A DNA stretch of 60,707 nt from Betaproteobacteria bacterium SCGC AG-212-J23 (GTDB lineage Bacteria > Pseudomonadota > Gammaproteobacteria > Burkholderiales > SG8-39). The stretch covers positions 1 through 60,707 of the forward strand of contig LSTF01000069.1 of NCBI GenBank assembly GCA_001644455.1, given 5' to 3'. Shown in pieces: positions 1-60,707 of the stretch. Both the position numbers and the translations under genes were made by a program. The stretch's first letter is position 1. Every line of letters starts with the position of its first letter. Below the pieces are notes generated by a model. The model was given only the letters and a program-made list of their open reading frames with translations, searched no databases and was not told where the DNA came from.

Positions 1-975
1 CGGCCCGTTGTGCGCGCCCATGACGAACTTGTTGCCGGCCAGCGCCGGCGCCTTGATCGCCGGCGTGCCCTGCCCCTGCGCCTGGTGGCAGGCGACGCAG
101 TTAGCGGCGTAGACCTTCTCGCCGCGCGCGATCAGGTCGGGAAGCGTCCAGGTCTTGGTCGGATCGTCGGCGGCGGCGAGCATCGCCTTCTGCTTCTCGC
201 CGGCCCACTTGCTGTAGTCCTCCTGCGAGGCGACGCGCACCACGATCGGCATGAAGCCGTGCTCCTTGCCGCAGAGCTCCGCGCACTGGCCGCGGTACAC
301 GCCGACCTTGTCGGCGCGGAACCAGATGTCGCGGATGAAGCCGGGGATCGCGTCCTGCTTCACGCCGAACGCCGGCATCCACCAGGCGTGCACCACGTCG
401 GCGGCGGTGGTGAGGATGCGCACCTTCTTGCCGACCGGCACGACCACTTCGTTGTCGACTTCGAGCAGGTAGTGCTCGCCCTTCGGCGCGCGGCCCTCGA
501 TCTGGTCGCGCGGCGTGGTGAGCGTGGCGACGAAATGGATGCCCTCGCCCTCGCCCTTGATGTACTCGTAGTCCCACTTCCACTGGATGCCGGTCGCCTT
601 GATGGTGAGATCTGCGGCGCTGGTGTCCTTCTGCGCGATCACTGTCTTGGTGACCGGCCAGGCGAAGATCACGAGGATGATCGCCGGGATCACGGTCCAG
701 ATGATCTCGACCGTGGTGTTCTCGTGGAACTGCGCGGCGGGATGGCCTTTGGATTTGCGGTGCGCCCAGCAGGCGTAGAACATGAAGCCGAACACGCCGA
801 TGAAGATCACCGTCACGAGGATCATGACGTACTCGTGCAGGTTGTGGATCTCGGCGGACATCGCCGAGGCCGCAGGCTGCAGGTTCCACTCCAGGGCCTG
901 CGCCGCGCCCGCGGCAGCCGCGGCGGCAAGCGCGCACGCGAGCGTGAAGATCCGGCGAACCGACTGACTGCTCAT
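1..975 (-). CDS. coxB: cytochrome c oxidase subunit II with C-terminal cytochrome c domain (3' partial)
   Basis: Subunit II of an aa3/caa3-type terminal oxidase. It takes electrons from cytochrome c to the CuA centre at the periplasmic face of the inner membrane. The 325 visible residues show a signal peptide (1-27), two membrane helices (about 48-70 and 88-108), and a CuA domain with H196, C231, E233, C235, H239 and M242 (CAELCGKEHGFM). A fused class I cytochrome c starts with CVACH at 293-297. The frame runs off the left edge. A second ATG directly upstream (976-978) is possible; 975 has the better spacing from GGGGGA. It lies 10 nt after the DUF2244 gene. The remaining oxidase genes should lie to the left of the window. 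Confidence 0.96.
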   Translation of the reverse strand, partial: MSSQSVRRIFTLACALAAAAAAGAAQALEWNLQPAASAMSAEIHNLHEYVMILVTVIFIGVFGFMFYACWAHRKSKGHPAAQFHENTTVEIIWTVIPAIILVIFAWPVTKTVIAQKDTSAADLTIKATGIQWKWDYEYIKGEGEGIHFVATLTTPRDQIEGRAPKGEHYLLEVDNEVVVPVGKKVRILTTAADVVHAWWMPAFGVKQDAIPGFIRDIWFRADKVGVYRGQCAELCGKEHGFMPIVVRVASQEDYSKWAGEKQKAMLAAADDPTKTWTLPDLIARGEKVYAANCVACHQAQGQGTPAIKAPALAGNKFVMGAHNGP

Positions 976-985
976 CATTCCCCCG

Positions 986-1204
986 TCAAACGCGACGTTG
1001 TCTCTGTTCTTCGATTTCTGCCCCGGCACGCCGCGCGTAGGCGACGAACGCGACGCCCAGCATCAGCACTTCCAGCCCGGCGAATGGCAGCACCAGCCAC
1101 GCGCCGATCATCGCGAACCCTACGCCGATGGCCAATGTGATCGCCGCCAGCGCCGCGAACGCCACCGCCAAGCCGGCCGGAGACATCGAACGATTACGCT
1201 TCAC
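986..1204 (-). CDS. short DUF2244-like membrane protein
   Basis: A 72-residue protein with two predicted membrane helices (about 10-33 and 36-58) and a charged C-terminus. The start MKRNRSMSPAG and the segment GAWLVLPFAGLE resemble the N-terminal membrane part of DUF2244 proteins, which commonly sit beside cytochrome oxidase genes. Most DUF2244 proteins I know of are roughly twice as long, with a soluble C-terminal half. Here translation stops after about 15 residues beyond the second helix, and coxB begins 10 nt later, so the second half is absent. Function unknown; oxidase assembly is an inference from position. Confidence 0.7.
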   Translation of the reverse strand: MKRNRSMSPAGLAVAFAALAAITLAIGVGFAMIGAWLVLPFAGLEVLMLGVAFVAYARRAGAEIEEQRQRRV

Positions 1205-1240
1205 GAAAGGAGCGAAAGTACCACAACCGCGAAGCGCTCC

Positions 1241-2062
1241 TCAAGAAATACGTCGTTGAAAACGAATCGCTTTCGCAGCTTCCGGCGCACGCGGAGCGCT
1301 CTTCCAGGCGTGGCCGTAGACGACCTCGAAAGTCGCTCGCGGGGCGGCGCCCAGCGCGCCGCGCAGCCGTTCCGCAAAGTGCCGGCCCGCGAGCCCTCGT
1401 GGACGATCGGCGCGCGCCGAAGTCTGCCCGGAGCGGCGCAGGTCCTCGAGCAGCGCGTCGGGGCTGCGGTAGGCGACGGTCAGGACCTCCATGTCCATCA
1501 CGGGCGCGGAGAATCCGCAGGCGACGAGCATGTCGCCGAGGTCGTGCATGTCGATGAAAGCGTGCACTCGCGACTCGCCCGCGGCGGCGCGCAGCTCCTT
1601 CAGGGTATCGGGACCGAGCGTGCTGAACATGAGCAAGCCCTCCGGCGCCAGCACGCGATGCAGCTCGCGCAGCGCGGCGAGCGGCTCGGCGATCCAGTGC
1701 ATGACCATGCTCGACCAGGCGAGGTCGATGCTGTCGGCGGTGAAAGGAAGCGCGGCGAGGTCGGCGCAGACCGGCTGCGGCTGCTTGCGGAACCAGCCGA
1801 AGCCGGGCGCGGCGAGCATTTCCGCGGCGAAGTCGAGGGCGATCACCTGTGCGCCGGCGTAACGCCTGCTCAGCGCGCGCTGCGGCGGACCGCTGCCCGC
1901 GTCGAGGATGCGCCGCGGCGCGAGCCGGACGAGATCGAGGCGCTCAAGCATGCGCGAAGCGACCTCGGCCTCGAGCCGTGACGCGTCGCCGTAGGTGCCC
2001 GCCGCGCGCGCAAAGCGTCTGCGCGCGAGACCGGGATCAATCGCGGGAGAGGGCCTGCTCAA
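1241..2062 (-). CDS. bioC: malonyl-[ACP] O-methyltransferase BioC
   Basis: SAM-dependent methyltransferase that caps malonyl-ACP as its methyl ester so fatty-acid synthesis can build the pimeloyl chain of biotin. The 273 residues fit BioC: an N-terminal helix (ARRRFARAAGTYGDAS), the SAM loop DAGSGPP at 54-60, and the segment LPFTADSIDLAWSSMVMHW that follows motif II in this family. The start is TTG, overlapping the end of the upstream amidase by 26 nt; the family N-terminus begins close to it and no ATG is available there. The comF-divergent position is common in betaproteobacteria. No other biotin gene is in the window. Confidence 0.88.
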   Translation of the reverse strand: MSRPSPAIDPGLARRRFARAAGTYGDASRLEAEVASRMLERLDLVRLAPRRILDAGSGPPQRALSRRYAGAQVIALDFAAEMLAAPGFGWFRKQPQPVCADLAALPFTADSIDLAWSSMVMHWIAEPLAALRELHRVLAPEGLLMFSTLGPDTLKELRAAAGESRVHAFIDMHDLGDMLVACGFSAPVMDMEVLTVAYRSPDALLEDLRRSGQTSARADRPRGLAGRHFAERLRGALGAAPRATFEVVYGHAWKSAPRAPEAAKAIRFQRRIS

Positions 2063-3380
2063 TCGCGGCCGCCACGGCGAGCGTGCGCCGGTCAGTCATC
2101 GCCGTGCCGCAGACCATCAGGCCGACCGGCGGTGCACCCTTCGCGTGGCAGGGCAGCGTCGCCGCGCAGCCATCGAGGAAATTGATCAGCCCGGTGTTGC
2201 GCATGATGCGCGCGTTCCAGCGAAAGTAGTCCTCGTCGCTCGATTGCGTCTCGGCGATGGTCGGCGCGATGCACGGCGTGGTCGGCATGATGATCGCGTC
2301 GTAGGGCGCGGCGAGCGCCTCGACTTCGCGGATGAACGCGGCGCGCAGCTCGCCGAGCGTCAGGTAATCCTCCGCGCTCATCTCCCAGCCCATCATCACG
2401 CGCTTGGCGACGCGCGGGTCGTACTCGGCGGCACGCCCGAGATTAGGCTTGTGAATGTGATAGGCCTCGGCGCCGGCGAAGCCGCCGTTCTTGAAGTACT
2501 CGGGCTGGCGATCGAACGCCGGCACTTTGACCTCGGTGAGCACCGCGCCCGCTCTGCCGAGACGCGAGAGCGTGCTGACGAAGGTGCGGGTGACGTGCGC
2601 GTCGAGGTCGTCGAGCGCGCTGGAGCGCGGCAGCATCAGGCGCAGCCCCTTGATCGGCAGCTCGAGCAGCGGGTCGGGCTTCTCGCCGGCGAGGATCGCG
2701 TCGTACACGGCGCAGCAGGCGACCGAGTTGGCGAGCGGGCCGATCGAGTCGAGCGTGGTGGAGAGGGGAAACGCGCCCTCGCGCGGCACGCGCCGCATGG
2801 TCGGCTTGAAGCCGGTCACGCCGCACAGCGCCGCGGGCTGGCGGATCGAGCCGCGCGTGTCGGAGCCGAGCGCCATCACGCACATGCCGTCGGCCTGGGC
2901 CACCGCGCCGCCCGAAGTCGAGCCGCCGGGCACGCGCCCCGTCGCGCGGTCATAGGGATTCTTCGGCGTGCCGTAGTGCGGGTTCAGGCCGACGCCGCCG
3001 AAAGCGAACTCGACCATGTTGCTGCGGCCGATGAGGATCGCTCCCGCGGCGCGCAGGCGCGCGATCGCGGGCGCATCGACTCTGGCGGGCGGATTCTTCT
3101 CGAAGATCTTCGAGCCGGCGCGCGTCACGTCGCCGGCGACATCGAACAGGTCCTTGACCGAGATCGGCAGGCCGTCGATCGGCGAGCGGCGCACGCCGGC
3201 CTTGCGCTGGCGGTCGATGAATTCGGCTTCGCCGCGCGCCGAATCGGCGTAGAGCTTGATGAAAGCGCGGCTGCCCTCGCCGGCGGGGTCGACAATGCGT
3301 GCGAAGGCTTCCTCGACCAGCTCGCGGCTCGTCGTCGTCCCCGCCGCGAGATCGGCGCCGAGCTGCGCTACAGTCCACAT
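2037..3380 (-). CDS. amidase signature family amidase
   Basis: Serine amidase of the Ser-cisSer-Lys family, 447 residues, cytoplasmic. Visible catalytic elements are K76 (ISVKDLFD), the cis-Ser loop GGSTSGG (about 152-158) and the nucleophile S178 in GSDTRGSIR. That last motif has Arg where the usual sequence has Gly (DTGGS). Substrate unknown; GatA, aryl-acylamidase and allophanate-type relatives share this fold. No gatB or gatC is adjacent, so it is unlikely to be the tRNA amidotransferase subunit. I chose ATG 3380, which leaves 15 bp to the divergent comF; the frame stays open upstream inside comF but has no homology there. Confidence 0.88.
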   Translation of the reverse strand: MWTVAQLGADLAAGTTTSRELVEEAFARIVDPAGEGSRAFIKLYADSARGEAEFIDRQRKAGVRRSPIDGLPISVKDLFDVAGDVTRAGSKIFEKNPPARVDAPAIARLRAAGAILIGRSNMVEFAFGGVGLNPHYGTPKNPYDRATGRVPGGSTSGGAVAQADGMCVMALGSDTRGSIRQPAALCGVTGFKPTMRRVPREGAFPLSTTLDSIGPLANSVACCAVYDAILAGEKPDPLLELPIKGLRLMLPRSSALDDLDAHVTRTFVSTLSRLGRAGAVLTEVKVPAFDRQPEYFKNGGFAGAEAYHIHKPNLGRAAEYDPRVAKRVMMGWEMSAEDYLTLGELRAAFIREVEALAAPYDAIIMPTTPCIAPTIAETQSSDEDYFRWNARIMRNTGLINFLDGCAATLPCHAKGAPPVGLMVCGTAMTDRRTLAVAAAIEQALSRD

Positions 3381-3395
3381 GGGGGAAAAGATAGC

Positions 3396-4061
3396 ATGCA
3401 CGCCCGGCTCGCGAGGCTCGTCTTCGGCGGCACCTGCTTCATCTGCCGCGGCGCGGCGAGCGCGACGCTGTGCGAGCGCTGCGACGCCGATCTGCCACGC
3501 TTGCGCCAACCTGTCTGCCCGCGCTGCGCGCTCGAGTCGCCCGCGGGCGCGCTCTGCGGCCGCTGCCTCGCGCAGCCGCCGCGCTACGACGCCACCATTG
3601 CCGCGCTCGGCTATGCATTCCCAGCCGATGCCCTGGTGCACGCGCTCAAGTTCCGCGGCGAGCTCGCCCTCGCGCCTTTCCTGGGGAAGTTAATTCTTGA
3701 AAAAATCTCCCCGGGCAGCGTCGACTGCGTCGTTCCGGTACCGCTTTCCATTCAGCGGCTGCGCGAGCGCGGCTACAACCAGGCGGTCGAGATCGCCCGC
3801 CACCTCGGCGGCCGCCTGGAAATCGAATCGTGCGCCCGCGAGCGCGACGCGCCGCCGCAGGCGGGACTCGACCGCGAGGCGCGCCGGCGCAACGTGCGAG
3901 GCGCCTTCCGCTGCAATCGCTCCTTCGCCGGCGAGCGCGTAGCGCTGGTCGACGACGTGATGACCACCGGAGCGACGCTCGACGCCCTCGCGGCGGCGCT
4001 CAAGGACGCGGGCGCGGCGAGCGTGGTCAACTGGGTGATCTGCAGGACCGCCGATGTTTGA
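3396..4061 (+). CDS. comF: ComF family protein (phosphoribosyltransferase-like)
   Basis: 221-residue cytoplasmic protein with an N-terminal zinc-finger region (CxxC pairs at 14/17, 26/29, 41/44 and 54/57) and a type I phosphoribosyltransferase domain ending in the PRPP-loop-like VALVDDVMTTGAT (182-194). ComF proteins take part in DNA uptake/transformation in naturally competent bacteria and are widely retained elsewhere. ATG 3396 follows GGGGGAAAAG at good spacing. The last 8 nt overlap the start of trmL, implying coupled translation. Confidence 0.92.
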   Translation: MHARLARLVFGGTCFICRGAASATLCERCDADLPRLRQPVCPRCALESPAGALCGRCLAQPPRYDATIAALGYAFPADALVHALKFRGELALAPFLGKLILEKISPGSVDCVVPVPLSIQRLRERGYNQAVEIARHLGGRLEIESCARERDAPPQAGLDREARRRNVRGAFRCNRSFAGERVALVDDVMTTGATLDALAAALKDAGAASVVNWVICRTADV

Positions 4062-4509
4062 TATCGTCCTCGTCCACCCTGAGATTCCGCCCAACACCGG
4101 CAACGTCATCCGGCTCGCCGCCAACACCGGCGCGCGCCTGCACCTCGTCGAGCCGCTCGGCTTCACGCTCGAGGACAAGCAATTGAAGCGCGCCGGCCTC
4201 GACTATCACGATCTCGCCACAATGCAGGTGCACCCGAGCTGGCCTGCGTGCCGTGTCGCGTTGCAAGGAAAGCCGACGTACGCATTCACGTCCAGGGCTC
4301 ACCAGCTGTACACGGACATCCGATATGGCGCGGACGATGCCTTCGTCTTCGGCGCCGAAGCGCAAGGCCTGCCCGAAAAGATCCTCGGTGAATTTCCCGC
4401 CGAGCGGCGGGTGCGCCTGCCGATGCGCCCGGGCAATCGCAGCCTGAATCTCTCCAATGCCGTCGCGATCGTCGTCTACGAGGCGTGGCGCCAGCAGGGA
4501 TTCAGGTGA
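4054..4509 (+). CDS. trmL: tRNA (cytidine(34)-2'-O)-methyltransferase TrmL
   Basis: SPOUT-class methyltransferase (151 residues) that 2'-O-methylates the wobble nucleotide of tRNA-Leu isoacceptors. Motifs: the N-terminal substrate loop PEIPPNTGNVIRL at 9-21, FGAEAQGLP in the middle, and the C-terminal knot segment MRPGNRSLNLSNA that binds SAM. Length and motif order match TrmL and distinguish it from the larger TrmH/RlmB. It overlaps comF upstream, and the next gene starts inside its stop codon (GTGA). Confidence 0.95.
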   Translation: MFDIVLVHPEIPPNTGNVIRLAANTGARLHLVEPLGFTLEDKQLKRAGLDYHDLATMQVHPSWPACRVALQGKPTYAFTSRAHQLYTDIRYGADDAFVFGAEAQGLPEKILGEFPAERRVRLPMRPGNRSLNLSNAVAIVVYEAWRQQGFR

Positions 4510-5081
4510 GAGTCCCCGTGCTTCCTGACTGCCTGCCCAGCCGGGGCAACCGGTTCTCCAGGGTCGTCGGCCGCATGCTGTTCGACGCGATGGGCTGGCG
4601 CATCGAGGGCGATTTCCCGCCCGAGCCGAAGATGGTCGTGATCGTCGCGCCGCACACTTCCAACTGGGACTTCATCGTCGGCATCCTCGCGGTGTTCGCC
4701 ATCGGCATTCGCGCGCGCTTCATCGCCAAGCACACGCTGTTCAAGCCGCCGCTCGGCGCCTTGATGCGCTGGTTCGGCGGCATTCCGGTGAACCGCGAAG
4801 CGCCGCAGGGCATGGTGCCCCAGGCGGTCGAGGCGATCGAGCGGGCGCAATCGGTGTTCCTCGCCATCACCCCGGCGGGAACGCGCTCCAGCACCCGGCC
4901 GTGGAAAAGCGGCTTCTATCGCATCGCCGTCGCCGCCCGTGTGCCGATCATGCCGATCGCGTTCGACGGCGAGCACAAGACCATCCGCCTGATGCCGGCG
5001 TTCGAGCCTGGCGGGGACTACGAAGCCGACCTGCCGAGGCTGCGCGCCTTTTTCGAAGGCGTGCGCGGCATCAAGCCCTAA
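4506..5081 (+). CDS. PlsC-like 1-acylglycerol-3-phosphate acyltransferase family protein
   Basis: 191-residue acyltransferase with the HX4D motif HTSNWD (H50, D55) and a downstream FGGIPVNRE block characteristic of the PlsC/AGPAT superfamily. It probably acylates a lysophospholipid or related acceptor at the inner membrane. Start chosen as GTG 4506 because it forms a GTGA overlap with the trmL stop and has AGGGA 6-9 nt upstream; an in-frame GTG at 4485 lies deeper in trmL. It is shorter than canonical PlsC (about 240), so it belongs to the compact branch of the family. The 3' end overlaps the convergent gpsA by 4 nt. Confidence 0.85.
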   Translation: MRVPVLPDCLPSRGNRFSRVVGRMLFDAMGWRIEGDFPPEPKMVVIVAPHTSNWDFIVGILAVFAIGIRARFIAKHTLFKPPLGALMRWFGGIPVNREAPQGMVPQAVEAIERAQSVFLAITPAGTRSSTRPWKSGFYRIAVAARVPIMPIAFDGEHKTIRLMPAFEPGGDYEADLPRLRAFFEGVRGIKP

Positions 5082-6049
5082 CCCTCTCGCTTCGGATCAC
5101 GCGAGAGCAACCGCTCCACTGCGGCCGCGGGCTTGATCTGCCCTTCGAGCACGGCGTTGACCGCCTGCGTGACCGGCATCTCGACGCTTTTTTTCACGGA
5201 AAGATTCAATACTTCTTTAGCCGAGCGCACCCCTTCGGCGATGTGACCGAGGTCTTTCAAGATGTCACTCAAGGATCTGCCACGCGCGAGCTCGACGCCC
5301 ACCCGCCGGTTGCGCGACAGCTCGCCGGTCGCGGTGAGGATCAGGTCGCCGGCGCCGGCGAGGCCCATCAGCGTCTCGGGCGCGGCGCCGAGCGCCATGC
5401 CGAGGCGCGTGATCTCGGCGAGACCGCGGGTAATGAGCGCGGCGCGCGCGTTCAGGCCGAGGCCGAGGCCGTCGGAGATGCCGGCGGCGATCGCCATCAC
5501 GTTCTTCACCGCGCCGCCGATCTCGACGCCGACCAGGTCGGCGCTGTAGTAGACGCGCAGGCGTCCGCCGTGCACGATCGCCGCGGCTTCGCGCGCGAAT
5601 GCCGCGTCGCGCGAGGCGAGCGTCAGCGCGCAGGGCAGCCCGCGCGCCACCTCGTCGGCGAACGACGGGCCCGACAGTGCGCCGAAGCGCGCGTCTTCAC
5701 CCAGGACCTCGGCGGCGATCTCATGGGGCAAGGCGCCGCTCTTCTGCTCGAATCCCTTGCAGAGCCAGACCAGCGGCGGCTTCACCCGCCCGAGAACCTC
5801 GCGCAACCCGGCGACCGGGGTCGCCACCAAGGCGAGCGAGATTCCGGCAGTCGCCCGCTCGAGATCGCCGGTGATCGTCAGCGCGGCGGGAATCTCGATC
5901 CCGGGGAGGTAGCGCTCGTTGCGGCGCGTCTGGGCGAGGGTCTTCGCCTGCGCCGCGTCGCGCGCCCAGAGCAGCGCCTCGTGCCGCGCAGCGAGCACGC
6001 AGGCGATCGCGGTTCCCCAGGCTCCGGCGCCGAGGACCGCGACGCGCAT
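5078..6049 (-). CDS. gpsA: NAD(P)-dependent glycerol-3-phosphate dehydrogenase
   Basis: Reduces dihydroxyacetone phosphate to sn-glycerol-3-phosphate for phospholipid synthesis; cytoplasmic. 323 residues, the usual GpsA length. The Rossmann loop GAGAWGTA lies at 7-14, WLCKGFEQ and SGPSFADEVARG follow, and the catalytic-lysine segment EIGGAVKNVMAIAAG is intact. It is the last gene of the rhodanese-grxC-secB-gpsA run, 3 nt after secB, an arrangement common in betaproteobacteria. Confidence 0.96.
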   Translation of the reverse strand: MRVAVLGAGAWGTAIACVLAARHEALLWARDAAQAKTLAQTRRNERYLPGIEIPAALTITGDLERATAGISLALVATPVAGLREVLGRVKPPLVWLCKGFEQKSGALPHEIAAEVLGEDARFGALSGPSFADEVARGLPCALTLASRDAAFAREAAAIVHGGRLRVYYSADLVGVEIGGAVKNVMAIAAGISDGLGLGLNARAALITRGLAEITRLGMALGAAPETLMGLAGAGDLILTATGELSRNRRVGVELARGRSLSDILKDLGHIAEGVRSAKEVLNLSVKKSVEMPVTQAVNAVLEGQIKPAAAVERLLSRDPKREG

Positions 6050-6052
6050 CGC

Positions 6053-6529
6053 CTAGCTGGCCAGTTGCTGCGGGCTGCCGCCCTGCTGTCGCTGCAGCCG
6101 CTGCATGTACAGCTGCTCGAAAGAAATCGGCGCGAGGAGCAGCGGCGGGAAGCCGCCGCGCGTGATGAGGTCGGAGATGGTCTCGCGCAGGTAAGGGAAG
6201 AGCACCGTCGGGCAGGCGATGCCGAGCAGCGGCCCGAGGTCGGTTTCCGGGATGTTGCGCAGGGCGAAGATGCCGCCCTGCACCGCCTCGGCGAGGAAGA
6301 CCGTGCGCTCGCCGGCGCGCGCCGTGACGGTGGCCGACAGCGTCACCTCGTAGAAGTCCTCCTGGAAGCGCGACTCGCTGCTTTCGATCTGCACGTCGAT
6401 CTGCGGCTGCACCTGCTCGGCGTAGACCTGCGGCGCGTGCGGGATCTCGAGCGACAGGTCCTTCACGTAGACCTTCTCGATCTGGAAGGTGGCGCCCTGC
6501 GCCGGCTGGGGTTGCGGTGCTTCGCTCAT
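6053..6529 (-). CDS. secB: protein-export chaperone SecB
   Basis: Tetrameric cytosolic chaperone that keeps presecretory proteins unfolded and hands them to SecA. The 158 residues contain the conserved FQIEKVYVKDLSLEIPHAP block near the N-terminus and the C-terminal LFPYLRETISDLITRGGFPPLLLAPI segment (split here by the usual SecB fold). ATG 6529 overlaps the grxC stop codon as ATGA, so translation is probably coupled. Confidence 0.97.
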   Translation of the reverse strand: MSEAPQPQPAQGATFQIEKVYVKDLSLEIPHAPQVYAEQVQPQIDVQIESSESRFQEDFYEVTLSATVTARAGERTVFLAEAVQGGIFALRNIPETDLGPLLGIACPTVLFPYLRETISDLITRGGFPPLLLAPISFEQLYMQRLQRQQGGSPQQLAS

Positions 6530-6789
6530 GCGGTGGCCTCGAGTAGCGGGTCGAGCTTGCCCTGGCGCTCGAGGGCGTAGAGATCGTCGCAGCCGCCGAC
6601 GTGGCGACTGCCGATCCAGATCTGCGGCACGGTGCGCCGACCGCCGCTCTTCTGCGTCATCTCGGCGCGCCGCTCGGGCTCGAGGTCGACCCGCACCTTG
6701 TCGATGCGCGCGCCCTTCTTCAGCAGGAGCTGCTCGGCGGACTGGCAGAACGGGCAAGCCGCCGTGCAGTACATCAGCACGCTCGCCAC
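6526..6789 (-). CDS. grxC: glutaredoxin 3
   Basis: Glutathione-dependent dithiol oxidoreductase of 87 residues. The active site is CPFC (12-15), preceded by a short beta strand (MASVLMYCTAA). The cis-Pro loop RTVPQIWI and the GSH-binding GGCDDL are both present. It sits between the rhodanese-like gene and secB, with 4-nt spacing upstream and an ATGA overlap downstream, as in many betaproteobacteria. Confidence 0.96.
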   Translation of the reverse strand: MASVLMYCTAACPFCQSAEQLLLKKGARIDKVRVDLEPERRAEMTQKSGGRRTVPQIWIGSRHVGGCDDLYALERQGKLDPLLEATA

Positions 6790-6792
6790 CAG

Positions 6793-7239
6793 CTACTTCT
6801 CCACCGGCAACCCGGCCTGGCGCCAGGCGCCCAGACCGCCGGTGAGGTTGGCGACCTGGGTAAAGCCCTGGCGCTTCAGCGCCGCGGCGGCCTTCGCCAC
6901 GAGCTCGCCGCTCTCGTCGTAGACGATCAGCGGCTTTTCCTTGCGCTTGGCGATCTCGCCCGCGACTTCGTCGATGCGCGCCAGCGGCAGGTTCCTCGCG
7001 CCGAGGATGTGGCCCGCCGCGTACTCCGGCGCGTCGCGCACGTCGAGCACCAGCGCGTCCTCGCGGTTGATGAGCTGGATCGCGCGCGCCGTGTCGACCC
7101 ACGGCCCGCCGGTGCGGCGGCGCACGAGCGGCCAGAGCAGCATCGCGCCCGAAATGAGCGCGGTCGCCGCGAGAAGGGGGTTGTAACCCTTCTGGATGAA
7201 CTGGAGGAGGGAAGTGATTTCCACGGGGAAGACGAACAT
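6793..7239 (-). CDS. membrane-anchored rhodanese-like protein lacking the catalytic cysteine
   Basis: 148 residues: one N-terminal transmembrane helix (about 21-38) followed by a single rhodanese domain (about 50-145) with LDVRDAPEYAAGHILGARN. This is the YibN-type membrane rhodanese usually found beside grxC-secB. The active-site loop reads VYDESGE at 106-112, so the position that normally carries the persulfide cysteine is Asp108. The protein is therefore probably not a sulfurtransferase. First gene of the run leading to gpsA; only 14 bp separate it from the divergent gpmA. Confidence 0.88.
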   Translation of the reverse strand: MFVFPVEITSLLQFIQKGYNPLLAATALISGAMLLWPLVRRRTGGPWVDTARAIQLINREDALVLDVRDAPEYAAGHILGARNLPLARIDEVAGEIAKRKEKPLIVYDESGELVAKAAAALKRQGFTQVANLTGGLGAWRQAGLPVEK

Positions 7240-7245
7240 TATAAT
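7240..7245 (+). promoter_or_regulatory. candidate -10 element of gpmA
   Basis: A perfect TATAAT lies 8 nt before the gpmA ATG in the 14-bp divergent gap. If used, transcription would begin within a few nt of the start codon, giving an almost leaderless mRNA. No convincing -35 hexamer is visible at 16-18 bp, so this is tentative. Confidence 0.35.
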
Positions 7246-7253
7246 TGAGCGGC

Positions 7254-7994
7254 ATGCTGAAGCTCGTCCTGCTGCGCCACGGCGAGTCCGACTGGAACCG
7301 CGAGAACCGTTTCACCGGCTGGACCGACGTCGATCTGTCGCCCAAAGGCATCGAGGAAGCGCGCGCCGCCGGCCGCGCCCTCAAGAGCGGCGGCTATCGC
7401 TTCGACCAGGCGTTTACCTCGGTGCTGAAGCGCGCCATCCGCACGCTGTGGATCGCGCTCGACGAGCTCGACCAGCTGTGGCTGCCGGTGACGAAGGACT
7501 GGCGCCTGAACGAGCGCCACTACGGCAACCTGCAGGGGCTGAACAAGGCGGAGATGGCGGCGAAGTTCGGCGAGAAGCAGGTGCTCGTCTGGCGCCGCAG
7601 CTACGACGTGCCGCCCGATCCCCTGCCCGCCGCCGATCCGCGCAGCGAGGCGAACGATCCGCGCTATGCCGGCATCAAGGTGCCGGCGACCGAATGCCTG
7701 AAGGACACCGTCGAGCGCGTCGTGCCGTACTGGGAATCGGCCATCGTGCCGGCGATCCGCTCCGGCAAGAGGGTGCTGGTCGCGGCGCACGGCAATTCGT
7801 TGCGCGCCCTGGTGAAATACCTCGACAGCATCTCGGATGAGGAGATCGTCGGCAAAAACATCCCCACCGGGATTCCGCTCGTCTATGAGCTCGACGAGCG
7901 CTTGCGGCCCGTGAAGCACTACTACCTCGGCGATCCCGCCGAGATCGAGAAGCGCATCGCCGCGGTCGCGGCGCAAGGCAAGGCCAAAGCCTGA
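7254..7994 (+). CDS. gpmA: 2,3-bisphosphoglycerate-dependent phosphoglycerate mutase
   Basis: Interconverts 3- and 2-phosphoglycerate in glycolysis and gluconeogenesis. 246 residues. The catalytic phosphohistidine is H9 in LRHGESDWN; the second His lies in [10 protein letters not shown]. The segment [13 protein letters not shown] is typical of the dimeric dPGM class. ATG 7254 was preferred over an in-frame TTG at 7245, because the protein should begin [10 protein letters not shown]. Its stop codon overlaps the presumed CTG start of the EnvC-like gene (CTGA). Confidence 0.97.
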
Positions 7995-9118
7995 TTCGCT
8001 TTTTTTTCCTTTTTCTGCTGGTGGGCGCCGCGCAGGCGCAACCGCGGGAAGGGGAGCTGGCGAAGCTGCGCGCGCGCATCGACGCACTGGCGGAGAAGCT
8101 CGAGGAGAAGGAAGGCTCGCGACGCGAGGCGCGCGACGCGCTGCGCGACTCCGAGCGCGCCATCTCGCAAGCGAACCGCCGCCTGGCGAAGCTGCAGGCC
8201 GACGAACGCGCGCTGCGCGGTTCCGCCGCGCGCATCGCCGAGCGCCGGCGCGAGGCGCAGAAGCGGCTCGCGGCGCAGCGCGGCGCGCTCGAGCGCATGC
8301 TCGCGGCACGCGCCGCTTCACCGTCGCCCGACCTGGTCAGAGTGGCGCTTTCCGGCGACGATCCCGCGGCGATCCCGCGCCAGATGCACTACGCCGGCTA
8401 CGTGTCGCAGGCCGCCGCCCAGCAGCTCGGCGCCTATCGCAACGGCGTGGCCGAGCTCGAGCGGCTCGGCCGCGAGGCCGAGCAGCGCCGCGGCGAGCTG
8501 CGCGCGGTCGAGCAGGAGAGCCGCGCCGACCGGGCGAAGCTCGTCGCCGAGCAGCGCGAGCGCAAGGTGGTGCTGGCGCGCGTCGCGAGCGAGGTGCGCG
8601 CCAGCCGCCGCGAAATGCGGGTGCTGCGCGCCGACGAGGCGCGCCTTTCGCGGCTGGTGGAGGAAATCGGCCGGGTGCGCGTCGAGCTCGAGCCGGCGCC
8701 GCAGGCCGGCGCGCGGCAAGCGTCGTTCGCCACGCTGCGCGGCAAGCTCAGCTTGCCGGTACGCGGGGAACTCACCGGGCGCTTCGGCGCTCCAAGGGGA
8801 GCGGGAATCGAGGCGAAAGGCGTCTTCATCCGCGCGCCCGAGGGACGGCCGGTGAAAGCAATCGCGGCGGGCCAGGTGGTGTTCGCCGACTGGATGCGCG
8901 GCTTCGGCAACCTCCTGATCGTCGACCACGGAGACGGCTATCTTTCGATCTACGCCAACAACGAATCGTTGCTCAAGCAAGTGGGGGAAAACGTCACGTC
9001 CGGAGAGAGTCTCGCCACCACCGGATCGAGCGGCGGCAACGAGGAAACAGGGCTATACTTTGAAATGCGGCACCTCGGCCGCGCCTTCGACCCGCTTCGC
9101 TGGGTCAGGCTGAAATAA
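7991..9118 (+). CDS. EnvC-like murein hydrolase activator (degenerate M23/LytM)
   Basis: Periplasmic coiled-coil protein of about 375 residues that should activate amidases at the division septum, like EnvC. Long heptad-rich helices cover roughly 20-225. The C-terminal LytM-like domain (about 260-375) lacks the zinc ligands of active M23 peptidases: the first His/Asp region reads GAGIEAKGV, the H-x-H motif reads GLYFEM, and Y-x-H reads YANN. A signal peptide ([14 protein letters not shown]) is only included if translation starts at CTG 7991, which overlaps the gpmA stop as CTGA, or at ATT 7994. The first conventional codon, GTG 8021, removes it. Same order as gpmA-envC-ctpA in related genomes. 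Confidence 0.85.
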
Positions 9119-9130
9119 AGCGAACCCCAA

Positions 9131-10534
9131 ATGCAAAAGCTACGCAACATCGGATTCATCCTTCTCGGCGCCGTCGCCGGGGTGCTGGTCAGCCTGAACT
9201 TCCAGGCGATCGCCGAGCGGCGGCCGTCGCTGCCGATCGAGGAGCTGCGCGCTTTCACCGAGGTGTTCGGCGCGATCAAGACCAACTACGTCGAACCGGT
9301 CGAGGACAAGAAGCTCATCACCGAGGCCATCAACGGCATGCTCACCGGCCTCGATCCGCATTCCGCCTATCTCGACCAGGAAGCGTTCAAGGAATTGCAG
9401 GTCGGCACGCAGGGACAGTTCGGCGGCCTCGGCATCGAAGTCGGCATGGAAGACGGCTTCGTCAAGGTAATCTCGCCGATCGAGGACACGCCCGCGTTCC
9501 GCGCCGGCATCAAGCCCGGCGATCTCATCATCAAGCTCGACGAGACGCCGGTGAAGGGCATGTCGCTCAACGATGCCGTGAAGAAGATGCGCGGCAAGCC
9601 CAACACCCAGATCACGCTCACCATCTCGCGCAAGGGCGAGAGCGCGCCGATGATCGTCACGCTGACGCGCGCGGTGATCCGCGTGCAGAGCGTCAAGTCG
9701 AAGATGTACGAGCCGGGCTACGCCTGGGTGCGCGTCTCGCAATTCCAGGAAGGCACCGCCGAGGCGATGGTGAAGCACATCGAAGGCCTGTTCAAGCAAG
9801 GCCAGGTGAAAGGCCTCGTGCTCGATCTGCGCAACGATCCGGGCGGCCTGCTGCACGGTGCGGTTGCCATCTCGTCGGCGTTCCTGCCGCAGAAGACGCT
9901 GGTCGTCTCGACCGACGGCCGCGCCGAGGATTCGCGCAAGAAGTTCTACGCCTCGCCGGAAGATTACGCGCGGCGCGGCGACGACGTGCTGCGCAGCCTG
10001 CCGGCGGCGGTGAAGACCGTGCCGATGGTAGTGCTGGTGAACGGCGGCTCGGCCTCGGCTTCGGAGATCGTCGCCGGCGCGCTGCAGGACCACAAGCGCG
10101 CCAAGGTGATCGGCACGCAGACCTTCGGCAAGGGCTCGGTGCAGACCATCATGCCGCTCGGCAACAACACTGCGATCAAGCTGACCACGGCGCGCTACTA
10201 CACGCCGAGCGGGCGCTCGATCCAGGCGCTCGGCATCACCCCCGACATCATGGTCGAGGATCCGACCGACACCGCGATCCGCGTGCGCGAGGCCGATCTG
10301 CAGCGCCATCTCGAAAACAGCGCCGCGCAGCAGAAGGAGCAGGCCTCGGCACCGCGCGTCAAGCCCGCGGCGCCGACGCCGCCCGCGGACCAGAAGCCGA
10401 CCGAGATGGGCTCAAAGGAAGACTTCCAGCTGCAGCAGGCCGTCGCCTTCCTGAAAGGCGAACCGGTGAAGAGCCAGTCGCCGACGGTCGCGCAGACCGA
10501 GACGCCGAAGCCGGCCGTCAAGCCCGTCAACTAG
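9131..10534 (+). CDS. C-terminal processing peptidase, S41 family
   Basis: Periplasmic serine protease anchored by an N-terminal hydrophobic segment (about 5-27), 467 residues. A PDZ domain (about 95-175, GQFGGLGIEV...AGIKPGDLI) recognises substrate C-termini. The S41 catalytic domain has nucleophile S309 in GSASASEI, K334 in FGKGSVQ and Q338. The Ala/Pro/Lys-rich tail (about 390-467) is low complexity. It follows the EnvC-like gene by 12 nt, suggesting joint control of cell-wall hydrolases. CtpA/Prc naming varies between species. Confidence 0.95.
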   Translation: MQKLRNIGFILLGAVAGVLVSLNFQAIAERRPSLPIEELRAFTEVFGAIKTNYVEPVEDKKLITEAINGMLTGLDPHSAYLDQEAFKELQVGTQGQFGGLGIEVGMEDGFVKVISPIEDTPAFRAGIKPGDLIIKLDETPVKGMSLNDAVKKMRGKPNTQITLTISRKGESAPMIVTLTRAVIRVQSVKSKMYEPGYAWVRVSQFQEGTAEAMVKHIEGLFKQGQVKGLVLDLRNDPGGLLHGAVAISSAFLPQKTLVVSTDGRAEDSRKKFYASPEDYARRGDDVLRSLPAAVKTVPMVVLVNGGSASASEIVAGALQDHKRAKVIGTQTFGKGSVQTIMPLGNNTAIKLTTARYYTPSGRSIQALGITPDIMVEDPTDTAIRVREADLQRHLENSAAQQKEQASAPRVKPAAPTPPADQKPTEMGSKEDFQLQQAVAFLKGEPVKSQSPTVAQTETPKPAVKPVN

Positions 10535-10541
10535 CCGCGCA

Positions 10542-11282
10542 CTGAACGACCAGCAGCTCCTCCGCTACAGCCGCCACATCCTTCTCTCCGAAGTCGGAGT
10601 CGAAGGACAGGAGCGGCTGCGAGCGGCGCACGCACTGGTCATTGGTGCGGGCGGCCTCGGCTGCCCTGCTTCGCTTTATCTCGCAGCCTCGGGCATCGGC
10701 CGCCTGACCATCGCCGACTCCGACAAGGTCGACCTCACCAACCTGCAGCGCCAGATCCTCTACCGCACCAGCGACGTCGGCGCGGTGAAAGTCGAAGCGG
10801 CGCGAGCCGCGCTGAGGGGGATCAATCCCGACGTCGAAGTCGTGCCGCTGCACCAGCGCGTCAAGGATTTCACTGCGCTCGTGACAAGCGCCGACGTGGT
10901 GCTCGATTGCTCCGACAACTTCGCCACGCGCCACGCGCTGAACCGCGCTTGCGTCGCGGCGAAGAAACCGCTCGTCGCAGGCGCGGCGATCCGCTTCGAC
11001 GCGCAGCTGATGGTCTTCGATTTGCGGCGGAAGGACTCGCCCTGCTACTCGTGCATCTTTCCCGAGGACGCCGAGGTCGAGGAAGTGCAGTGCTCGACGA
11101 TGGGCGTGCTTGCGCCGCTGACCGGTGCGATCGGCGCGATGCAGGCGATGGAAGCGATCAAGCTCGTCGCCGAGGTCGGCACGTCGTTGAGCGGCAGGCT
11201 GCAGGTCTTCGACGCGATGAGCGCAGAGTGGCGTACCGTGAAAGTCGCCAAGGATCCGGCGTGCGCCGTTTGCTCGCCTTAG
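10542..11282 (+). CDS. moeB: MoeB/ThiF/HesA-family sulfur-carrier adenylyltransferase
   Basis: Adenylates the C-terminal glycine of a sulfur-carrier protein (MoaD or ThiS). 246 residues: nucleotide loop GAGGLG 35-40, zinc cysteines C168/C171 (CYSC) and C241/C244 (CAVC), and conserved C184 in CSTMGVLAP. The family N-terminus MNDxQLLRYSRHILL is reproduced exactly if CTG 10542 is the initiator. No ATG, GTG or TTG occurs in frame before 10785, and starting there would delete the ATP-binding loop. Lies 7 nt after ctpA, the usual betaproteobacterial position. Confidence 0.9.
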   Translation: MNDQQLLRYSRHILLSEVGVEGQERLRAAHALVIGAGGLGCPASLYLAASGIGRLTIADSDKVDLTNLQRQILYRTSDVGAVKVEAARAALRGINPDVEVVPLHQRVKDFTALVTSADVVLDCSDNFATRHALNRACVAAKKPLVAGAAIRFDAQLMVFDLRRKDSPCYSCIFPEDAEVEEVQCSTMGVLAPLTGAIGAMQAMEAIKLVAEVGTSLSGRLQVFDAMSAEWRTVKVAKDPACAVCSP

Positions 11283-11671
11283 CGCTGTCGGCCTGGGCTA
11301 CGAGCGCGGCGGCAGAGTGCCTCCTGTACGAACCTAGCGAGGTGACTTTGGCCGGGGTCGTGCGGTACCGAACCTATGCCGGACCGCCCAACTACGACAG
11401 CATCGCGTCGGGCGACAGGCCGGAGCGCGCGGCGATACTGGAACTCGACTCCCCGGTATGCGTGCGAAGCAAGCAGCACGACGACCTCGGGATCAATGTC
11501 CCTCACGACAACATTCGGCTTGTCCAGCTTGTGCTGCTTCCCTCCATTTCGCGACCATCGCCTGACAGCAAGATCGCGGTGACCGGATCCCTTTCCGGTG
11601 CCCAAACCGGACACCATCGCACACGGGTGCTGCTCTACGTAAGAGCGATAGGAGCCTACGAGAGGAGATAG
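11261..11671 (+). CDS. small secreted DUF4431-like protein
   Basis: 136 residues. GTG 11261, overlapping moeB by 22 nt and preceded by AAGGA, gives a clean signal peptide (MRRLLALALSAWATSAAA) cleaved before ECLLYEP. The mature part contains CLLYEPSEVTLAGVV, GPPNYDSI, LDSPVCV, IRLVQLVL and TGHHRTRVLL, a pattern I recognise from the DUF4431 domain, a predicted small beta-barrel in secreted proteins. Two cysteines may form a disulfide. Function unknown. The 3' end overlaps the convergent slmA by 16 nt. Confidence 0.72.
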   Translation: MRRLLALALSAWATSAAAECLLYEPSEVTLAGVVRYRTYAGPPNYDSIASGDRPERAAILELDSPVCVRSKQHDDLGINVPHDNIRLVQLVLLPSISRPSPDSKIAVTGSLSGAQTGHHRTRVLLYVRAIGAYERR

Positions 11672-12210
11672 CGCTTCTGCGCCGAGAAGTTCTCGCCCGG
11701 CTTCTTGCTGAAACCGCTCTTGGCGAACTGGTGCATGCAACCGATCGCGTAGCGCAGTAGCGCGCCGGCGCGGCCGTTGGCATCGGCATCCGACGCGACG
11801 CGCAAGGACTGCTTCAGCGTAGTTTCGAAACGCTCGAAGAACTGGTTCATGCGCGCCTGCAGCCGTTCGTGTTCGCCGACCAGCGCATCGCCGGTCAGGA
11901 CGCGCACCATGCCGGGATTCTTCTCGGCGAAGGCAAGCAGCATCTCGACCAGCTTCTCGGCCTGCTTGCGGCCGTCGGACTCGTCGGCGGTGATCTTGTT
12001 GGCGAGGGTGAAGACCGATTCCTCGATGAACTGGATCAGGCCTTCGTACATCTGCGCCTTGGAGGCAAAGTGGCGGTAGAGCGCCGCTTCGGAGACGCCG
12101 AGCTTCTCGGCGAGCGCGGCGGTGGTGATCTTCTCCCACTTCGGCGCCTCCAGCATCTCTGCGAGGGCCTTGAGGATCTCGAGCTTGCGTTCGCCTTTGG
12201 CGCGCGGCAT
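11656..12210 (-). CDS. slmA: nucleoid occlusion factor SlmA (TetR family)
   Basis: DNA-binding protein that blocks FtsZ assembly over the chromosome. 184 residues with an N-terminal TetR helix-turn-helix (TTAALAEKLGVSEAALYRHF, about 29-48) and the SlmA-type C-terminal half (FEEs-like FIEESVFTLANKI, GCMHQFAKSGFSKKP). Placement beside a pyrimidine nucleotidase and argB is typical of betaproteobacterial SlmA and separates it from generic TetR repressors. It abuts the nucleotidase gene with no gap. Confidence 0.9.
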   Translation of the reverse strand: MPRAKGERKLEILKALAEMLEAPKWEKITTAALAEKLGVSEAALYRHFASKAQMYEGLIQFIEESVFTLANKITADESDGRKQAEKLVEMLLAFAEKNPGMVRVLTGDALVGEHERLQARMNQFFERFETTLKQSLRVASDADANGRAGALLRYAIGCMHQFAKSGFSKKPGENFSAQKRYLLS

Positions 12211-13763
<1,553 letters not shown>

Positions 13764-14192
13764 CTACTGGATGGTGACCTGCTTGCGCGCCGCGGCCGCC
13801 TTCTTCGGCAGCTTGAGCTCGAGCACGCCGTCGCGGAACTTGGCTTCCGCCCGGGCTTCGTCGATCTCCTGCGGCAGGGTGAAGCTGCGGGTGACCTTGC
13901 CGTAGACGCGCTCGCTGTGCAGCACGCGCTCGTCCTTGGCGGCGTCCTTCTCGCGCTTCACTTCCGCAGTGAGGATCACGTCGGCGCCGTCGATCGACAC
14001 CTGGATGTCCTCCTTGCGCACGCCGGGCAGGTCGGCGTTGACCGTGTACGCGCCATTCACTTCGGCCACGTCCACCTTCACGCGCGGCAGCACGTCGCCG
14101 CGACCCTCGTAGGAAACCGGGCGCACGAGGAAGCCCTTGAAGATATCGTCCACCAGATCGTTGAATGGATCGAAGCGGGTAACATTTGCCAT
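13764..14192 (-). CDS. small heat-shock protein (Hsp20/alpha-crystallin)
   Basis: 142-residue ATP-independent holdase. The alpha-crystallin domain spans about 40-135: DLPGVRKEDIQVSIDG in the first half, and the closing FRDGVLELKLPK (GVLxLxLPK) motif. ATG 14192 has a good ribosome site, AAAAGGA, 8 nt upstream. It diverges from the sigma-factor gene across 66 bp carrying a 7-bp inverted repeat (14208-14214/14243-14249). Heat control is expected for the family but no sigma-32 promoter was recognised. Confidence 0.95.
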   Translation of the reverse strand: MANVTRFDPFNDLVDDIFKGFLVRPVSYEGRGDVLPRVKVDVAEVNGAYTVNADLPGVRKEDIQVSIDGADVILTAEVKREKDAAKDERVLHSERVYGKVTRSFTLPQEIDEARAEAKFRDGVLELKLPKKAAAARKQVTIQ

Positions 14193-14207
14193 GGTCTTGT
14201 CCTTTTC

Positions 14208-14249
14208 GAAAACCTGTACCCAGAAGGTCGGGACGGACTCGCGGTTTTC
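14208..14249. repeat. inverted repeat between hsp20 and the sigma-factor gene
   Basis: GAAAACC at 14208-14214 and its reverse complement GGTTTTC at 14243-14249 flank 28 nt. Each arm lies 10-16 nt from one of the two divergent start codons and next to its ribosome-binding site. It could be an operator or an RNA stem in either leader. Function not established. Confidence 0.4.
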
Positions 14250-14258
14250 AAGGGGGCC

Positions 14259-14792
14259 ATGAAGAGTTTCGCCGCCCGGGTGGAGGAGGAGCGTCCCTAT
14301 CTCATCCGCTACGCCAGCCTGCAGCTTCGCGACCGGCACGCCGCCGAGGACTGCGTCCAGGAAACCCTGGTCGCGGCGCTCGCCGGAGAAGCGAGCTTCG
14401 GCGGCCGCTCGAACCTGCGCACCTGGCTGACCGGCATCCTGAAGCACAAGATCGTCGACGCGATCCGGCGCATGGCGCGCGACCCGGAACCGGTGCCCGA
14501 CGTTGCAGAACTCGAAGCACTGTTCGACGAAACCGGTCATTGGCGCGAGGCGCCCGACGCCTGGCCGGACAATTCGCTCGAGCAGAAGCAGTTCTTCTCG
14601 GTCCTCGAAGAGTGCCTCGCGCGCCTGCCGGCAAAGACCGCGCAGGCTTTCATGATGCGCGAGCACATGGGATACGAAACTGACGAAATCTGTAAGGAAC
14701 TCGCGGTCACACCGACCCATTGCTGGGTGCTCCTGTATCGCGCGCGCATGGCGCTGAAGGAATGCCTGCAGACGAACTGGTTCCAGAAATGA
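14259..14792 (+). CDS. ECF-like sigma-70 family RNA polymerase sigma factor
   Basis: 177 residues with only regions sigma2 (about 8-75: EERPYLIRYASLQLRDRHAAEDCVQETLV) and sigma4 (about 115-170: ECLARLPAKTAQAFMMREHMGYETDEICKEL, split across the HTH). This matches the extracytoplasmic-function class. It is coupled by ATGA to a 56-residue zinc-type anti-sigma gene, so activity is probably controlled by that partner. ATG 14259 is preceded by AAGGGGG at short spacing. The target regulon is unknown; Hsp20 lies divergently. Confidence 0.9.
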   Translation: MKSFAARVEEERPYLIRYASLQLRDRHAAEDCVQETLVAALAGEASFGGRSNLRTWLTGILKHKIVDAIRRMARDPEPVPDVAELEALFDETGHWREAPDAWPDNSLEQKQFFSVLEECLARLPAKTAQAFMMREHMGYETDEICKELAVTPTHCWVLLYRARMALKECLQTNWFQK

Positions 14793-14959
14793 AGCTGACT
14801 TGCAAAGAGGCCTCGCGCCTCGTCTCCCAGGGACTCGACCGCCGGCTCGGTCCGTGGGAATGGCTGCGCTTGCGCCTGCATCTCGCGATCTGCGACGCGT
14901 GCGCCGCCTTTACAAAGCAGATGGAATTCCTGCGGCGTGCAATCCGCCGCCTCCCCTGA
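14789..14959 (+). CDS. mini zinc-finger anti-sigma factor (zf-HC2 type)
   Basis: Only 56 residues. H31-x3-C35-x2-C38 (HLAICDAC) with an upstream Cys5 forms the HxxxCxxC zinc motif of anti-sigma domains. There is no transmembrane segment or periplasmic sensor, so it should be a soluble cytoplasmic regulator that binds the sigma factor encoded immediately upstream (ATGA overlap). Related small anti-sigmas can respond to thiol oxidation; that role here is inferred. Confidence 0.82.
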   Translation: MKLTCKEASRLVSQGLDRRLGPWEWLRLRLHLAICDACAAFTKQMEFLRRAIRRLP

Positions 14960-15090
14960 CCGCTGCGCCGCCTGCGGCGCGCCGTTTCAATGCGGGCGCG
15001 ATGAGACCGCTTGCTGGTGCACGGCGCTGCCGCGCGTGGAGATCATGCCGGGGATGAGCTGCCTGTGCCGCGCCTGCCTGGAACAGAAAC

Positions 15091-16397
<1,307 letters not shown>

Positions 16398-16401
<4 letters not shown>

Positions 16402-16931
16402 AGCGTCTCGATGGTGCGGTTCTGGTTCGTATAGATGCAGATTTCGCCGGCGATGGCGAGCGCCTTGTCGACGATTTCTTTGGGATTCAATGAAGAATTA
16501 TCCAAAAGGGCGCGCGCGGCGGCCTGGGCGTAGGGACCACCCGAGCCGATCGCGATCACGCCATGCTCGGGCTCGACCACGTCGCCCATGCCGGTGATGA
16601 TCAGCGACTTCTCCTTGTCGGCCACGGCGAGCATCGCCTCGAGGCGCCGCAGGATGCGGTCGGTGCGCCAGTCCTTGGCGAGCTCGACCGCCGAGCGCAT
16701 GAGATTGCCCTGGTGCTTGTCGAGCTTCGCCTCGAAGCGCTCGAACAGCGTGAACGCGTCGGCCGTGCCGCCGGCGAAGCCGGCGAGGATGCGATCCTGG
16801 TAGAGGCGGCGCACTTTTTTCGCGCCGCCCTTGAGGATGACATTGCCGAGCGTCACTTGGCCGTCGCCGCCAAGCGCCACGCTCGCGCCGCGGCGCACGG
16901 AAAGAATGGTCGTGCCGTGCAGTTGTTCCAT
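16398..16931 (-). CDS. hslV: ATP-dependent protease proteolytic subunit HslV
   Basis: Threonine peptidase that forms the HslUV chamber. 177 residues. Processing before T7 ([14 protein letters not shown]) would expose the catalytic threonine. [34 protein letters not shown] and the C-terminal [10 protein letters not shown] are diagnostic. It starts only 9 nt after the stop of the metal ABC permease, so it may be read from the long upstream transcript as well as from its own promoter. Confidence 0.97.
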
Positions 16932-16940
16932 GGGATTTAC

Positions 16941-17702
16941 CTACGTTGGGGCTTGCGGCCGCAATATCAAGAATAGCGCAAAGCCCGTGACGGCCATGGT
17001 GCAGACGATCAGCGGTCCGGGCGGCAGGTCGGAAAAGAGCGAAATACCGAGCCCGACCGCGTAGCCGACGGCGCCAAGCAAGTAGGACACCGCGAGCCGA
17101 CCCCTCACCAACCGCCGGGTGGCGAGCGCGGGCACGATGAGCGTGGTGAAGACGAGGTACACGCCGACGAGCTGCACCGAGGCGGTCACGACGCAGGCGA
17201 AGAGCACGTAGAACCCGACGCGGCCGAGGCGTTCGCCGAGGCCGAACCACGCTGCGAGGATGGCGGCGTAGAGGAGCGCGATCAGACCCAGCCTGGCGGG
17301 ATCGGCCCACAGGATCTGCCCGACGAGAAGATCCTTGAGATTCTCGGCGCCGTGCGGGTTGGTCGCGAGCAGCAGGATGGCGGCGTTCGCCGCGACGATG
17401 AAGCTCACCCCGATCACTGCCTCCTGCACCTCGGGCCAGCGCTTGTCGGTCCAATTGAGAAGCAGCGCGCCGCCGAGCGCTGCGCCGAGCGCCGCGACCT
17501 GCACCGCGGCGCCCTGCGGCTCGAAGCCGAACCGGTCGGCGACGATCACGCCCAGGCCCGCGATCTGCGCTACCGCCAGGTCGATGAACACGATGCCGCG
17601 CTTCAGCACTTGGATGCCGAGCGGAACGTGTGTCGCGGTGACGAGCAACCCCGCGAGCAGCGCCGGCCAGACGATGTTGAAAGCGGCGGTATCGAGCGTC
17701 AT
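16941..17702 (-). CDS. zinc/manganese-type ABC transporter permease (ZnuB family)
   Basis: 253 residues, almost entirely hydrophobic with about eight membrane helices. It belongs to the ABC-3 family of metal permeases (LKRGIVFIDLAVAQIAGLGV near the N-terminus, LVGVYLVFTTLIVPALATR in the coupling region, split around the EAA-like site). It should move Zn2+ or Mn2+ into the cell with the binding protein encoded just upstream (ATGA overlap). The cognate ATPase gene, normally adjacent, is absent from this cluster. Confidence 0.88.
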   Translation of the reverse strand: MTLDTAAFNIVWPALLAGLLVTATHVPLGIQVLKRGIVFIDLAVAQIAGLGVIVADRFGFEPQGAAVQVAALGAALGGALLLNWTDKRWPEVQEAVIGVSFIVAANAAILLLATNPHGAENLKDLLVGQILWADPARLGLIALLYAAILAAWFGLGERLGRVGFYVLFACVVTASVQLVGVYLVFTTLIVPALATRRLVRGRLAVSYLLGAVGYAVGLGISLFSDLPPGPLIVCTMAVTGFALFLILRPQAPT

Positions 17703-18589
17703 TGCAGCGGCGCGAGCAGCCGCGCGAGAAGATCGTCGAAGTAGCCGAAGAGATCCTTCGCGCGATCCGATCCGCCGACGGTAAAGGGCAGCATCACGTT
17801 GGGGATGCCGCTGCGCTGCGAAAGGAACTGCGCCGCCTTCGGATCGTCGTAGGAAGAGTAGACGATCACCTTCGCCGGCGCCTGCTTCATCTGATCGACG
17901 AGCTCGACCAGGTGTGAAGTCGTCGGCGGAATCCCGGGCTTCGGCTCCAGGTTGCCGACCTCGCGCATCCCGAGCCAGGCGATCAGGTAGGTGAACCCCT
18001 TGTGATGCTGCACCAGCGGCACGCCCTTGAGCGGCGCGGCCTGCTTCTCCCAGCGCGCGATCGCCTCCGCCCAGCGCTTGTCGAAGGAATCGGCGCGTGA
18101 CCGGTACGACGCCGCATTGGCGGCGTCGAGCTGCGCCAGCCGCTCGGCGAGAACTCTGGCGACCTTGGCGATGTTGCGCGGATCGGTCTGGATATGCGGA
18201 TTCCCGCCGGGGTGCACGTCGCCCATCGAGCGGTCGAGCGCGGTCGGAACTTCGAGCCTGAGCACGTAGCGCGAAGCCTCGAGGTAGCCGGGCGAGCCCG
18301 GCTGTACGCGGCCGTTGCCCGATTGCGTGAGCAGCAGCGGCAGCCAGCCGATCTCCAGTTCGGAGCCCGAGCACACGACGAGGTCGGCGGCGCGCATGCG
18401 CGCGATCAGGCTCGGCCGCGCCTCGATGTGATGCGGATCCTGGCGCGCCGTGGTGGCCGAAACGACGCTCACCTTGTCGCCGCCCAGCTCCTGCGCGAGC
18501 GACGCCCACTCGGGTTCACAGGCGAAGACATTGACCGCGGCGAATGCAGGAACGGAAGCGAAAGCGAGGAGGAAAAGAAGCAATCTCAT
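17699..18589 (-). CDS. metal ABC transporter substrate-binding protein (ZnuA-like, cluster 9)
   Basis: 296-residue periplasmic binding protein with signal peptide 1-17 (cut after PAFA). Probable metal ligands are H53/H54 (QDPHHIEARPS), H126 and H132 (GDVHPGGNPHI) and the HHKGF pair near 199. There is no long His-rich loop as in classical ZnuA. The metal is likely zinc, judging by CobW and the small His/Cys protein in the same run, but Mn2+ cannot be excluded. Coupled to the permease by ATGA and 9 nt after the porin-like gene. Confidence 0.87.
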   Translation of the reverse strand: MRLLLFLLAFASVPAFAAVNVFACEPEWASLAQELGGDKVSVVSATTARQDPHHIEARPSLIARMRAADLVVCSGSELEIGWLPLLLTQSGNGRVQPGSPGYLEASRYVLRLEVPTALDRSMGDVHPGGNPHIQTDPRNIAKVARVLAERLAQLDAANAASYRSRADSFDKRWAEAIARWEKQAAPLKGVPLVQHHKGFTYLIAWLGMREVGNLEPKPGIPPTTSHLVELVDQMKQAPAKVIVYSSYDDPKAAQFLSQRSGIPNVMLPFTVGGSDRAKDLFGYFDDLLARLLAPLQ

Positions 18590-18598
18590 GAGCTTCTC

Positions 18599-19888
18599 CT
18601 AGAACGTGTGGGCGCCGTGGGCGCCGAGGCTGACGATGTACTGCAGGAAGACCTGATTGTCGGGCTGGCCCTGGCGCGAATCGTCGCGCGCGAACTGCAA
18701 CCGCACGCGGCTGAACTCGCTCGGGCTCCAATCGACCATTGCCGCGTGGCGCTTCGGCTTGTAGCCGGCGAGGACCGGAAAATCCGCGGCAGTGAGCGCG
18801 CCCGAGTCGACCAGGCCGATGCTGGTGCTGCCCGAATCGAGCTGGTCGTAGCGATAGCCGACGCGCCACTGCGGCATGAACTGATAGACGCCCTGCAGGT
18901 ACCAGCCCGATTGCCGGCTCGCGTATCCGTCCGTCAGGGCCACGCCCGCGGGATCGAACGTGAGGTCGCCGCTCTCCTTCCGGCGGAAATATTCGCCCTG
19001 CAGCTTGAAGTTGGTCACCGTCGTGTTGCCCTCGGGCGCCCACTTCAGAACGCCGCTCGCGGCCCAGAGCTTGCTGCTGCCGGTAAAGCTGTTGCTCGCG
19101 CCGCTCTGCGGATCTTCATACGCGCGATCTCTCGGCGAGGTCACGTGGTACGACAGCCCGGTCTGCCACGCGAGGCTCGCACCGAGGTCGCCGCCCAGGT
19201 GCGCGAACCCGTTGACGGCGCCGGCGCCATTCTTGTTCGGATCGCTCGCCGGAAAGCCACGCCCGCGGGTGAACTCCGCGCCGAGGTCGAGGTAGAGCTC
19301 GGTCGGCGCGACCCATTTCACCTGCACGCCATCGTCGTTCAGCTGACCGCCGAGGAACGCCTTCATCACCAGCGGCTGGTCGGTGAAATCCCAGGCGTGC
19401 GCGTGGATCTGGTTCTGGTAGCCGACCGCGGAGAAGAACCGCCCCGCCTTGACGCTGAAGCCGCGCGAGAGCGCGAGCGTCTGGAGGTACGCCTCCTCGA
19501 TCTCGACCCCGCTGCCGTCGGGCTGGATCGCGGCGATCATCGTGCCGCGGAACAGATGGTCGACGTTCGCCGAGATGCCGAGCTCGGACTCGCCGAGGCT
19601 GAAGCCGCGCCGCGGCGGCGCCACGTCGCCCATCGTCGGCACGAAGCCGTTGATGCGGTAGGTGTTCGGATCCTGCGACAGATTCGAGTAGACGCCGTTG
19701 AGGATCGCCGACACCGCAGGGTTGAACGCGTTCTCGCTCTGCTGGCGGGCCGGCGGCTCCTGCATGCGCCGCTCGAGCTCGTCGACGCGCTGCTGCAATA
19801 TCTTCACTTCCTCGCGCGCTGGATCCTGCGCTTGCGCGGGAAGCACCGCCGCGGCAAGCGCCGCGGCGCACCACAAATTGCGATACAT
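18599..19888 (-). CDS. outer-membrane beta-barrel (porin-like) protein of a metal-uptake cluster
   Basis: 429 residues: signal peptide 1-20 (AQA|QDP), a short coiled coil (about 24-45, REEVKILQQRVDELERRM), then a long alternating beta-strand region ending in aromatic FLQYIVSLGAHGAHTF. No plug domain or TonB box is evident, so it looks like a porin-type barrel, not a TonB receptor. Located between the small His/Cys protein and the ABC binding protein on the same strand, it could supply the outer-membrane step for the metal. Substrate unproven. Confidence 0.72.
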   Translation of the reverse strand: MYRNLWCAAALAAAVLPAQAQDPAREEVKILQQRVDELERRMQEPPARQQSENAFNPAVSAILNGVYSNLSQDPNTYRINGFVPTMGDVAPPRRGFSLGESELGISANVDHLFRGTMIAAIQPDGSGVEIEEAYLQTLALSRGFSVKAGRFFSAVGYQNQIHAHAWDFTDQPLVMKAFLGGQLNDDGVQVKWVAPTELYLDLGAEFTRGRGFPASDPNKNGAGAVNGFAHLGGDLGASLAWQTGLSYHVTSPRDRAYEDPQSGASNSFTGSSKLWAASGVLKWAPEGNTTVTNFKLQGEYFRRKESGDLTFDPAGVALTDGYASRQSGWYLQGVYQFMPQWRVGYRYDQLDSGSTSIGLVDSGALTAADFPVLAGYKPKRHAAMVDWSPSEFSRVRLQFARDDSRQGQPDNQVFLQYIVSLGAHGAHTF

Positions 19889-19928
19889 GGAAACACTCCT
19901 CTGAAGGTTCGAAAAAATTCCGACCGAT

Positions 19929-20245
19929 TCAGAGAAGCGTGGGCGGACCTCTCGAGCGAGGAGTTAGGCTGGAACGGCCAGTGACGGAGACATCGACGCC
20001 GACAAAGGCAACCGCGGGCTGAACTTCGGGTGAACCTGCGTGGCTGCCGCCATCGACCGCGCCGAGAACCGTGCTGAGCGCCGTGTGGAAATCGCAGAGC
20101 AGGCTCTTCTGCGGCGCCTTGCCGTCGCCCGTCGCCTCATCGGCATGCGCGACGACGGGAGCAGCGTCGTGCCAAACCTGATGCGCGACGCCGACCGCCT
20201 GCGCGAACAGCAGTGCAACGACGAGCAGCAGGCGCCCGAGCAGCT

Positions 20246-20249
<4 letters not shown>
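19929..20249 (-). CDS. small exported His/Cys-containing protein of the metal cluster
   Basis: 106 residues from GTG 20249, which overlaps the CobW stop as GTGA. A signal-like hydrophobic stretch ([18 protein letters not shown]) is followed by HQVWH, another His, and CDFH about 50 residues in. The layout recalls DUF2946-type small periplasmic proteins found in metal operons, though similarity is loose. The C-terminus is Ser/Arg/Pro-rich. It probably binds or relays metal; this is inferred from composition and neighbours. Confidence 0.65.
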
Positions 20250-21226
<977 letters not shown>

Positions 21227-21235
21227 GCGGCGATT

Positions 21236-24139
21236 TTATCCCGCCGGCGTAAGGTAGGCCGCGATATCGACCTTGTCGATCTGCTCCGGCGCGCAGAAGC
21301 GCTGCGCGTACTGCAGATACACCCCCGAGCGCAGGAAGAGATCGAAGCCGTCGGGGTCGACGTGCCGGTCCTTCTTCATGAAGCCCATGATCTTGATCGA
21401 CTCGGAGAGCGTCTTCGCCTTCTTGTACGGGCGGTCGCCCGCGGTCAGCGCCTCGAAGATGTCGGCGATCGCCATCAGCCGCGTCGGCAAGCTCATCTCC
21501 TCCCGCTTGAGGCGCTTCGGATAACCGGTGCCGTCCATCTTCTCGTGGTGGCCGCCGGCGATCTCGGGCACGTTGCGCAGGTGGCGCGGGAACGGCAGCG
21601 CGGTCAGCATCTTGATGGTCTGCGCCATGTGGTCGTTGATGACGTAGCGCTCTTCGTCGGTCAGCGTGCCGCGCGCGATCGAGAGGTTGTGGATCTCGCC
21701 GCGGTTCCACTTGTTCTCGGGCACCCGCACCTTGAAACCCCACTTGTTCTCGGCCGGCACACGCTCGGACGGCAGCCACGGCACGACGTGCTCGGGCTTG
21801 TCGTCGAGCAGCTTCTCGGTCGCGGGTGGCGGCCGTACGCCGACCGCCTGCTTGCGCTTCTTCTCGTCGTTGGACAGGCCGATGACGTCGTCGAGCGTGC
21901 GCGTCCAGGTGCGCGCGCCGATCGCCTTCAGCCGCGCGACGCGCTCGGGCGCCATGAACTCGCCGCCCTCGTTGCATTCGGCGACGAACGCATAGTCGGC
22001 GTCGAGCGCGCTCTGCTCGGTGTGCCGTTTGAGCGCGAGCGCCGCCTTGTCGCCGCCCTCCGCCAGCCCCTTCCAGTAGGTGACGTCGGCGTCGCGCTTC
22101 AACACCTCGAAGCGCGTGCGGATCTCGTGCAGGCGGTCGAAAATGGTCTCGAGCTTGGTCGCCTTGTCGACCACGTATTCGGGCGTGGTGACCTTGCCGC
22201 AGTCATGCAGCCAGGCGCCGATGTGGACCGCTTCCCATTCCTCCTCGTTCAGCGAGTAGCTGGCGAATGGCCCTTCCTTGGCATCGCACGCCGCCTGGAC
22301 GAGCATCTTGGTCAGGACCGGCACGCGCTGGCAGTGCCCCCCGGTATAGGGCGACTTGGCGTCGATCGCACCCGCCGTCAGCTGGATCAGCGCCTCGAGC
22401 AGGTCCTTCTGTTCCTTGAGCAGCTTCTGGTTCTCCAGCGCCACGGCGAGCGTGCCGGCGAGTGCGGCGAGAAATGCGATGAGATCGTCGTCCTTGGCGA
22501 TGCGGTGGCCCTCGCCAGAGCGCAGGATGGAAATGACGCCGAGCGCCTGGCCGCGACGGTCGAAAAGCGGCACCGAGACGATGGTCCCTTCCCGGCCCTG
22601 CGTCACCGCACCGAGCCCGCTCGGCAGCCGGTCGCCCGGGAACGTCTCGACCGTCACGTGTTTCTCGCGCACCGCGCGCGCCGCAGGTACGTCGGCTTCG
22701 AGCGTCACTTCGGGCAGGACGAGCGACTTTCCGCTCGGCCAGCGCACCGCGGCCGCGGAAAGCGTACGGCCGTCCGGGGAGACGAGACGCACCACGCCTG
22801 CGGCGCCCGAGGCGAGCGGCAAGGTCTCGTCGAGCACGCGCTCGATCAGCTTCTGCAGATCGCTCTCGGCGGCAATCGCGCTAGAGAACTCGCGGAACTG
22901 CCGGATGGTTCCCCGCGTGGCGGCCATGGAGCTCGCCAGATCGTCGACCTCGATGATGCGTGAGCGGACCGGCTGCGGCGGCTCGACGAAATTGAAGCGA
23001 CGCATGGCGCTCGCCTCGCTCGCCAGCCGCTCGAGCGGCAGCGCCACGGAACGCGAGACCAGCCACGCCGCCGGCAGCGCCACCAGCAGGATGCCGCCGA
23101 TGACGAGGAGCGTGACGGCGAGCGCGCGGTCCGCAGGCGCGAGCAGCGCCTTCACCGGCGTCGCGGCGACGAAGAACTCGGCGTGCGCGCCGGCCTCGGG
23201 CAGGCGCGAGAGCAGGATGCGCCACTCACGCTCGCCATCCTTCCAGCCGAGCAGGCGATCGAACTCGCCCGCCGCGGCCCGGCGCATCGCCTCGGCAAGT
23301 ACCGGGCTGTCCAACTCGGCCATTGTTACCGCGCGCCGGGCGGTGTCGCCGACGACGATGGCGCGTTCCGGATTGCGGTGCGCGATCACCGTGCCGGTGT
23401 CGTTGAAAATCACGGCTTGGGCGGAAGGATCGAGGCTGCGGGTGCGATCGGCGAGCAGGCTGGACAGCTCGGTCAGCCGGAAGTCGGCGCCCACCACCGC
23501 CCGTCCGTCGTTGGCGCGGAGTGAAAACGTCTTGCCGATGCGAAGCGTGGTGAAGAACACGTACGGCTCGCCGCGTACGACCGTGCCACTCGCGAGCGCC
23601 GCCTTGTACCAGGGCCGCTCCCGAGGGTCGAAGCGGTATTCCGGGCGCGCTTCGCGCTCGATCTCCCGCAGGTTCTCGTCGAGCCAGAGGTAGACGCCGC
23701 CCGCCTTGCCCGTGGTGTGCTGGACGAGATAGCGCGCACCTGCAGGCGCACCGAGCTCGCTGGCCGTTTCTCCCGCGAGCGAGCGGACGAGAAAGAACGC
23801 GCCGTCGGCATAGCCGACGTAGACCGCCGACATGCGAGGGTTGCGGCGCAGGGCCCCGGCGAGCGCGGGGACGAAGGGCAGACGCGTTTCGAACGTGCGC
23901 TGCGCCGGCAGATGACCGCCCGCGAGCACGCCGATCATGGTTTCGACCGGCCCGAAGAGGCTTTCCATCTCGCTCGCCGCCTCCTTGCCGAGCTGCTGGA
24001 AGCTCGCCTCCGCGGATTCGAGCGCGAGCTCGCGTGCCTGCTTGTAGCCGTATCCGCCGATCGCCAGCCCCGCGACGAGAAGCAAGCCGATGATGAGCGT
24101 ATTGAGATGAGTTCGAAGCCGGTATCTCTTATGCACCAC
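21236..24139 (-). CDS. membrane sensor HD-GYP phosphodiesterase (dCache-HAMP-GAF-HD-GYP)
   Basis: 967 residues. Membrane helix about 10-30, a periplasmic dCache-like sensor (to about 335), a second helix (about 338-362), HAMP, a GAF domain (about 430-585), then HD-GYP. HDCGK is at 645-649 and HHEKMDGTGYP at 864-874, so c-di-GMP hydrolysis is plausible. About 214 residues lie between these motifs, where canonical HD-GYP domains have roughly 60, so there is a large insertion. GTG start. Nine nt before the CobW gene and 12 nt after rlmI on the same strand. Confidence 0.9.
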   Translation of the reverse strand: MVHKRYRLRTHLNTLIIGLLLVAGLAIGGYGYKQARELALESAEASFQQLGKEAASEMESLFGPVETMIGVLAGGHLPAQRTFETRLPFVPALAGALRRNPRMSAVYVGYADGAFFLVRSLAGETASELGAPAGARYLVQHTTGKAGGVYLWLDENLREIEREARPEYRFDPRERPWYKAALASGTVVRGEPYVFFTTLRIGKTFSLRANDGRAVVGADFRLTELSSLLADRTRSLDPSAQAVIFNDTGTVIAHRNPERAIVVGDTARRAVTMAELDSPVLAEAMRRAAAGEFDRLLGWKDGEREWRILLSRLPEAGAHAEFFVAATPVKALLAPADRALAVTLLVIGGILLVALPAAWLVSRSVALPLERLASEASAMRRFNFVEPPQPVRSRIIEVDDLASSMAATRGTIRQFREFSSAIAAESDLQKLIERVLDETLPLASGAAGVVRLVSPDGRTLSAAAVRWPSGKSLVLPEVTLEADVPAARAVREKHVTVETFPGDRLPSGLGAVTQGREGTIVSVPLFDRRGQALGVISILRSGEGHRIAKDDDLIAFLAALAGTLAVALENQKLLKEQKDLLEALIQLTAGAIDAKSPYTGGHCQRVPVLTKMLVQAACDAKEGPFASYSLNEEEWEAVHIGAWLHDCGKVTTPEYVVDKATKLETIFDRLHEIRTRFEVLKRDADVTYWKGLAEGGDKAALALKRHTEQSALDADYAFVAECNEGGEFMAPERVARLKAIGARTWTRTLDDVIGLSNDEKKRKQAVGVRPPPATEKLLDDKPEHVVPWLPSERVPAENKWGFKVRVPENKWNRGEIHNLSIARGTLTDEERYVINDHMAQTIKMLTALPFPRHLRNVPEIAGGHHEKMDGTGYPKRLKREEMSLPTRLMAIADIFEALTAGDRPYKKAKTLSESIKIMGFMKKDRHVDPDGFDLFLRSGVYLQYAQRFCAPEQIDKVDIAAYLTPAG

Positions 24140-24151
24140 GATGCACCCCCT

Positions 24152-25327
24152 TCAGACCTTCAACAGCAGCAGCCCTTTCAGGTATTCGCCTTCCGGAAAC
24201 TCGGTCGCCACAGGATGGTCTGCGGCGGCCCCGAAGCGCTCGATGATCTTCGCCTCTGCCCCCGCGTCGACCGCCGCTCCCGCGACGATCGACTGGAACA
24301 GCTCGGCGGAAACCCCGCCCGAGCAGGAGAAGGTCGCGAGCAGCCCGCCGGGCGCGAGCAGCTTCAGCGCCCAGAGGTTGATGTCCTTGTAGGCGCGCGC
24401 CGCCTTCTGCACCTGCGCCGCGGTGGGCGCGAACTTGGGCGGATCGAGGATGATCAGGCCGAATTTCTGGTTTTTGTCGCGCAACGTCCTGAGGTGGGCA
24501 AATACGTCCGCCTGCAGGAATTCGACCTTCGACGCGTCAAGCGGGTTGGCAGCGAGATTTTCTCTTGCGATCTGAATGGCGTCTTTTGAAGATTCGACCG
24601 CGGTTACACGCGTCGCGCCTCCCGCCAGCGCGGCGATCGAGAAGCCGCCGGTGTAGCAGAAACCGTCGAGCACCTCGCGGCCCGCGGCGAGCGCGCGCAC
24701 ACGCTGGCGGTTCTCGCGCTGGTCGAGGAAGAATCCCGTTTTCTGGCCCTGCTCCACGTCAACGCGGAAATTCAGGCCGTGCTCGATGATCGGACAACGC
24801 GAGGCGTTGCGGTTGCCGCGCGCGAAGCCGACTCTGGGTTCCAGGCCCTCCAGCTTGCGCACTTCCGCGTCGGAGCGCTCGTAGATCGCCGCGCAGCCCG
24901 AGATCTCCAGCAGCGCATCGAGGATCGGATCACGCCAGCGCTCGACGCCGGCGGCGAGGAACTGCGCCACCAGCACGTCGGCGTAGCGGTCGACGACCAG
25001 GCCCGGCAGGGCGTCGGACTCGGCGTTCACGAGGCGTACGGCATTGGTGTGCTTCGCGGCGGGGAGCGACTCTCGCAGCGCCAGCGCTTTCTGTATTCTG
25101 TTTCTGAAGAACTCCGCTCCAATCGATTCCTTCGCATCGAACGTCCAAACCCGCGCCCGAATCTGCGATTTGGGACTGTAGGCCGCCAGCGCCAGCACCT
25201 TGCCCGACGAATCCTTCACCTCGACGGTGTCGCCGGGCTTGCCGCTCGCCCTCTCCACCGCGCCGGAGAAGATCCACGGATGGCGGCGCTTCAGGGATTT
25301 TTCCCTGCCGCTTTTCAGGACGATCAT
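24152..25327 (-). CDS. rlmI: class I SAM-dependent rRNA methyltransferase (RlmI-like)
   Basis: 391 residues: an N-terminal PUA RNA-binding domain (1-75, HPWIFSGAVERASG), an EEHB-like middle region (NFRVDVEQGQKTGFFLDQREN) and a Rossmann methyltransferase with VLDGFCYTGGFSIAAL and the catalytic ILDPPKF. This is the RlmI family, which makes 5-methylcytidine in 23S rRNA (C1962 in E. coli). ATG 25327 overlaps the xerC stop (ATGA). Confidence 0.92.
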   Translation of the reverse strand: MIVLKSGREKSLKRRHPWIFSGAVERASGKPGDTVEVKDSSGKVLALAAYSPKSQIRARVWTFDAKESIGAEFFRNRIQKALALRESLPAAKHTNAVRLVNAESDALPGLVVDRYADVLVAQFLAAGVERWRDPILDALLEISGCAAIYERSDAEVRKLEGLEPRVGFARGNRNASRCPIIEHGLNFRVDVEQGQKTGFFLDQRENRQRVRALAAGREVLDGFCYTGGFSIAALAGGATRVTAVESSKDAIQIARENLAANPLDASKVEFLQADVFAHLRTLRDKNQKFGLIILDPPKFAPTAAQVQKAARAYKDINLWALKLLAPGGLLATFSCSGGVSAELFQSIVAGAAVDAGAEAKIIERFGAAADHPVATEFPEGEYLKGLLLLKV

Positions 25328-26229
25328 TTTTTCCTGGCGCGCGGATGGGCGGCGTCGTAGACCTTCGCCAGCGCCTGGAAGTCGAGGTGCGTGTAGACCT
25401 GCGTGGTCGAGATGCTGGCGTGGCCGAGCATCTCCTGCACCGCGCGCAGGTCCTGCGAGGACTGCAGCACGTGGCTGGCGAACGAATGGCGCAGCATGTG
25501 CGGGTGCACGCGCTCGGCGAGGCCGCGGCGGCGCGCCCACGCGGCGAGGCGCGCACCGACCACCGCCGGCGAGATGCGCCGGCCCCGCGCGCCGACGAAC
25601 AGCGCCTTCTCGCCCGGCGCGGCGAGGCCGCTGCGCTTGTCGAGCCACTGCTTCAGCGCTTCGCGCGCCCGGCTGCCGACCGGCACGGTGCGCGTCTTCG
25701 CGCCCTTGCCGGTCACGGTGACTTCCGCCTGGCGCAAGTCGAGACGGCCGTCGTCGGTGTCGAGGGCCACCAGCTCGGCGAGGCGCAGGCCGGAGGAATA
25801 GAGCAGCTCGAACATGGCGCGGTCGCGAGTCAGGTCGGCGGCGCTTCCCTCCTCGCCCTCGAGCAGGCGCTGCGCCGCCTCGACCGACAGCGCTTTCGGC
25901 AGGCCGCGCTTCGCCTTCGGCGCGCGCAGGCCGACCAGCGGATTCGCCTTGAAGCCGTGCTGGCGCACCAGCCAGCGATACCAGCCGCGCCAGGCGGAGA
26001 GCGTCAGCGCCAGCGTGCGCGGCGAAAGTCCCTGGCTGTGGAGCGCGCCGACGAAGCGGCGGGCCTGGGCAGCATCCAAGGTGTCCAGGGATTTGTCTTC
26101 CAGTAAACCCAGCAACATCTGGATCGCGTGCGCATAGTTGCGCAGCGTGGCGGGCGAAAGACGGCGCTGGCTCTTCAGAGCCTCCAGGTACTCGTGCGCT
26201 AGAGACGCGCGGTCGCCGCGGCCGCGCAC
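25324..26229 (-). CDS. xerC: tyrosine recombinase XerC
   Basis: Site-specific recombinase that resolves chromosome dimers at dif with XerD. About 301 residues from GTG 26229: N-terminal SAM-like DNA-binding domain (RRLSPATLRNYAHAI), then the catalytic domain with Arg in SSGLRLAEL, Lys in GKGAKTR, HMLRHSFASH (HxxR), GHASISTTQ and the nucleophile Tyr in VYTHLD. The start is uncertain; GTG 26229 gives the usual length but overlaps DUF484 by 31 nt. The DUF484-xerC pairing is a classic proteobacterial arrangement. Confidence 0.93.
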   Translation of the reverse strand: MRGRGDRASLAHEYLEALKSQRRLSPATLRNYAHAIQMLLGLLEDKSLDTLDAAQARRFVGALHSQGLSPRTLALTLSAWRGWYRWLVRQHGFKANPLVGLRAPKAKRGLPKALSVEAAQRLLEGEEGSAADLTRDRAMFELLYSSGLRLAELVALDTDDGRLDLRQAEVTVTGKGAKTRTVPVGSRAREALKQWLDKRSGLAAPGEKALFVGARGRRISPAVVGARLAAWARRRGLAERVHPHMLRHSFASHVLQSSQDLRAVQEMLGHASISTTQVYTHLDFQALAKVYDAAHPRARKK

Positions 26230-26816
26230 AACTCGCCGATCCGCCTCAGGTACAGCGTGCCCATGTCCGGGAAGAAGCGCTGCGCGTCCTCGCTGCCGAG
26301 CGCGAGCAGGCCGAACGTCGCAGCCTCGCCGAGCGGCACGAGCGCCATGGAGCGCACGTGCTCGGCGGCTTCGCCGAACCAGGAGGCGAACGGATTGCCG
26401 GCCGCCGCCCCGCATTGCGGCCCGCCCATCACCATGGCGGCGCGCTTCTGCGCCTCGTCCACCAGGTCCCGGCCCCAGATGCGCAGCGCGACGTGCGGCA
26501 CGGCGAAGTCCTCGCGCAGGTGAAAATCGAGCGACTGCGATAGCGCGGCGAGGTCGCGCGCGCTGGCCAGGACCATCGCCAGGCGATGCACCTTCTCGCT
26601 GATCGCGTCGTTCTCCTCGGCGAAGCGCACCAGCTCGCCGAGCCTCGCCTCGAGCGCCTTCAGCTTCTCGCGCAGCGCGAGCGTCTGGCGTTCCGACAGC
26701 GGAATGGCGCGGCCGCCGTGCGGATGCGGCACGTGGATCTTCTCGAGGAGCTCGGGATGCTGGTCGAAGAACTTCGGGTTGCTGCGAAGGAAGACGGCGA
26801 TGTCGTCGGCGTTCAT
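26199..26816 (-). CDS. DUF484 family protein
   Basis: 205 residues with an N-terminal helix (DDIAVFLRSNPKFFDQHPELL), a coiled coil (about 45-75) and a GAF-like C-terminal half. DUF484 proteins are conserved between dapF and xerC across proteobacteria (the YigA position), but the biochemical role is unknown. Four nt from dapF upstream, and overlapping xerC downstream, so co-expression is likely. Confidence 0.9.
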   Translation of the reverse strand: MNADDIAVFLRSNPKFFDQHPELLEKIHVPHPHGGRAIPLSERQTLALREKLKALEARLGELVRFAEENDAISEKVHRLAMVLASARDLAALSQSLDFHLREDFAVPHVALRIWGRDLVDEAQKRAAMVMGGPQCGAAAGNPFASWFGEAAEHVRSMALVPLGEAATFGLLALGSEDAQRFFPDMGTLYLRRIGELCAAAATARL

Positions 26817-26820
26817 GTTT

Positions 26821-27615
26821 TTATAGGTCGAGAGTGCCTTCGAAGGCCGTTTCGGCCGGGCCCTTCATCCAGACGGCATTGTCGCCGCCGGCCCAAGAGA
26901 TGGTCAACGTGCCGCCGCGCGTATCGACGCGCACCGGCGAGTCGACGAGCTTCCGCGAAATCGCCGCCACCGCCGCGGCGCAGGCGCCGGTGCCGCAGGA
27001 AAGCGTCTCGCCCGCGCCGCGCTCCCAGACGCGCAGCGCCAAGTGGTGCCGGCCGAGGACCTGCAGGTAGCCCGCGTTGACGCCCTCGGGAAAGCGGTCG
27101 TGGCGCTCCAGGCGCGGCCCCTGCGTGGTGACCGGCGCGAGCTCGACCTCGCGCACCACCTGCACCGCGTGGGGATTGCCCATGGAAACGATCGCCACCT
27201 CCACGGTTTCGTCGCCGACGCGGAGCTTTTCCAGCCCCGAATATTCCGGCGCACCCATGTCGACGCTCACCTCGCCGTCGGTCTCGAGGCGCGGGCCGAT
27301 GATTCCGCCGCGCGTCTCGACGCGGATCTCGCGCTTGCTGGTGAGGCCCTTGGCGCGCACGAACTTGACGAAGCAGCGCGCGCCGTTGCCGCATTGCTCC
27401 ACCTCGCCGCCGTCGGCGTTGAAGATGCGGTAGCGGAAGTCGACGCCTTTCTTGCCCGCTTTCTCCACCACCAGCAGCTGGTCGAAGCCAATGCCGAAGT
27501 GGCGGCTGGCGAGCGCGCGGATCTGCTTGCGGCTGAGCGCGAAGTCCTTCTTCGTCGCGTCGATGACGACGAAATCGTTGCCCGTGCCCTGCATCTTGGT
27601 GAACGGCAGCTTCAT
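26821..27615 (-). CDS. dapF: diaminopimelate epimerase
   Basis: Converts LL- to meso-diaminopimelate for lysine and peptidoglycan. 264 residues with the two catalytic cysteines in place: C75 ([10 protein letters not shown]) and C207 ([10 protein letters not shown]). N-terminal [15 protein letters not shown] and the substrate segment SMGNPHAV are conserved. Cofactor-independent and cytoplasmic. Follows the acyltransferase pair by 10 nt. Confidence 0.97.
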
Positions 27616-27625
27616 GGCCAGCGCT

Positions 27626-28486
27626 TCAATAGAACCGGGCTTCGCCTTCCGGGCGCGTCTTGAACCGCTTGTGCAGCCAGAAGTACTGCTCGGGCATCTC
27701 GAGCACGCGCTCCTCGATGAAAGCCAGCATGCGCCGCGCGTCCGCCGCGTCGTCGCCGCTCGGGAAATCGTTCCACGCCGGATAGATGCGCAGTACGTAG
27801 CCCTCGCCGCCGGGAAGCATGCGCGTCACACAGGGCAGCACCGGCGCGCGGGCCAAGCGGGAAATATACGCGAGTCCGGTCGGCGTCGAAGCCTGCACGC
27901 CGAAAAACGGAGCGAAGATCGTGCCCTTGCTGCCGAAGTCCATGTCCGGCAGGTAGTAATAGAGCGAACCGGTCCTGATGGCGCGAATCGCTGGGCGCAG
28001 CGTCGCCTGGCGCGCGAACAGGCCGCCGCCGAAGCGCGTGCGCCGCTTGAATATCATTTCGTCCAGCGCCTGGTCCTTCTGGTGCGTGTAGGTCGACACC
28101 ATCGGGTACTGCATGGCCAGGCGCAGGATGGCGTCGAGGCCGACGAAGTGCGGCGCGAGCAATACGGCGCCCTTGCCCTTCAGGGCGGCGATGTGCTCCT
28201 CGCCCTCGACGCGCACCAGGCGGCGGATGCGCTCGCGCGAACCCCACCACCACACGCTGCGCTCGACGATGCTGCGGCAGAAGAAGCGGAAATGCGCGCG
28301 GGCGAGGCGCTCCCGCTCCGCCTCGGAACGCTCGGGGAAGCACTTCGCGAGATTGATGCGCACCACGCTCCGGCGCTCGGGCACGAGCCAGAAAGCCAGC
28401 CGGCCGGCCGCGCTGCCGATCGCCGCCAGCACCGCGAGGGGCAGGAAATGCAGCGTCCAGATGAGGAAGATGAAAAGGCGCGTCAC
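27626..28486 (-). CDS. lysophospholipid/lipid A acyltransferase (LpxL/HtrB family), second copy
   Basis: 286-residue membrane-bound acyltransferase with one N-terminal helix (about 5-28) and the HX4D site APHFVGLD. It shares [20 protein letters not shown] and the C-terminal [14 protein letters not shown] with the HtrB family that adds secondary acyl chains to lipid A. GTG start overlapping the upstream paralogue stop (GTGA). Two such genes beside metK and dapF are usual in betaproteobacteria. Acyl-chain specificity cannot be read from sequence. Confidence 0.9.
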
Positions 28487-29316
28487 GCCGGCGTGCCTTT
28501 GTACCTGTTGTAGCTCCAGAGATACTGCTCCGGACACTCGCGGATCAGCGACTCGATGCCGCGATTCAGGCGCCGTGCGGGCGTCTCTCCGGGAAGCGCG
28601 GCCGGCATCGGCCGCACCTCGAGCGCGTAGCCGCGGCCGCGCGCTAGGCGGCGCGCGTAGGCGAGGTAGCAGGCGACGTTGTCGCGCTCGGCGAGCCGCA
28701 TGGCGAGCGTCATGGTGTACGCCGGGCGGCCGAAGAACTCCGCCCATTCGCCTTCGCCCTTGCCCGGAACCTGGTCGGGAAGGAAGCCGACGGCTTCGCC
28801 GCGCTTGAGCGCGAGCAGCAGTTGTCGCACCCCTTTCGCATCGGCCGGCGCGAGCTGCACGCTGCCGCGGCTGCGGCCCTCGCGCATCAGCGGATCGAGC
28901 CAGCGCATCTTCGGCGGGCGGTACAGCACCGTGATCGGCATGCGCGTCGCCGCGTATTGCGCCGTGACCTCGAAGCAGCCCATGTGCGGCGTGAGGAACA
29001 GCAGCGCCTTGCCTTGTGCGCGCGCGGCGAGCGCTTCCTCGACGCCGCGCGTCTCCGTCACCAGCGCCGCCACCTCCGCCTGTGGCCGGTACCAGAGCGC
29101 GGGCACCTCGACAATCATCTTGCCGGCGGAAGCGATCGCCGCGCGCCGCACGCGCGGATCGGCGAACCCGGCCTGCGCGAGATGCGCGCGCAGGTGCCGC
29201 CGGTACGTGGGGGACATCCCATAGGTGATCCAGCCGAGGACGGTTCCCAACGCGTGCAGCGCACGCAGCGGCAACAGGCTGAGGATTCGCAGGATCAGCG
29301 CGGGGAGGCGGTACAA
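28483..29316 (-). CDS. lysophospholipid/lipid A acyltransferase (LpxL/HtrB family), first copy
   Basis: 277 residues from TTG 29316, which has AAGGAT 8 nt upstream; a farther TTG at 29352 is in frame but has no such site. N-terminal membrane segment (about 3-25), the catalytic HX4E variant TPHMGCFE, GSVQLAPADAKGVRQLL, and the C-terminal CPEQYLWSYNRYKG. Likely transfers an acyl chain to lipid A precursors at the inner membrane. Divergent from metK across 47 bp. Confidence 0.9.
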   Translation of the reverse strand: MYRLPALILRILSLLPLRALHALGTVLGWITYGMSPTYRRHLRAHLAQAGFADPRVRRAAIASAGKMIVEVPALWYRPQAEVAALVTETRGVEEALAARAQGKALLFLTPHMGCFEVTAQYAATRMPITVLYRPPKMRWLDPLMREGRSRGSVQLAPADAKGVRQLLLALKRGEAVGFLPDQVPGKGEGEWAEFFGRPAYTMTLAMRLAERDNVACYLAYARRLARGRGYALEVRPMPAALPGETPARRLNRGIESLIRECPEQYLWSYNRYKGTPA

Positions 29317-29363
29317 GATTTGGTATCCTTGCGGCCTTCCACTAGCGGACAAGACGCCGGCAA

Positions 29364-30524
29364 ATGAGCGATTTTCTCTTTACCTCCGAATCGGTATCCG
29401 AAGGCCATCCCGACAAGGTCGCGGATCAAATCTCGGATGCCGTGCTCGACGCGATTCTAAAGCAGGATAAGCGCTCGCGCGTCGCCGCCGAGACGCTGGT
29501 GAAGGACAACCTGGTCGTGCTCGCGGGCGAGATCACCACCAACGCGAAGGTCGATTTCCAGCACGTCGCGCGCAACACCATCCGCCGCATCGGCTACAAC
29601 GATCCGAAGATCGGCTTCGACGCCGACGGCTGTACCGTAGTCGTCGCCTACGGCGAGCAGTCGCGCGACATCGCGCAGGGCGTGGACGAAGGCAAGGGCC
29701 TCGACCTCGACCAGGGCGCGGGCGATCAGGGCCTGATGTTCGGTTATGCCTGCGACGAGACGCCGGGGCTCATGCCGATGGCGATCTATCTCTCGCACCG
29801 GCTGGTCGAGCGCCAGGCCGAGACGCGCCGCAACGGCAAGCTCGCGTGGCTGCGGCCGGACGCGAAGTCGCAGGTCACGCTGCGCTACGCGGCGCATGGC
29901 AGGCCCGAGTCGATCGAGACCGTGGTGCTCTCCACCCAGCACGCGCCGGGCGTGAGCCACAAGCAGATCGAGGAGGCGGTGATCGAGCAGATCATCAAGC
30001 CGGTGCTGCCGAAGAACCTGGTGAAGGGCAAGATCAACTACCTCGTCAACCCGACCGGCGCCTTCGAGATCGGCGGCCCCAAGGGCGATTGCGGCCTCAC
30101 CGGGCGCAAGATCATCGTCGACACCTACGGCGGCTCCGCGCCGCACGGCGGCGGCGCCTTCTCGGGCAAGGATCCTTCGAAGGTCGACCGCTCCGCCGCC
30201 TACGCCGCGCGCTACGTGGCGAAGAACATCGTCGCCGCCGGCCTCGCCTCGCGCTGCCTGGTGCAGGTGTCCTATGCCATCGGCGTGGCGAAGCCGACCA
30301 GCGTGATGGTCACCACCCACGGCACCGGCAAGATCTCCGACGACAAGCTCGCGCAGCTGGTACAGGCGAACTTCGACCTGCGGCCGAAGGGCATCATCCA
30401 GATGCTCGACCTGCTGCGGCCGATCTACGAGAAGACCGCGGCCTACGGCCACTTCGGCCGCGAAGAGCCCGAGTTCACCTGGGAAAAGACCAACAAGGCT
30501 CTCGCCCTCAAGCAAGCGGCGTAG
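29364..30524 (+). CDS. metK: S-adenosylmethionine synthetase
   Basis: Makes SAM from methionine and ATP. 386 residues with [17 protein letters not shown] (split motif), [28 protein letters not shown] and the C-terminal [11 protein letters not shown]. Cytoplasmic tetramer. It opens a region rich in methyl-group genes: O-demethylases, the MetE-like protein, ahcY and an MTHFR-like protein lie within the next 11 kb. Its stop codon abuts the stop of the convergent regulator with no spacer. Confidence 0.97.
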
Positions 30525-31187
30525 CTAGAGCTTCAGGTTCAGCACTTCCTTGACCGGGCTGGCGTGCTCGCGCATCAGCGCTTCGGCGCGCGCCGCTTCC
30601 CGGTTCTCCAGCGCCTGCACGATGACGTGATGCTGCCGGTGCGCGTAATTCAGGATCGGCACCAGCTCCGATAGGTCGCGGCTGAACGCCACCGCCCGCG
30701 CGGAGGCGAACGGCACATGGTCGTTGCGTGCCAGCGTGTCGGCGACGATGCGGCTCGCCGCGCCGTCGACGATGAGCGCGTGGAAGCGGCCGTTCATCTC
30801 GCCGTAGCGCTGCTCGTCCGCACTCTCAAAGCGCCGTTTGCCGAGAATCGCATCGCCTTCGGAAAGGCATTCCTTCAAGGAGCGAATCAACTCAGGCGTA
30901 GCCCCTCTTTCTGCGATCCGGCGTGCGGCGAGCCCTTCCAGCAGCCCGCGCGTCTCGATCGCGTCGAGCACGTCCTGCGGACTGAACGAACGCACCACGT
31001 AGCCGCGTCGCCCCGCGGCGCCGAGCAGGCCTTCGCGCGCGAGTGCCGGCAGCGCCTGCCGGATCGGCGTGCGCGATACGCCGAGCCGCTCGGCGAGCGC
31101 CACTTCCGCGAGCCTTTCCCCGGGCGCGAGCTCGCCCCGGAGGATCATTTCCCGGAGGCGCAAAGCTACGTTTTTGTATCCAATCAC
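30525..31187 (-). CDS. GntR/FCD family regulator, VanR-like
   Basis: 220 residues: N-terminal winged HTH (ALAERLGVSRTPIRQALPALAREG) and a C-terminal FCD ligand domain with probable metal-binding residues around DEQRYGEMNGRFHALIV and HRQHHVIV. Divergent from the LigM/LigAB operon. The 92-bp gap holds ATTGGATCCAAT, identical to the known Caulobacter VanR operator, and a near copy covers its own GTG start region. This supports vanillate-type aromatic acids as inducers and negative autoregulation. The exact effector is not proven. Confidence 0.88.
   Translation of the reverse strand: MIGYKNVALRLREMILRGELAPGERLAEVALAERLGVSRTPIRQALPALAREGLLGAAGRRGYVVRSFSPQDVLDAIETRGLLEGLAARRIAERGATPELIRSLKECLSEGDAILGKRRFESADEQRYGEMNGRFHALIVDGAASRIVADTLARNDHVPFASARAVAFSRDLSELVPILNYAHRQHHVIVQALENREAARAEALMREHASPVKEVLNLKL
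31173..31184. promoter_or_regulatory. second VanR-type half-palindrome, overlapping the regulator's first codons
   Basis: TTTGTATCCAAT matches the VanR operator ATTGGATCCAAT at 10 of 12 positions. It covers codons 2-5 of the GntR gene. Its centre lies 53 bp, about five helical turns, from the centre of the perfect site at 31226-31237, so two dimers could sit on the same face of the DNA. Autorepression is inferred. Confidence 0.6.
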
Positions 31188-31224
31188 GTGGGTTTCAGCC
31201 CAAGAAAGGCGCCCCTGAGGGCTA

Positions 31225-34064
<2,840 letters not shown>

Positions 34065-34068
<4 letters not shown>

Positions 34069-35174
34069 CGAAAGCGCCGTTCCGTGCCGATCATGTCGGC
34101 AGCCTGCTGCGCCCGGCGGCGCTGCATGAGCTGCGCGAGCAGGTTCGGCTCGGAAAAGCTTCTGCCGCCGATCTGACGGCGGCCGAAGATCGCGAGATCC
34201 GCGAAGTCGTGAAGTTGCAGGAGGAAATCGGCCTGCCGTCGATCACCGACGGCGAGTTCCGTCGCGACTTCTGGCACGTCGACTTCCTCTCCGGATTCGA
34301 CGGCGTGACGCTCAAGCGCGAGGGCGGGGAGCACTTCGATACGAAGTTCAAGGGCGGCGACCCGAAGCCGCCGATGATGGTGCTGTCGGGCAAGCTGCGC
34401 CGGACAAAGCCGAGCATGCTTCGGCACTTTGTTTTTCTCAAAAACACGATCAAAACCGGAGTTGCGAAATTCACGATGCCGTCTCCGGCCATGCTGCACG
34501 CCCGCGGCGACCGCGCTTCGATCCGCAAGGTGTATCCCGACGAAGCCGAGTTCTGGGCCGACCTGACGCGCTGCTATCGCGAGGAGATCGCCGACCTCTA
34601 CAAAGCGGGCTGCCGTTACCTGCAGATCGACGACACCACCATCGCCATGTTCGGCGATCCGAAGGTGCAGGAGCAGTTCAGGAAGCTCGGCGACGATCCA
34701 AAGAAGGACGTGGCCCTCTACGCCGACGCGGTGAATGCCGCGATCCGCGACGTGCCCGACGACATGGCGGTCGCGATCCACACCTGCCGCGGCAACTTCA
34801 AGAGCACCTGGCTCGCGAGCGGCAGCTACGACTATGTCGCCGAGACCGCGTTCTCGAAGCTCGACGTCGACGGCTTCTTCCTCGAGTTCGACGACGAGCG
34901 CTCGGGAGGCTTCGCGCCGCTGCGCTACATCCCGAAGGGCAAGAAGGTCGTCCTGGGACTGGTTTCCTCCAAGATTCCCGGGCTGGAATCCAAGGATTCA
35001 CTAAGAAAGAGAATTCATGAAGCGGCGAAGTACGTCCCGCTGGAAAACCTCTGCCTCTCGCCGCAGTGCGGCTTCTCCAGCACTCACCACGGCAATAACC
35101 TGACCGTCGGGCAGCAAAAAGCTAAGCTCAAGCTCTGTATCGACACCGCGCGCGACGTATGGGGCAGCCTCTAA
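34065..35174 (+). CDS. core MetE-like zinc methyltransferase
   Basis: 369 residues corresponding only to the C-terminal catalytic barrel of cobalamin-independent methionine synthase (MetE is about 750). The zinc ligands are present: H239 and C241 (IHTCRGN), E274 (FFLEFDD) and C335 (SPQCGF). FRADHVGSLLRP at the start and QIDDTTIAMF are typical of these short MetE-like proteins. In this operon it could accept the methyl of methyl-THF made by the demethylases and regenerate THF while forming methionine. The true methyl donor is unknown. GTG start, coupled to copy 2 by GTGA; the 3' end overlaps ligA. Confidence 0.82.
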
Positions 35175-35509
35175 AACCGATTCCGGATACCAGCATCTTC
35201 GACCTGCGCCTCTCGCGGCGCGGCCGGCGGCTGAACAAGATGTGCGAGGCGCTCTGCTCGCCCGCCGAGCGCGAAGCGTTCAAGCGCGACGAAGAAGCGT
35301 TCATGACGCGCTTTTCGCTGACCGAAGACGAGAAGAAGCTGATCCGCACGCGCGACTTCAAAGGTCTTATCGAGGCCGGCATGAATATCTACGCCATGCT
35401 CAAGATCGGCTCGGCGACCGGCAACAGCCTCTACAAGATGGGCGCGCAGATGCGCGGCGAGAGCTACGAGGAGTTCCTCAAGACCCGCAACATCAGCGGC
35501 GCGGTCTAG
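35159..35509 (+). CDS. ligA: protocatechuate 4,5-dioxygenase alpha subunit
   Basis: Small subunit of the extradiol ring-cleavage enzyme LigAB. 116 residues: IPDTSIFDLRLSRRGRRLNKMC at the start (conserved helix, split), RFSLTEDEKKLI, and the C-terminal lid GRYxL-like GNSLYKMGAQMRGESYEEF. It covers the active site of LigB. Its ATG lies inside the last 16 nt of the MetE-like gene, and its TAG stop overlaps the GTG of ligB. Confidence 0.93.
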   Translation: MGQPLKPIPDTSIFDLRLSRRGRRLNKMCEALCSPAEREAFKRDEEAFMTRFSLTEDEKKLIRTRDFKGLIEAGMNIYAMLKIGSATGNSLYKMGAQMRGESYEEFLKTRNISGAV

Positions 35510-36345
35510 TGGGCAAGATCGTCGGCGGCATCGGTCTCTCGCACGTGCCGTCGGTCGGCCCGGCCTACGACCGCGGCAAGCAGCAGGACCCGGCGTGGAA
35601 GCCGCTCTTCGACGCGTACATCCCGGTGCGCGAGTGGCTGGCGAAGCTGAAGCCAGACGTGGCGATCGTCGTCTACAACGACCACGTCGCCGACTTCCCT
35701 TTCGCCAGGTACCCGACCTTCGCGCTCGGCGCTGCCGACAGCTACGCCATCGCCGACGAAGGCTTCGGCACGCGGCCCCTGCCTGAAGTCTCGGGCGATG
35801 CCGATTTTTCGATTCATCTTTGCGAACAACTGATTCAGGATGAATTCGATTTGACGGTCTGTCAGGAGATGGGCGTCGAGCACGGCTTCCTCGTGCCGAT
35901 GAATCTCTGCTTTCCGAGCACGGCGTCGGGCTGGCCGGTGAAAAGCGTGCCGCTGCAGATCAATGTCGTCCAGCATCCACTGCCGACGGCAAGGAGATGC
36001 TTCAAGCTGGGACAGGCCCTTCGTCGCGCAGTTGAGAGTTACGAGGAGAAAGTCAAAGTAGTCATCCTTGGTACCGGCGGCATGTCGCACCAGCTCCAGG
36101 GCAAGCGCTTCGGCTTCATGAACGAGAAGTTCGACCAGTGGTTCATGGACGAGCTGGAGCGAAATCCGGAAGGCCTCGCCGGGATCTCGCACCAGAAGAT
36201 CATGGAGGAAGCCGGCGCCGAAGCAGTCGAGCTCATCATGTGGCTCACCATGCGCGGCGCCCTGTCGAAAAAAGCGAAGCGGGTACACCGCCACTACTAC
36301 GCGCCCATGACCACCGGCATGGGTCTCATCACCTTCGAGGACTGA
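35509..36345 (+). CDS. ligB: protocatechuate 4,5-dioxygenase beta subunit (extradiol dioxygenase)
   Basis: Catalytic Fe(II) subunit, 278 residues. Likely iron/acid-base residues are the His of GLSHVPSVG, the His of VYNDHVADF and a downstream Glu, in the type II (LigB) extradiol fold; QEMGVEHGFLVPM and GTGGMSHQLQG are conserved. It opens protocatechuate or gallate between C4 and C5, the expected fate of demethylated vanillate or 3-O-methylgallate. Gallate versus protocatechuate preference is undecided. Genes for the following steps (ligC, ligI, ligJ, ligK) are not in the window. Stop codon abuts the convergent kinase stop. Confidence 0.93.
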   Translation: MGKIVGGIGLSHVPSVGPAYDRGKQQDPAWKPLFDAYIPVREWLAKLKPDVAIVVYNDHVADFPFARYPTFALGAADSYAIADEGFGTRPLPEVSGDADFSIHLCEQLIQDEFDLTVCQEMGVEHGFLVPMNLCFPSTASGWPVKSVPLQINVVQHPLPTARRCFKLGQALRRAVESYEEKVKVVILGTGGMSHQLQGKRFGFMNEKFDQWFMDELERNPEGLAGISHQKIMEEAGAEAVELIMWLTMRGALSKKAKRVHRHYYAPMTTGMGLITFED

Positions 36346-37487
<1,142 letters not shown>

Positions 37488-37488
<1 letters not shown>

Positions 37489-38141
37489 TACTTGAGAAAC
37501 GGCACCTTCGCCATGACTTCCTCGATGCTCGGCACGTCGCCGAGCGAAGAAACCCGCGACGACACGCCACCGGCGACGAGCGCGACGGCGAGCACCACGC
37601 CCAGCAGCGCGTAGCGCCGGCTTCTTCGCCGCACCGCGTGGCCGTCGGCCTTGTAGAGCTCGTGCGTTCGCAGGCCGGGGTCGTTGAACGTGCCCGCGGA
37701 GACGAGCACCGCTTCCTCGCCCGGCTCGGCGTCGGCGAGGGCGTCGCGGAAGGCGCGCGAGGCGAACAGGCGCCCCGGCGCGGTGAACTGGGCGATGCTC
37801 GCGGCCACGGCGATGCCGTCGCCGGCCATGCCTTCGTTGCCCTTTTTTCCCGCGGTGCGCAGCGTGCCGTGGTTGAGACCCGCGCACAGCGGCAGCCCGG
37901 CGCTCGACGCCTCGAGCGCCCTCTCGGCAAGGCGCAGCGCGGCGCGCGGATCGCGCAGCATGACGATCGCCGCGCCATCCGACGCATCGAGCACGATGCG
38001 CCGTTCGGGCGCGAGCTCGGCCGCGGTCACCGCCACCACTGCCTCGAGCTGCGCGCGTAACCGTGCCTGCTCGCTCGCCGGACGGCGGGCAAAATCCTGG
38101 ATGCGCAGGAACACGACGCTCGCGGAAAGCGCGGTAGGCAT
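37488..38141 (-). CDS. degenerate class III cyclase-like membrane protein
   Basis: 217 residues: a domain with the outline of an adenylate/guanylate cyclase (about 5-150) and one C-terminal membrane helix (about 178-197), followed by a short tail VPSIEEVMAKVPFLK. The usual metal Asp of FxDIxGF is replaced (VVFLRIQDF), and the NxxxR signature reads AVAAS (GDGIAVAASIAQF), so it is probably not catalytic. It is co-translated with the kinase downstream, suggesting a regulatory partner. ATG 38141 preferred over TTG 38147. Confidence 0.78.
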
Positions 38142-38179
38142 TCGCAAAGCTTGCAGGGATTGGCGTGCGTTGAACAGGG

Positions 38180-38185
38180 TATAAT
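38180..38185 (+). promoter_or_regulatory. probable -10 element of the ahcY operon
   Basis: Perfect TATAAT. Initiation 6-7 nt downstream would start the transcript at the first base of the SAH aptamer (about 38191). The -35 is weak: TTGGCG at 38160-38165 is 14 bp away. Confidence 0.6.
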
Positions 38186-38190
38186 TTCGC

Positions 38191-38260
38191 CCGCTGAGGA
38201 GCGTTGCGTCCCCGCGGAAGGAACCAGGGGGTCAGGCTCAGCGAAAACAACGGCGCTCGC
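38191..38260 (+). promoter_or_regulatory. S-adenosylhomocysteine (SAH) riboswitch
   Basis: Matches the SAH aptamer. P1 is CGCTGAG (38192-38198) with CTCAGCG (38237-38243), 7 perfect pairs. The conserved GAGGAGCGTTGC core follows on the 5' side. An internal CCCC/GGGG stem lies between (about 38210-38230). The pseudoknot pairs GAGCG (38199-38203) with CGCTC (38254-38258) of the conserved CAACGGCGCTC. SAH riboswitches turn on ahcY when SAH builds up, and the gene here is ahcY. Confidence 0.93.
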
Positions 38261-38291
38261 ATCGGAAACGGTGCGGGCGCTTCGCTTTTTT
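38253..38291 (+). terminator. terminator-like hairpin competing with the SAH riboswitch pseudoknot
   Basis: Bases 38253-38264 pair with 38269-38280: a 12-bp stem with two G-U pairs, closed by a GAAA tetraloop. Six T residues follow at 38286-38291. The 5' arm includes CGCTC (38254-38258), the 3' strand of the aptamer pseudoknot, so the two structures exclude each other. SAH binding should therefore prevent termination and allow ahcY expression. The T-run begins 5 nt after the stem, so termination strength is uncertain. Confidence 0.68.
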
Positions 38292-38302
38292 GGAGACTAA
38301 AA

Positions 38303-39721
<1,419 letters not shown>

Positions 39722-39723
39722 TC

Positions 39724-40653
39724 ATGAAGATCGCCTGCATGGCGGCAGGCGGCGTCGGCGGTTACTTCGGAGCGCGCCTGCAGCAGGCCGGGCACGACGT
39801 CACCTTCTTCGCACGCGGCCGGCACCTCGAGGCGCTTCGCGCCAAGGGCCTGACCATCGAGAGCGGCGAAGGCAACGCTAGCCTGAAGGTTCGCGTCTTG
39901 GAGCATCCCCGGGACGCGGGGATCGCCGACGTGGTCCTGTTCGCGGTCAAGCTCTGGGACACCGACGACGCCGCCGCGCAGATCCGGCCGATCGTCGGCG
40001 CCGACACGTTGGTCATTCCTTTCCAGAACGGCGTCGAATCGATCGACCGGCTGCGCAAGGTCCTGCCCGAGAAATGCGTCATGGGCGGCTCGGCGTACAT
40101 CGCGACGCGCATCAAGGCGCCCGGCGTGATCGAGCACACCGGGCAGATGTCGCGGATCCAGTTCGGGCCGGTTCTGCCCGACCAGAGACCGGCCGCCCAG
40201 AGATTCCTGCAAGCCTGCCGGGAGGCGAAGATCAATGCCGAGATCCCCGATGACATCGTCAGGGCAAACTGGGAGAAATTCGTCTTCCTGGTCGGCATCT
40301 CCAGCGCCACTGCGCTCGCGCGTGCGACGGTCGGCGTGGTGCGCGCCGATCCGGACCTGCGCTGGCTGCTCGAGCAGGCGATGCGCGAGACCTGGCGGCT
40401 CGCGAGGAAGCGCGGCGTGGCGCTGCCCGACGATTTCGTCGATGCGCGCATGAAGGCGATCGACGGCCTGCACGCCGACATGAAGGCATCGCTGCTGCAC
40501 GACCTCGAGAACGGGGGACGGCTGGAAGCGCCGTGGCTGTGCGGCGCGGTGGCGCGCATGAGCGCCGAAGCCGGGCTGGAGGCGCCGGTGAATCGCACGG
40601 TGTTCGCGGCACTGAAGCCGTTCGTCAATGGATCTCCAGCCAAAGCTTCTTGA
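39724..40653 (+). CDS. 2-dehydropantoate 2-reductase family protein (PanE/ApbA)
   Basis: 309-residue NADPH oxidoreductase. Nucleotide loop GGVGGYFGARL at the N-terminus, catalytic Lys region VLFAVKLWDT, substrate segment FQNGVES and the C-terminal helical domain with NWEKFVFL. Family members reduce ketopantoate for CoA synthesis, but many paralogues act on other 2-oxo acids, so the substrate is open. Three nt after ahcY, overlapped at its end by the MTHFR-like gene, so it is in the riboswitch operon. Confidence 0.87.
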   Translation: MKIACMAAGGVGGYFGARLQQAGHDVTFFARGRHLEALRAKGLTIESGEGNASLKVRVLEHPRDAGIADVVLFAVKLWDTDDAAAQIRPIVGADTLVIPFQNGVESIDRLRKVLPEKCVMGGSAYIATRIKAPGVIEHTGQMSRIQFGPVLPDQRPAAQRFLQACREAKINAEIPDDIVRANWEKFVFLVGISSATALARATVGVVRADPDLRWLLEQAMRETWRLARKRGVALPDDFVDARMKAIDGLHADMKASLLHDLENGGRLEAPWLCGAVARMSAEAGLEAPVNRTVFAALKPFVNGSPAKAS

Positions 40654-41533
40654 CGCGGCGCGGCCGCTCCGCCTCTACGGAACCACCCCGCCGCGCGCCG
40701 GCACGCCGCCCGGCCAGGTGGACGCCGCCGCCGGGAAGCTCGCCGCGCGCCTCGCCGGCCTGACGCTCGACGCGCTGGTCGTCTACGACATCCAGGACGA
40801 GACCGGCCGCATCGAACGCCAGCGGCCTTTTCCCTTCCTCGGCACCGTCGATCCGCGCGACTACGCCCGGTTCTTCGGCTTGCCGACCATCGTCTACAAG
40901 GCGCTCGGCAACGTCGACGAGGCGGGCTGGAAAGCGTGGCTCGACGGCTCGCGCGGCATGCAATACCTCTCCGTCGTCGGCCGTCCCGCCGCCGGCAAGT
41001 ACGCGCTGCCGCTGTCGCGCGCCATCCGCATCGCGGCGGCGCACGCCGCGGGCTATACCATTGGCGGCGTAGTGATCGCCGAGCGCCACACCGCGGAACG
41101 AAGCGAGGCGGCGCGCCTGCTGGCGAAAGGCATCGAGGGCTGCCGCTATTTCATTTCCCAGACCGTGTACCACGCGCCGCCGACCGAGCGGCTGCTCGCC
41201 GACTACCTGCGCGACTGCCGCGGCGCGGGGATCGAGCCGAGGCGCATCGTTCTCACCTTCGCCCCGGTCGGGCGCGACAAGACGCTCGCTTTCCTGCGCT
41301 GGCTCGGCGTGAACGTCACCCCCGAGACCGAGCGCGAGATCCTCGGCGCCGCGCAACCCATCGCGCAGTCGATCCGCATCTGCTGCGACAACCTGCGCCG
41401 CATCCTCGACGGCAAGTACGCCGCCAGCGTGCCGCTGGGCGTGAACGTGGAGAGCGTGTCGATCAACCGCGACGAGATCGACGCGAGCGTCGATCTTTTT
41501 CACGCGCTCGGCGAAGTCCTGCAGGGTCGATGA
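40628..41533 (+). CDS. methylenetetrahydrofolate reductase-like protein (MTHFR superfamily)
   Basis: 301 residues. It appears to be a divergent TIM-barrel of the FAD-linked MTHFR superfamily: LVVYDIQDETGR and RPFPFLGTVDPRDY near the start, LAKGIEGCRYFISQTVYH (matching the GADFxITQ strand of MetF), then CRGAGIEPRRIVLTFAPVG. It is not a close MetF homologue. Position after ahcY, where metF often sits in SAH-riboswitch operons, supports a methyl-THF/methylene-THF role. Overlaps the PanE-like gene by 26 nt and the next gene by ATGA. An unrelated barrel function cannot be excluded. Confidence 0.6.
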   Translation: MDLQPKLLDAARPLRLYGTTPPRAGTPPGQVDAAAGKLAARLAGLTLDALVVYDIQDETGRIERQRPFPFLGTVDPRDYARFFGLPTIVYKALGNVDEAGWKAWLDGSRGMQYLSVVGRPAAGKYALPLSRAIRIAAAHAAGYTIGGVVIAERHTAERSEAARLLAKGIEGCRYFISQTVYHAPPTERLLADYLRDCRGAGIEPRRIVLTFAPVGRDKTLAFLRWLGVNVTPETEREILGAAQPIAQSIRICCDNLRRILDGKYAASVPLGVNVESVSINRDEIDASVDLFHALGEVLQGR

Positions 41534-43344
41534 ACCGCGCCCTGAGCTGGCTCGCGCTTGGCGTGCTGCTCCTCGGCGCGGCCGAGCTCTACCTGCTGCA
41601 CGCGCTCACGCCGCTCGAAAACCGCGTCCTTGACCGCTACGTGCGCAACCAGGCGGTGAAGATGGCGCCCGACCCGGACATCGTTCTCGTCGATATCGAC
41701 GACAAGAGCTTCGCGGACATGCAGGACGAGGCCGGCCGCTGGCCCTGGCCGCGCGTCGTCTACGCCGACCTGATCGCCGGCCTCGCGGCGCAGAAGCCGC
41801 GCGCCATCGTCTTCGACATCATGTTCAACGAGAAGGACCGCGACCGGCCGCAGGACGACGAGGCGTTCGCGGCGGCGGTAAGCGAGCACCGCAACACCTA
41901 CTTTCCGCTACTGCGCCTGCCCGCCGAGAACGACGCCCGCGGCGTGCCGCTGGCCGACATCGCGCCACTGATCGGCGTCGCGCGCGGCAAGGGCGCCGAC
42001 CCAGAGGCGCGTGCGATGCTGGTGCCGCCCACCGCGCTGCCCTCCGATCAGTGGCGCGTCGGCCTGATCGGCTACAGCGATGACGCCGACGGCGTCGGCC
42101 GACGCTACCTGTTACGCGAGACGATCCGTGGCTGGCAGGTGCCTTCGCTCCCGGCGCGCGTGGCCTTCGACCTGGGCTATCCGGTTCCCGACAGCGACGA
42201 CATCGTCCTCGCCTGGCGTGGTGACAAGGGGAGCATGCCGCACGTCTCGTTCAGCATCCTGTACCAGGAATTCAACAAATCCAAGCGTACCCGGCCGGCG
42301 GACGAGTTCACCGGCAAGATCGTGATCATCGGCACCGCGGCGCCGGGACTTCAGGATCTGCGGGTCACTCCCATCCACAGCCTGCACCCCGGCGCAGAAA
42401 TCCTCGGCACCGCGATCGAGAACCTGAAGAACGGCCGCTCGATGCGCTACGCCGAGCGCCGGTGGCCGGGCCTGATCGGCGTGGCGCTGGTCTTGCTCCT
42501 CTTCGTTGCGTTCCGCACCGGCGTCGACGCGCGCATCGCCGGCGCGGCGCTCGCCGCGGTCAGCGCCGGGCTGGTAGCGACCAGCTGGGCGATGGTCGGC
42601 AGCCTGCTGCTGCTTCCGGTGATCACGCCGCTCGCGGCGGCGTGGCTCTTCTACGGCGCGGCAGCGCTCGCCGAGTTCCTGCGCGAGCGGCGCCAGCGGC
42701 AGGCGGCGATGGCGCAGTTTTCGCGCTTCACCAACCCGCACGTCGCGAAGCTGCTGGTCGAGCGCGGTGGCATCGAGACCGGCCGGCGAGAAGTGACGCT
42801 GCTCTTCTCCGACATTCGCGGCTTCACCACCCTCTCGGAATCGCGCAGCCCCGAGGAAGTGATTGCGCTCCTCAACCGCTACTTTTCGCTGCAGGTCGAC
42901 GTGGTGTTCAAGCACGGCGGCTCGCTCGACAAGTTCATCGGCGATTGCATCATGGCGATCTGGGGCGCGCCGCTCGACGACGCCGACCATGCGAAGCGCG
43001 CGGTGGCTTGCGCGCTCGACATGGTCGACACGCTGCTCTCCTTCCGGCGCGCGCTCGGCGCCGAGGATTCCGGCTTCGACGTCGGCATCGGCGTGCATTC
43101 CGGCCCCGCGGTGGTCGGCCTGATGGGCTCGCAAAAGCGCCTCGAGTACACCGCGATCGGCGACACGGTGAATCTCGCCAGCCGCATCGAGGGCCTGACC
43201 AAGGATGCGAAGCGGCGCGTGCTCGTCTCGAAGGACACCCGGGACCTCTGCGGCGACGCCTTCGCGTTCGAGCACTGCGGTACATTTCCTGTCAAAGGCC
43301 GCGCGCAACCGGTAGAGTTGTACGAACCGAAGCGAAAGACATGA
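41530..43344 (+). CDS. CHASE2-domain adenylate/guanylate cyclase
   Basis: 604 residues: N-terminal helix (about 5-25), an extracytoplasmic CHASE2 sensor (about 30-310), three membrane helices (about 318-385), then a class III cyclase (about 415-600). Catalytic features are complete: metal Asp in LFSDIRGFT and IGDCIMAIWG, a purine-contact Lys in KRLEYTAIGD, and NLASRIEG. The Lys/Asp pair points to cAMP over cGMP. ATGA couplings join it to the MTHFR-like gene upstream and the SH3 gene downstream. Confidence 0.92.
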   Translation: MNRALSWLALGVLLLGAAELYLLHALTPLENRVLDRYVRNQAVKMAPDPDIVLVDIDDKSFADMQDEAGRWPWPRVVYADLIAGLAAQKPRAIVFDIMFNEKDRDRPQDDEAFAAAVSEHRNTYFPLLRLPAENDARGVPLADIAPLIGVARGKGADPEARAMLVPPTALPSDQWRVGLIGYSDDADGVGRRYLLRETIRGWQVPSLPARVAFDLGYPVPDSDDIVLAWRGDKGSMPHVSFSILYQEFNKSKRTRPADEFTGKIVIIGTAAPGLQDLRVTPIHSLHPGAEILGTAIENLKNGRSMRYAERRWPGLIGVALVLLLFVAFRTGVDARIAGAALAAVSAGLVATSWAMVGSLLLLPVITPLAAAWLFYGAAALAEFLRERRQRQAAMAQFSRFTNPHVAKLLVERGGIETGRREVTLLFSDIRGFTTLSESRSPEEVIALLNRYFSLQVDVVFKHGGSLDKFIGDCIMAIWGAPLDDADHAKRAVACALDMVDTLLSFRRALGAEDSGFDVGIGVHSGPAVVGLMGSQKRLEYTAIGDTVNLASRIEGLTKDAKRRVLVSKDTRDLCGDAFAFEHCGTFPVKGRAQPVELYEPKRKT

Positions 43345-43817
43345 AGCTCCTCCTCGCTCTCTTCCTTGCCCCGCTGCTCGCGCACGCCGAGCCCGCGATC
43401 GTGGTGCGCGCGAGTGAGCTGAAGGCGCAACCCGCCACCGACGCCGCCACCGTCACGCAGCTCGCCGCCGACGCGGCGGTCGACGCCGGCGAGAGGAGCG
43501 GCGGCTGGGTGCGAATCAAGACTTCCTCGGGTGCGGAAGGCTGGGTGAAGATGCTCTCGCTACGCTACGGCGGCCCGGGCGCGGGAAAGAAAGGCGACAC
43601 CGGCCTTACGCAGGCGATCAACGTCGCGCGCACCGGCGCGAGCGGCACGCAGGTCACCACCGGCGTGCGCGGCCTCGACGAGGCGGACATCCGTACCGCG
43701 CGGCCCAATCCAGCGGAGCTGAAGAAGCTCGAGAGCTACGCCGAGTCGAAGCAGGACTCGGCGGGGTTCGCCGAGAGCGGCAAGCTCAAGGCCCAGCGCG
43801 TGGAATACCCGAAATGA
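43341..43817 (+). CDS. exported SH3-domain protein
   Basis: 158 residues with signal peptide 1-16 (LLAHA|EPAI) and one bacterial SH3 domain (about 18-80) with VRASELKAQPATDAATV and GWVRIKTSSGAEGWVKML. The rest is Gly/Thr-rich and polar, ending in a charged helix. Likely a periplasmic protein that touches peptidoglycan or an envelope partner. ATGA couplings on both sides place it with the cyclase and the M48 protease. Confidence 0.82.
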   Translation: MKLLLALFLAPLLAHAEPAIVVRASELKAQPATDAATVTQLAADAAVDAGERSGGWVRIKTSSGAEGWVKMLSLRYGGPGAGKKGDTGLTQAINVARTGASGTQVTTGVRGLDEADIRTARPNPAELKKLESYAESKQDSAGFAESGKLKAQRVEYPK

Positions 43818-44644
43818 GATTCTGGCTTCTCGCCCTGGTGTTTCTGAGCGGCGCCGCGCAGGCGCAGTTCCGCTTCGACAAGCTCGACATCAACAAGCTG
43901 ATCGACACCACCAAGAACGTGGTCAAGGCGAGCAGCGACATCGGCGAGCCCGAGGAGATCCAGATCGGCAGCGACCTCGCCGCGCGCCTGCTCGGCGCCG
44001 CGCCGCTCGCGAAAGACGAGAACCTGCAGCGCTACGTGAACCGCGTCGGCCGCTGGCTCGCGTCGCAGACCGAACGCCCGGACCTGCCGTGGCAGTTCGG
44101 CGTCATGGAAGCGCCGCAGCTCAACGCCTTCGCCGTGCCGGGCGGCACGATCTTCGTGACTCGCGGCCTGGTCGAGAAGATGAAGAGCGAAGCGGAGCTC
44201 GCCGGGGTGCTCGCGCATGAGATCTCGCACGTGCTGCGCAAGCACCACCTGAAAGCGATCCAGAAGGGCGCGCAGACGCAGCTCGCCGGCGAAGCGCTCA
44301 ACCAGGCGCTGCGCAATCAGAACGCGCAGGCGCGCGAGAAGCTGGTGTCGTTCGGCTCGGAGATGTACACCCGCGGGCTCGACAAGGGCGACGAGCTGGA
44401 AGCCGACCGCTACGGCGTGGTGATCGCCGCGCGCGCGGGCTACGACACCTACGGCCTGCCGGCGGTGCTGCAGACGCTGCAGGCGATGAACGCCACCGAT
44501 TCCGCGCTGGCGCTGATGTTCAAGACCCACCCGGCGCCGGGCGAGCGCCTTACCGCGCTCGGCGAGACGATGCAGCCCACGCTCGACGCCTACGCGCGCC
44601 AGCCGCAACTCGCCGAGCGGTTCCTGCAGCAACTCAAGAAGTAG
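43814..44644 (+). CDS. exported M48 family metalloprotease
   Basis: 276 residues, signal peptide 1-17 (GAAQA|QFR). Zinc site HEISH at 135-139 with the third ligand Glu in ELEADRYGV, and the M48 APQLNAFAVPGGTIFV substrate strand. Resembles periplasmic BepA/LoiP/YggG-type proteases but without TPR repeats, so outer-membrane protein quality control is plausible. Coupled to the SH3 gene by ATGA, so the pair may work together. The 3' end overlaps the next gene by 11 nt. Confidence 0.9.
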   Translation: MRFWLLALVFLSGAAQAQFRFDKLDINKLIDTTKNVVKASSDIGEPEEIQIGSDLAARLLGAAPLAKDENLQRYVNRVGRWLASQTERPDLPWQFGVMEAPQLNAFAVPGGTIFVTRGLVEKMKSEAELAGVLAHEISHVLRKHHLKAIQKGAQTQLAGEALNQALRNQNAQAREKLVSFGSEMYTRGLDKGDELEADRYGVVIAARAGYDTYGLPAVLQTLQAMNATDSALALMFKTHPAPGERLTALGETMQPTLDAYARQPQLAERFLQQLKK

Positions 44645-45629
44645 CCAGTCTCCAGGGCGCGCCCGGCGCGTCGCGGCACGCACCGTAGCGGAACGGCGCG
44701 CCGCCGCGCCCGGGCGTGTCGAACCTCAGGTCGACGAAGTACGCGCAGCTTCCCTCCTTGCCGTCGAACGCCGGCAGGTCGGCGAACCAGCGGTAGAAGG
44801 CGAGCGGCTGCGACCGCCAGGCCTCCTCGATAAAACGCTCGTCCACTTCGCCGTAGCGGCGCCGCACGACCCAGATCGCCTGGTCGAGCGGCAGGTACGG
44901 CGCGTCGACCCTGGCAATGAAGCCGTCGCCCGGCGTGTAGCGCCGAGGCTCCGTTCTCACCAGATTGATGTGCGCGAACCGGTGCGCCTGCTCATCGCTC
45001 ACGAACACGGTCCAGTTGAACGGCGACACCGGCCGCGGCTGCGCGGTGACGCGGGCGCCTGGAGCGGCATGCCGCGCGGCAAAGTCGAGCGCGCGCTGCT
45101 TTTGCGTGTACTGAAACCCGACGTAGCCGAGGAGGATGGCCAGCGCGACAACTGAAGGTGTTTTCTGCTTGCGAAGAAGGATCGAAAAAATCAGGCCGAG
45201 GATGATGATGCCGCTGAACCAGAGGTCGATGATGAAGGTCGTGCCGATGCCGGCGCGCCAGTCGGAGAACGGCGCGAGGATCATGGTGCCGTAGCTCGTG
45301 ATCAGGTCGCCGGCGATGTGCAGCCCGATCGACATCGCGGTGATCCCGTAGAGCGCGCGCCAGCCGCGCGGTTCCCTGAGAATTTTCGCGAGCAGCCACG
45401 ACAGGCCGAGCGCCCAGAGCGGCAGCAGGATCAGCGAGTGCGTCACGCCGCGATGGTTCTCGAGGTACGCCACCGGGCCGAACCAGCCGGCGACGAAATC
45501 GAGGTCGGGCGCGGCGCAGGCGAGGAAGCCGGCAGCGATGCGCCGTGGCAGCGAGCGCGGCGGCGCGTGCTTCGCGGCTGTCGCCCGCGCGAGCAGCGCT
45601 CCCGACAGCGCGTGCGTGAGGGTGTCCAG
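44634..45629 (-). CDS. DUF457/YdjM-type inner-membrane metal-dependent hydrolase family protein
   Basis: 331 residues. The N-terminal half has several membrane helices with conserved polar motifs DTLTHALSGALLARA, CAAPDLDF, ENHRGVTHS and GLHIAGDLITSYG; the C-terminal third is soluble. These are the DUF457 signatures. The family N-terminus MDTLTHALSG is matched exactly only if CTG 45629-45627 is the initiator. A TAG stop lies two codons upstream in frame, and the next conventional start (GTG 45473) would delete the first motifs. Enzymatic activity of the family is not established. Confidence 0.85.
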   Translation of the reverse strand: MDTLTHALSGALLARATAAKHAPPRSLPRRIAAGFLACAAPDLDFVAGWFGPVAYLENHRGVTHSLILLPLWALGLSWLLAKILREPRGWRALYGITAMSIGLHIAGDLITSYGTMILAPFSDWRAGIGTTFIIDLWFSGIIILGLIFSILLRKQKTPSVVALAILLGYVGFQYTQKQRALDFAARHAAPGARVTAQPRPVSPFNWTVFVSDEQAHRFAHINLVRTEPRRYTPGDGFIARVDAPYLPLDQAIWVVRRRYGEVDERFIEEAWRSQPLAFYRWFADLPAFDGKEGSCAYFVDLRFDTPGRGGAPFRYGACRDAPGAPWRLATS

Positions 45630-45637
45630 CCGCTAGG

Positions 45638-46000
45638 TCAGGGCTCGCGCAGCCAGGTTTCGGCGTCGTGCAGGCTGGGGAAGTTGCGCACGTTGACGCC
45701 GCGATTCGCCGCCACGACGTTGATGAAGTCGTTGGCTTTGCGCGCGCCTTCCGTCTGGTGGACGAGCGCGATGCGGTGCTTGTGGCCGAAGCCGATGGCA
45801 GGCAGCCGGGTCACGAGCTGGTGCTGGCTGGTCGGCGAAAGCGGGAATTTCTGATCGAGCTCGATCAGGATGCGCGGCCGGCCCGAGCCTTCGCTTTCGT
45901 GGTAGATGAGCGCGCAGACCTCGGAGGGCGGCCGGTCGGTGTCCCGGCCCGACACCTTGACGCGCAGAAACTCCTCGTCGGCCGTGATCGCGTACTCCAT
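45638..46000 (-). CDS. SpoIIAA/STAS-like small protein
   Basis: 120 residues with alternating strands and helices. RILIELDQKF, HRIALVHQ and a terminal SLHDAETWL fit the SpoIIAA-like/STAS fold of stand-alone proteins often annotated as hypothetical. No catalytic motif seen. Its ATG follows the stop of the aminotransferase gene directly (TAAATG), so it is likely translated after it. Function unknown. Confidence 0.65.
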   Translation of the reverse strand: MEYAITADEEFLRVKVSGRDTDRPPSEVCALIYHESEGSGRPRILIELDQKFPLSPTSQHQLVTRLPAIGFGHKHRIALVHQTEGARKANDFINVVAANRGVNVRNFPSLHDAETWLREP

Positions 46001-47497
46001 TTACGCTGCGCGCTTCTTGCGTTGCGCGTCCTTGACGTGCATTTGCGCGTAGGCGCCGTGCGCCGCGGCTTCGGCGTCGCCGACGTGGATCGCCAGCCCC
46101 ATGTCGGAAAGGACCGACCCCAGCGCCGACAGGCAAAGCATCACGTTGTCCGGGCGGCAGCTGTAGCCCATCAGGCCGATGCGCCAGATCTTGCCGGCGA
46201 GCGGCCCGAGGCCGGCGCCGATCTCGATGCTGAACTCGTTGAGCAGCCGCTTGCGCACCTCGGCCTCGTTCACGCCTTCCGGGCAGCGCACCGCATTCAT
46301 CTGCGGCAGCTGGTATTTCTCCGCGACCAGCATCTTCATCCCCATCGCCTCGAGGCCCGCCTTGAGCGCGAGGTGATGGCGCGTGGCGCGCGCCCAGGCG
46401 TTCTCCAGCCCTTCCTCGCGGATCAACAGCAGCGCTTCGTGGAGAGCAAAAAGCGAATTGGTGGGAGCCGTGTGGTGATAGGTGCGCGCGCCGGCGGTCC
46501 AGTAGTTGAAGAGCAGGTTCATGTCCATGAACCAGCTGTGGATCTTGTCCTTCCTCTTCTTCACGTGCTCGATCACGCGCTCGGAGAAGGAAACCGGCGA
46601 GAGGCCGGGCGTGCAGGACAGGCACTTCTGGCTCGCCGAGTAGATGGCGTCGATTTCCCATTCGTCGACCTTCACCGGCGTGCCGGCGAGGGAGGTGACG
46701 GCGTCGACGATCACCATCGCGCCGTGCTTGTGCGCGATCTGCGTCAGCGTCTTCGCGTCGGACTGGCAGCCGGTGGACGTTTCCGCGTGGACGAAGGCGA
46801 CGACCTTCGCGTCCTTGTTCTTCTTCAGCGCGTCCTCGACCTTCTGCGGATCGACCGGCTCGCCCCACTTGTCCTCGACCAGCACCGGCGTGCCGCCGCA
46901 GCGGATGACGTTCTCCAGCATCCGGCCGCCGAACACGCCGTTCTGGCAGACCACGACCTTGTCGCCGGGCGCGACCATGTTGACGAAGCAGAACTCCATG
47001 CCGACCGAGCCCGGCCCGGAGAGCGGGAAGGTGAGCGCGTTCTTCGTCTGGTACACGTAACGAAGCAGAGATTTGAGCTCTTCCATCATCTCGACGAACA
47101 CCGGGTCGAGGTAGCCGATCGCCGGCTGGCTCATGGTGGTGAGCACGCGCGGATGGATCTCGGTCGGGCCGGGGCCCATCAGCGTTCGCTGCGGCGGGTG
47201 GAAGGACTGGATGCGTTTTGCGGGCGCGTACTGGCTCATGGATTCCTCGGAGGCGATTCCAAATGGGGCGTTCTCGGGGCGGGACTTCACCCGCACCGGG
47301 TTCTTGGCGCTGGCTTCGTGGACGACATCCTCGGCGCGGATGCGGCCCTGGGTGACGCGCTCGACTTCGCCCGCCCAGCGGGCCGGGACGTAGCCGGTCT
47401 TCACCCAGTTATGGACGACGGCGCGGTCGAGCTGAAAGGCGCGTGCCACGTCGGCCTGGCTGCCGAAAATCTCGACGAGTTGCTCCGCGCAGTTCAT
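46001..47497 (-). CDS. HTH-fused class V aminotransferase (alanine/serine-glyoxylate type)
   Basis: 498 residues in one frame. Residues 1-60 (MNCAEQLVEIFGSQADVARAF, VVHNWVKTGYVPARWAGEVE, split here) look like a Cro/YdaS-type helix-turn-helix. A roughly 25-residue linker follows. From Met87 a complete fold-type I aminotransferase begins: TLMGPGPTEIHPRVL, HAETSTG, DAVTSLAGTP and the PLP lysine in YSASQKCLS (Lys291). Relatives are alanine/serine-glyoxylate aminotransferases. GAGGA stands 5 nt before Met87, so a separate HTH-less enzyme (412 residues) may also be made. A palindrome at 47515-47533 lies just upstream. Confidence 0.85.
   Translation of the reverse strand: MNCAEQLVEIFGSQADVARAFQLDRAVVHNWVKTGYVPARWAGEVERVTQGRIRAEDVVHEASAKNPVRVKSRPENAPFGIASEESMSQYAPAKRIQSFHPPQRTLMGPGPTEIHPRVLTTMSQPAIGYLDPVFVEMMEELKSLLRYVYQTKNALTFPLSGPGSVGMEFCFVNMVAPGDKVVVCQNGVFGGRMLENVIRCGGTPVLVEDKWGEPVDPQKVEDALKKNKDAKVVAFVHAETSTGCQSDAKTLTQIAHKHGAMVIVDAVTSLAGTPVKVDEWEIDAIYSASQKCLSCTPGLSPVSFSERVIEHVKKRKDKIHSWFMDMNLLFNYWTAGARTYHHTAPTNSLFALHEALLLIREEGLENAWARATRHHLALKAGLEAMGMKMLVAEKYQLPQMNAVRCPEGVNEAEVRKRLLNEFSIEIGAGLGPLAGKIWRIGLMGYSCRPDNVMLCLSALGSVLSDMGLAIHVGDAEAAAHGAYAQMHVKDAQRKKRAA
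47237..47248 (-). promoter_or_regulatory. internal ribosome-binding site and start for the HTH-less aminotransferase
   Basis: On the minus strand GAGGA (47244-47248) is followed after 4 nt by ATG (47239-47237). Homologous aminotransferases begin about here. By contrast, no Shine-Dalgarno is seen before the upstream ATG at 47497. Two products from one frame are therefore possible. Confidence 0.55.
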
Positions 47498-47514
47498 AAG
47501 CCGCAATTTTAGGA

Positions 47515-47533
47515 TGTCAAACTGGATTTGACA
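47515..47533. promoter_or_regulatory. palindromic operator candidate between the HTH-aminotransferase and TPP-enzyme genes
   Basis: TGTCAAA (47515-47521) and TTTGACA (47527-47533) form a perfect 7-bp inverted repeat with a 5-nt spacer. It lies 17 bp before the HTH gene's ATG. It includes TTGACA (47528-47533), a possible -35 for the divergent TPP gene, though the -10 region TTTAGC is poor. Binding by the HTH domain is inferred from position. Confidence 0.55.
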
Positions 47534-47586
47534 ATGTGTCGTTTGCCCTGTTTAGCCGAATGGGCATCGGATAGAAAGGAAAACCT

Positions 47587-49434
47587 ATGGATCCCGAACG
47601 CACCCTGGACCTCAATCCGAAACCCGCAAAGGCGGAGAAGCCTGCGGAAAAGCCGGCGCCCAAGAGCGAAGCGCCGAAGATCGAACCCACCCTCGGTCCG
47701 CGACCGAAGGCGGAAACTCGAGCGTTCAAGCCCGAAACTGCGGCCGACGCCTGGCTGGGCCTCATGGCCGCGCGAGGCATCGACTATCTCTTCGCCAATG
47801 GCGGCACCGACTTCGCGCCGGTGGTCGAGGCGTACGCCAAGGGGCAGAAACTCGGCTGGCGGCTGCCGCAGATCGTGATCGTGCCGCACGAGAACATGGG
47901 CATCGCCATGGCGCACGGCTATGCGATGGTCACCGGCAAGCCGCAGGCGATGATGGTCCATGTCGGCGTCGGCACGGCCAACGCGATCAACGGCCTGATC
48001 AACGCCTCGCGCCAGAACATCCCGATCCTGTTCACCGCCGGCCGCACGCCGATCACCGAATCAGGCGCGCTGCCCGCGGCACGCAACAACTACATCCACT
48101 GGGCCCAGGAGCACTTCGACCAAGGCGGCATGCTGCGCGAGTTCGTGAAGTGGGACTACGAGCTGCGCCACGCCGAGCAGGTCGAGACGGTGATCGATCG
48201 CGCGCTGGCGATTTCGAAGAGCGAGCCGCAGGGTCCGGTGTACGTGACGCTGCCGCGCGAGGTCCTCGCTTCCGACTTTTCGACGCCCTATTCCGAAAAG
48301 GCGACGATCGCACCGGCTACGCCGCCGGCCGCCGATCCGGAGGCGCTGGAGGAAGCCGCGAAGCTGCTGAGCGCCGCCCGCAGCCCGCTGCTCATCACCG
48401 CGAACGGTGGCCGCAACGCCGAAACTTCGCGCGCGATCGAGCAACTCGCGCAGGCGATGGCGGTACCGGTCATCCACTACCGCCCGCGCTACCTTGCCCT
48501 CTCGACCGAGCACCCGATGCACTGCGGCTGGGACCCGCACACCATGCTGAAGGCCGCGGACGTGGTGCTGGTGGTGGACTGCGACGTGCCGTGGATCCCC
48601 AAGGAAGGCCAGCCCAGGCCCGAGGCGAAGGTGATCCACATCGGCCCCGACCCGCTGTTCGCCCGCTACCCCTTGCGGGGCTTCCGCACCGATCTCGCGC
48701 TGACCGGCGCGGTCGCGCCGACACTGCAGGCGCTCTGGCGCAGCGCGCAAAAGCAGGCGGTGTCGCCGAAGCACATCGAGGAGCGCCGCAAGACGGTTTC
48801 GGATCTGTCGAAGGCCATCCGGGAAAAAGCCCGCGGTGGCGTCACGCCCATGCCCTCGAGCATCACCGGCAAGTGGCTCTCGGCGTGCATGAACAAGCTC
48901 CTCGACGCGAACACCATCCTGGTCAACGAATATCCGACCGTGCTCGAGGAAATGACGATCAAGGAGCCGGGACGCTACTTCGGCAATCCCTCCGCGGGCG
49001 GCCTCGGCTGGGGCATGGGCGCGGCGCTCGGCGCGAAGCTCGCTTCGCCCGACAAGACCGTGATCTGCGCGGTCGGCGACGGCGCCTACATGTTCGGCAA
49101 CCCGACCGCGGTGCACTTCGTCTCCGAAGCGATGCGCCTGCCGATGTTGTTCGTCATCGCCAACAACGCGCGCTGGGCGGCGGTGCACCGCTCCACGCTT
49201 GCGACGTATCCCAAAGGGGCCGCTTCCGAATCAAAGCAACCTCCTTTTGCGACGCTCGAGCCCTCTCCCCGTTTCGAGCACGTCATCCAGGCTTCGGGCG
49301 GCCACGGCGAGCGGGTCAGCGAGCCGAAGGAGCTCATGCCCGCGCTCGAGCGCGCGCTGAAGGTCGTCAAGGAAGAGAAACGCCAGGCGCTGGTGAACGT
49401 CTGCCTGGAAGTAAGCTACGTCAAGACGTCCTAG
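47587..49434 (+). CDS. thiamine pyrophosphate-dependent enzyme (acetolactate synthase/benzoylformate decarboxylase superfamily)
   Basis: 615 residues. PYR domain with the cofactor-activating Glu102 in VPHENMGIAMAHG, a central domain, and a PP domain with the metal/TPP motif GDGAYMFGN...ANN. The first 50 residues are a Pro/Lys/Glu-rich, probably disordered extension. The active-site signature does not decide between decarboxylase, carboligase or ligase activity. The FAD-binding features of true acetolactate synthase were not obvious. Divergent from the HTH-aminotransferase; a shared palindrome suggests joint control. AGAAAGGAAA precedes the ATG. Confidence 0.87.
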   Translation: MDPERTLDLNPKPAKAEKPAEKPAPKSEAPKIEPTLGPRPKAETRAFKPETAADAWLGLMAARGIDYLFANGGTDFAPVVEAYAKGQKLGWRLPQIVIVPHENMGIAMAHGYAMVTGKPQAMMVHVGVGTANAINGLINASRQNIPILFTAGRTPITESGALPAARNNYIHWAQEHFDQGGMLREFVKWDYELRHAEQVETVIDRALAISKSEPQGPVYVTLPREVLASDFSTPYSEKATIAPATPPAADPEALEEAAKLLSAARSPLLITANGGRNAETSRAIEQLAQAMAVPVIHYRPRYLALSTEHPMHCGWDPHTMLKAADVVLVVDCDVPWIPKEGQPRPEAKVIHIGPDPLFARYPLRGFRTDLALTGAVAPTLQALWRSAQKQAVSPKHIEERRKTVSDLSKAIREKARGGVTPMPSSITGKWLSACMNKLLDANTILVNEYPTVLEEMTIKEPGRYFGNPSAGGLGWGMGAALGAKLASPDKTVICAVGDGAYMFGNPTAVHFVSEAMRLPMLFVIANNARWAAVHRSTLATYPKGAASESKQPPFATLEPSPRFEHVIQASGGHGERVSEPKELMPALERALKVVKEEKRQALVNVCLEVSYVKTS

Positions 49435-49437
49435 ATT

Positions 49438-50142
49438 TCAGGGCGTCGCGGGCTGGGCGACGGCGGTGGGAAAGCTGAGGCTGCCGATGCGGCCGATGAG
49501 CGGCAGCTTGATGCCGGAGCTGCTCACGCCGAAGTTGAGGCTGAGGATGTTGAGCTCGAGGCCCTCGACGCCGCTCGCAGAAAGGCCAAACACGCCGCCG
49601 AGCGAGAACTGCACGCCGCGGCCGCTCGGCGCGCGCGAGAAGACCTGCGTGCCGGTGAAGTCCTTGCCGATCGCGGTCGCCGGCAGGTCGATGCCGAGCT
49701 CCGGCACGGCGCGGCCGATCCAGGCGGTGAAAGTGTTCGAGTTCGGCCCCGGCCAGAGGGTGTATTCCCTGGCGTAGGGATAGTCCCTGGCCGCTTCGTC
49801 GATGCGGCGGATGAGCTCGTCCACGCCCGGGCCACGCTTGTCGGCGTAAAGCTCGGCCTTGGAATCGAACCACGCATCCGGTTGCCGATGGCGGATGACG
49901 AGCGCGGAGTCGTTCCACCGCAAGCGCCAGCCGATCACTTCGTAGACGGTCCACTGCGGCGCATTGGCCGGCTTGACCGCCACCCAGGTGTGCACGCCGA
50001 AGAGGCCCTTCGCGCCCATGGTGCGCGCGCCGTAGACCTGCACCACGGCCTCGCGCACCAGCGCCGGGTCCGGCGCGAGGCCGGTGGCGTTCGCCAGGCT
50101 TGTGAAGGAAAGCAGCATGAGGATGAGAGCGCGCACAGCCAT
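49438..50142 (-). CDS. DUF3750 family exported protein
   Basis: 234 residues from ATG 50142, one nt after the ttcA stop. Signal peptide 1-18 (ALILMLLSFTSLANA). The mature part contains VYGARTMGAKGLFGVHTWVAVK, WRLRWNDSALVIRHRQPDAWFDSKAE, YPYAREYTLWPGPNSNTF and a glycine-rich FSLGGVFGLSASGVEGLE (each split at domain edges); I recognise this as DUF3750. Members are predicted periplasmic or membrane-associated with no known function. A longer frame upstream overlaps ttcA and lacks the signal at its start. Confidence 0.82.
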   Translation of the reverse strand: MAVRALILMLLSFTSLANATGLAPDPALVREAVVQVYGARTMGAKGLFGVHTWVAVKPANAPQWTVYEVIGWRLRWNDSALVIRHRQPDAWFDSKAELYADKRGPGVDELIRRIDEAARDYPYAREYTLWPGPNSNTFTAWIGRAVPELGIDLPATAIGKDFTGTQVFSRAPSGRGVQFSLGGVFGLSASGVEGLELNILSLNFGVSSSGIKLPLIGRIGSLSFPTAVAQPATP

Positions 50143-50143
50143 T

Positions 50144-50989
50144 CTAGGAAGACTCGGATGACCGGCGAGGCGTTTCCGGCATAGCGCGTTCGGACTGCAG
50201 CGCCGCGAAATCGAATAATTTTCGGTCAAGAAGGTGCGACTCGGCGACGTTGCCCAGGGCGCGCACGATCGACTCGATCCGCCCCGGGTGGCGGCGCTGC
50301 CACTCGGCGAGCATCTCGCCGATCTTTTTCCGCTCCAAGTTGTCCTGCGAGCCGCACAGCGTGCACGGGATGATGGGAAAAGACTTGATTCTGGAATAGT
50401 GAATCAAATCCTCTTCCGCGACGTAGGCCAGCGGACGGATCACGACATGCCGACCGTCGTCGGAAACGAGCTTCGGTGGCATCGCCTTCAGCTTGCCGCC
50501 GTGGAACAGGTTGAGGAAAAACGTCGCGAGGATGTCGTCGCGATGGTGGCCGAGAGCGATCTTGGTCGCCCCGAGCTCGCCCGCGACGCGATACAGCACG
50601 CCGCGGCGCAGGCGCGAGCACAGCGAGCACATCGTCTGCCCTTCCGGGATGACGCGCTTCACGATCGAGTAGGTGTCCTGCTCGACGATCTGGAACGGCA
50701 CGCCGCGGCCCTCGAGGTATCCGGGCAGCACGTGCTCCGGAAATCCCGGCTGCTTCTGATCGAGGTTGACGGCGATCAACTCGAACCGGACCGGCGATTT
50801 TTCCTGCAACGCCAGCAGCACATCCAGCATCGCGTGACTGTCCTTGCCGCCGGACAGGCAGACCATCACCTTGTCGCCTTCCTCGATCATGCGGAAGTCG
50901 GCGATCGCCTCGCCGACCTGGCGGCGGATGCGCTTCGCGACCTTCGCCGCTTCGTAGGCCTCTTTGGGTTTTACAAAAACGACGTTCAT
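50144..50989 (-). CDS. ttcA: tRNA 2-thiocytidine(32) synthetase TtcA
   Basis: Thiolates C32 of tRNA using ATP and an iron-sulfur cluster. 281 residues with the PP-loop SGGKDSH at 46-52, the cluster cysteines in [11 protein letters not shown] and [13 protein letters not shown], and [19 protein letters not shown]. The start ATG overlaps the folM stop as ATGA. Confidence 0.96.
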
Positions 50990-51732
50990 AGGAAGATCGA
51001 GCGGCCTCCATCCACCGCCAGGATCTGGCCGGTGACATAGGGGGCGCAGGCGAGGAAGTGTACCGCCTGGGCGATGTCCTCCGGCGTGCCGGTGCGCCCG
51101 AGCGGCGTGGTGGCGACGACGCGCGCGCGCTCGGCCGGCTCGAACTGGCCGTCCTCGGGCCAGGCGATCGCGCCGGGCGCGACGCCGTTGACGCGCACCT
51201 TCGGCGCGAGCTCGATCGCGAGCGAGCGCGTCATCGCCGCGAGGCCGGCCTTGGCGATGCTGTACACCGGATAGCCCTTGAGCGGCCGCTCGGCATGGAT
51301 GTCGACGATGTTGACGATCGCGCCTTCCTGCTTGGCGAGCTCCGCCGCCGCCTCCTGGGCGATGAAGAGCGGCGCGCGCAGGTTCGAGCCGAGCAGCTCC
51401 TCCCAGTGCGAAGCCTCGATCGCGCCGAGCGCGACCGGGAAGAAGCTGGAAGCGTTGTTCACCAGGACGTCGAGCCGGCCGAAGCCCTCGAGCGCCGCCG
51501 CCAGCAGCGCGCGCGGCGCGATCGGCGCCAACAACTCCGCTTTCACCTTCTGGGCGCTCTTCGGCCGTTGCGCGTTCAGCTCGGCGAGCAGCTTGTCCGC
51601 ATCAGCGTCGGAGTCGCGGTAGTGCACGACGACGTTGGCGCCCGCGGCGTGCAGCCGGCGCGCGATGGCGGCGCCGACGCGGCGTGCGCCGCCGGTCACG
51701 AGTCCGGTTTTCCCTGTCAGATCGCCGTTCAT
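50986..51732 (-). CDS. folM: pteridine reductase / dihydromonapterin reductase FolM-like (SDR)
   Basis: 248-residue short-chain dehydrogenase. [15 protein letters not shown] replaces the usual TGxxxGxG with the Arg-containing loop typical of NADPH-dependent pteridine reductases. NNASSFFP, the catalytic YxxxK in [10 protein letters not shown], and [11 protein letters not shown] follow. It likely reduces dihydromonapterin or dihydrofolate. ATG 51732 gives the normal N-terminus [15 protein letters not shown]. Folate relevance fits the THF-using enzymes of the window, though it is far from them. Confidence 0.88.
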
Positions 51733-51765
51733 TAAGTCGCTGGATTCTAGGTTAAATTCCATCGC

Positions 51766-52809
51766 ATGCTGGCGCGCGAGCAGATCGTCCGCGAGATCGC
51801 CGACCAGGGCGGCTGGATCTCTTTCGCCCGCTACATGGAGCTCGCGCTGCATGCTCCCGGTGCGGGTTATTACGCAGGCGGCGCGCGGCAATTCGGCGCC
51901 GAGGGCGACTTCGTCACCGCGCCCGAGCTCGGCAGCCTTTTTGGTCGCACCCTCGCCCGGCAGCTCGCGCAGTTTCCCGATCTACCGATCCTCGAGTTGG
52001 GTGCTGGCACTGGCGCGCTCGCCGAGACGATCGACCGGGACTACTACATTCTCGAGACAAGCGCTGCGCTGCGCGCGCTGCAGGAAAGACGGCTGGGAAA
52101 ACGGGTGAAGCACCTGGACCGTCTGCCCGAACGCTGGCGCGGCATCATCATCGCCAACGAGGTGGCCGATGCCATCCCGGTGCACGTCGTCGCGTGGCGG
52201 AACGGAGGGGTCATGGAGCGCGGCGTGACCGTCCACAACGGAAAGTTCACGTGGAAGGAAAAACCAGCGTCCGGAGGGCTGCAGGAAGAGGCGAGCAGGA
52301 TCCTGGTTCCACCGCCTTACGAAAGCGAGATCGGCCTGGCTGCTCGCGCCTGGATGCGCACGCTCTGCGAGCACCTCGAGCACGGCCTGATCCTCGTCGT
52401 CGACTACGGTTTTCCGCGCCAGGAGTACTACCACCCGCAGCGCGCCACCGGAACGCTGATGTGCCACCACCGCCACCGCTCGCACGCCGACCCGTTCGCC
52501 CGCCCGGGCGACGAGGACATCACCGCGCACGTCGACTTCAGCGCGCTCGCCGCGGCGGCGCGCGCGGCCGGCGCCGAGGTGCTCGGCTATGCGACACAGG
52601 CGCAGTTCCTGGTCAACTGCGGCATCACCGACGTGCTCGGCGAGGCGAACGTCGAGAACGCGCTGGTGTACGCGCCGATCGCGGCGCAGGCGCAGAAGCT
52701 GCTCTCGCCGGCGGAGATGGGCGAGCTCTTCAAGGTGCTGGCGGTCGGCAAGGGGATCGCGACACCGCTGACAGGATTCGCGCGGGGCGATCGATCCCAT
52801 GCTCTTTAG
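51766..52809 (+). CDS. class I SAM-dependent methyltransferase of the MidA/NDUFAF7 family
   Basis: 347 residues. RDQGGWISFARYMELALHAPGAGYY-type N-terminus, GDFVTAPELGSLFG and the SAM loop ILELGAGTGALA, then NEVADAIPVHVV and the C-terminal GYATQAQFLVNCGI. In mitochondria the homologue dimethylates an arginine of a complex I subunit; the bacterial substrate is uncertain. Divergent from folM across 33 bp, a common betaproteobacterial layout. The 3' end overlaps the cytochrome gene by 11 nt. Confidence 0.9.
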   Translation: MLAREQIVREIADQGGWISFARYMELALHAPGAGYYAGGARQFGAEGDFVTAPELGSLFGRTLARQLAQFPDLPILELGAGTGALAETIDRDYYILETSAALRALQERRLGKRVKHLDRLPERWRGIIIANEVADAIPVHVVAWRNGGVMERGVTVHNGKFTWKEKPASGGLQEEASRILVPPPYESEIGLAARAWMRTLCEHLEHGLILVVDYGFPRQEYYHPQRATGTLMCHHRHRSHADPFARPGDEDITAHVDFSALAAAARAAGAEVLGYATQAQFLVNCGITDVLGEANVENALVYAPIAAQAQKLLSPAEMGELFKVLAVGKGIATPLTGFARGDRSHAL

Positions 52810-53431
52810 TGCGCTGCTGTTGGTTTTCATGGCTAACGCCGATGAAATCGGCGACGCGCGCAAGCGCTGGGCGGAGAGCCCGCACGGGCCGCTGCTCGAG
52901 CGCATCCTGCCGCCGACCTTCGAAGCGACGCAGCTGCCCGAGCCGGGCTCGCCAGGCGCGCGCCTGACGATCGGCTACTGCGTGCAGTGCCATAACCTCG
53001 CCAACCCGGCGATGCACAATGCCGCGAGATGGCCGAGCGTGGTCGAGCGCATGGTGAAGCGCATGGCAGGCCGCGGCAACCTGGGCGGCGTGATGAGCGA
53101 GATGATGGCCGGCGTGAAAGCGCCGAGCGCCGAGGAGACCCGGACGATCGTCGCCTACCTGCGAAAGCACGCGCAGACGCCGCTCGATCCGGCGCGCTAT
53201 CCCGAGGTCAACGCGCCGGCGGGCGAGGCGTTCCGCCTCGCCTGCAGCCAGTGCCACGTGCTGCCCGATCCGCAGCGGCACAGCGTCGCCGAGTGGCGCG
53301 CGGTGGTGGCGCGCATGCAGGAAAACATGGAGTGGATGAACCGCGTGGTCGGCACCAAGCCTGTGCCCGGCGAGCCGCAGCTGCGGGTGGAAGAGATTCT
53401 CGCTTTCCTCGAAAAGCACGCGCGCAGATAA
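52799..53431 (+). CDS. exported dihaem cytochrome c
   Basis: 210 residues, short signal peptide (FSALLLVFMANA). Two haem c sites: CVQCH 61-65 and CSQCH 149-153. Each lies in a small helical domain, with Met-rich helices (MVKRMAGRG..VMSEMMAGV) that could supply axial ligands. It resembles periplasmic electron carriers but I cannot name a partner. One nt before the hybrid histidine kinase gene, so they are probably co-expressed. Confidence 0.87.
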   Translation: MLFSALLLVFMANADEIGDARKRWAESPHGPLLERILPPTFEATQLPEPGSPGARLTIGYCVQCHNLANPAMHNAARWPSVVERMVKRMAGRGNLGGVMSEMMAGVKAPSAEETRTIVAYLRKHAQTPLDPARYPEVNAPAGEAFRLACSQCHVLPDPQRHSVAEWRAVVARMQENMEWMNRVVGTKPVPGEPQLRVEEILAFLEKHARR

Positions 53432-53432
53432 C

Positions 53433-55613
53433 GTGAATACGGTCCCGCTCCGCCGGCGCCTTTTCGTCCTCGTCGCCGCCGCCATCCTGCCGGTGGCGGT
53501 CGTGTCGGGCCTCGCGCTCTACGTCTTCACCGAGAAGCAGCGCGAGCAGGCCGGGCGCGCCGGCCTGGAGATCAGCCGCGCGCTCACCACCGCGGTCGAC
53601 GCCGAGCTTGATCGCGCAGTGGCGGTACTGGAGGGGCTGGCAGCGGCGCCGACACTCGACCGCGGCGATCTGCGACGCTTCCATCTCGTCATGCGGCGCG
53701 TGCTGGCGGCCAACCCGGAGTGGCTCACGCTGGTGCTCGCCGATCCTTCCGGCACGACGCTCGCCAATGCCCGCATCCCGTTCGGCACGCCGGTCGCGAG
53801 CCTCGTCGAGGCTGACAGCTTTGAGCACGTGGTGCAGTCGCGCGCCCCGGTGATCGGCTACCTTCGCCGCGGTCCGCGCGGCGAGCTCGGCATTCCGGTG
53901 CGCGTGCCGGTGATTCGGGACGGCGAGCTGCGCTATGTCCTCACCGCGGCGCTGAAGCCCGATGCCATCCTCGACGTGGTCACTCGCCAGAAGGTGCCCC
54001 CGGACTGGCTCGTCTCCGTGTTCGATGCGCGGCAGATGCGCGTCGCGCGCTCGCGGCAGCATACGGAAAACCTCGGCACGCCTCCGGCGCCGAGCCTGAA
54101 GGCCATGATGGATGAACCTCCCGACGAGGCCTACGGCCTGACCGATTCGCTGGAGGGCGAGCGGATCTACACCGCCTATAGCCGGTCCCACCAGACGCGC
54201 TGGACGGTGGCGATCGGCGTTCCCGCTTCGCTGATCGACCTCGGCGCCTGGCGCTCGATCGCCGCCTACGGCACCGGCCTGCTGCTCTCGATCGTGCTCG
54301 GCGCGCTCGCCGCGGTGGCGATCGGCCGCGGCATCACCCGCCCCATGGAGGCGCTGAGCAGCGCCGCGCGCGCCCTTGGCAGGCGCGAGCCGCTCCGGCC
54401 GCCGGCGACGCCGATCGCCGAGATCCGCCAGGTCGGCGCCTCGCTGGAGACGGCGGCGGACGAGCGGGCGCGCAGCGAAGCCGAGCGCGAGAGGCTGCTC
54501 GATCGCGAGAAGGAAGCGCGCGCCGCCGCCGAGGCGGCGAATCGCGCCAAGGACGAGTTCCTCGCGCTCCTCGGCCACGAGCTGCGCAATCCGCTGGGCG
54601 CGATCATGAACGCCACCCGCCTGCTGGAGCATCCGGGCATCGCCGCAGAAGACGCCTCGCGCGCGCGCGGCATCATCGGTCGTCAGGCCGAGCATCTAGC
54701 GCGACTCACCGACGACCTGCTCGACGCCGGGCGCGCCATCATGGGCAAGATCGTCCTCGAGCTGCGCCCGGTCGATCTTTCGGCCGCGGCCGGACAGGCG
54801 ATCGCCACCTTGCGCAGCAGCGGCAAGCTCGGCCAGCACAAGTGGAGCGACGAGCTGCAGCCGGTGTGGGTGCAGGCCGATCCGACGCGGCTCGAGCAGA
54901 TCATCGCCAACCTTCTGATGAATGCGGTGAAGTACACCCCGGCGGGCGGCAGCATCCGCATCACGGTCGGCAAGCAAGGCGGCGACGCGGTGCTGGAAGT
55001 CGCCGACAACGGCATCGGCATGCGCCGCGAGCTACTCTCGCGCGTCTTCGAGCCCTTCGTCCAGGGCGAGCCGGGCCTCGACCGCTCCGCCGGCGGCCTC
55101 GGCCTCGGCCTGACGCTGGTGCGCCAGCTCGCCGCGCTGCACGGCGGCTCGGCGCGAGCCGACAGCGAGGGCCCCGGCCGCGGCAGCCGGTTTACCGTGC
55201 GCTTCCCGGCGATCGAGCCGCGCGCGCCGGCGCAGCGGGCCGTGGCCGCCGACGCGGCGGTGCCCTCGCGCGACATCCTGATCGTCGAAGACAACGCCGA
55301 CGCGCGCGAGACGCTGCGCAAGCTGCTCGAGCTGCGGGGACACCGCGTGCGCGTGGCGTCCGAGGGTCATGCCGCGCTCGAGGCCATGCGCACCGCACCG
55401 CCGGACGTGGCGCTGGTGGACATCGGCCTGCCCGGGATCGATGGCTACGAGCTCGCGCGCCGCGTGCGTGCCGACAGCGGCCGCCGCGTCACGCTCATCG
55501 CGCTCACCGGCTATGGTTTACCGGAGGATCGGCGGCGCACTGCAGAGGCCGGCTTCGACCTGCATCTCGTGAAGCCGGTGGACTACGAAAAGCTGGAAGA
55601 AGCCCTTCGCTAG
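53433..55613 (+). CDS. hybrid sensor histidine kinase with C-terminal receiver
   Basis: 726 residues: membrane helix about 10-30, an extracytoplasmic dCache/CHASE-like sensor (to about 270), a second helix (about 277-300), HAMP and a coiled coil, then HisKA with phospho-His in LLGHELRNPLGAI, an HATPase (NLLMNAVKYTP; GIGMRRELL; GGLGLGLTLV) and a receiver domain with acceptor Asp in VDIGLPGIDGYE. No output domain or separate regulator is adjacent, so phosphotransfer goes elsewhere. GTG start. It shares a CTAG with the convergent GST stop codon. Confidence 0.92.
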   Translation: MNTVPLRRRLFVLVAAAILPVAVVSGLALYVFTEKQREQAGRAGLEISRALTTAVDAELDRAVAVLEGLAAAPTLDRGDLRRFHLVMRRVLAANPEWLTLVLADPSGTTLANARIPFGTPVASLVEADSFEHVVQSRAPVIGYLRRGPRGELGIPVRVPVIRDGELRYVLTAALKPDAILDVVTRQKVPPDWLVSVFDARQMRVARSRQHTENLGTPPAPSLKAMMDEPPDEAYGLTDSLEGERIYTAYSRSHQTRWTVAIGVPASLIDLGAWRSIAAYGTGLLLSIVLGALAAVAIGRGITRPMEALSSAARALGRREPLRPPATPIAEIRQVGASLETAADERARSEAERERLLDREKEARAAAEAANRAKDEFLALLGHELRNPLGAIMNATRLLEHPGIAAEDASRARGIIGRQAEHLARLTDDLLDAGRAIMGKIVLELRPVDLSAAAGQAIATLRSSGKLGQHKWSDELQPVWVQADPTRLEQIIANLLMNAVKYTPAGGSIRITVGKQGGDAVLEVADNGIGMRRELLSRVFEPFVQGEPGLDRSAGGLGLGLTLVRQLAALHGGSARADSEGPGRGSRFTVRFPAIEPRAPAQRAVAADAAVPSRDILIVEDNADARETLRKLLELRGHRVRVASEGHAALEAMRTAPPDVALVDIGLPGIDGYELARRVRADSGRRVTLIALTGYGLPEDRRRTAEAGFDLHLVKPVDYEKLEEALR

Positions 55614-56230
55614 ACCGGCGGTACGGCCATGCCCTTTACCACTGCGGGGCGCGCGCCGACCTTGTCGTACCAGCGCTTCACGTTCTTGAACGACGCGATG
55701 TCCACGCGATGCCATTCGAAGCGCGCGGTCCAGGGATAGATCGCCATGTCGGCGATGCTGTATTCCGCGCCCGCGAAGTAATCGCTTTTCTCGAGATGCT
55801 TGTCCATCACGCCGTAGAGGCGCTTGGCTTCGTTGCCATAGCGTTCGCTGCCGTACGGGATCTCGTCTTTCTTGGCGCGCATGAAGTGGTGCGCCTGGCC
55901 GAACATCGGCCCCACGCCGCCCATCTGGAACATGAGCCATTGCAGAACAACATATCTATTTTTTTGGTTGAGAAACTTGCCGGTCTTTTCGGCGAGATAA
56001 ATCAGGATCGCGCCCGACTCCATCATGTTGATCGGCTTGCCGCCCGGGCCATCGGGGTCGACGATCGACGGGATCTTGCCGTTGGGATTGATCTTCAGAT
56101 AGTCGGGCGTGAACTGCTCGGCGTTGGTGCCGATGTTGATCTTGTGCACGCGGTAGGGCAGCGCGCATTCCTCCAGCATGATCGAAACTTTCCGGCCGTT
56201 CGGGGTGCTCCAGGTATACAAGTCGATCAT
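55610..56230 (-). CDS. glutathione S-transferase (YghU/YfcG-like)
   Basis: 206 residues: N-terminal thioredoxin fold beginning MIDLYTWSTPNGRKVSIMLEE with the Thr/Asn GSH site typical of the Nu-class (TxxPN), cis-Pro in GKIPSIVDPD and the ESGAILIYLA GSH loop, then an all-helical domain. Nu-class proteins reduce disulfides such as 2-hydroxyethyl disulfide or organic peroxides. Start ATG 56230; 18 bp to the divergent DUF2905 gene. Confidence 0.9.
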   Translation of the reverse strand: MIDLYTWSTPNGRKVSIMLEECALPYRVHKINIGTNAEQFTPDYLKINPNGKIPSIVDPDGPGGKPINMMESGAILIYLAEKTGKFLNQKNRYVVLQWLMFQMGGVGPMFGQAHHFMRAKKDEIPYGSERYGNEAKRLYGVMDKHLEKSDYFAGAEYSIADMAIYPWTARFEWHRVDIASFKNVKRWYDKVGARPAVVKGMAVPPV

Positions 56231-56248
56231 GGGGTATATAAGACAGTT

Positions 56249-56431
56249 ATGGTTAAGTGGCTCGTGACAGTGGTGGTTTTGGTGATCCTGCTCTCGCTGA
56301 TTTCGCAGCGGCTGCGTTTCCGCATGCCGGGCGATTTCGTCGTCCCGGTGCGCGGGCGAATGTACTACATCCCGATCGCCAGCACGGTCGTCCTTTCGCT
56401 GCTCGTCTGGGCGATCACGAAGCTGATCTGA
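56249..56431 (+). CDS. DUF2905 family small membrane protein
   Basis: 60 residues with two predicted membrane helices (4-20 and 42-58) joined by [22 protein letters not shown], split at the turn, which is the DUF2905 signature (PGD...). Function unknown. Its last 17 nt overlap cca on the other strand. The very short gap to the GST contains GTATATAAG, a possible -10-like AT stretch. Confidence 0.85.
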
Positions 56432-57437
56432 TCGCCTCGAGGCGCGCTGCATCGACGCGCCTCGCAATGTCCTTGCCCGAACCGCCGGCGGCGAGCGCGC
56501 CGGCATCGACCGCGGCCGCCGCGGCCCGCGCCTTCTCCAGCCGCGTGAAATCCGCCTTCGGCGTCGAGAAGCGCGCCACTTCGAGGAGCTGGGCGAAGCG
56601 CTCCGGCCGGCGGAAGGCGTCGGTGCGCTTCAGCACGTCGAGCAGCTCCTCGGGCTTCTTTGCATGCTTCAGCTGCTCGCGATAGGCGCTCGCGAGCATC
56701 GCCAGCTCGCGCACCTCGTTCGGCGCGCGCAACCGCTTGCACAGCGCCTCGACCTCCTTCTCCTCGAGCGACCAGGCAAGCAGCGCGAAACGAACCGGCA
56801 GGCTGCCACCCAGCCTGGTCTTGGGTTTCGGAACTAATTTCAGGCCCGCGGATTCGAGCACCTGGAACATGCGCTCCGGGTGCTCTTCCATCAGGCCTTT
56901 GGAGAATTCCTGCCAGACCCGCTCGGCGACCAGGTGGTCGGTCTCGCCGGACTCGACCATCTTGCGCATCAACCTCAGAGTGTTTCGATTGGTTGAAAAA
57001 CCAAATCGGGCGGCGAACCGCGCGACGCGCAGAATGCGCACCGGGTCCTCGGCGAAGGCCTCGCTGACATGGCGCAGGACGCCCTGGCGCAGGTCCTCCT
57101 GCCCGTTGAACGGATCGATCAGCTTGCCGCTCTCGTCCTTGGCGATGGCGTTGATGGTGAGATCGCGGCGGCGCAGGTCGTCTTCCAGCGTGACGTCCGG
57201 CGCGGCATGCACGGTGAAGCCCTTGTAGCCCCGGCCGCTTTTTCGTTCCGTCCGGGCCAGCGCATATTCTTCCTTGGTGGTCGGATGGAGAAAGACCGGG
57301 AAGTCCTTGCCGACCGGCTTGAAGCCCTTGGCGACCATCTCCTCCGGGGTCGCGCCGACCACGACCCAGTCGCGATCCTTGACCGGCAGGCCAAGCAATT
57401 CGTCGCGAACCGCTCCGCCGACGATGTATGCCTTCAC
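56415..57437 (-). CDS. cca: CCA tRNA nucleotidyltransferase
   Basis: Adds or repairs the 3'-CCA of tRNAs. 340 residues: [10 protein letters not shown] with catalytic D21/D23 (KDRDW), [11 protein letters not shown] for the nucleotide, and [17 protein letters not shown] in the neck. It lacks the C-terminal HD phosphohydrolase domain of the 410-residue E. coli enzyme, so only the polymerase part is present. GTG start overlapping the upstream GST stop (GTGA). Confidence 0.94.
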
Positions 57438-58108
57438 TTCTTGGTGTACGGCTCGTCTTCGGCGACGAACTTCTTTTCTTTGCGCGCCGCCTCGATCCAC
57501 TCGCGCACCGCGGGCAGAGCCTCCACCGCCGCGCAATAGTCCTTCGCGAGGCGCGGCACCTCGACGCCGTAGGTGCGAAAGCGCATCACCACCGGCGCGA
57601 AGAATGCGTCGGCGATCGAGAACTTGCCAAAGAGGAGCGAGCCGCCGCCGCCGAACCGCTCCCGGCACTCGCTCCAGACCGAGACGATCCGGTCGATGTC
57701 GCGCTGCGATTCGGGCGTCAGGCCCTTGCCCGGGTGGCTGCCCTTGATATTCATCGGCATCTTGACGCGCAGCGCCTGGAAGCCGGAATGCATCTCGGCG
57801 CACGCCGAGCGCGCCAGGCGCCGCGCGCGCGCGTCGGCCGGCCAGAGCTGCTTCTCGGGAAAAAGCTCGGCGGCGGTCTCGGCGATCGCGAGCGAGTCCC
57901 ACACCGGCTCGCCGTCGACGAGCAGCACCGGTACCTTGCGCGCCTTCGAATATTTCTCGATGCCGGCGACGGTCAGGCCGCCATCGACATCCGCGAAGTG
58001 GAGCAGCACTTCTTCGAAGGGAATTTCCGCCTGGCGCAGCAGCACCCACGGCCGCATCGACCACGAGGAGTAGTTCTTGTCGCCGATGACGAGCTTGAGC
58101 CTGACCAT
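57434..58108 (-). CDS. glutathione S-transferase family protein
   Basis: 224 residues: [21 protein letters not shown] at the N-terminus (with Ser as probable GSH-activating residue), [19 protein letters not shown] in the thioredoxin fold, and a helical C-terminal domain with [15 protein letters not shown]. This N-terminus is typical of a proteobacterial GST subgroup of unknown substrate. Coupled to cca by GTGA, and 9 nt after the molybdoenzyme gene. Confidence 0.9.
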
Positions 58109-58117
58109 CGAAGTAGT

Positions 58118-60301
58118 CTACTTGGCCTGCCGGATGGCGCGCCAGACGCGCTCGGGTGTCGCCGGCAATTCCACATGCTCGACGCCGAGAGGCGAGAGCG
58201 CGTCGGCGATGGCGTTCGCCACGGCACCCAGTGCAGGCGTGGTGCCGCCCTCCCCGCCGCCGCGCAGGCCGAGCGGATGCGTGGTCGACGGCACCTCGCT
58301 GATCTCGGTGGTGAACATCGGCAGCTGGTCGGCGCGCGGCAGCGCGTAGTCCATGAGCGTCGCCGACTGGAGCTGGCCCGCCTCGTCGTAGACGCAGCGC
58401 TCGAAGAGCGCCTGGCCGATGCCGGCCGCCATGCCGCCCTGCGCCTGGCCGTGCAGGATGAGCGGGTTGATCGCGCGGCCGCAGTCGTCGACGTTCGTGT
58501 GCGCGATCACCTCCGTCACCCCCGTCTCGGGATCGATCTCCACCTCGCACACCGCGCAGCCGTAGGCGAAGGACGGCAGCGAAGTGCTTTCGTCGTAGAC
58601 GCCGGCGATGACGCCCACCTCGAAAAGACCGACCGAGCGGTCGGTCCCCTTCACCGTGAACCGGCCGGCGACGAACTCGATGTCCGCGACCGCGGCTTCC
58701 AGCCGCTCGGCAGCGACCTTGCGCCCGGCTTCGATCGCCCGATCGGCGGCGCCCCGCATCACCGCGGCGCCCATGCGCATCGAGCGGCCCGAGTGCGTGC
58801 CGCCGCCGACCTTCGCCACGTCGCTGTCGCCGGCGAGGAGGCGCACCTGCGCGGGATCGACCGCGAAGCAGTCGGCGAGAAACTGGGCGAACGCGGTTTC
58901 GTGTCCCTGTCCGGAAGAGAGCGTGCCGAGGACGAGGTCGATCCGGCCCTCGGGCCGCACCGTGACCTCCGCCTGCTCGCGCGGCGCGCCGGTGTTGAGC
59001 TCGACGTAGTTCGAAAGGCCGATGCCGCGATAACGGCCGCGGGCGAGCGCCGCGGCGCGGCGCTTCTCGAATCCCGCCCAGTCCGCGACCCGTGCAGCCC
59101 GCTCCTGCACCGCCGGGTAGTCGCCGCTGTCGTAGACGAGGCCGAAAGGATTGCGGTAGGGCATCGCCGACGGCGCGACGAGGTTACGGCGGCGGATTTC
59201 CAGCCGGTCGAAGCCGTGACGTCGCGCCGCGAGGTCGATCAGCCGCTCGATGACGAACATCACTTCCGGCCGGCCGGCCGCGCGATAGGCCGAGGTCGGC
59301 GAGGTGTTGGACAGCACCGCGCGGCCGCGTGCCGCGACAGCGGGAACACGATAGACGCTGGTCGAGACGCCGATGCCTTTCGAGAGCGGCACCGTCGAGA
59401 TCGCGTGCGCGCCGAGGTCGCTGGTGTTGGCGGTGCGAAAGGCGAGGAACCGGCCGTCGCGATCGAGCGCGAGCTCGGCCTGCACGGCGAGATCGCGGGA
59501 GTGGTCGTCGCTCAGGAAGCATTCGTGCCGGTCGAGCGCGCATTTCACCGGCCGGCCGACGCGCTTGGCCGCCCAGGCCGCGAGCGCGTACTCGGGATAG
59601 AAGTTGTTGCGCGTGCCGTAGTTGCCGCCCAGATCGCGCGTCACGACGCGGACCGATTCCTCGGGCACGCCCAGCACGGCGGCGAGGTCGGCGCGGTGGC
59701 GCTGCACCCAGGCGGAAGTCGCGTGCACGGTGAAGCGGCCATTCTCGTATTGCGCGAGCGTCACGCGCGGCTCCAGGGGCACGCCGGTCACGCGGTTGAG
59801 TTGCGTCTTCAGTTGCACGACATGGGCTGCGCCCGCGAATGCCGTAGCGACGTCGCCCATCGCGACGTCGACGCACACCTTTTCCTCTGCTTCCAGCGTC
59901 TCGTATTCGACTTCGACGCGCTCCGCGGCATCGCGCGCCAGGGCGCGCGTTTCGGCGACGACGAGGGCGACCGCTTCGCCGACAAAACGCACCCTGTCCG
60001 CCGTCAGAACCGGGAAAGGCGGAAAGGAGCCCATGAGCGGGACTTCGTGCGGATTCGGCGAGATCGGCCGGAAGGGAATTGCCTTGAGGCCGTCCGCGAC
60101 CGCGTCCTTGCCGGTGAGGACAGCAATCACGCCCGGAACGTCTGTGCGGATGCTACGAATGCGGGCGTGGGCATGTGGCGAACGCACCACCGCGGCGTGG
60201 ACCATACCCGTTACGGTCAGGTCATCCGTGAAAGCGCCACGACCACAGAGGAGGCGATCATCCTCTGTCCGGGGGAGCGGCTGTCCGATCCATTTCTTCA
60301 A
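58118..60301 (-). CDS. xanthine dehydrogenase/CoxL-family molybdopterin-binding subunit
   Basis: About 727 residues of the large subunit of molybdenum hydroxylases. [24 protein letters not shown] (split), SPHAHARI, the AYRAAGRPE loop and the catalytic RGGGEGG (Glu) near the C-terminus are visible. AYRAAGR with no Cys in the loop excludes form I CO dehydrogenase; this is form II-like with unknown substrate. No medium (FAD) or small (2Fe-2S) subunit gene is adjacent. Start probably TTG 60301 (CTG 60310 possible); the 23-bp divergent gap holds no clear Shine-Dalgarno. Confidence 0.87.
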
Positions 60302-60324
60302 GCGGGGCAGGATAAACTGAACCG

Positions 60325-60707
60325 ATGCCCGACGGCCTGATCGTCGCCATTGGCGGCAACGCGACACATCCCGAGGACATCCGCGGCACCACCGAGGAGC
60401 AGGAGGTGGTGGCCGATCGCGCCGCGCGCTCGCTGCTGCCGCTCATCAAGGCTTCGCCGCGCCTCGTCCTCACCCATGGCAACGGTCCGGTGGTCGGCAA
60501 GATCCTGCTGCGCATGATGCTGACGCGCGAAGCCATCCCGCCGATGCGCCTCGATGTCTGCGTGGCGCACAGCCAGGGCGGCATCGGCTACCTGTTGCTC
60601 CAGTCCCTCGAAAACGTCCTGCGGCATGACGGCGTCGAGCGCCAGCTCGCTTGCGTACTGACGCAGGTCGAGGTCGACGCTCAGGATCCCGCGTTCGCCT
60701 CGCCATC
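60325..60707 (+). CDS. arcC: carbamate kinase (5' partial)
   Basis: The first 127 codons of an amino-acid-kinase-fold protein: VAIGGNA at the start, THGNGPVVG, SQGGIGYLL and VLTQVEVDAQDPAF. These are the ordered motifs of carbamate kinase, which makes ATP from carbamoyl phosphate in arginine, agmatine, allantoin or oxalurate breakdown. HGNGPVVG has Val where the usual motif has Gln (GPQVG). The frame runs off the right edge. Divergent from the molybdoenzyme, which hints at purine or N-heterocycle use. Confidence 0.9.
   Translation, partial: MPDGLIVAIGGNATHPEDIRGTTEEQEVVADRAARSLLPLIKASPRLVLTHGNGPVVGKILLRMMLTREAIPPMRLDVCVAHSQGGIGYLLLQSLENVLRHDGVERQLACVLTQVEVDAQDPAFASP

Follow-up and report, generated by a model that had tools for sequence, protein, structure and literature searches.

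The 60,707-nt stretch of DNA analysed here as a whole (the window) comes from Betaproteobacteria bacterium SCGC AG-212-J23 and carries, on its minus strand at 46001-47497, a gene that appears to join a phage-type DNA-binding head to an aminotransferase. It raises the question of whether such a protein is real and, if so, what a repressor-like head would do on an enzyme. The frame runs from an ATG at 47497 to a stop codon at 46001-46003 and encodes 498 residues with no internal stop. At a G+C content of 67.2%, an 86-codon open stretch is about 14% likely by base composition alone, so that one genome is little proof and comparison decides. The original prediction placed a helix-turn-helix (HTH), a linker and a class V aminotransferase in a single frame, and comparison confirms this arrangement, which is in frame in 33 of 61 genomes and in all 80 contig loci that were kept. 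It had also been envisaged that orthologues might always lack the HTH, with a stop codon separating the parts; instead, many relatives are fused and free of stops, and aminotransferase-only orthologues are numerous outside the fused clade. Directly past the fusion's stop codon begins a 120-residue frame (45638-46000, minus strand) with a weak SpoIIAA-like match, below cut-off.

Two parts of one open reading frame

The head of the protein (residues 1-57; 47327-47497, minus strand) is assigned to the Cro/YdaS type of HTH by Pfam, profile, fold and phage matches. The Pfam model YdaS_toxin (PF15943), whose word 'toxin' we do not read as a function, covers residues 6-57 at E = 9.7e-10 and 38.6 bits against a cut-off of 30. 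P22_Cro (PF14549), with a cut-off of 30.2 bits, falls slightly short in the full protein (29.4 bits) and reaches 34.6 bits in a 67-residue HTH piece, so that the curated cut-off is passed by PF15943 in the full protein and by PF14549 in the HTH piece only. No GntR model in Pfam matches the fusion protein at E ≤ 1, and the N-terminal hallmark of MocR/GabR proteins is thus absent; the predicted departure from the MocR design, with a Cro/YdaS-type HTH and no GntR winged helix, is borne out. Searched against solved structures, a profile of 33 HTH-plus-linker rows retrieved the Cro proteins 3bd1 (3e-5), 5w8y and 1rzs. Residues 1-86, modelled from the single sequence (mean pLDDT 81.9), again gave 3bd1 as the best fold match (E = 1.9e-3, TM 0.85 by target length), followed by N15 Cro and P22 Cro; none of the matches to this model attained E 0.001, and YdaS came tenth in the ranking with a poor fit. 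Among 50,697 phage records, tblastn finds eight with a match to residues 2-59, most of them annotated as regulators, and none of the eight covers the linker. At E ≤ 0.001 the NCBIfam 'carph-isopro' domain picks up every one of the 33 HTH rows too, with the window's row below the cut-off (33.5 against 38 bits).

The linker comprises two stretches of different character. Residues 58-73 (47279-47326, minus strand) are conserved, with A62, P67 and the K71-S72-R73 (KSR) motif invariant in a 33-row alignment (A1); residues 74-86 (47240-47278, minus strand) vary among relatives by whole-codon indels and are probably the enzyme's former 5' leader, now translated.

The remainder of the protein (residues 87-498; 46004-47239, minus strand) resembles the class V aminotransferases AGT and PucG by PF00266, structure-sequence matches and Foldseek. 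Aminotran_5 (PF00266) is the best Pfam aminotransferase model, at E = 3.3e-22 on residues 135-429, with class I/II models weaker, and a fold-type-I PLP domain at the C-terminus, the other hallmark of MocR/GabR proteins, is present. The closest solved enzymes are Nostoc AGT (1vjo, 345.9 bits) and PucG (3isl, 294.3 bits), in alignments spanning the whole enzyme part. PucG and AGT also lead the Foldseek ranking despite a mediocre full-length AlphaFold model (mean pLDDT 69.4, pTM 0.59), in which the HTH blocks reach 87-91 and residues 69-163 and 291-300, around K291, fall below 50. Lys291 (46625-46627, minus strand) aligns with the lysine of 1vjo and 3isl, which in AGT we take to be the PLP lysine, and is invariant in 53 rows; the structure alignment (A2) draws on 52 of the 80 kept loci, a thinned set of complete ones with an ATG start. 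By its whole-length alignment and aligned K291, the enzyme part is judged to be kin to the AGT/PucG group of class V and, with its predicted catalytic residue kept, to have the intact enzyme domain of a trigger enzyme. NCBIfam equivalogs fall below their cut-offs: BhcA (215.7 against 650 bits), pyridoxamine-pyruvate transaminase (202.1 against 600) and PhnW (184.6 against 360.8).

Distribution, selection and origin

Across the 61 genomes compared, 33 (the window's included) carry a stop-free fusion and nine carry the enzyme only, at 58-82% identity; within the window's own family, the fusion was not found in 6 of 37 genomes, whose completeness is 63-94%. Screening 399 genomes of the order with an HTH-plus-linker probe gave strong matches (E ≤ 1e-28) in 50, which belong to six families and have 51 matching places between them. 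Fifty of these places lie in open frames of at least 504 codons and the remaining one (G189) is truncated by a contig end; five further genomes among the 399 yielded weak matches only (E > 1e-5). A contig scan with one genome per species, covering 84,980 species, returned 167 stretches encoding relatives. Every one of the 80 that were kept continues into the aminotransferase, 71 being complete and the other 9 truncated by a contig end; L098 and L108 were judged by eye. By title, the kept loci are betaproteobacterial, Burkholderiales, Nitrosomonadales or proteobacterial, and nearly every title is marked MAG. Five (L083, L104, L107, L109 and L049) are titled Bordetella parapertussis (four) or Nitrosovibrio (one), in what look like automatic labels; L104 sits among uncultured betaproteobacteria in the tree.

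The probes detect close relatives only and would miss a separate fusion elsewhere; within that reach, no other match to the architecture appeared at E ≤ 1e-6 in 369 sampled genomes of the class, and the HTH plus linker had no match at E ≤ 1e-3 in 72,556 plasmid records. The full protein matches 548 plasmid records, 13 of them with coverage of at least 80%, and among the ten matches listed all begin at residue 93 or 96.

The HTH and the conserved linker are under purifying selection. The dN/dS ratio is 0.123 for the HTH, 0.123 for residues 58-73 and 0.228 for residues 74-86, with the enzyme core at 0.104; these values come from 400 of 578 pairs, with identities of 86-97%, after identical, near-identical and shortened rows had been removed, and synonymous sites are well mixed (dS 0.6-1.07). 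Alignment rows here and below are related by descent, and their counts are not counts of independent events.

Of 300 genomes of the order, 123 have an orthologue of the enzyme (E ≤ 1e-130). A quick maximum-likelihood tree was built from 95 rows after identical, near-identical and shortened rows had been removed; long branches in it (L042 with L043) may be falsely joined. Its 76 fused rows fall in one clade with a support of 96, and this clade also contains three enzyme-only rows, all of one family. The starred branches of the tree force two changes; the simplest history, which the tree supports, is a single gain, starting from enzyme-only ancestors, and a single loss. Judged from these sequence comparisons, the fusion is ancient and maintained by selection.

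Palindrome, promoter-like site and a probable second start

Two features of the locus were absent from the original prediction: a palindrome at the gene's own promoter, and a conserved internal start beside a long form whose message is often apparently leaderless. The operator-like palindrome (TGTCAAATCCAGTTTGACA; 47515-47533, minus strand, 19 bp) stands out by its conservation and its co-occurrence with the HTH. Among the fused loci the palindrome, TGTCAAAnTnAnTTTGACA, overlaps the -35 box and spacer of the fusion gene's own promoter-like site, TTGTCA-17-TAAAAT (47506-47534, minus strand), and the start codon lies 8 nt past the -10 box. An independent consensus promoter scan of 47400-47700 found this as the sole promoter-like site, with 0.1 expected. 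Of 103 distinct fused loci, counted after removal of identical and near-identical rows, 101 have a palindrome scoring at least 11 of 13 and the remaining two score 9 and 10; the inner columns across the 103 are TGTCAAAnTnAnTTTGaCA, and in 98 the best -10 box lies 17 nt past TTGTCA (spacing picked as the best of 16-18, ties going to 17). No palindrome scoring at least 11 was found in the 700 nt upstream of 19 enzyme-only loci (best 10), including the three that lost the HTH.

Counted genome-wide as exact matches only, the palindrome occurs 28 times in 24 of the 61 genomes, and its backwards control not at all. All 22 fusion genomes with an exact palindrome have a match before the fusion gene, and 11 of the 33 fusion genomes have zero. 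Two genomes without the fusion (G039 and G059) have one exact palindrome each, inside long frames, and a second match in G035 is the same site, on overlapping contig ends. A wider regulon was rejected, the exact sites being nearly unique per genome and at the fusion gene. Our best guess is that the fusion would act as a repressor with essentially one target, its own gene. The earlier proposal of a repressor gains support from the conserved palindrome over the gene's own promoter, whereas the binding of DNA itself is something we infer from sequence.

In G015, an extra exact palindrome (L169, about 691-710) lies just upstream of a small frame that by eye is dehydrogenase-like, of the ketopantoate-reductase type. 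In the window, a divergent gene for a TPP-dependent enzyme (47587-49434, plus strand; NF006203 at 695.5 bits, cut-off 456) shares an 89-bp intergenic stretch with the palindrome, and because the palindrome lies upstream of this gene too, it is a possible second target.

A conserved operon was rejected, since neighbours differ among 74 fused loci over 6 kb: the clusters, whose names are taken from single members, are TtcA-like at 53 loci, DUF3750 at 44, MetF at 22, AhcY at 20 and the TPP-enzyme at 13. A photorespiratory role is unsupported, with RuBisCO_large in 22 of the 61 genomes but just 12 of the 33 fusion genomes; the window's own genome (60% complete) gave no match to this model. In L083 (7543-8779), a gene resembling the Sbt_1 bicarbonate transporter and a 100-residue frame lie downstream of the fusion.

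The probable internal start, Met87 (47237-47239, minus strand), would open a 412-residue bare enzyme and is preceded by a Shine-Dalgarno-like GAGGA (47244-47248, minus strand), with GGGAGT/GGAG kept at the codon level in relatives. This start is ATG in 79 and GTG in one (L064) of the 80 loci, and ATG in 103 and GTG in one of the 104 aligned rows, within an otherwise variable, indel-bearing linker. A Shine-Dalgarno match of at least 4 nt stands before it in 71 of 80 loci; among the other in-frame ATGs of these genes, the figure is 173 of 1083. Codon choice just ahead of it is skewed: in Gly column 83, 99% of 73 rows use GGG or GGA, more than in any other of the 39 conserved Gly columns (next 71%), and in Ser column 84, 62% of 71 rows use AGT, more than in any other of the 23 Ser columns (next 14%). 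These patterns indicate that the internal start probably yields the bare enzyme as well. For the long form, the first in-frame start lies 6-10 nt past the -10 box in 63 of 103 loci (8 nt in the window), which suggests that its mRNA is leaderless at many of them; the remaining loci have longer leaders, some with a Shine-Dalgarno sequence by eye, and L026 has no standard start there. Leaderless mRNAs have precedents in lambda cI (PMC4965119) and in the C proteins of restriction systems (PMC4824078).

A proposed circuit, its rivals and known systems

Taken together, we think it likely that the gene encodes an autorepressing trigger enzyme and gives rise to both a repressor-enzyme and a bare enzyme. 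Repression of its own promoter is proposed because the palindrome tracks the HTH and is near-unique per genome. Enzyme dimers would bring two HTHs together, and the paired HTHs would bind the palindrome over the -35 box and spacer and block RNA polymerase, so that the level of the enzyme would govern its own synthesis. The mRNA would be read from two starts, for which the sequence support is strong: the first, often leaderless, would give the repressor-enzyme, and the internal Shine-Dalgarno sequence would give the bare enzyme, whose subunits could supply activity and may dilute repressor dimers. More speculatively, DNA binding might change with what the active site holds (glyoxylate, alanine or serine, PLP or PMP form).

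Autogenous control may instead be blind to ligands, the HTH merely steadying the enzyme level by sensing its own concentration alone, a reading that we regard as a serious minority candidate. Essentially one exact site per genome, at the gene's own promoter, is what it would expect, and the internal start could provide diluting subunits, but the fused enzyme domain is a ready-made sensor. A metabolite-gated regulator is a doubtful though still arguable account, in which the active site would be mainly a sensor, as in GabR, substrate or PLP/PMP state would release the operator, and catalysis would be secondary or lost. The domain layout resembles that of MocR proteins, and regulator-enzyme fusions like PutA are ligand-gated, in so far as the sources cited below describe them. 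We nevertheless argue that catalysis matters, because the enzyme core is constrained (dN/dS 0.104, as in a working enzyme), K291 is invariant and the bare-enzyme start is retained. An extension of the autorepressing circuit, which we advance tentatively and hold to be unlikely in its entirety, unites these elements: a metabolite-gated repressor-enzyme and an internal-start bare enzyme from the same mRNA would form mixed dimers that, governed by active-site occupancy and by how leaderless and Shine-Dalgarno initiation are balanced, would make the aminotransferase its own sensor and rheostat; the system would have been born when a phage Cro-type repressor was captured and joined to a housekeeping enzyme that kept its ribosome-binding site.

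We find it improbable that the internal start is a relic, its ATG and Shine-Dalgarno sequence inherited from the enzyme-only ancestor and the long form the sole product. That ancestor started there, and kinship among rows inflates the conservation counts; even so, none of the other 39 Gly and 23 Ser columns compared shows as strong a codon bias as the two just before the start, though dS is 0.6-1.07 elsewhere, and L064 carries GTG instead of ATG. There is little to recommend the idea that the palindrome belongs to another regulator, with the HTH serving some other purpose: binding of the palindrome by the fusion is a deduction, but palindrome and HTH co-occur, the lineage that lost the HTH has no palindrome either, and the fusion gene is nearly the only place with exact sites. 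A chance open frame joining unrelated pieces, or an assembly error, can be set aside, as the 14% expectation for 86 open codons is overruled by in-frame relatives from many assemblies and by selection on HTH and linker.

The fusion looks like a second, independent solution, alongside MocR, for equipping a fold-type-I PLP enzyme with DNA binding; no published description of a Cro-type HTH-aminotransferase fusion was found in open-access PMC text. With close enzyme-only orthologues still extant and a lineage that has lost both HTH and palindrome, one could test directly how an autoregulatory circuit is born and lost, and if both starts are used, the gene would also show how a fusion can gain regulation while the free enzyme is retained.

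In its proposed way of working the protein resembles PutA or GabR, but it is a member of neither family. Pfam, profile and fold comparisons put its HTH in one family with phage Cro (Xfaso 1, N15, P22) and YdaS, which are small, free-standing proteins, whereas here the HTH is joined to an enzyme. Its enzyme part is like the alanine-glyoxylate and ureidoglycine-glyoxylate aminotransferases (1vjo, PucG 3isl, AGXT) over the full length, but the matched solved chains begin at the enzyme. MocR proteins combine a GntR winged helix with an aspartate-aminotransferase-like, mostly class I/II domain, whereas the fusion combines a Cro/YdaS-type HTH with an AGT-like class V enzyme that has close enzyme-only orthologues; MocR membership was rejected on HTH type. 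The DNA-binding part of PutA is a ribbon-helix-helix; both it and the PutA enzyme are unrelated to those of the fusion, which also keeps an internal start. In the literature cited, MocR/GabR proteins share with the fusion an N-terminal HTH and a fold-type-I PLP domain in one chain, and GabR represses its own gene (PMC6677901, PMC6917764). PutA-type trigger enzymes are, like the fusion, metabolic enzymes with a DNA-binding part (here a predicted one), and the cited work has PutA in E. coli binding its own intergenic region only (PMC8249747). AerR, as its cited account presents it, is a cobalamin photoreceptor acting via CrtJ and, unlike our protein, no enzyme-HTH fusion; like it, AerR has one gene, an internal start and two products of differing regulatory effect, both products being predictions in the present case (PMC6199135).
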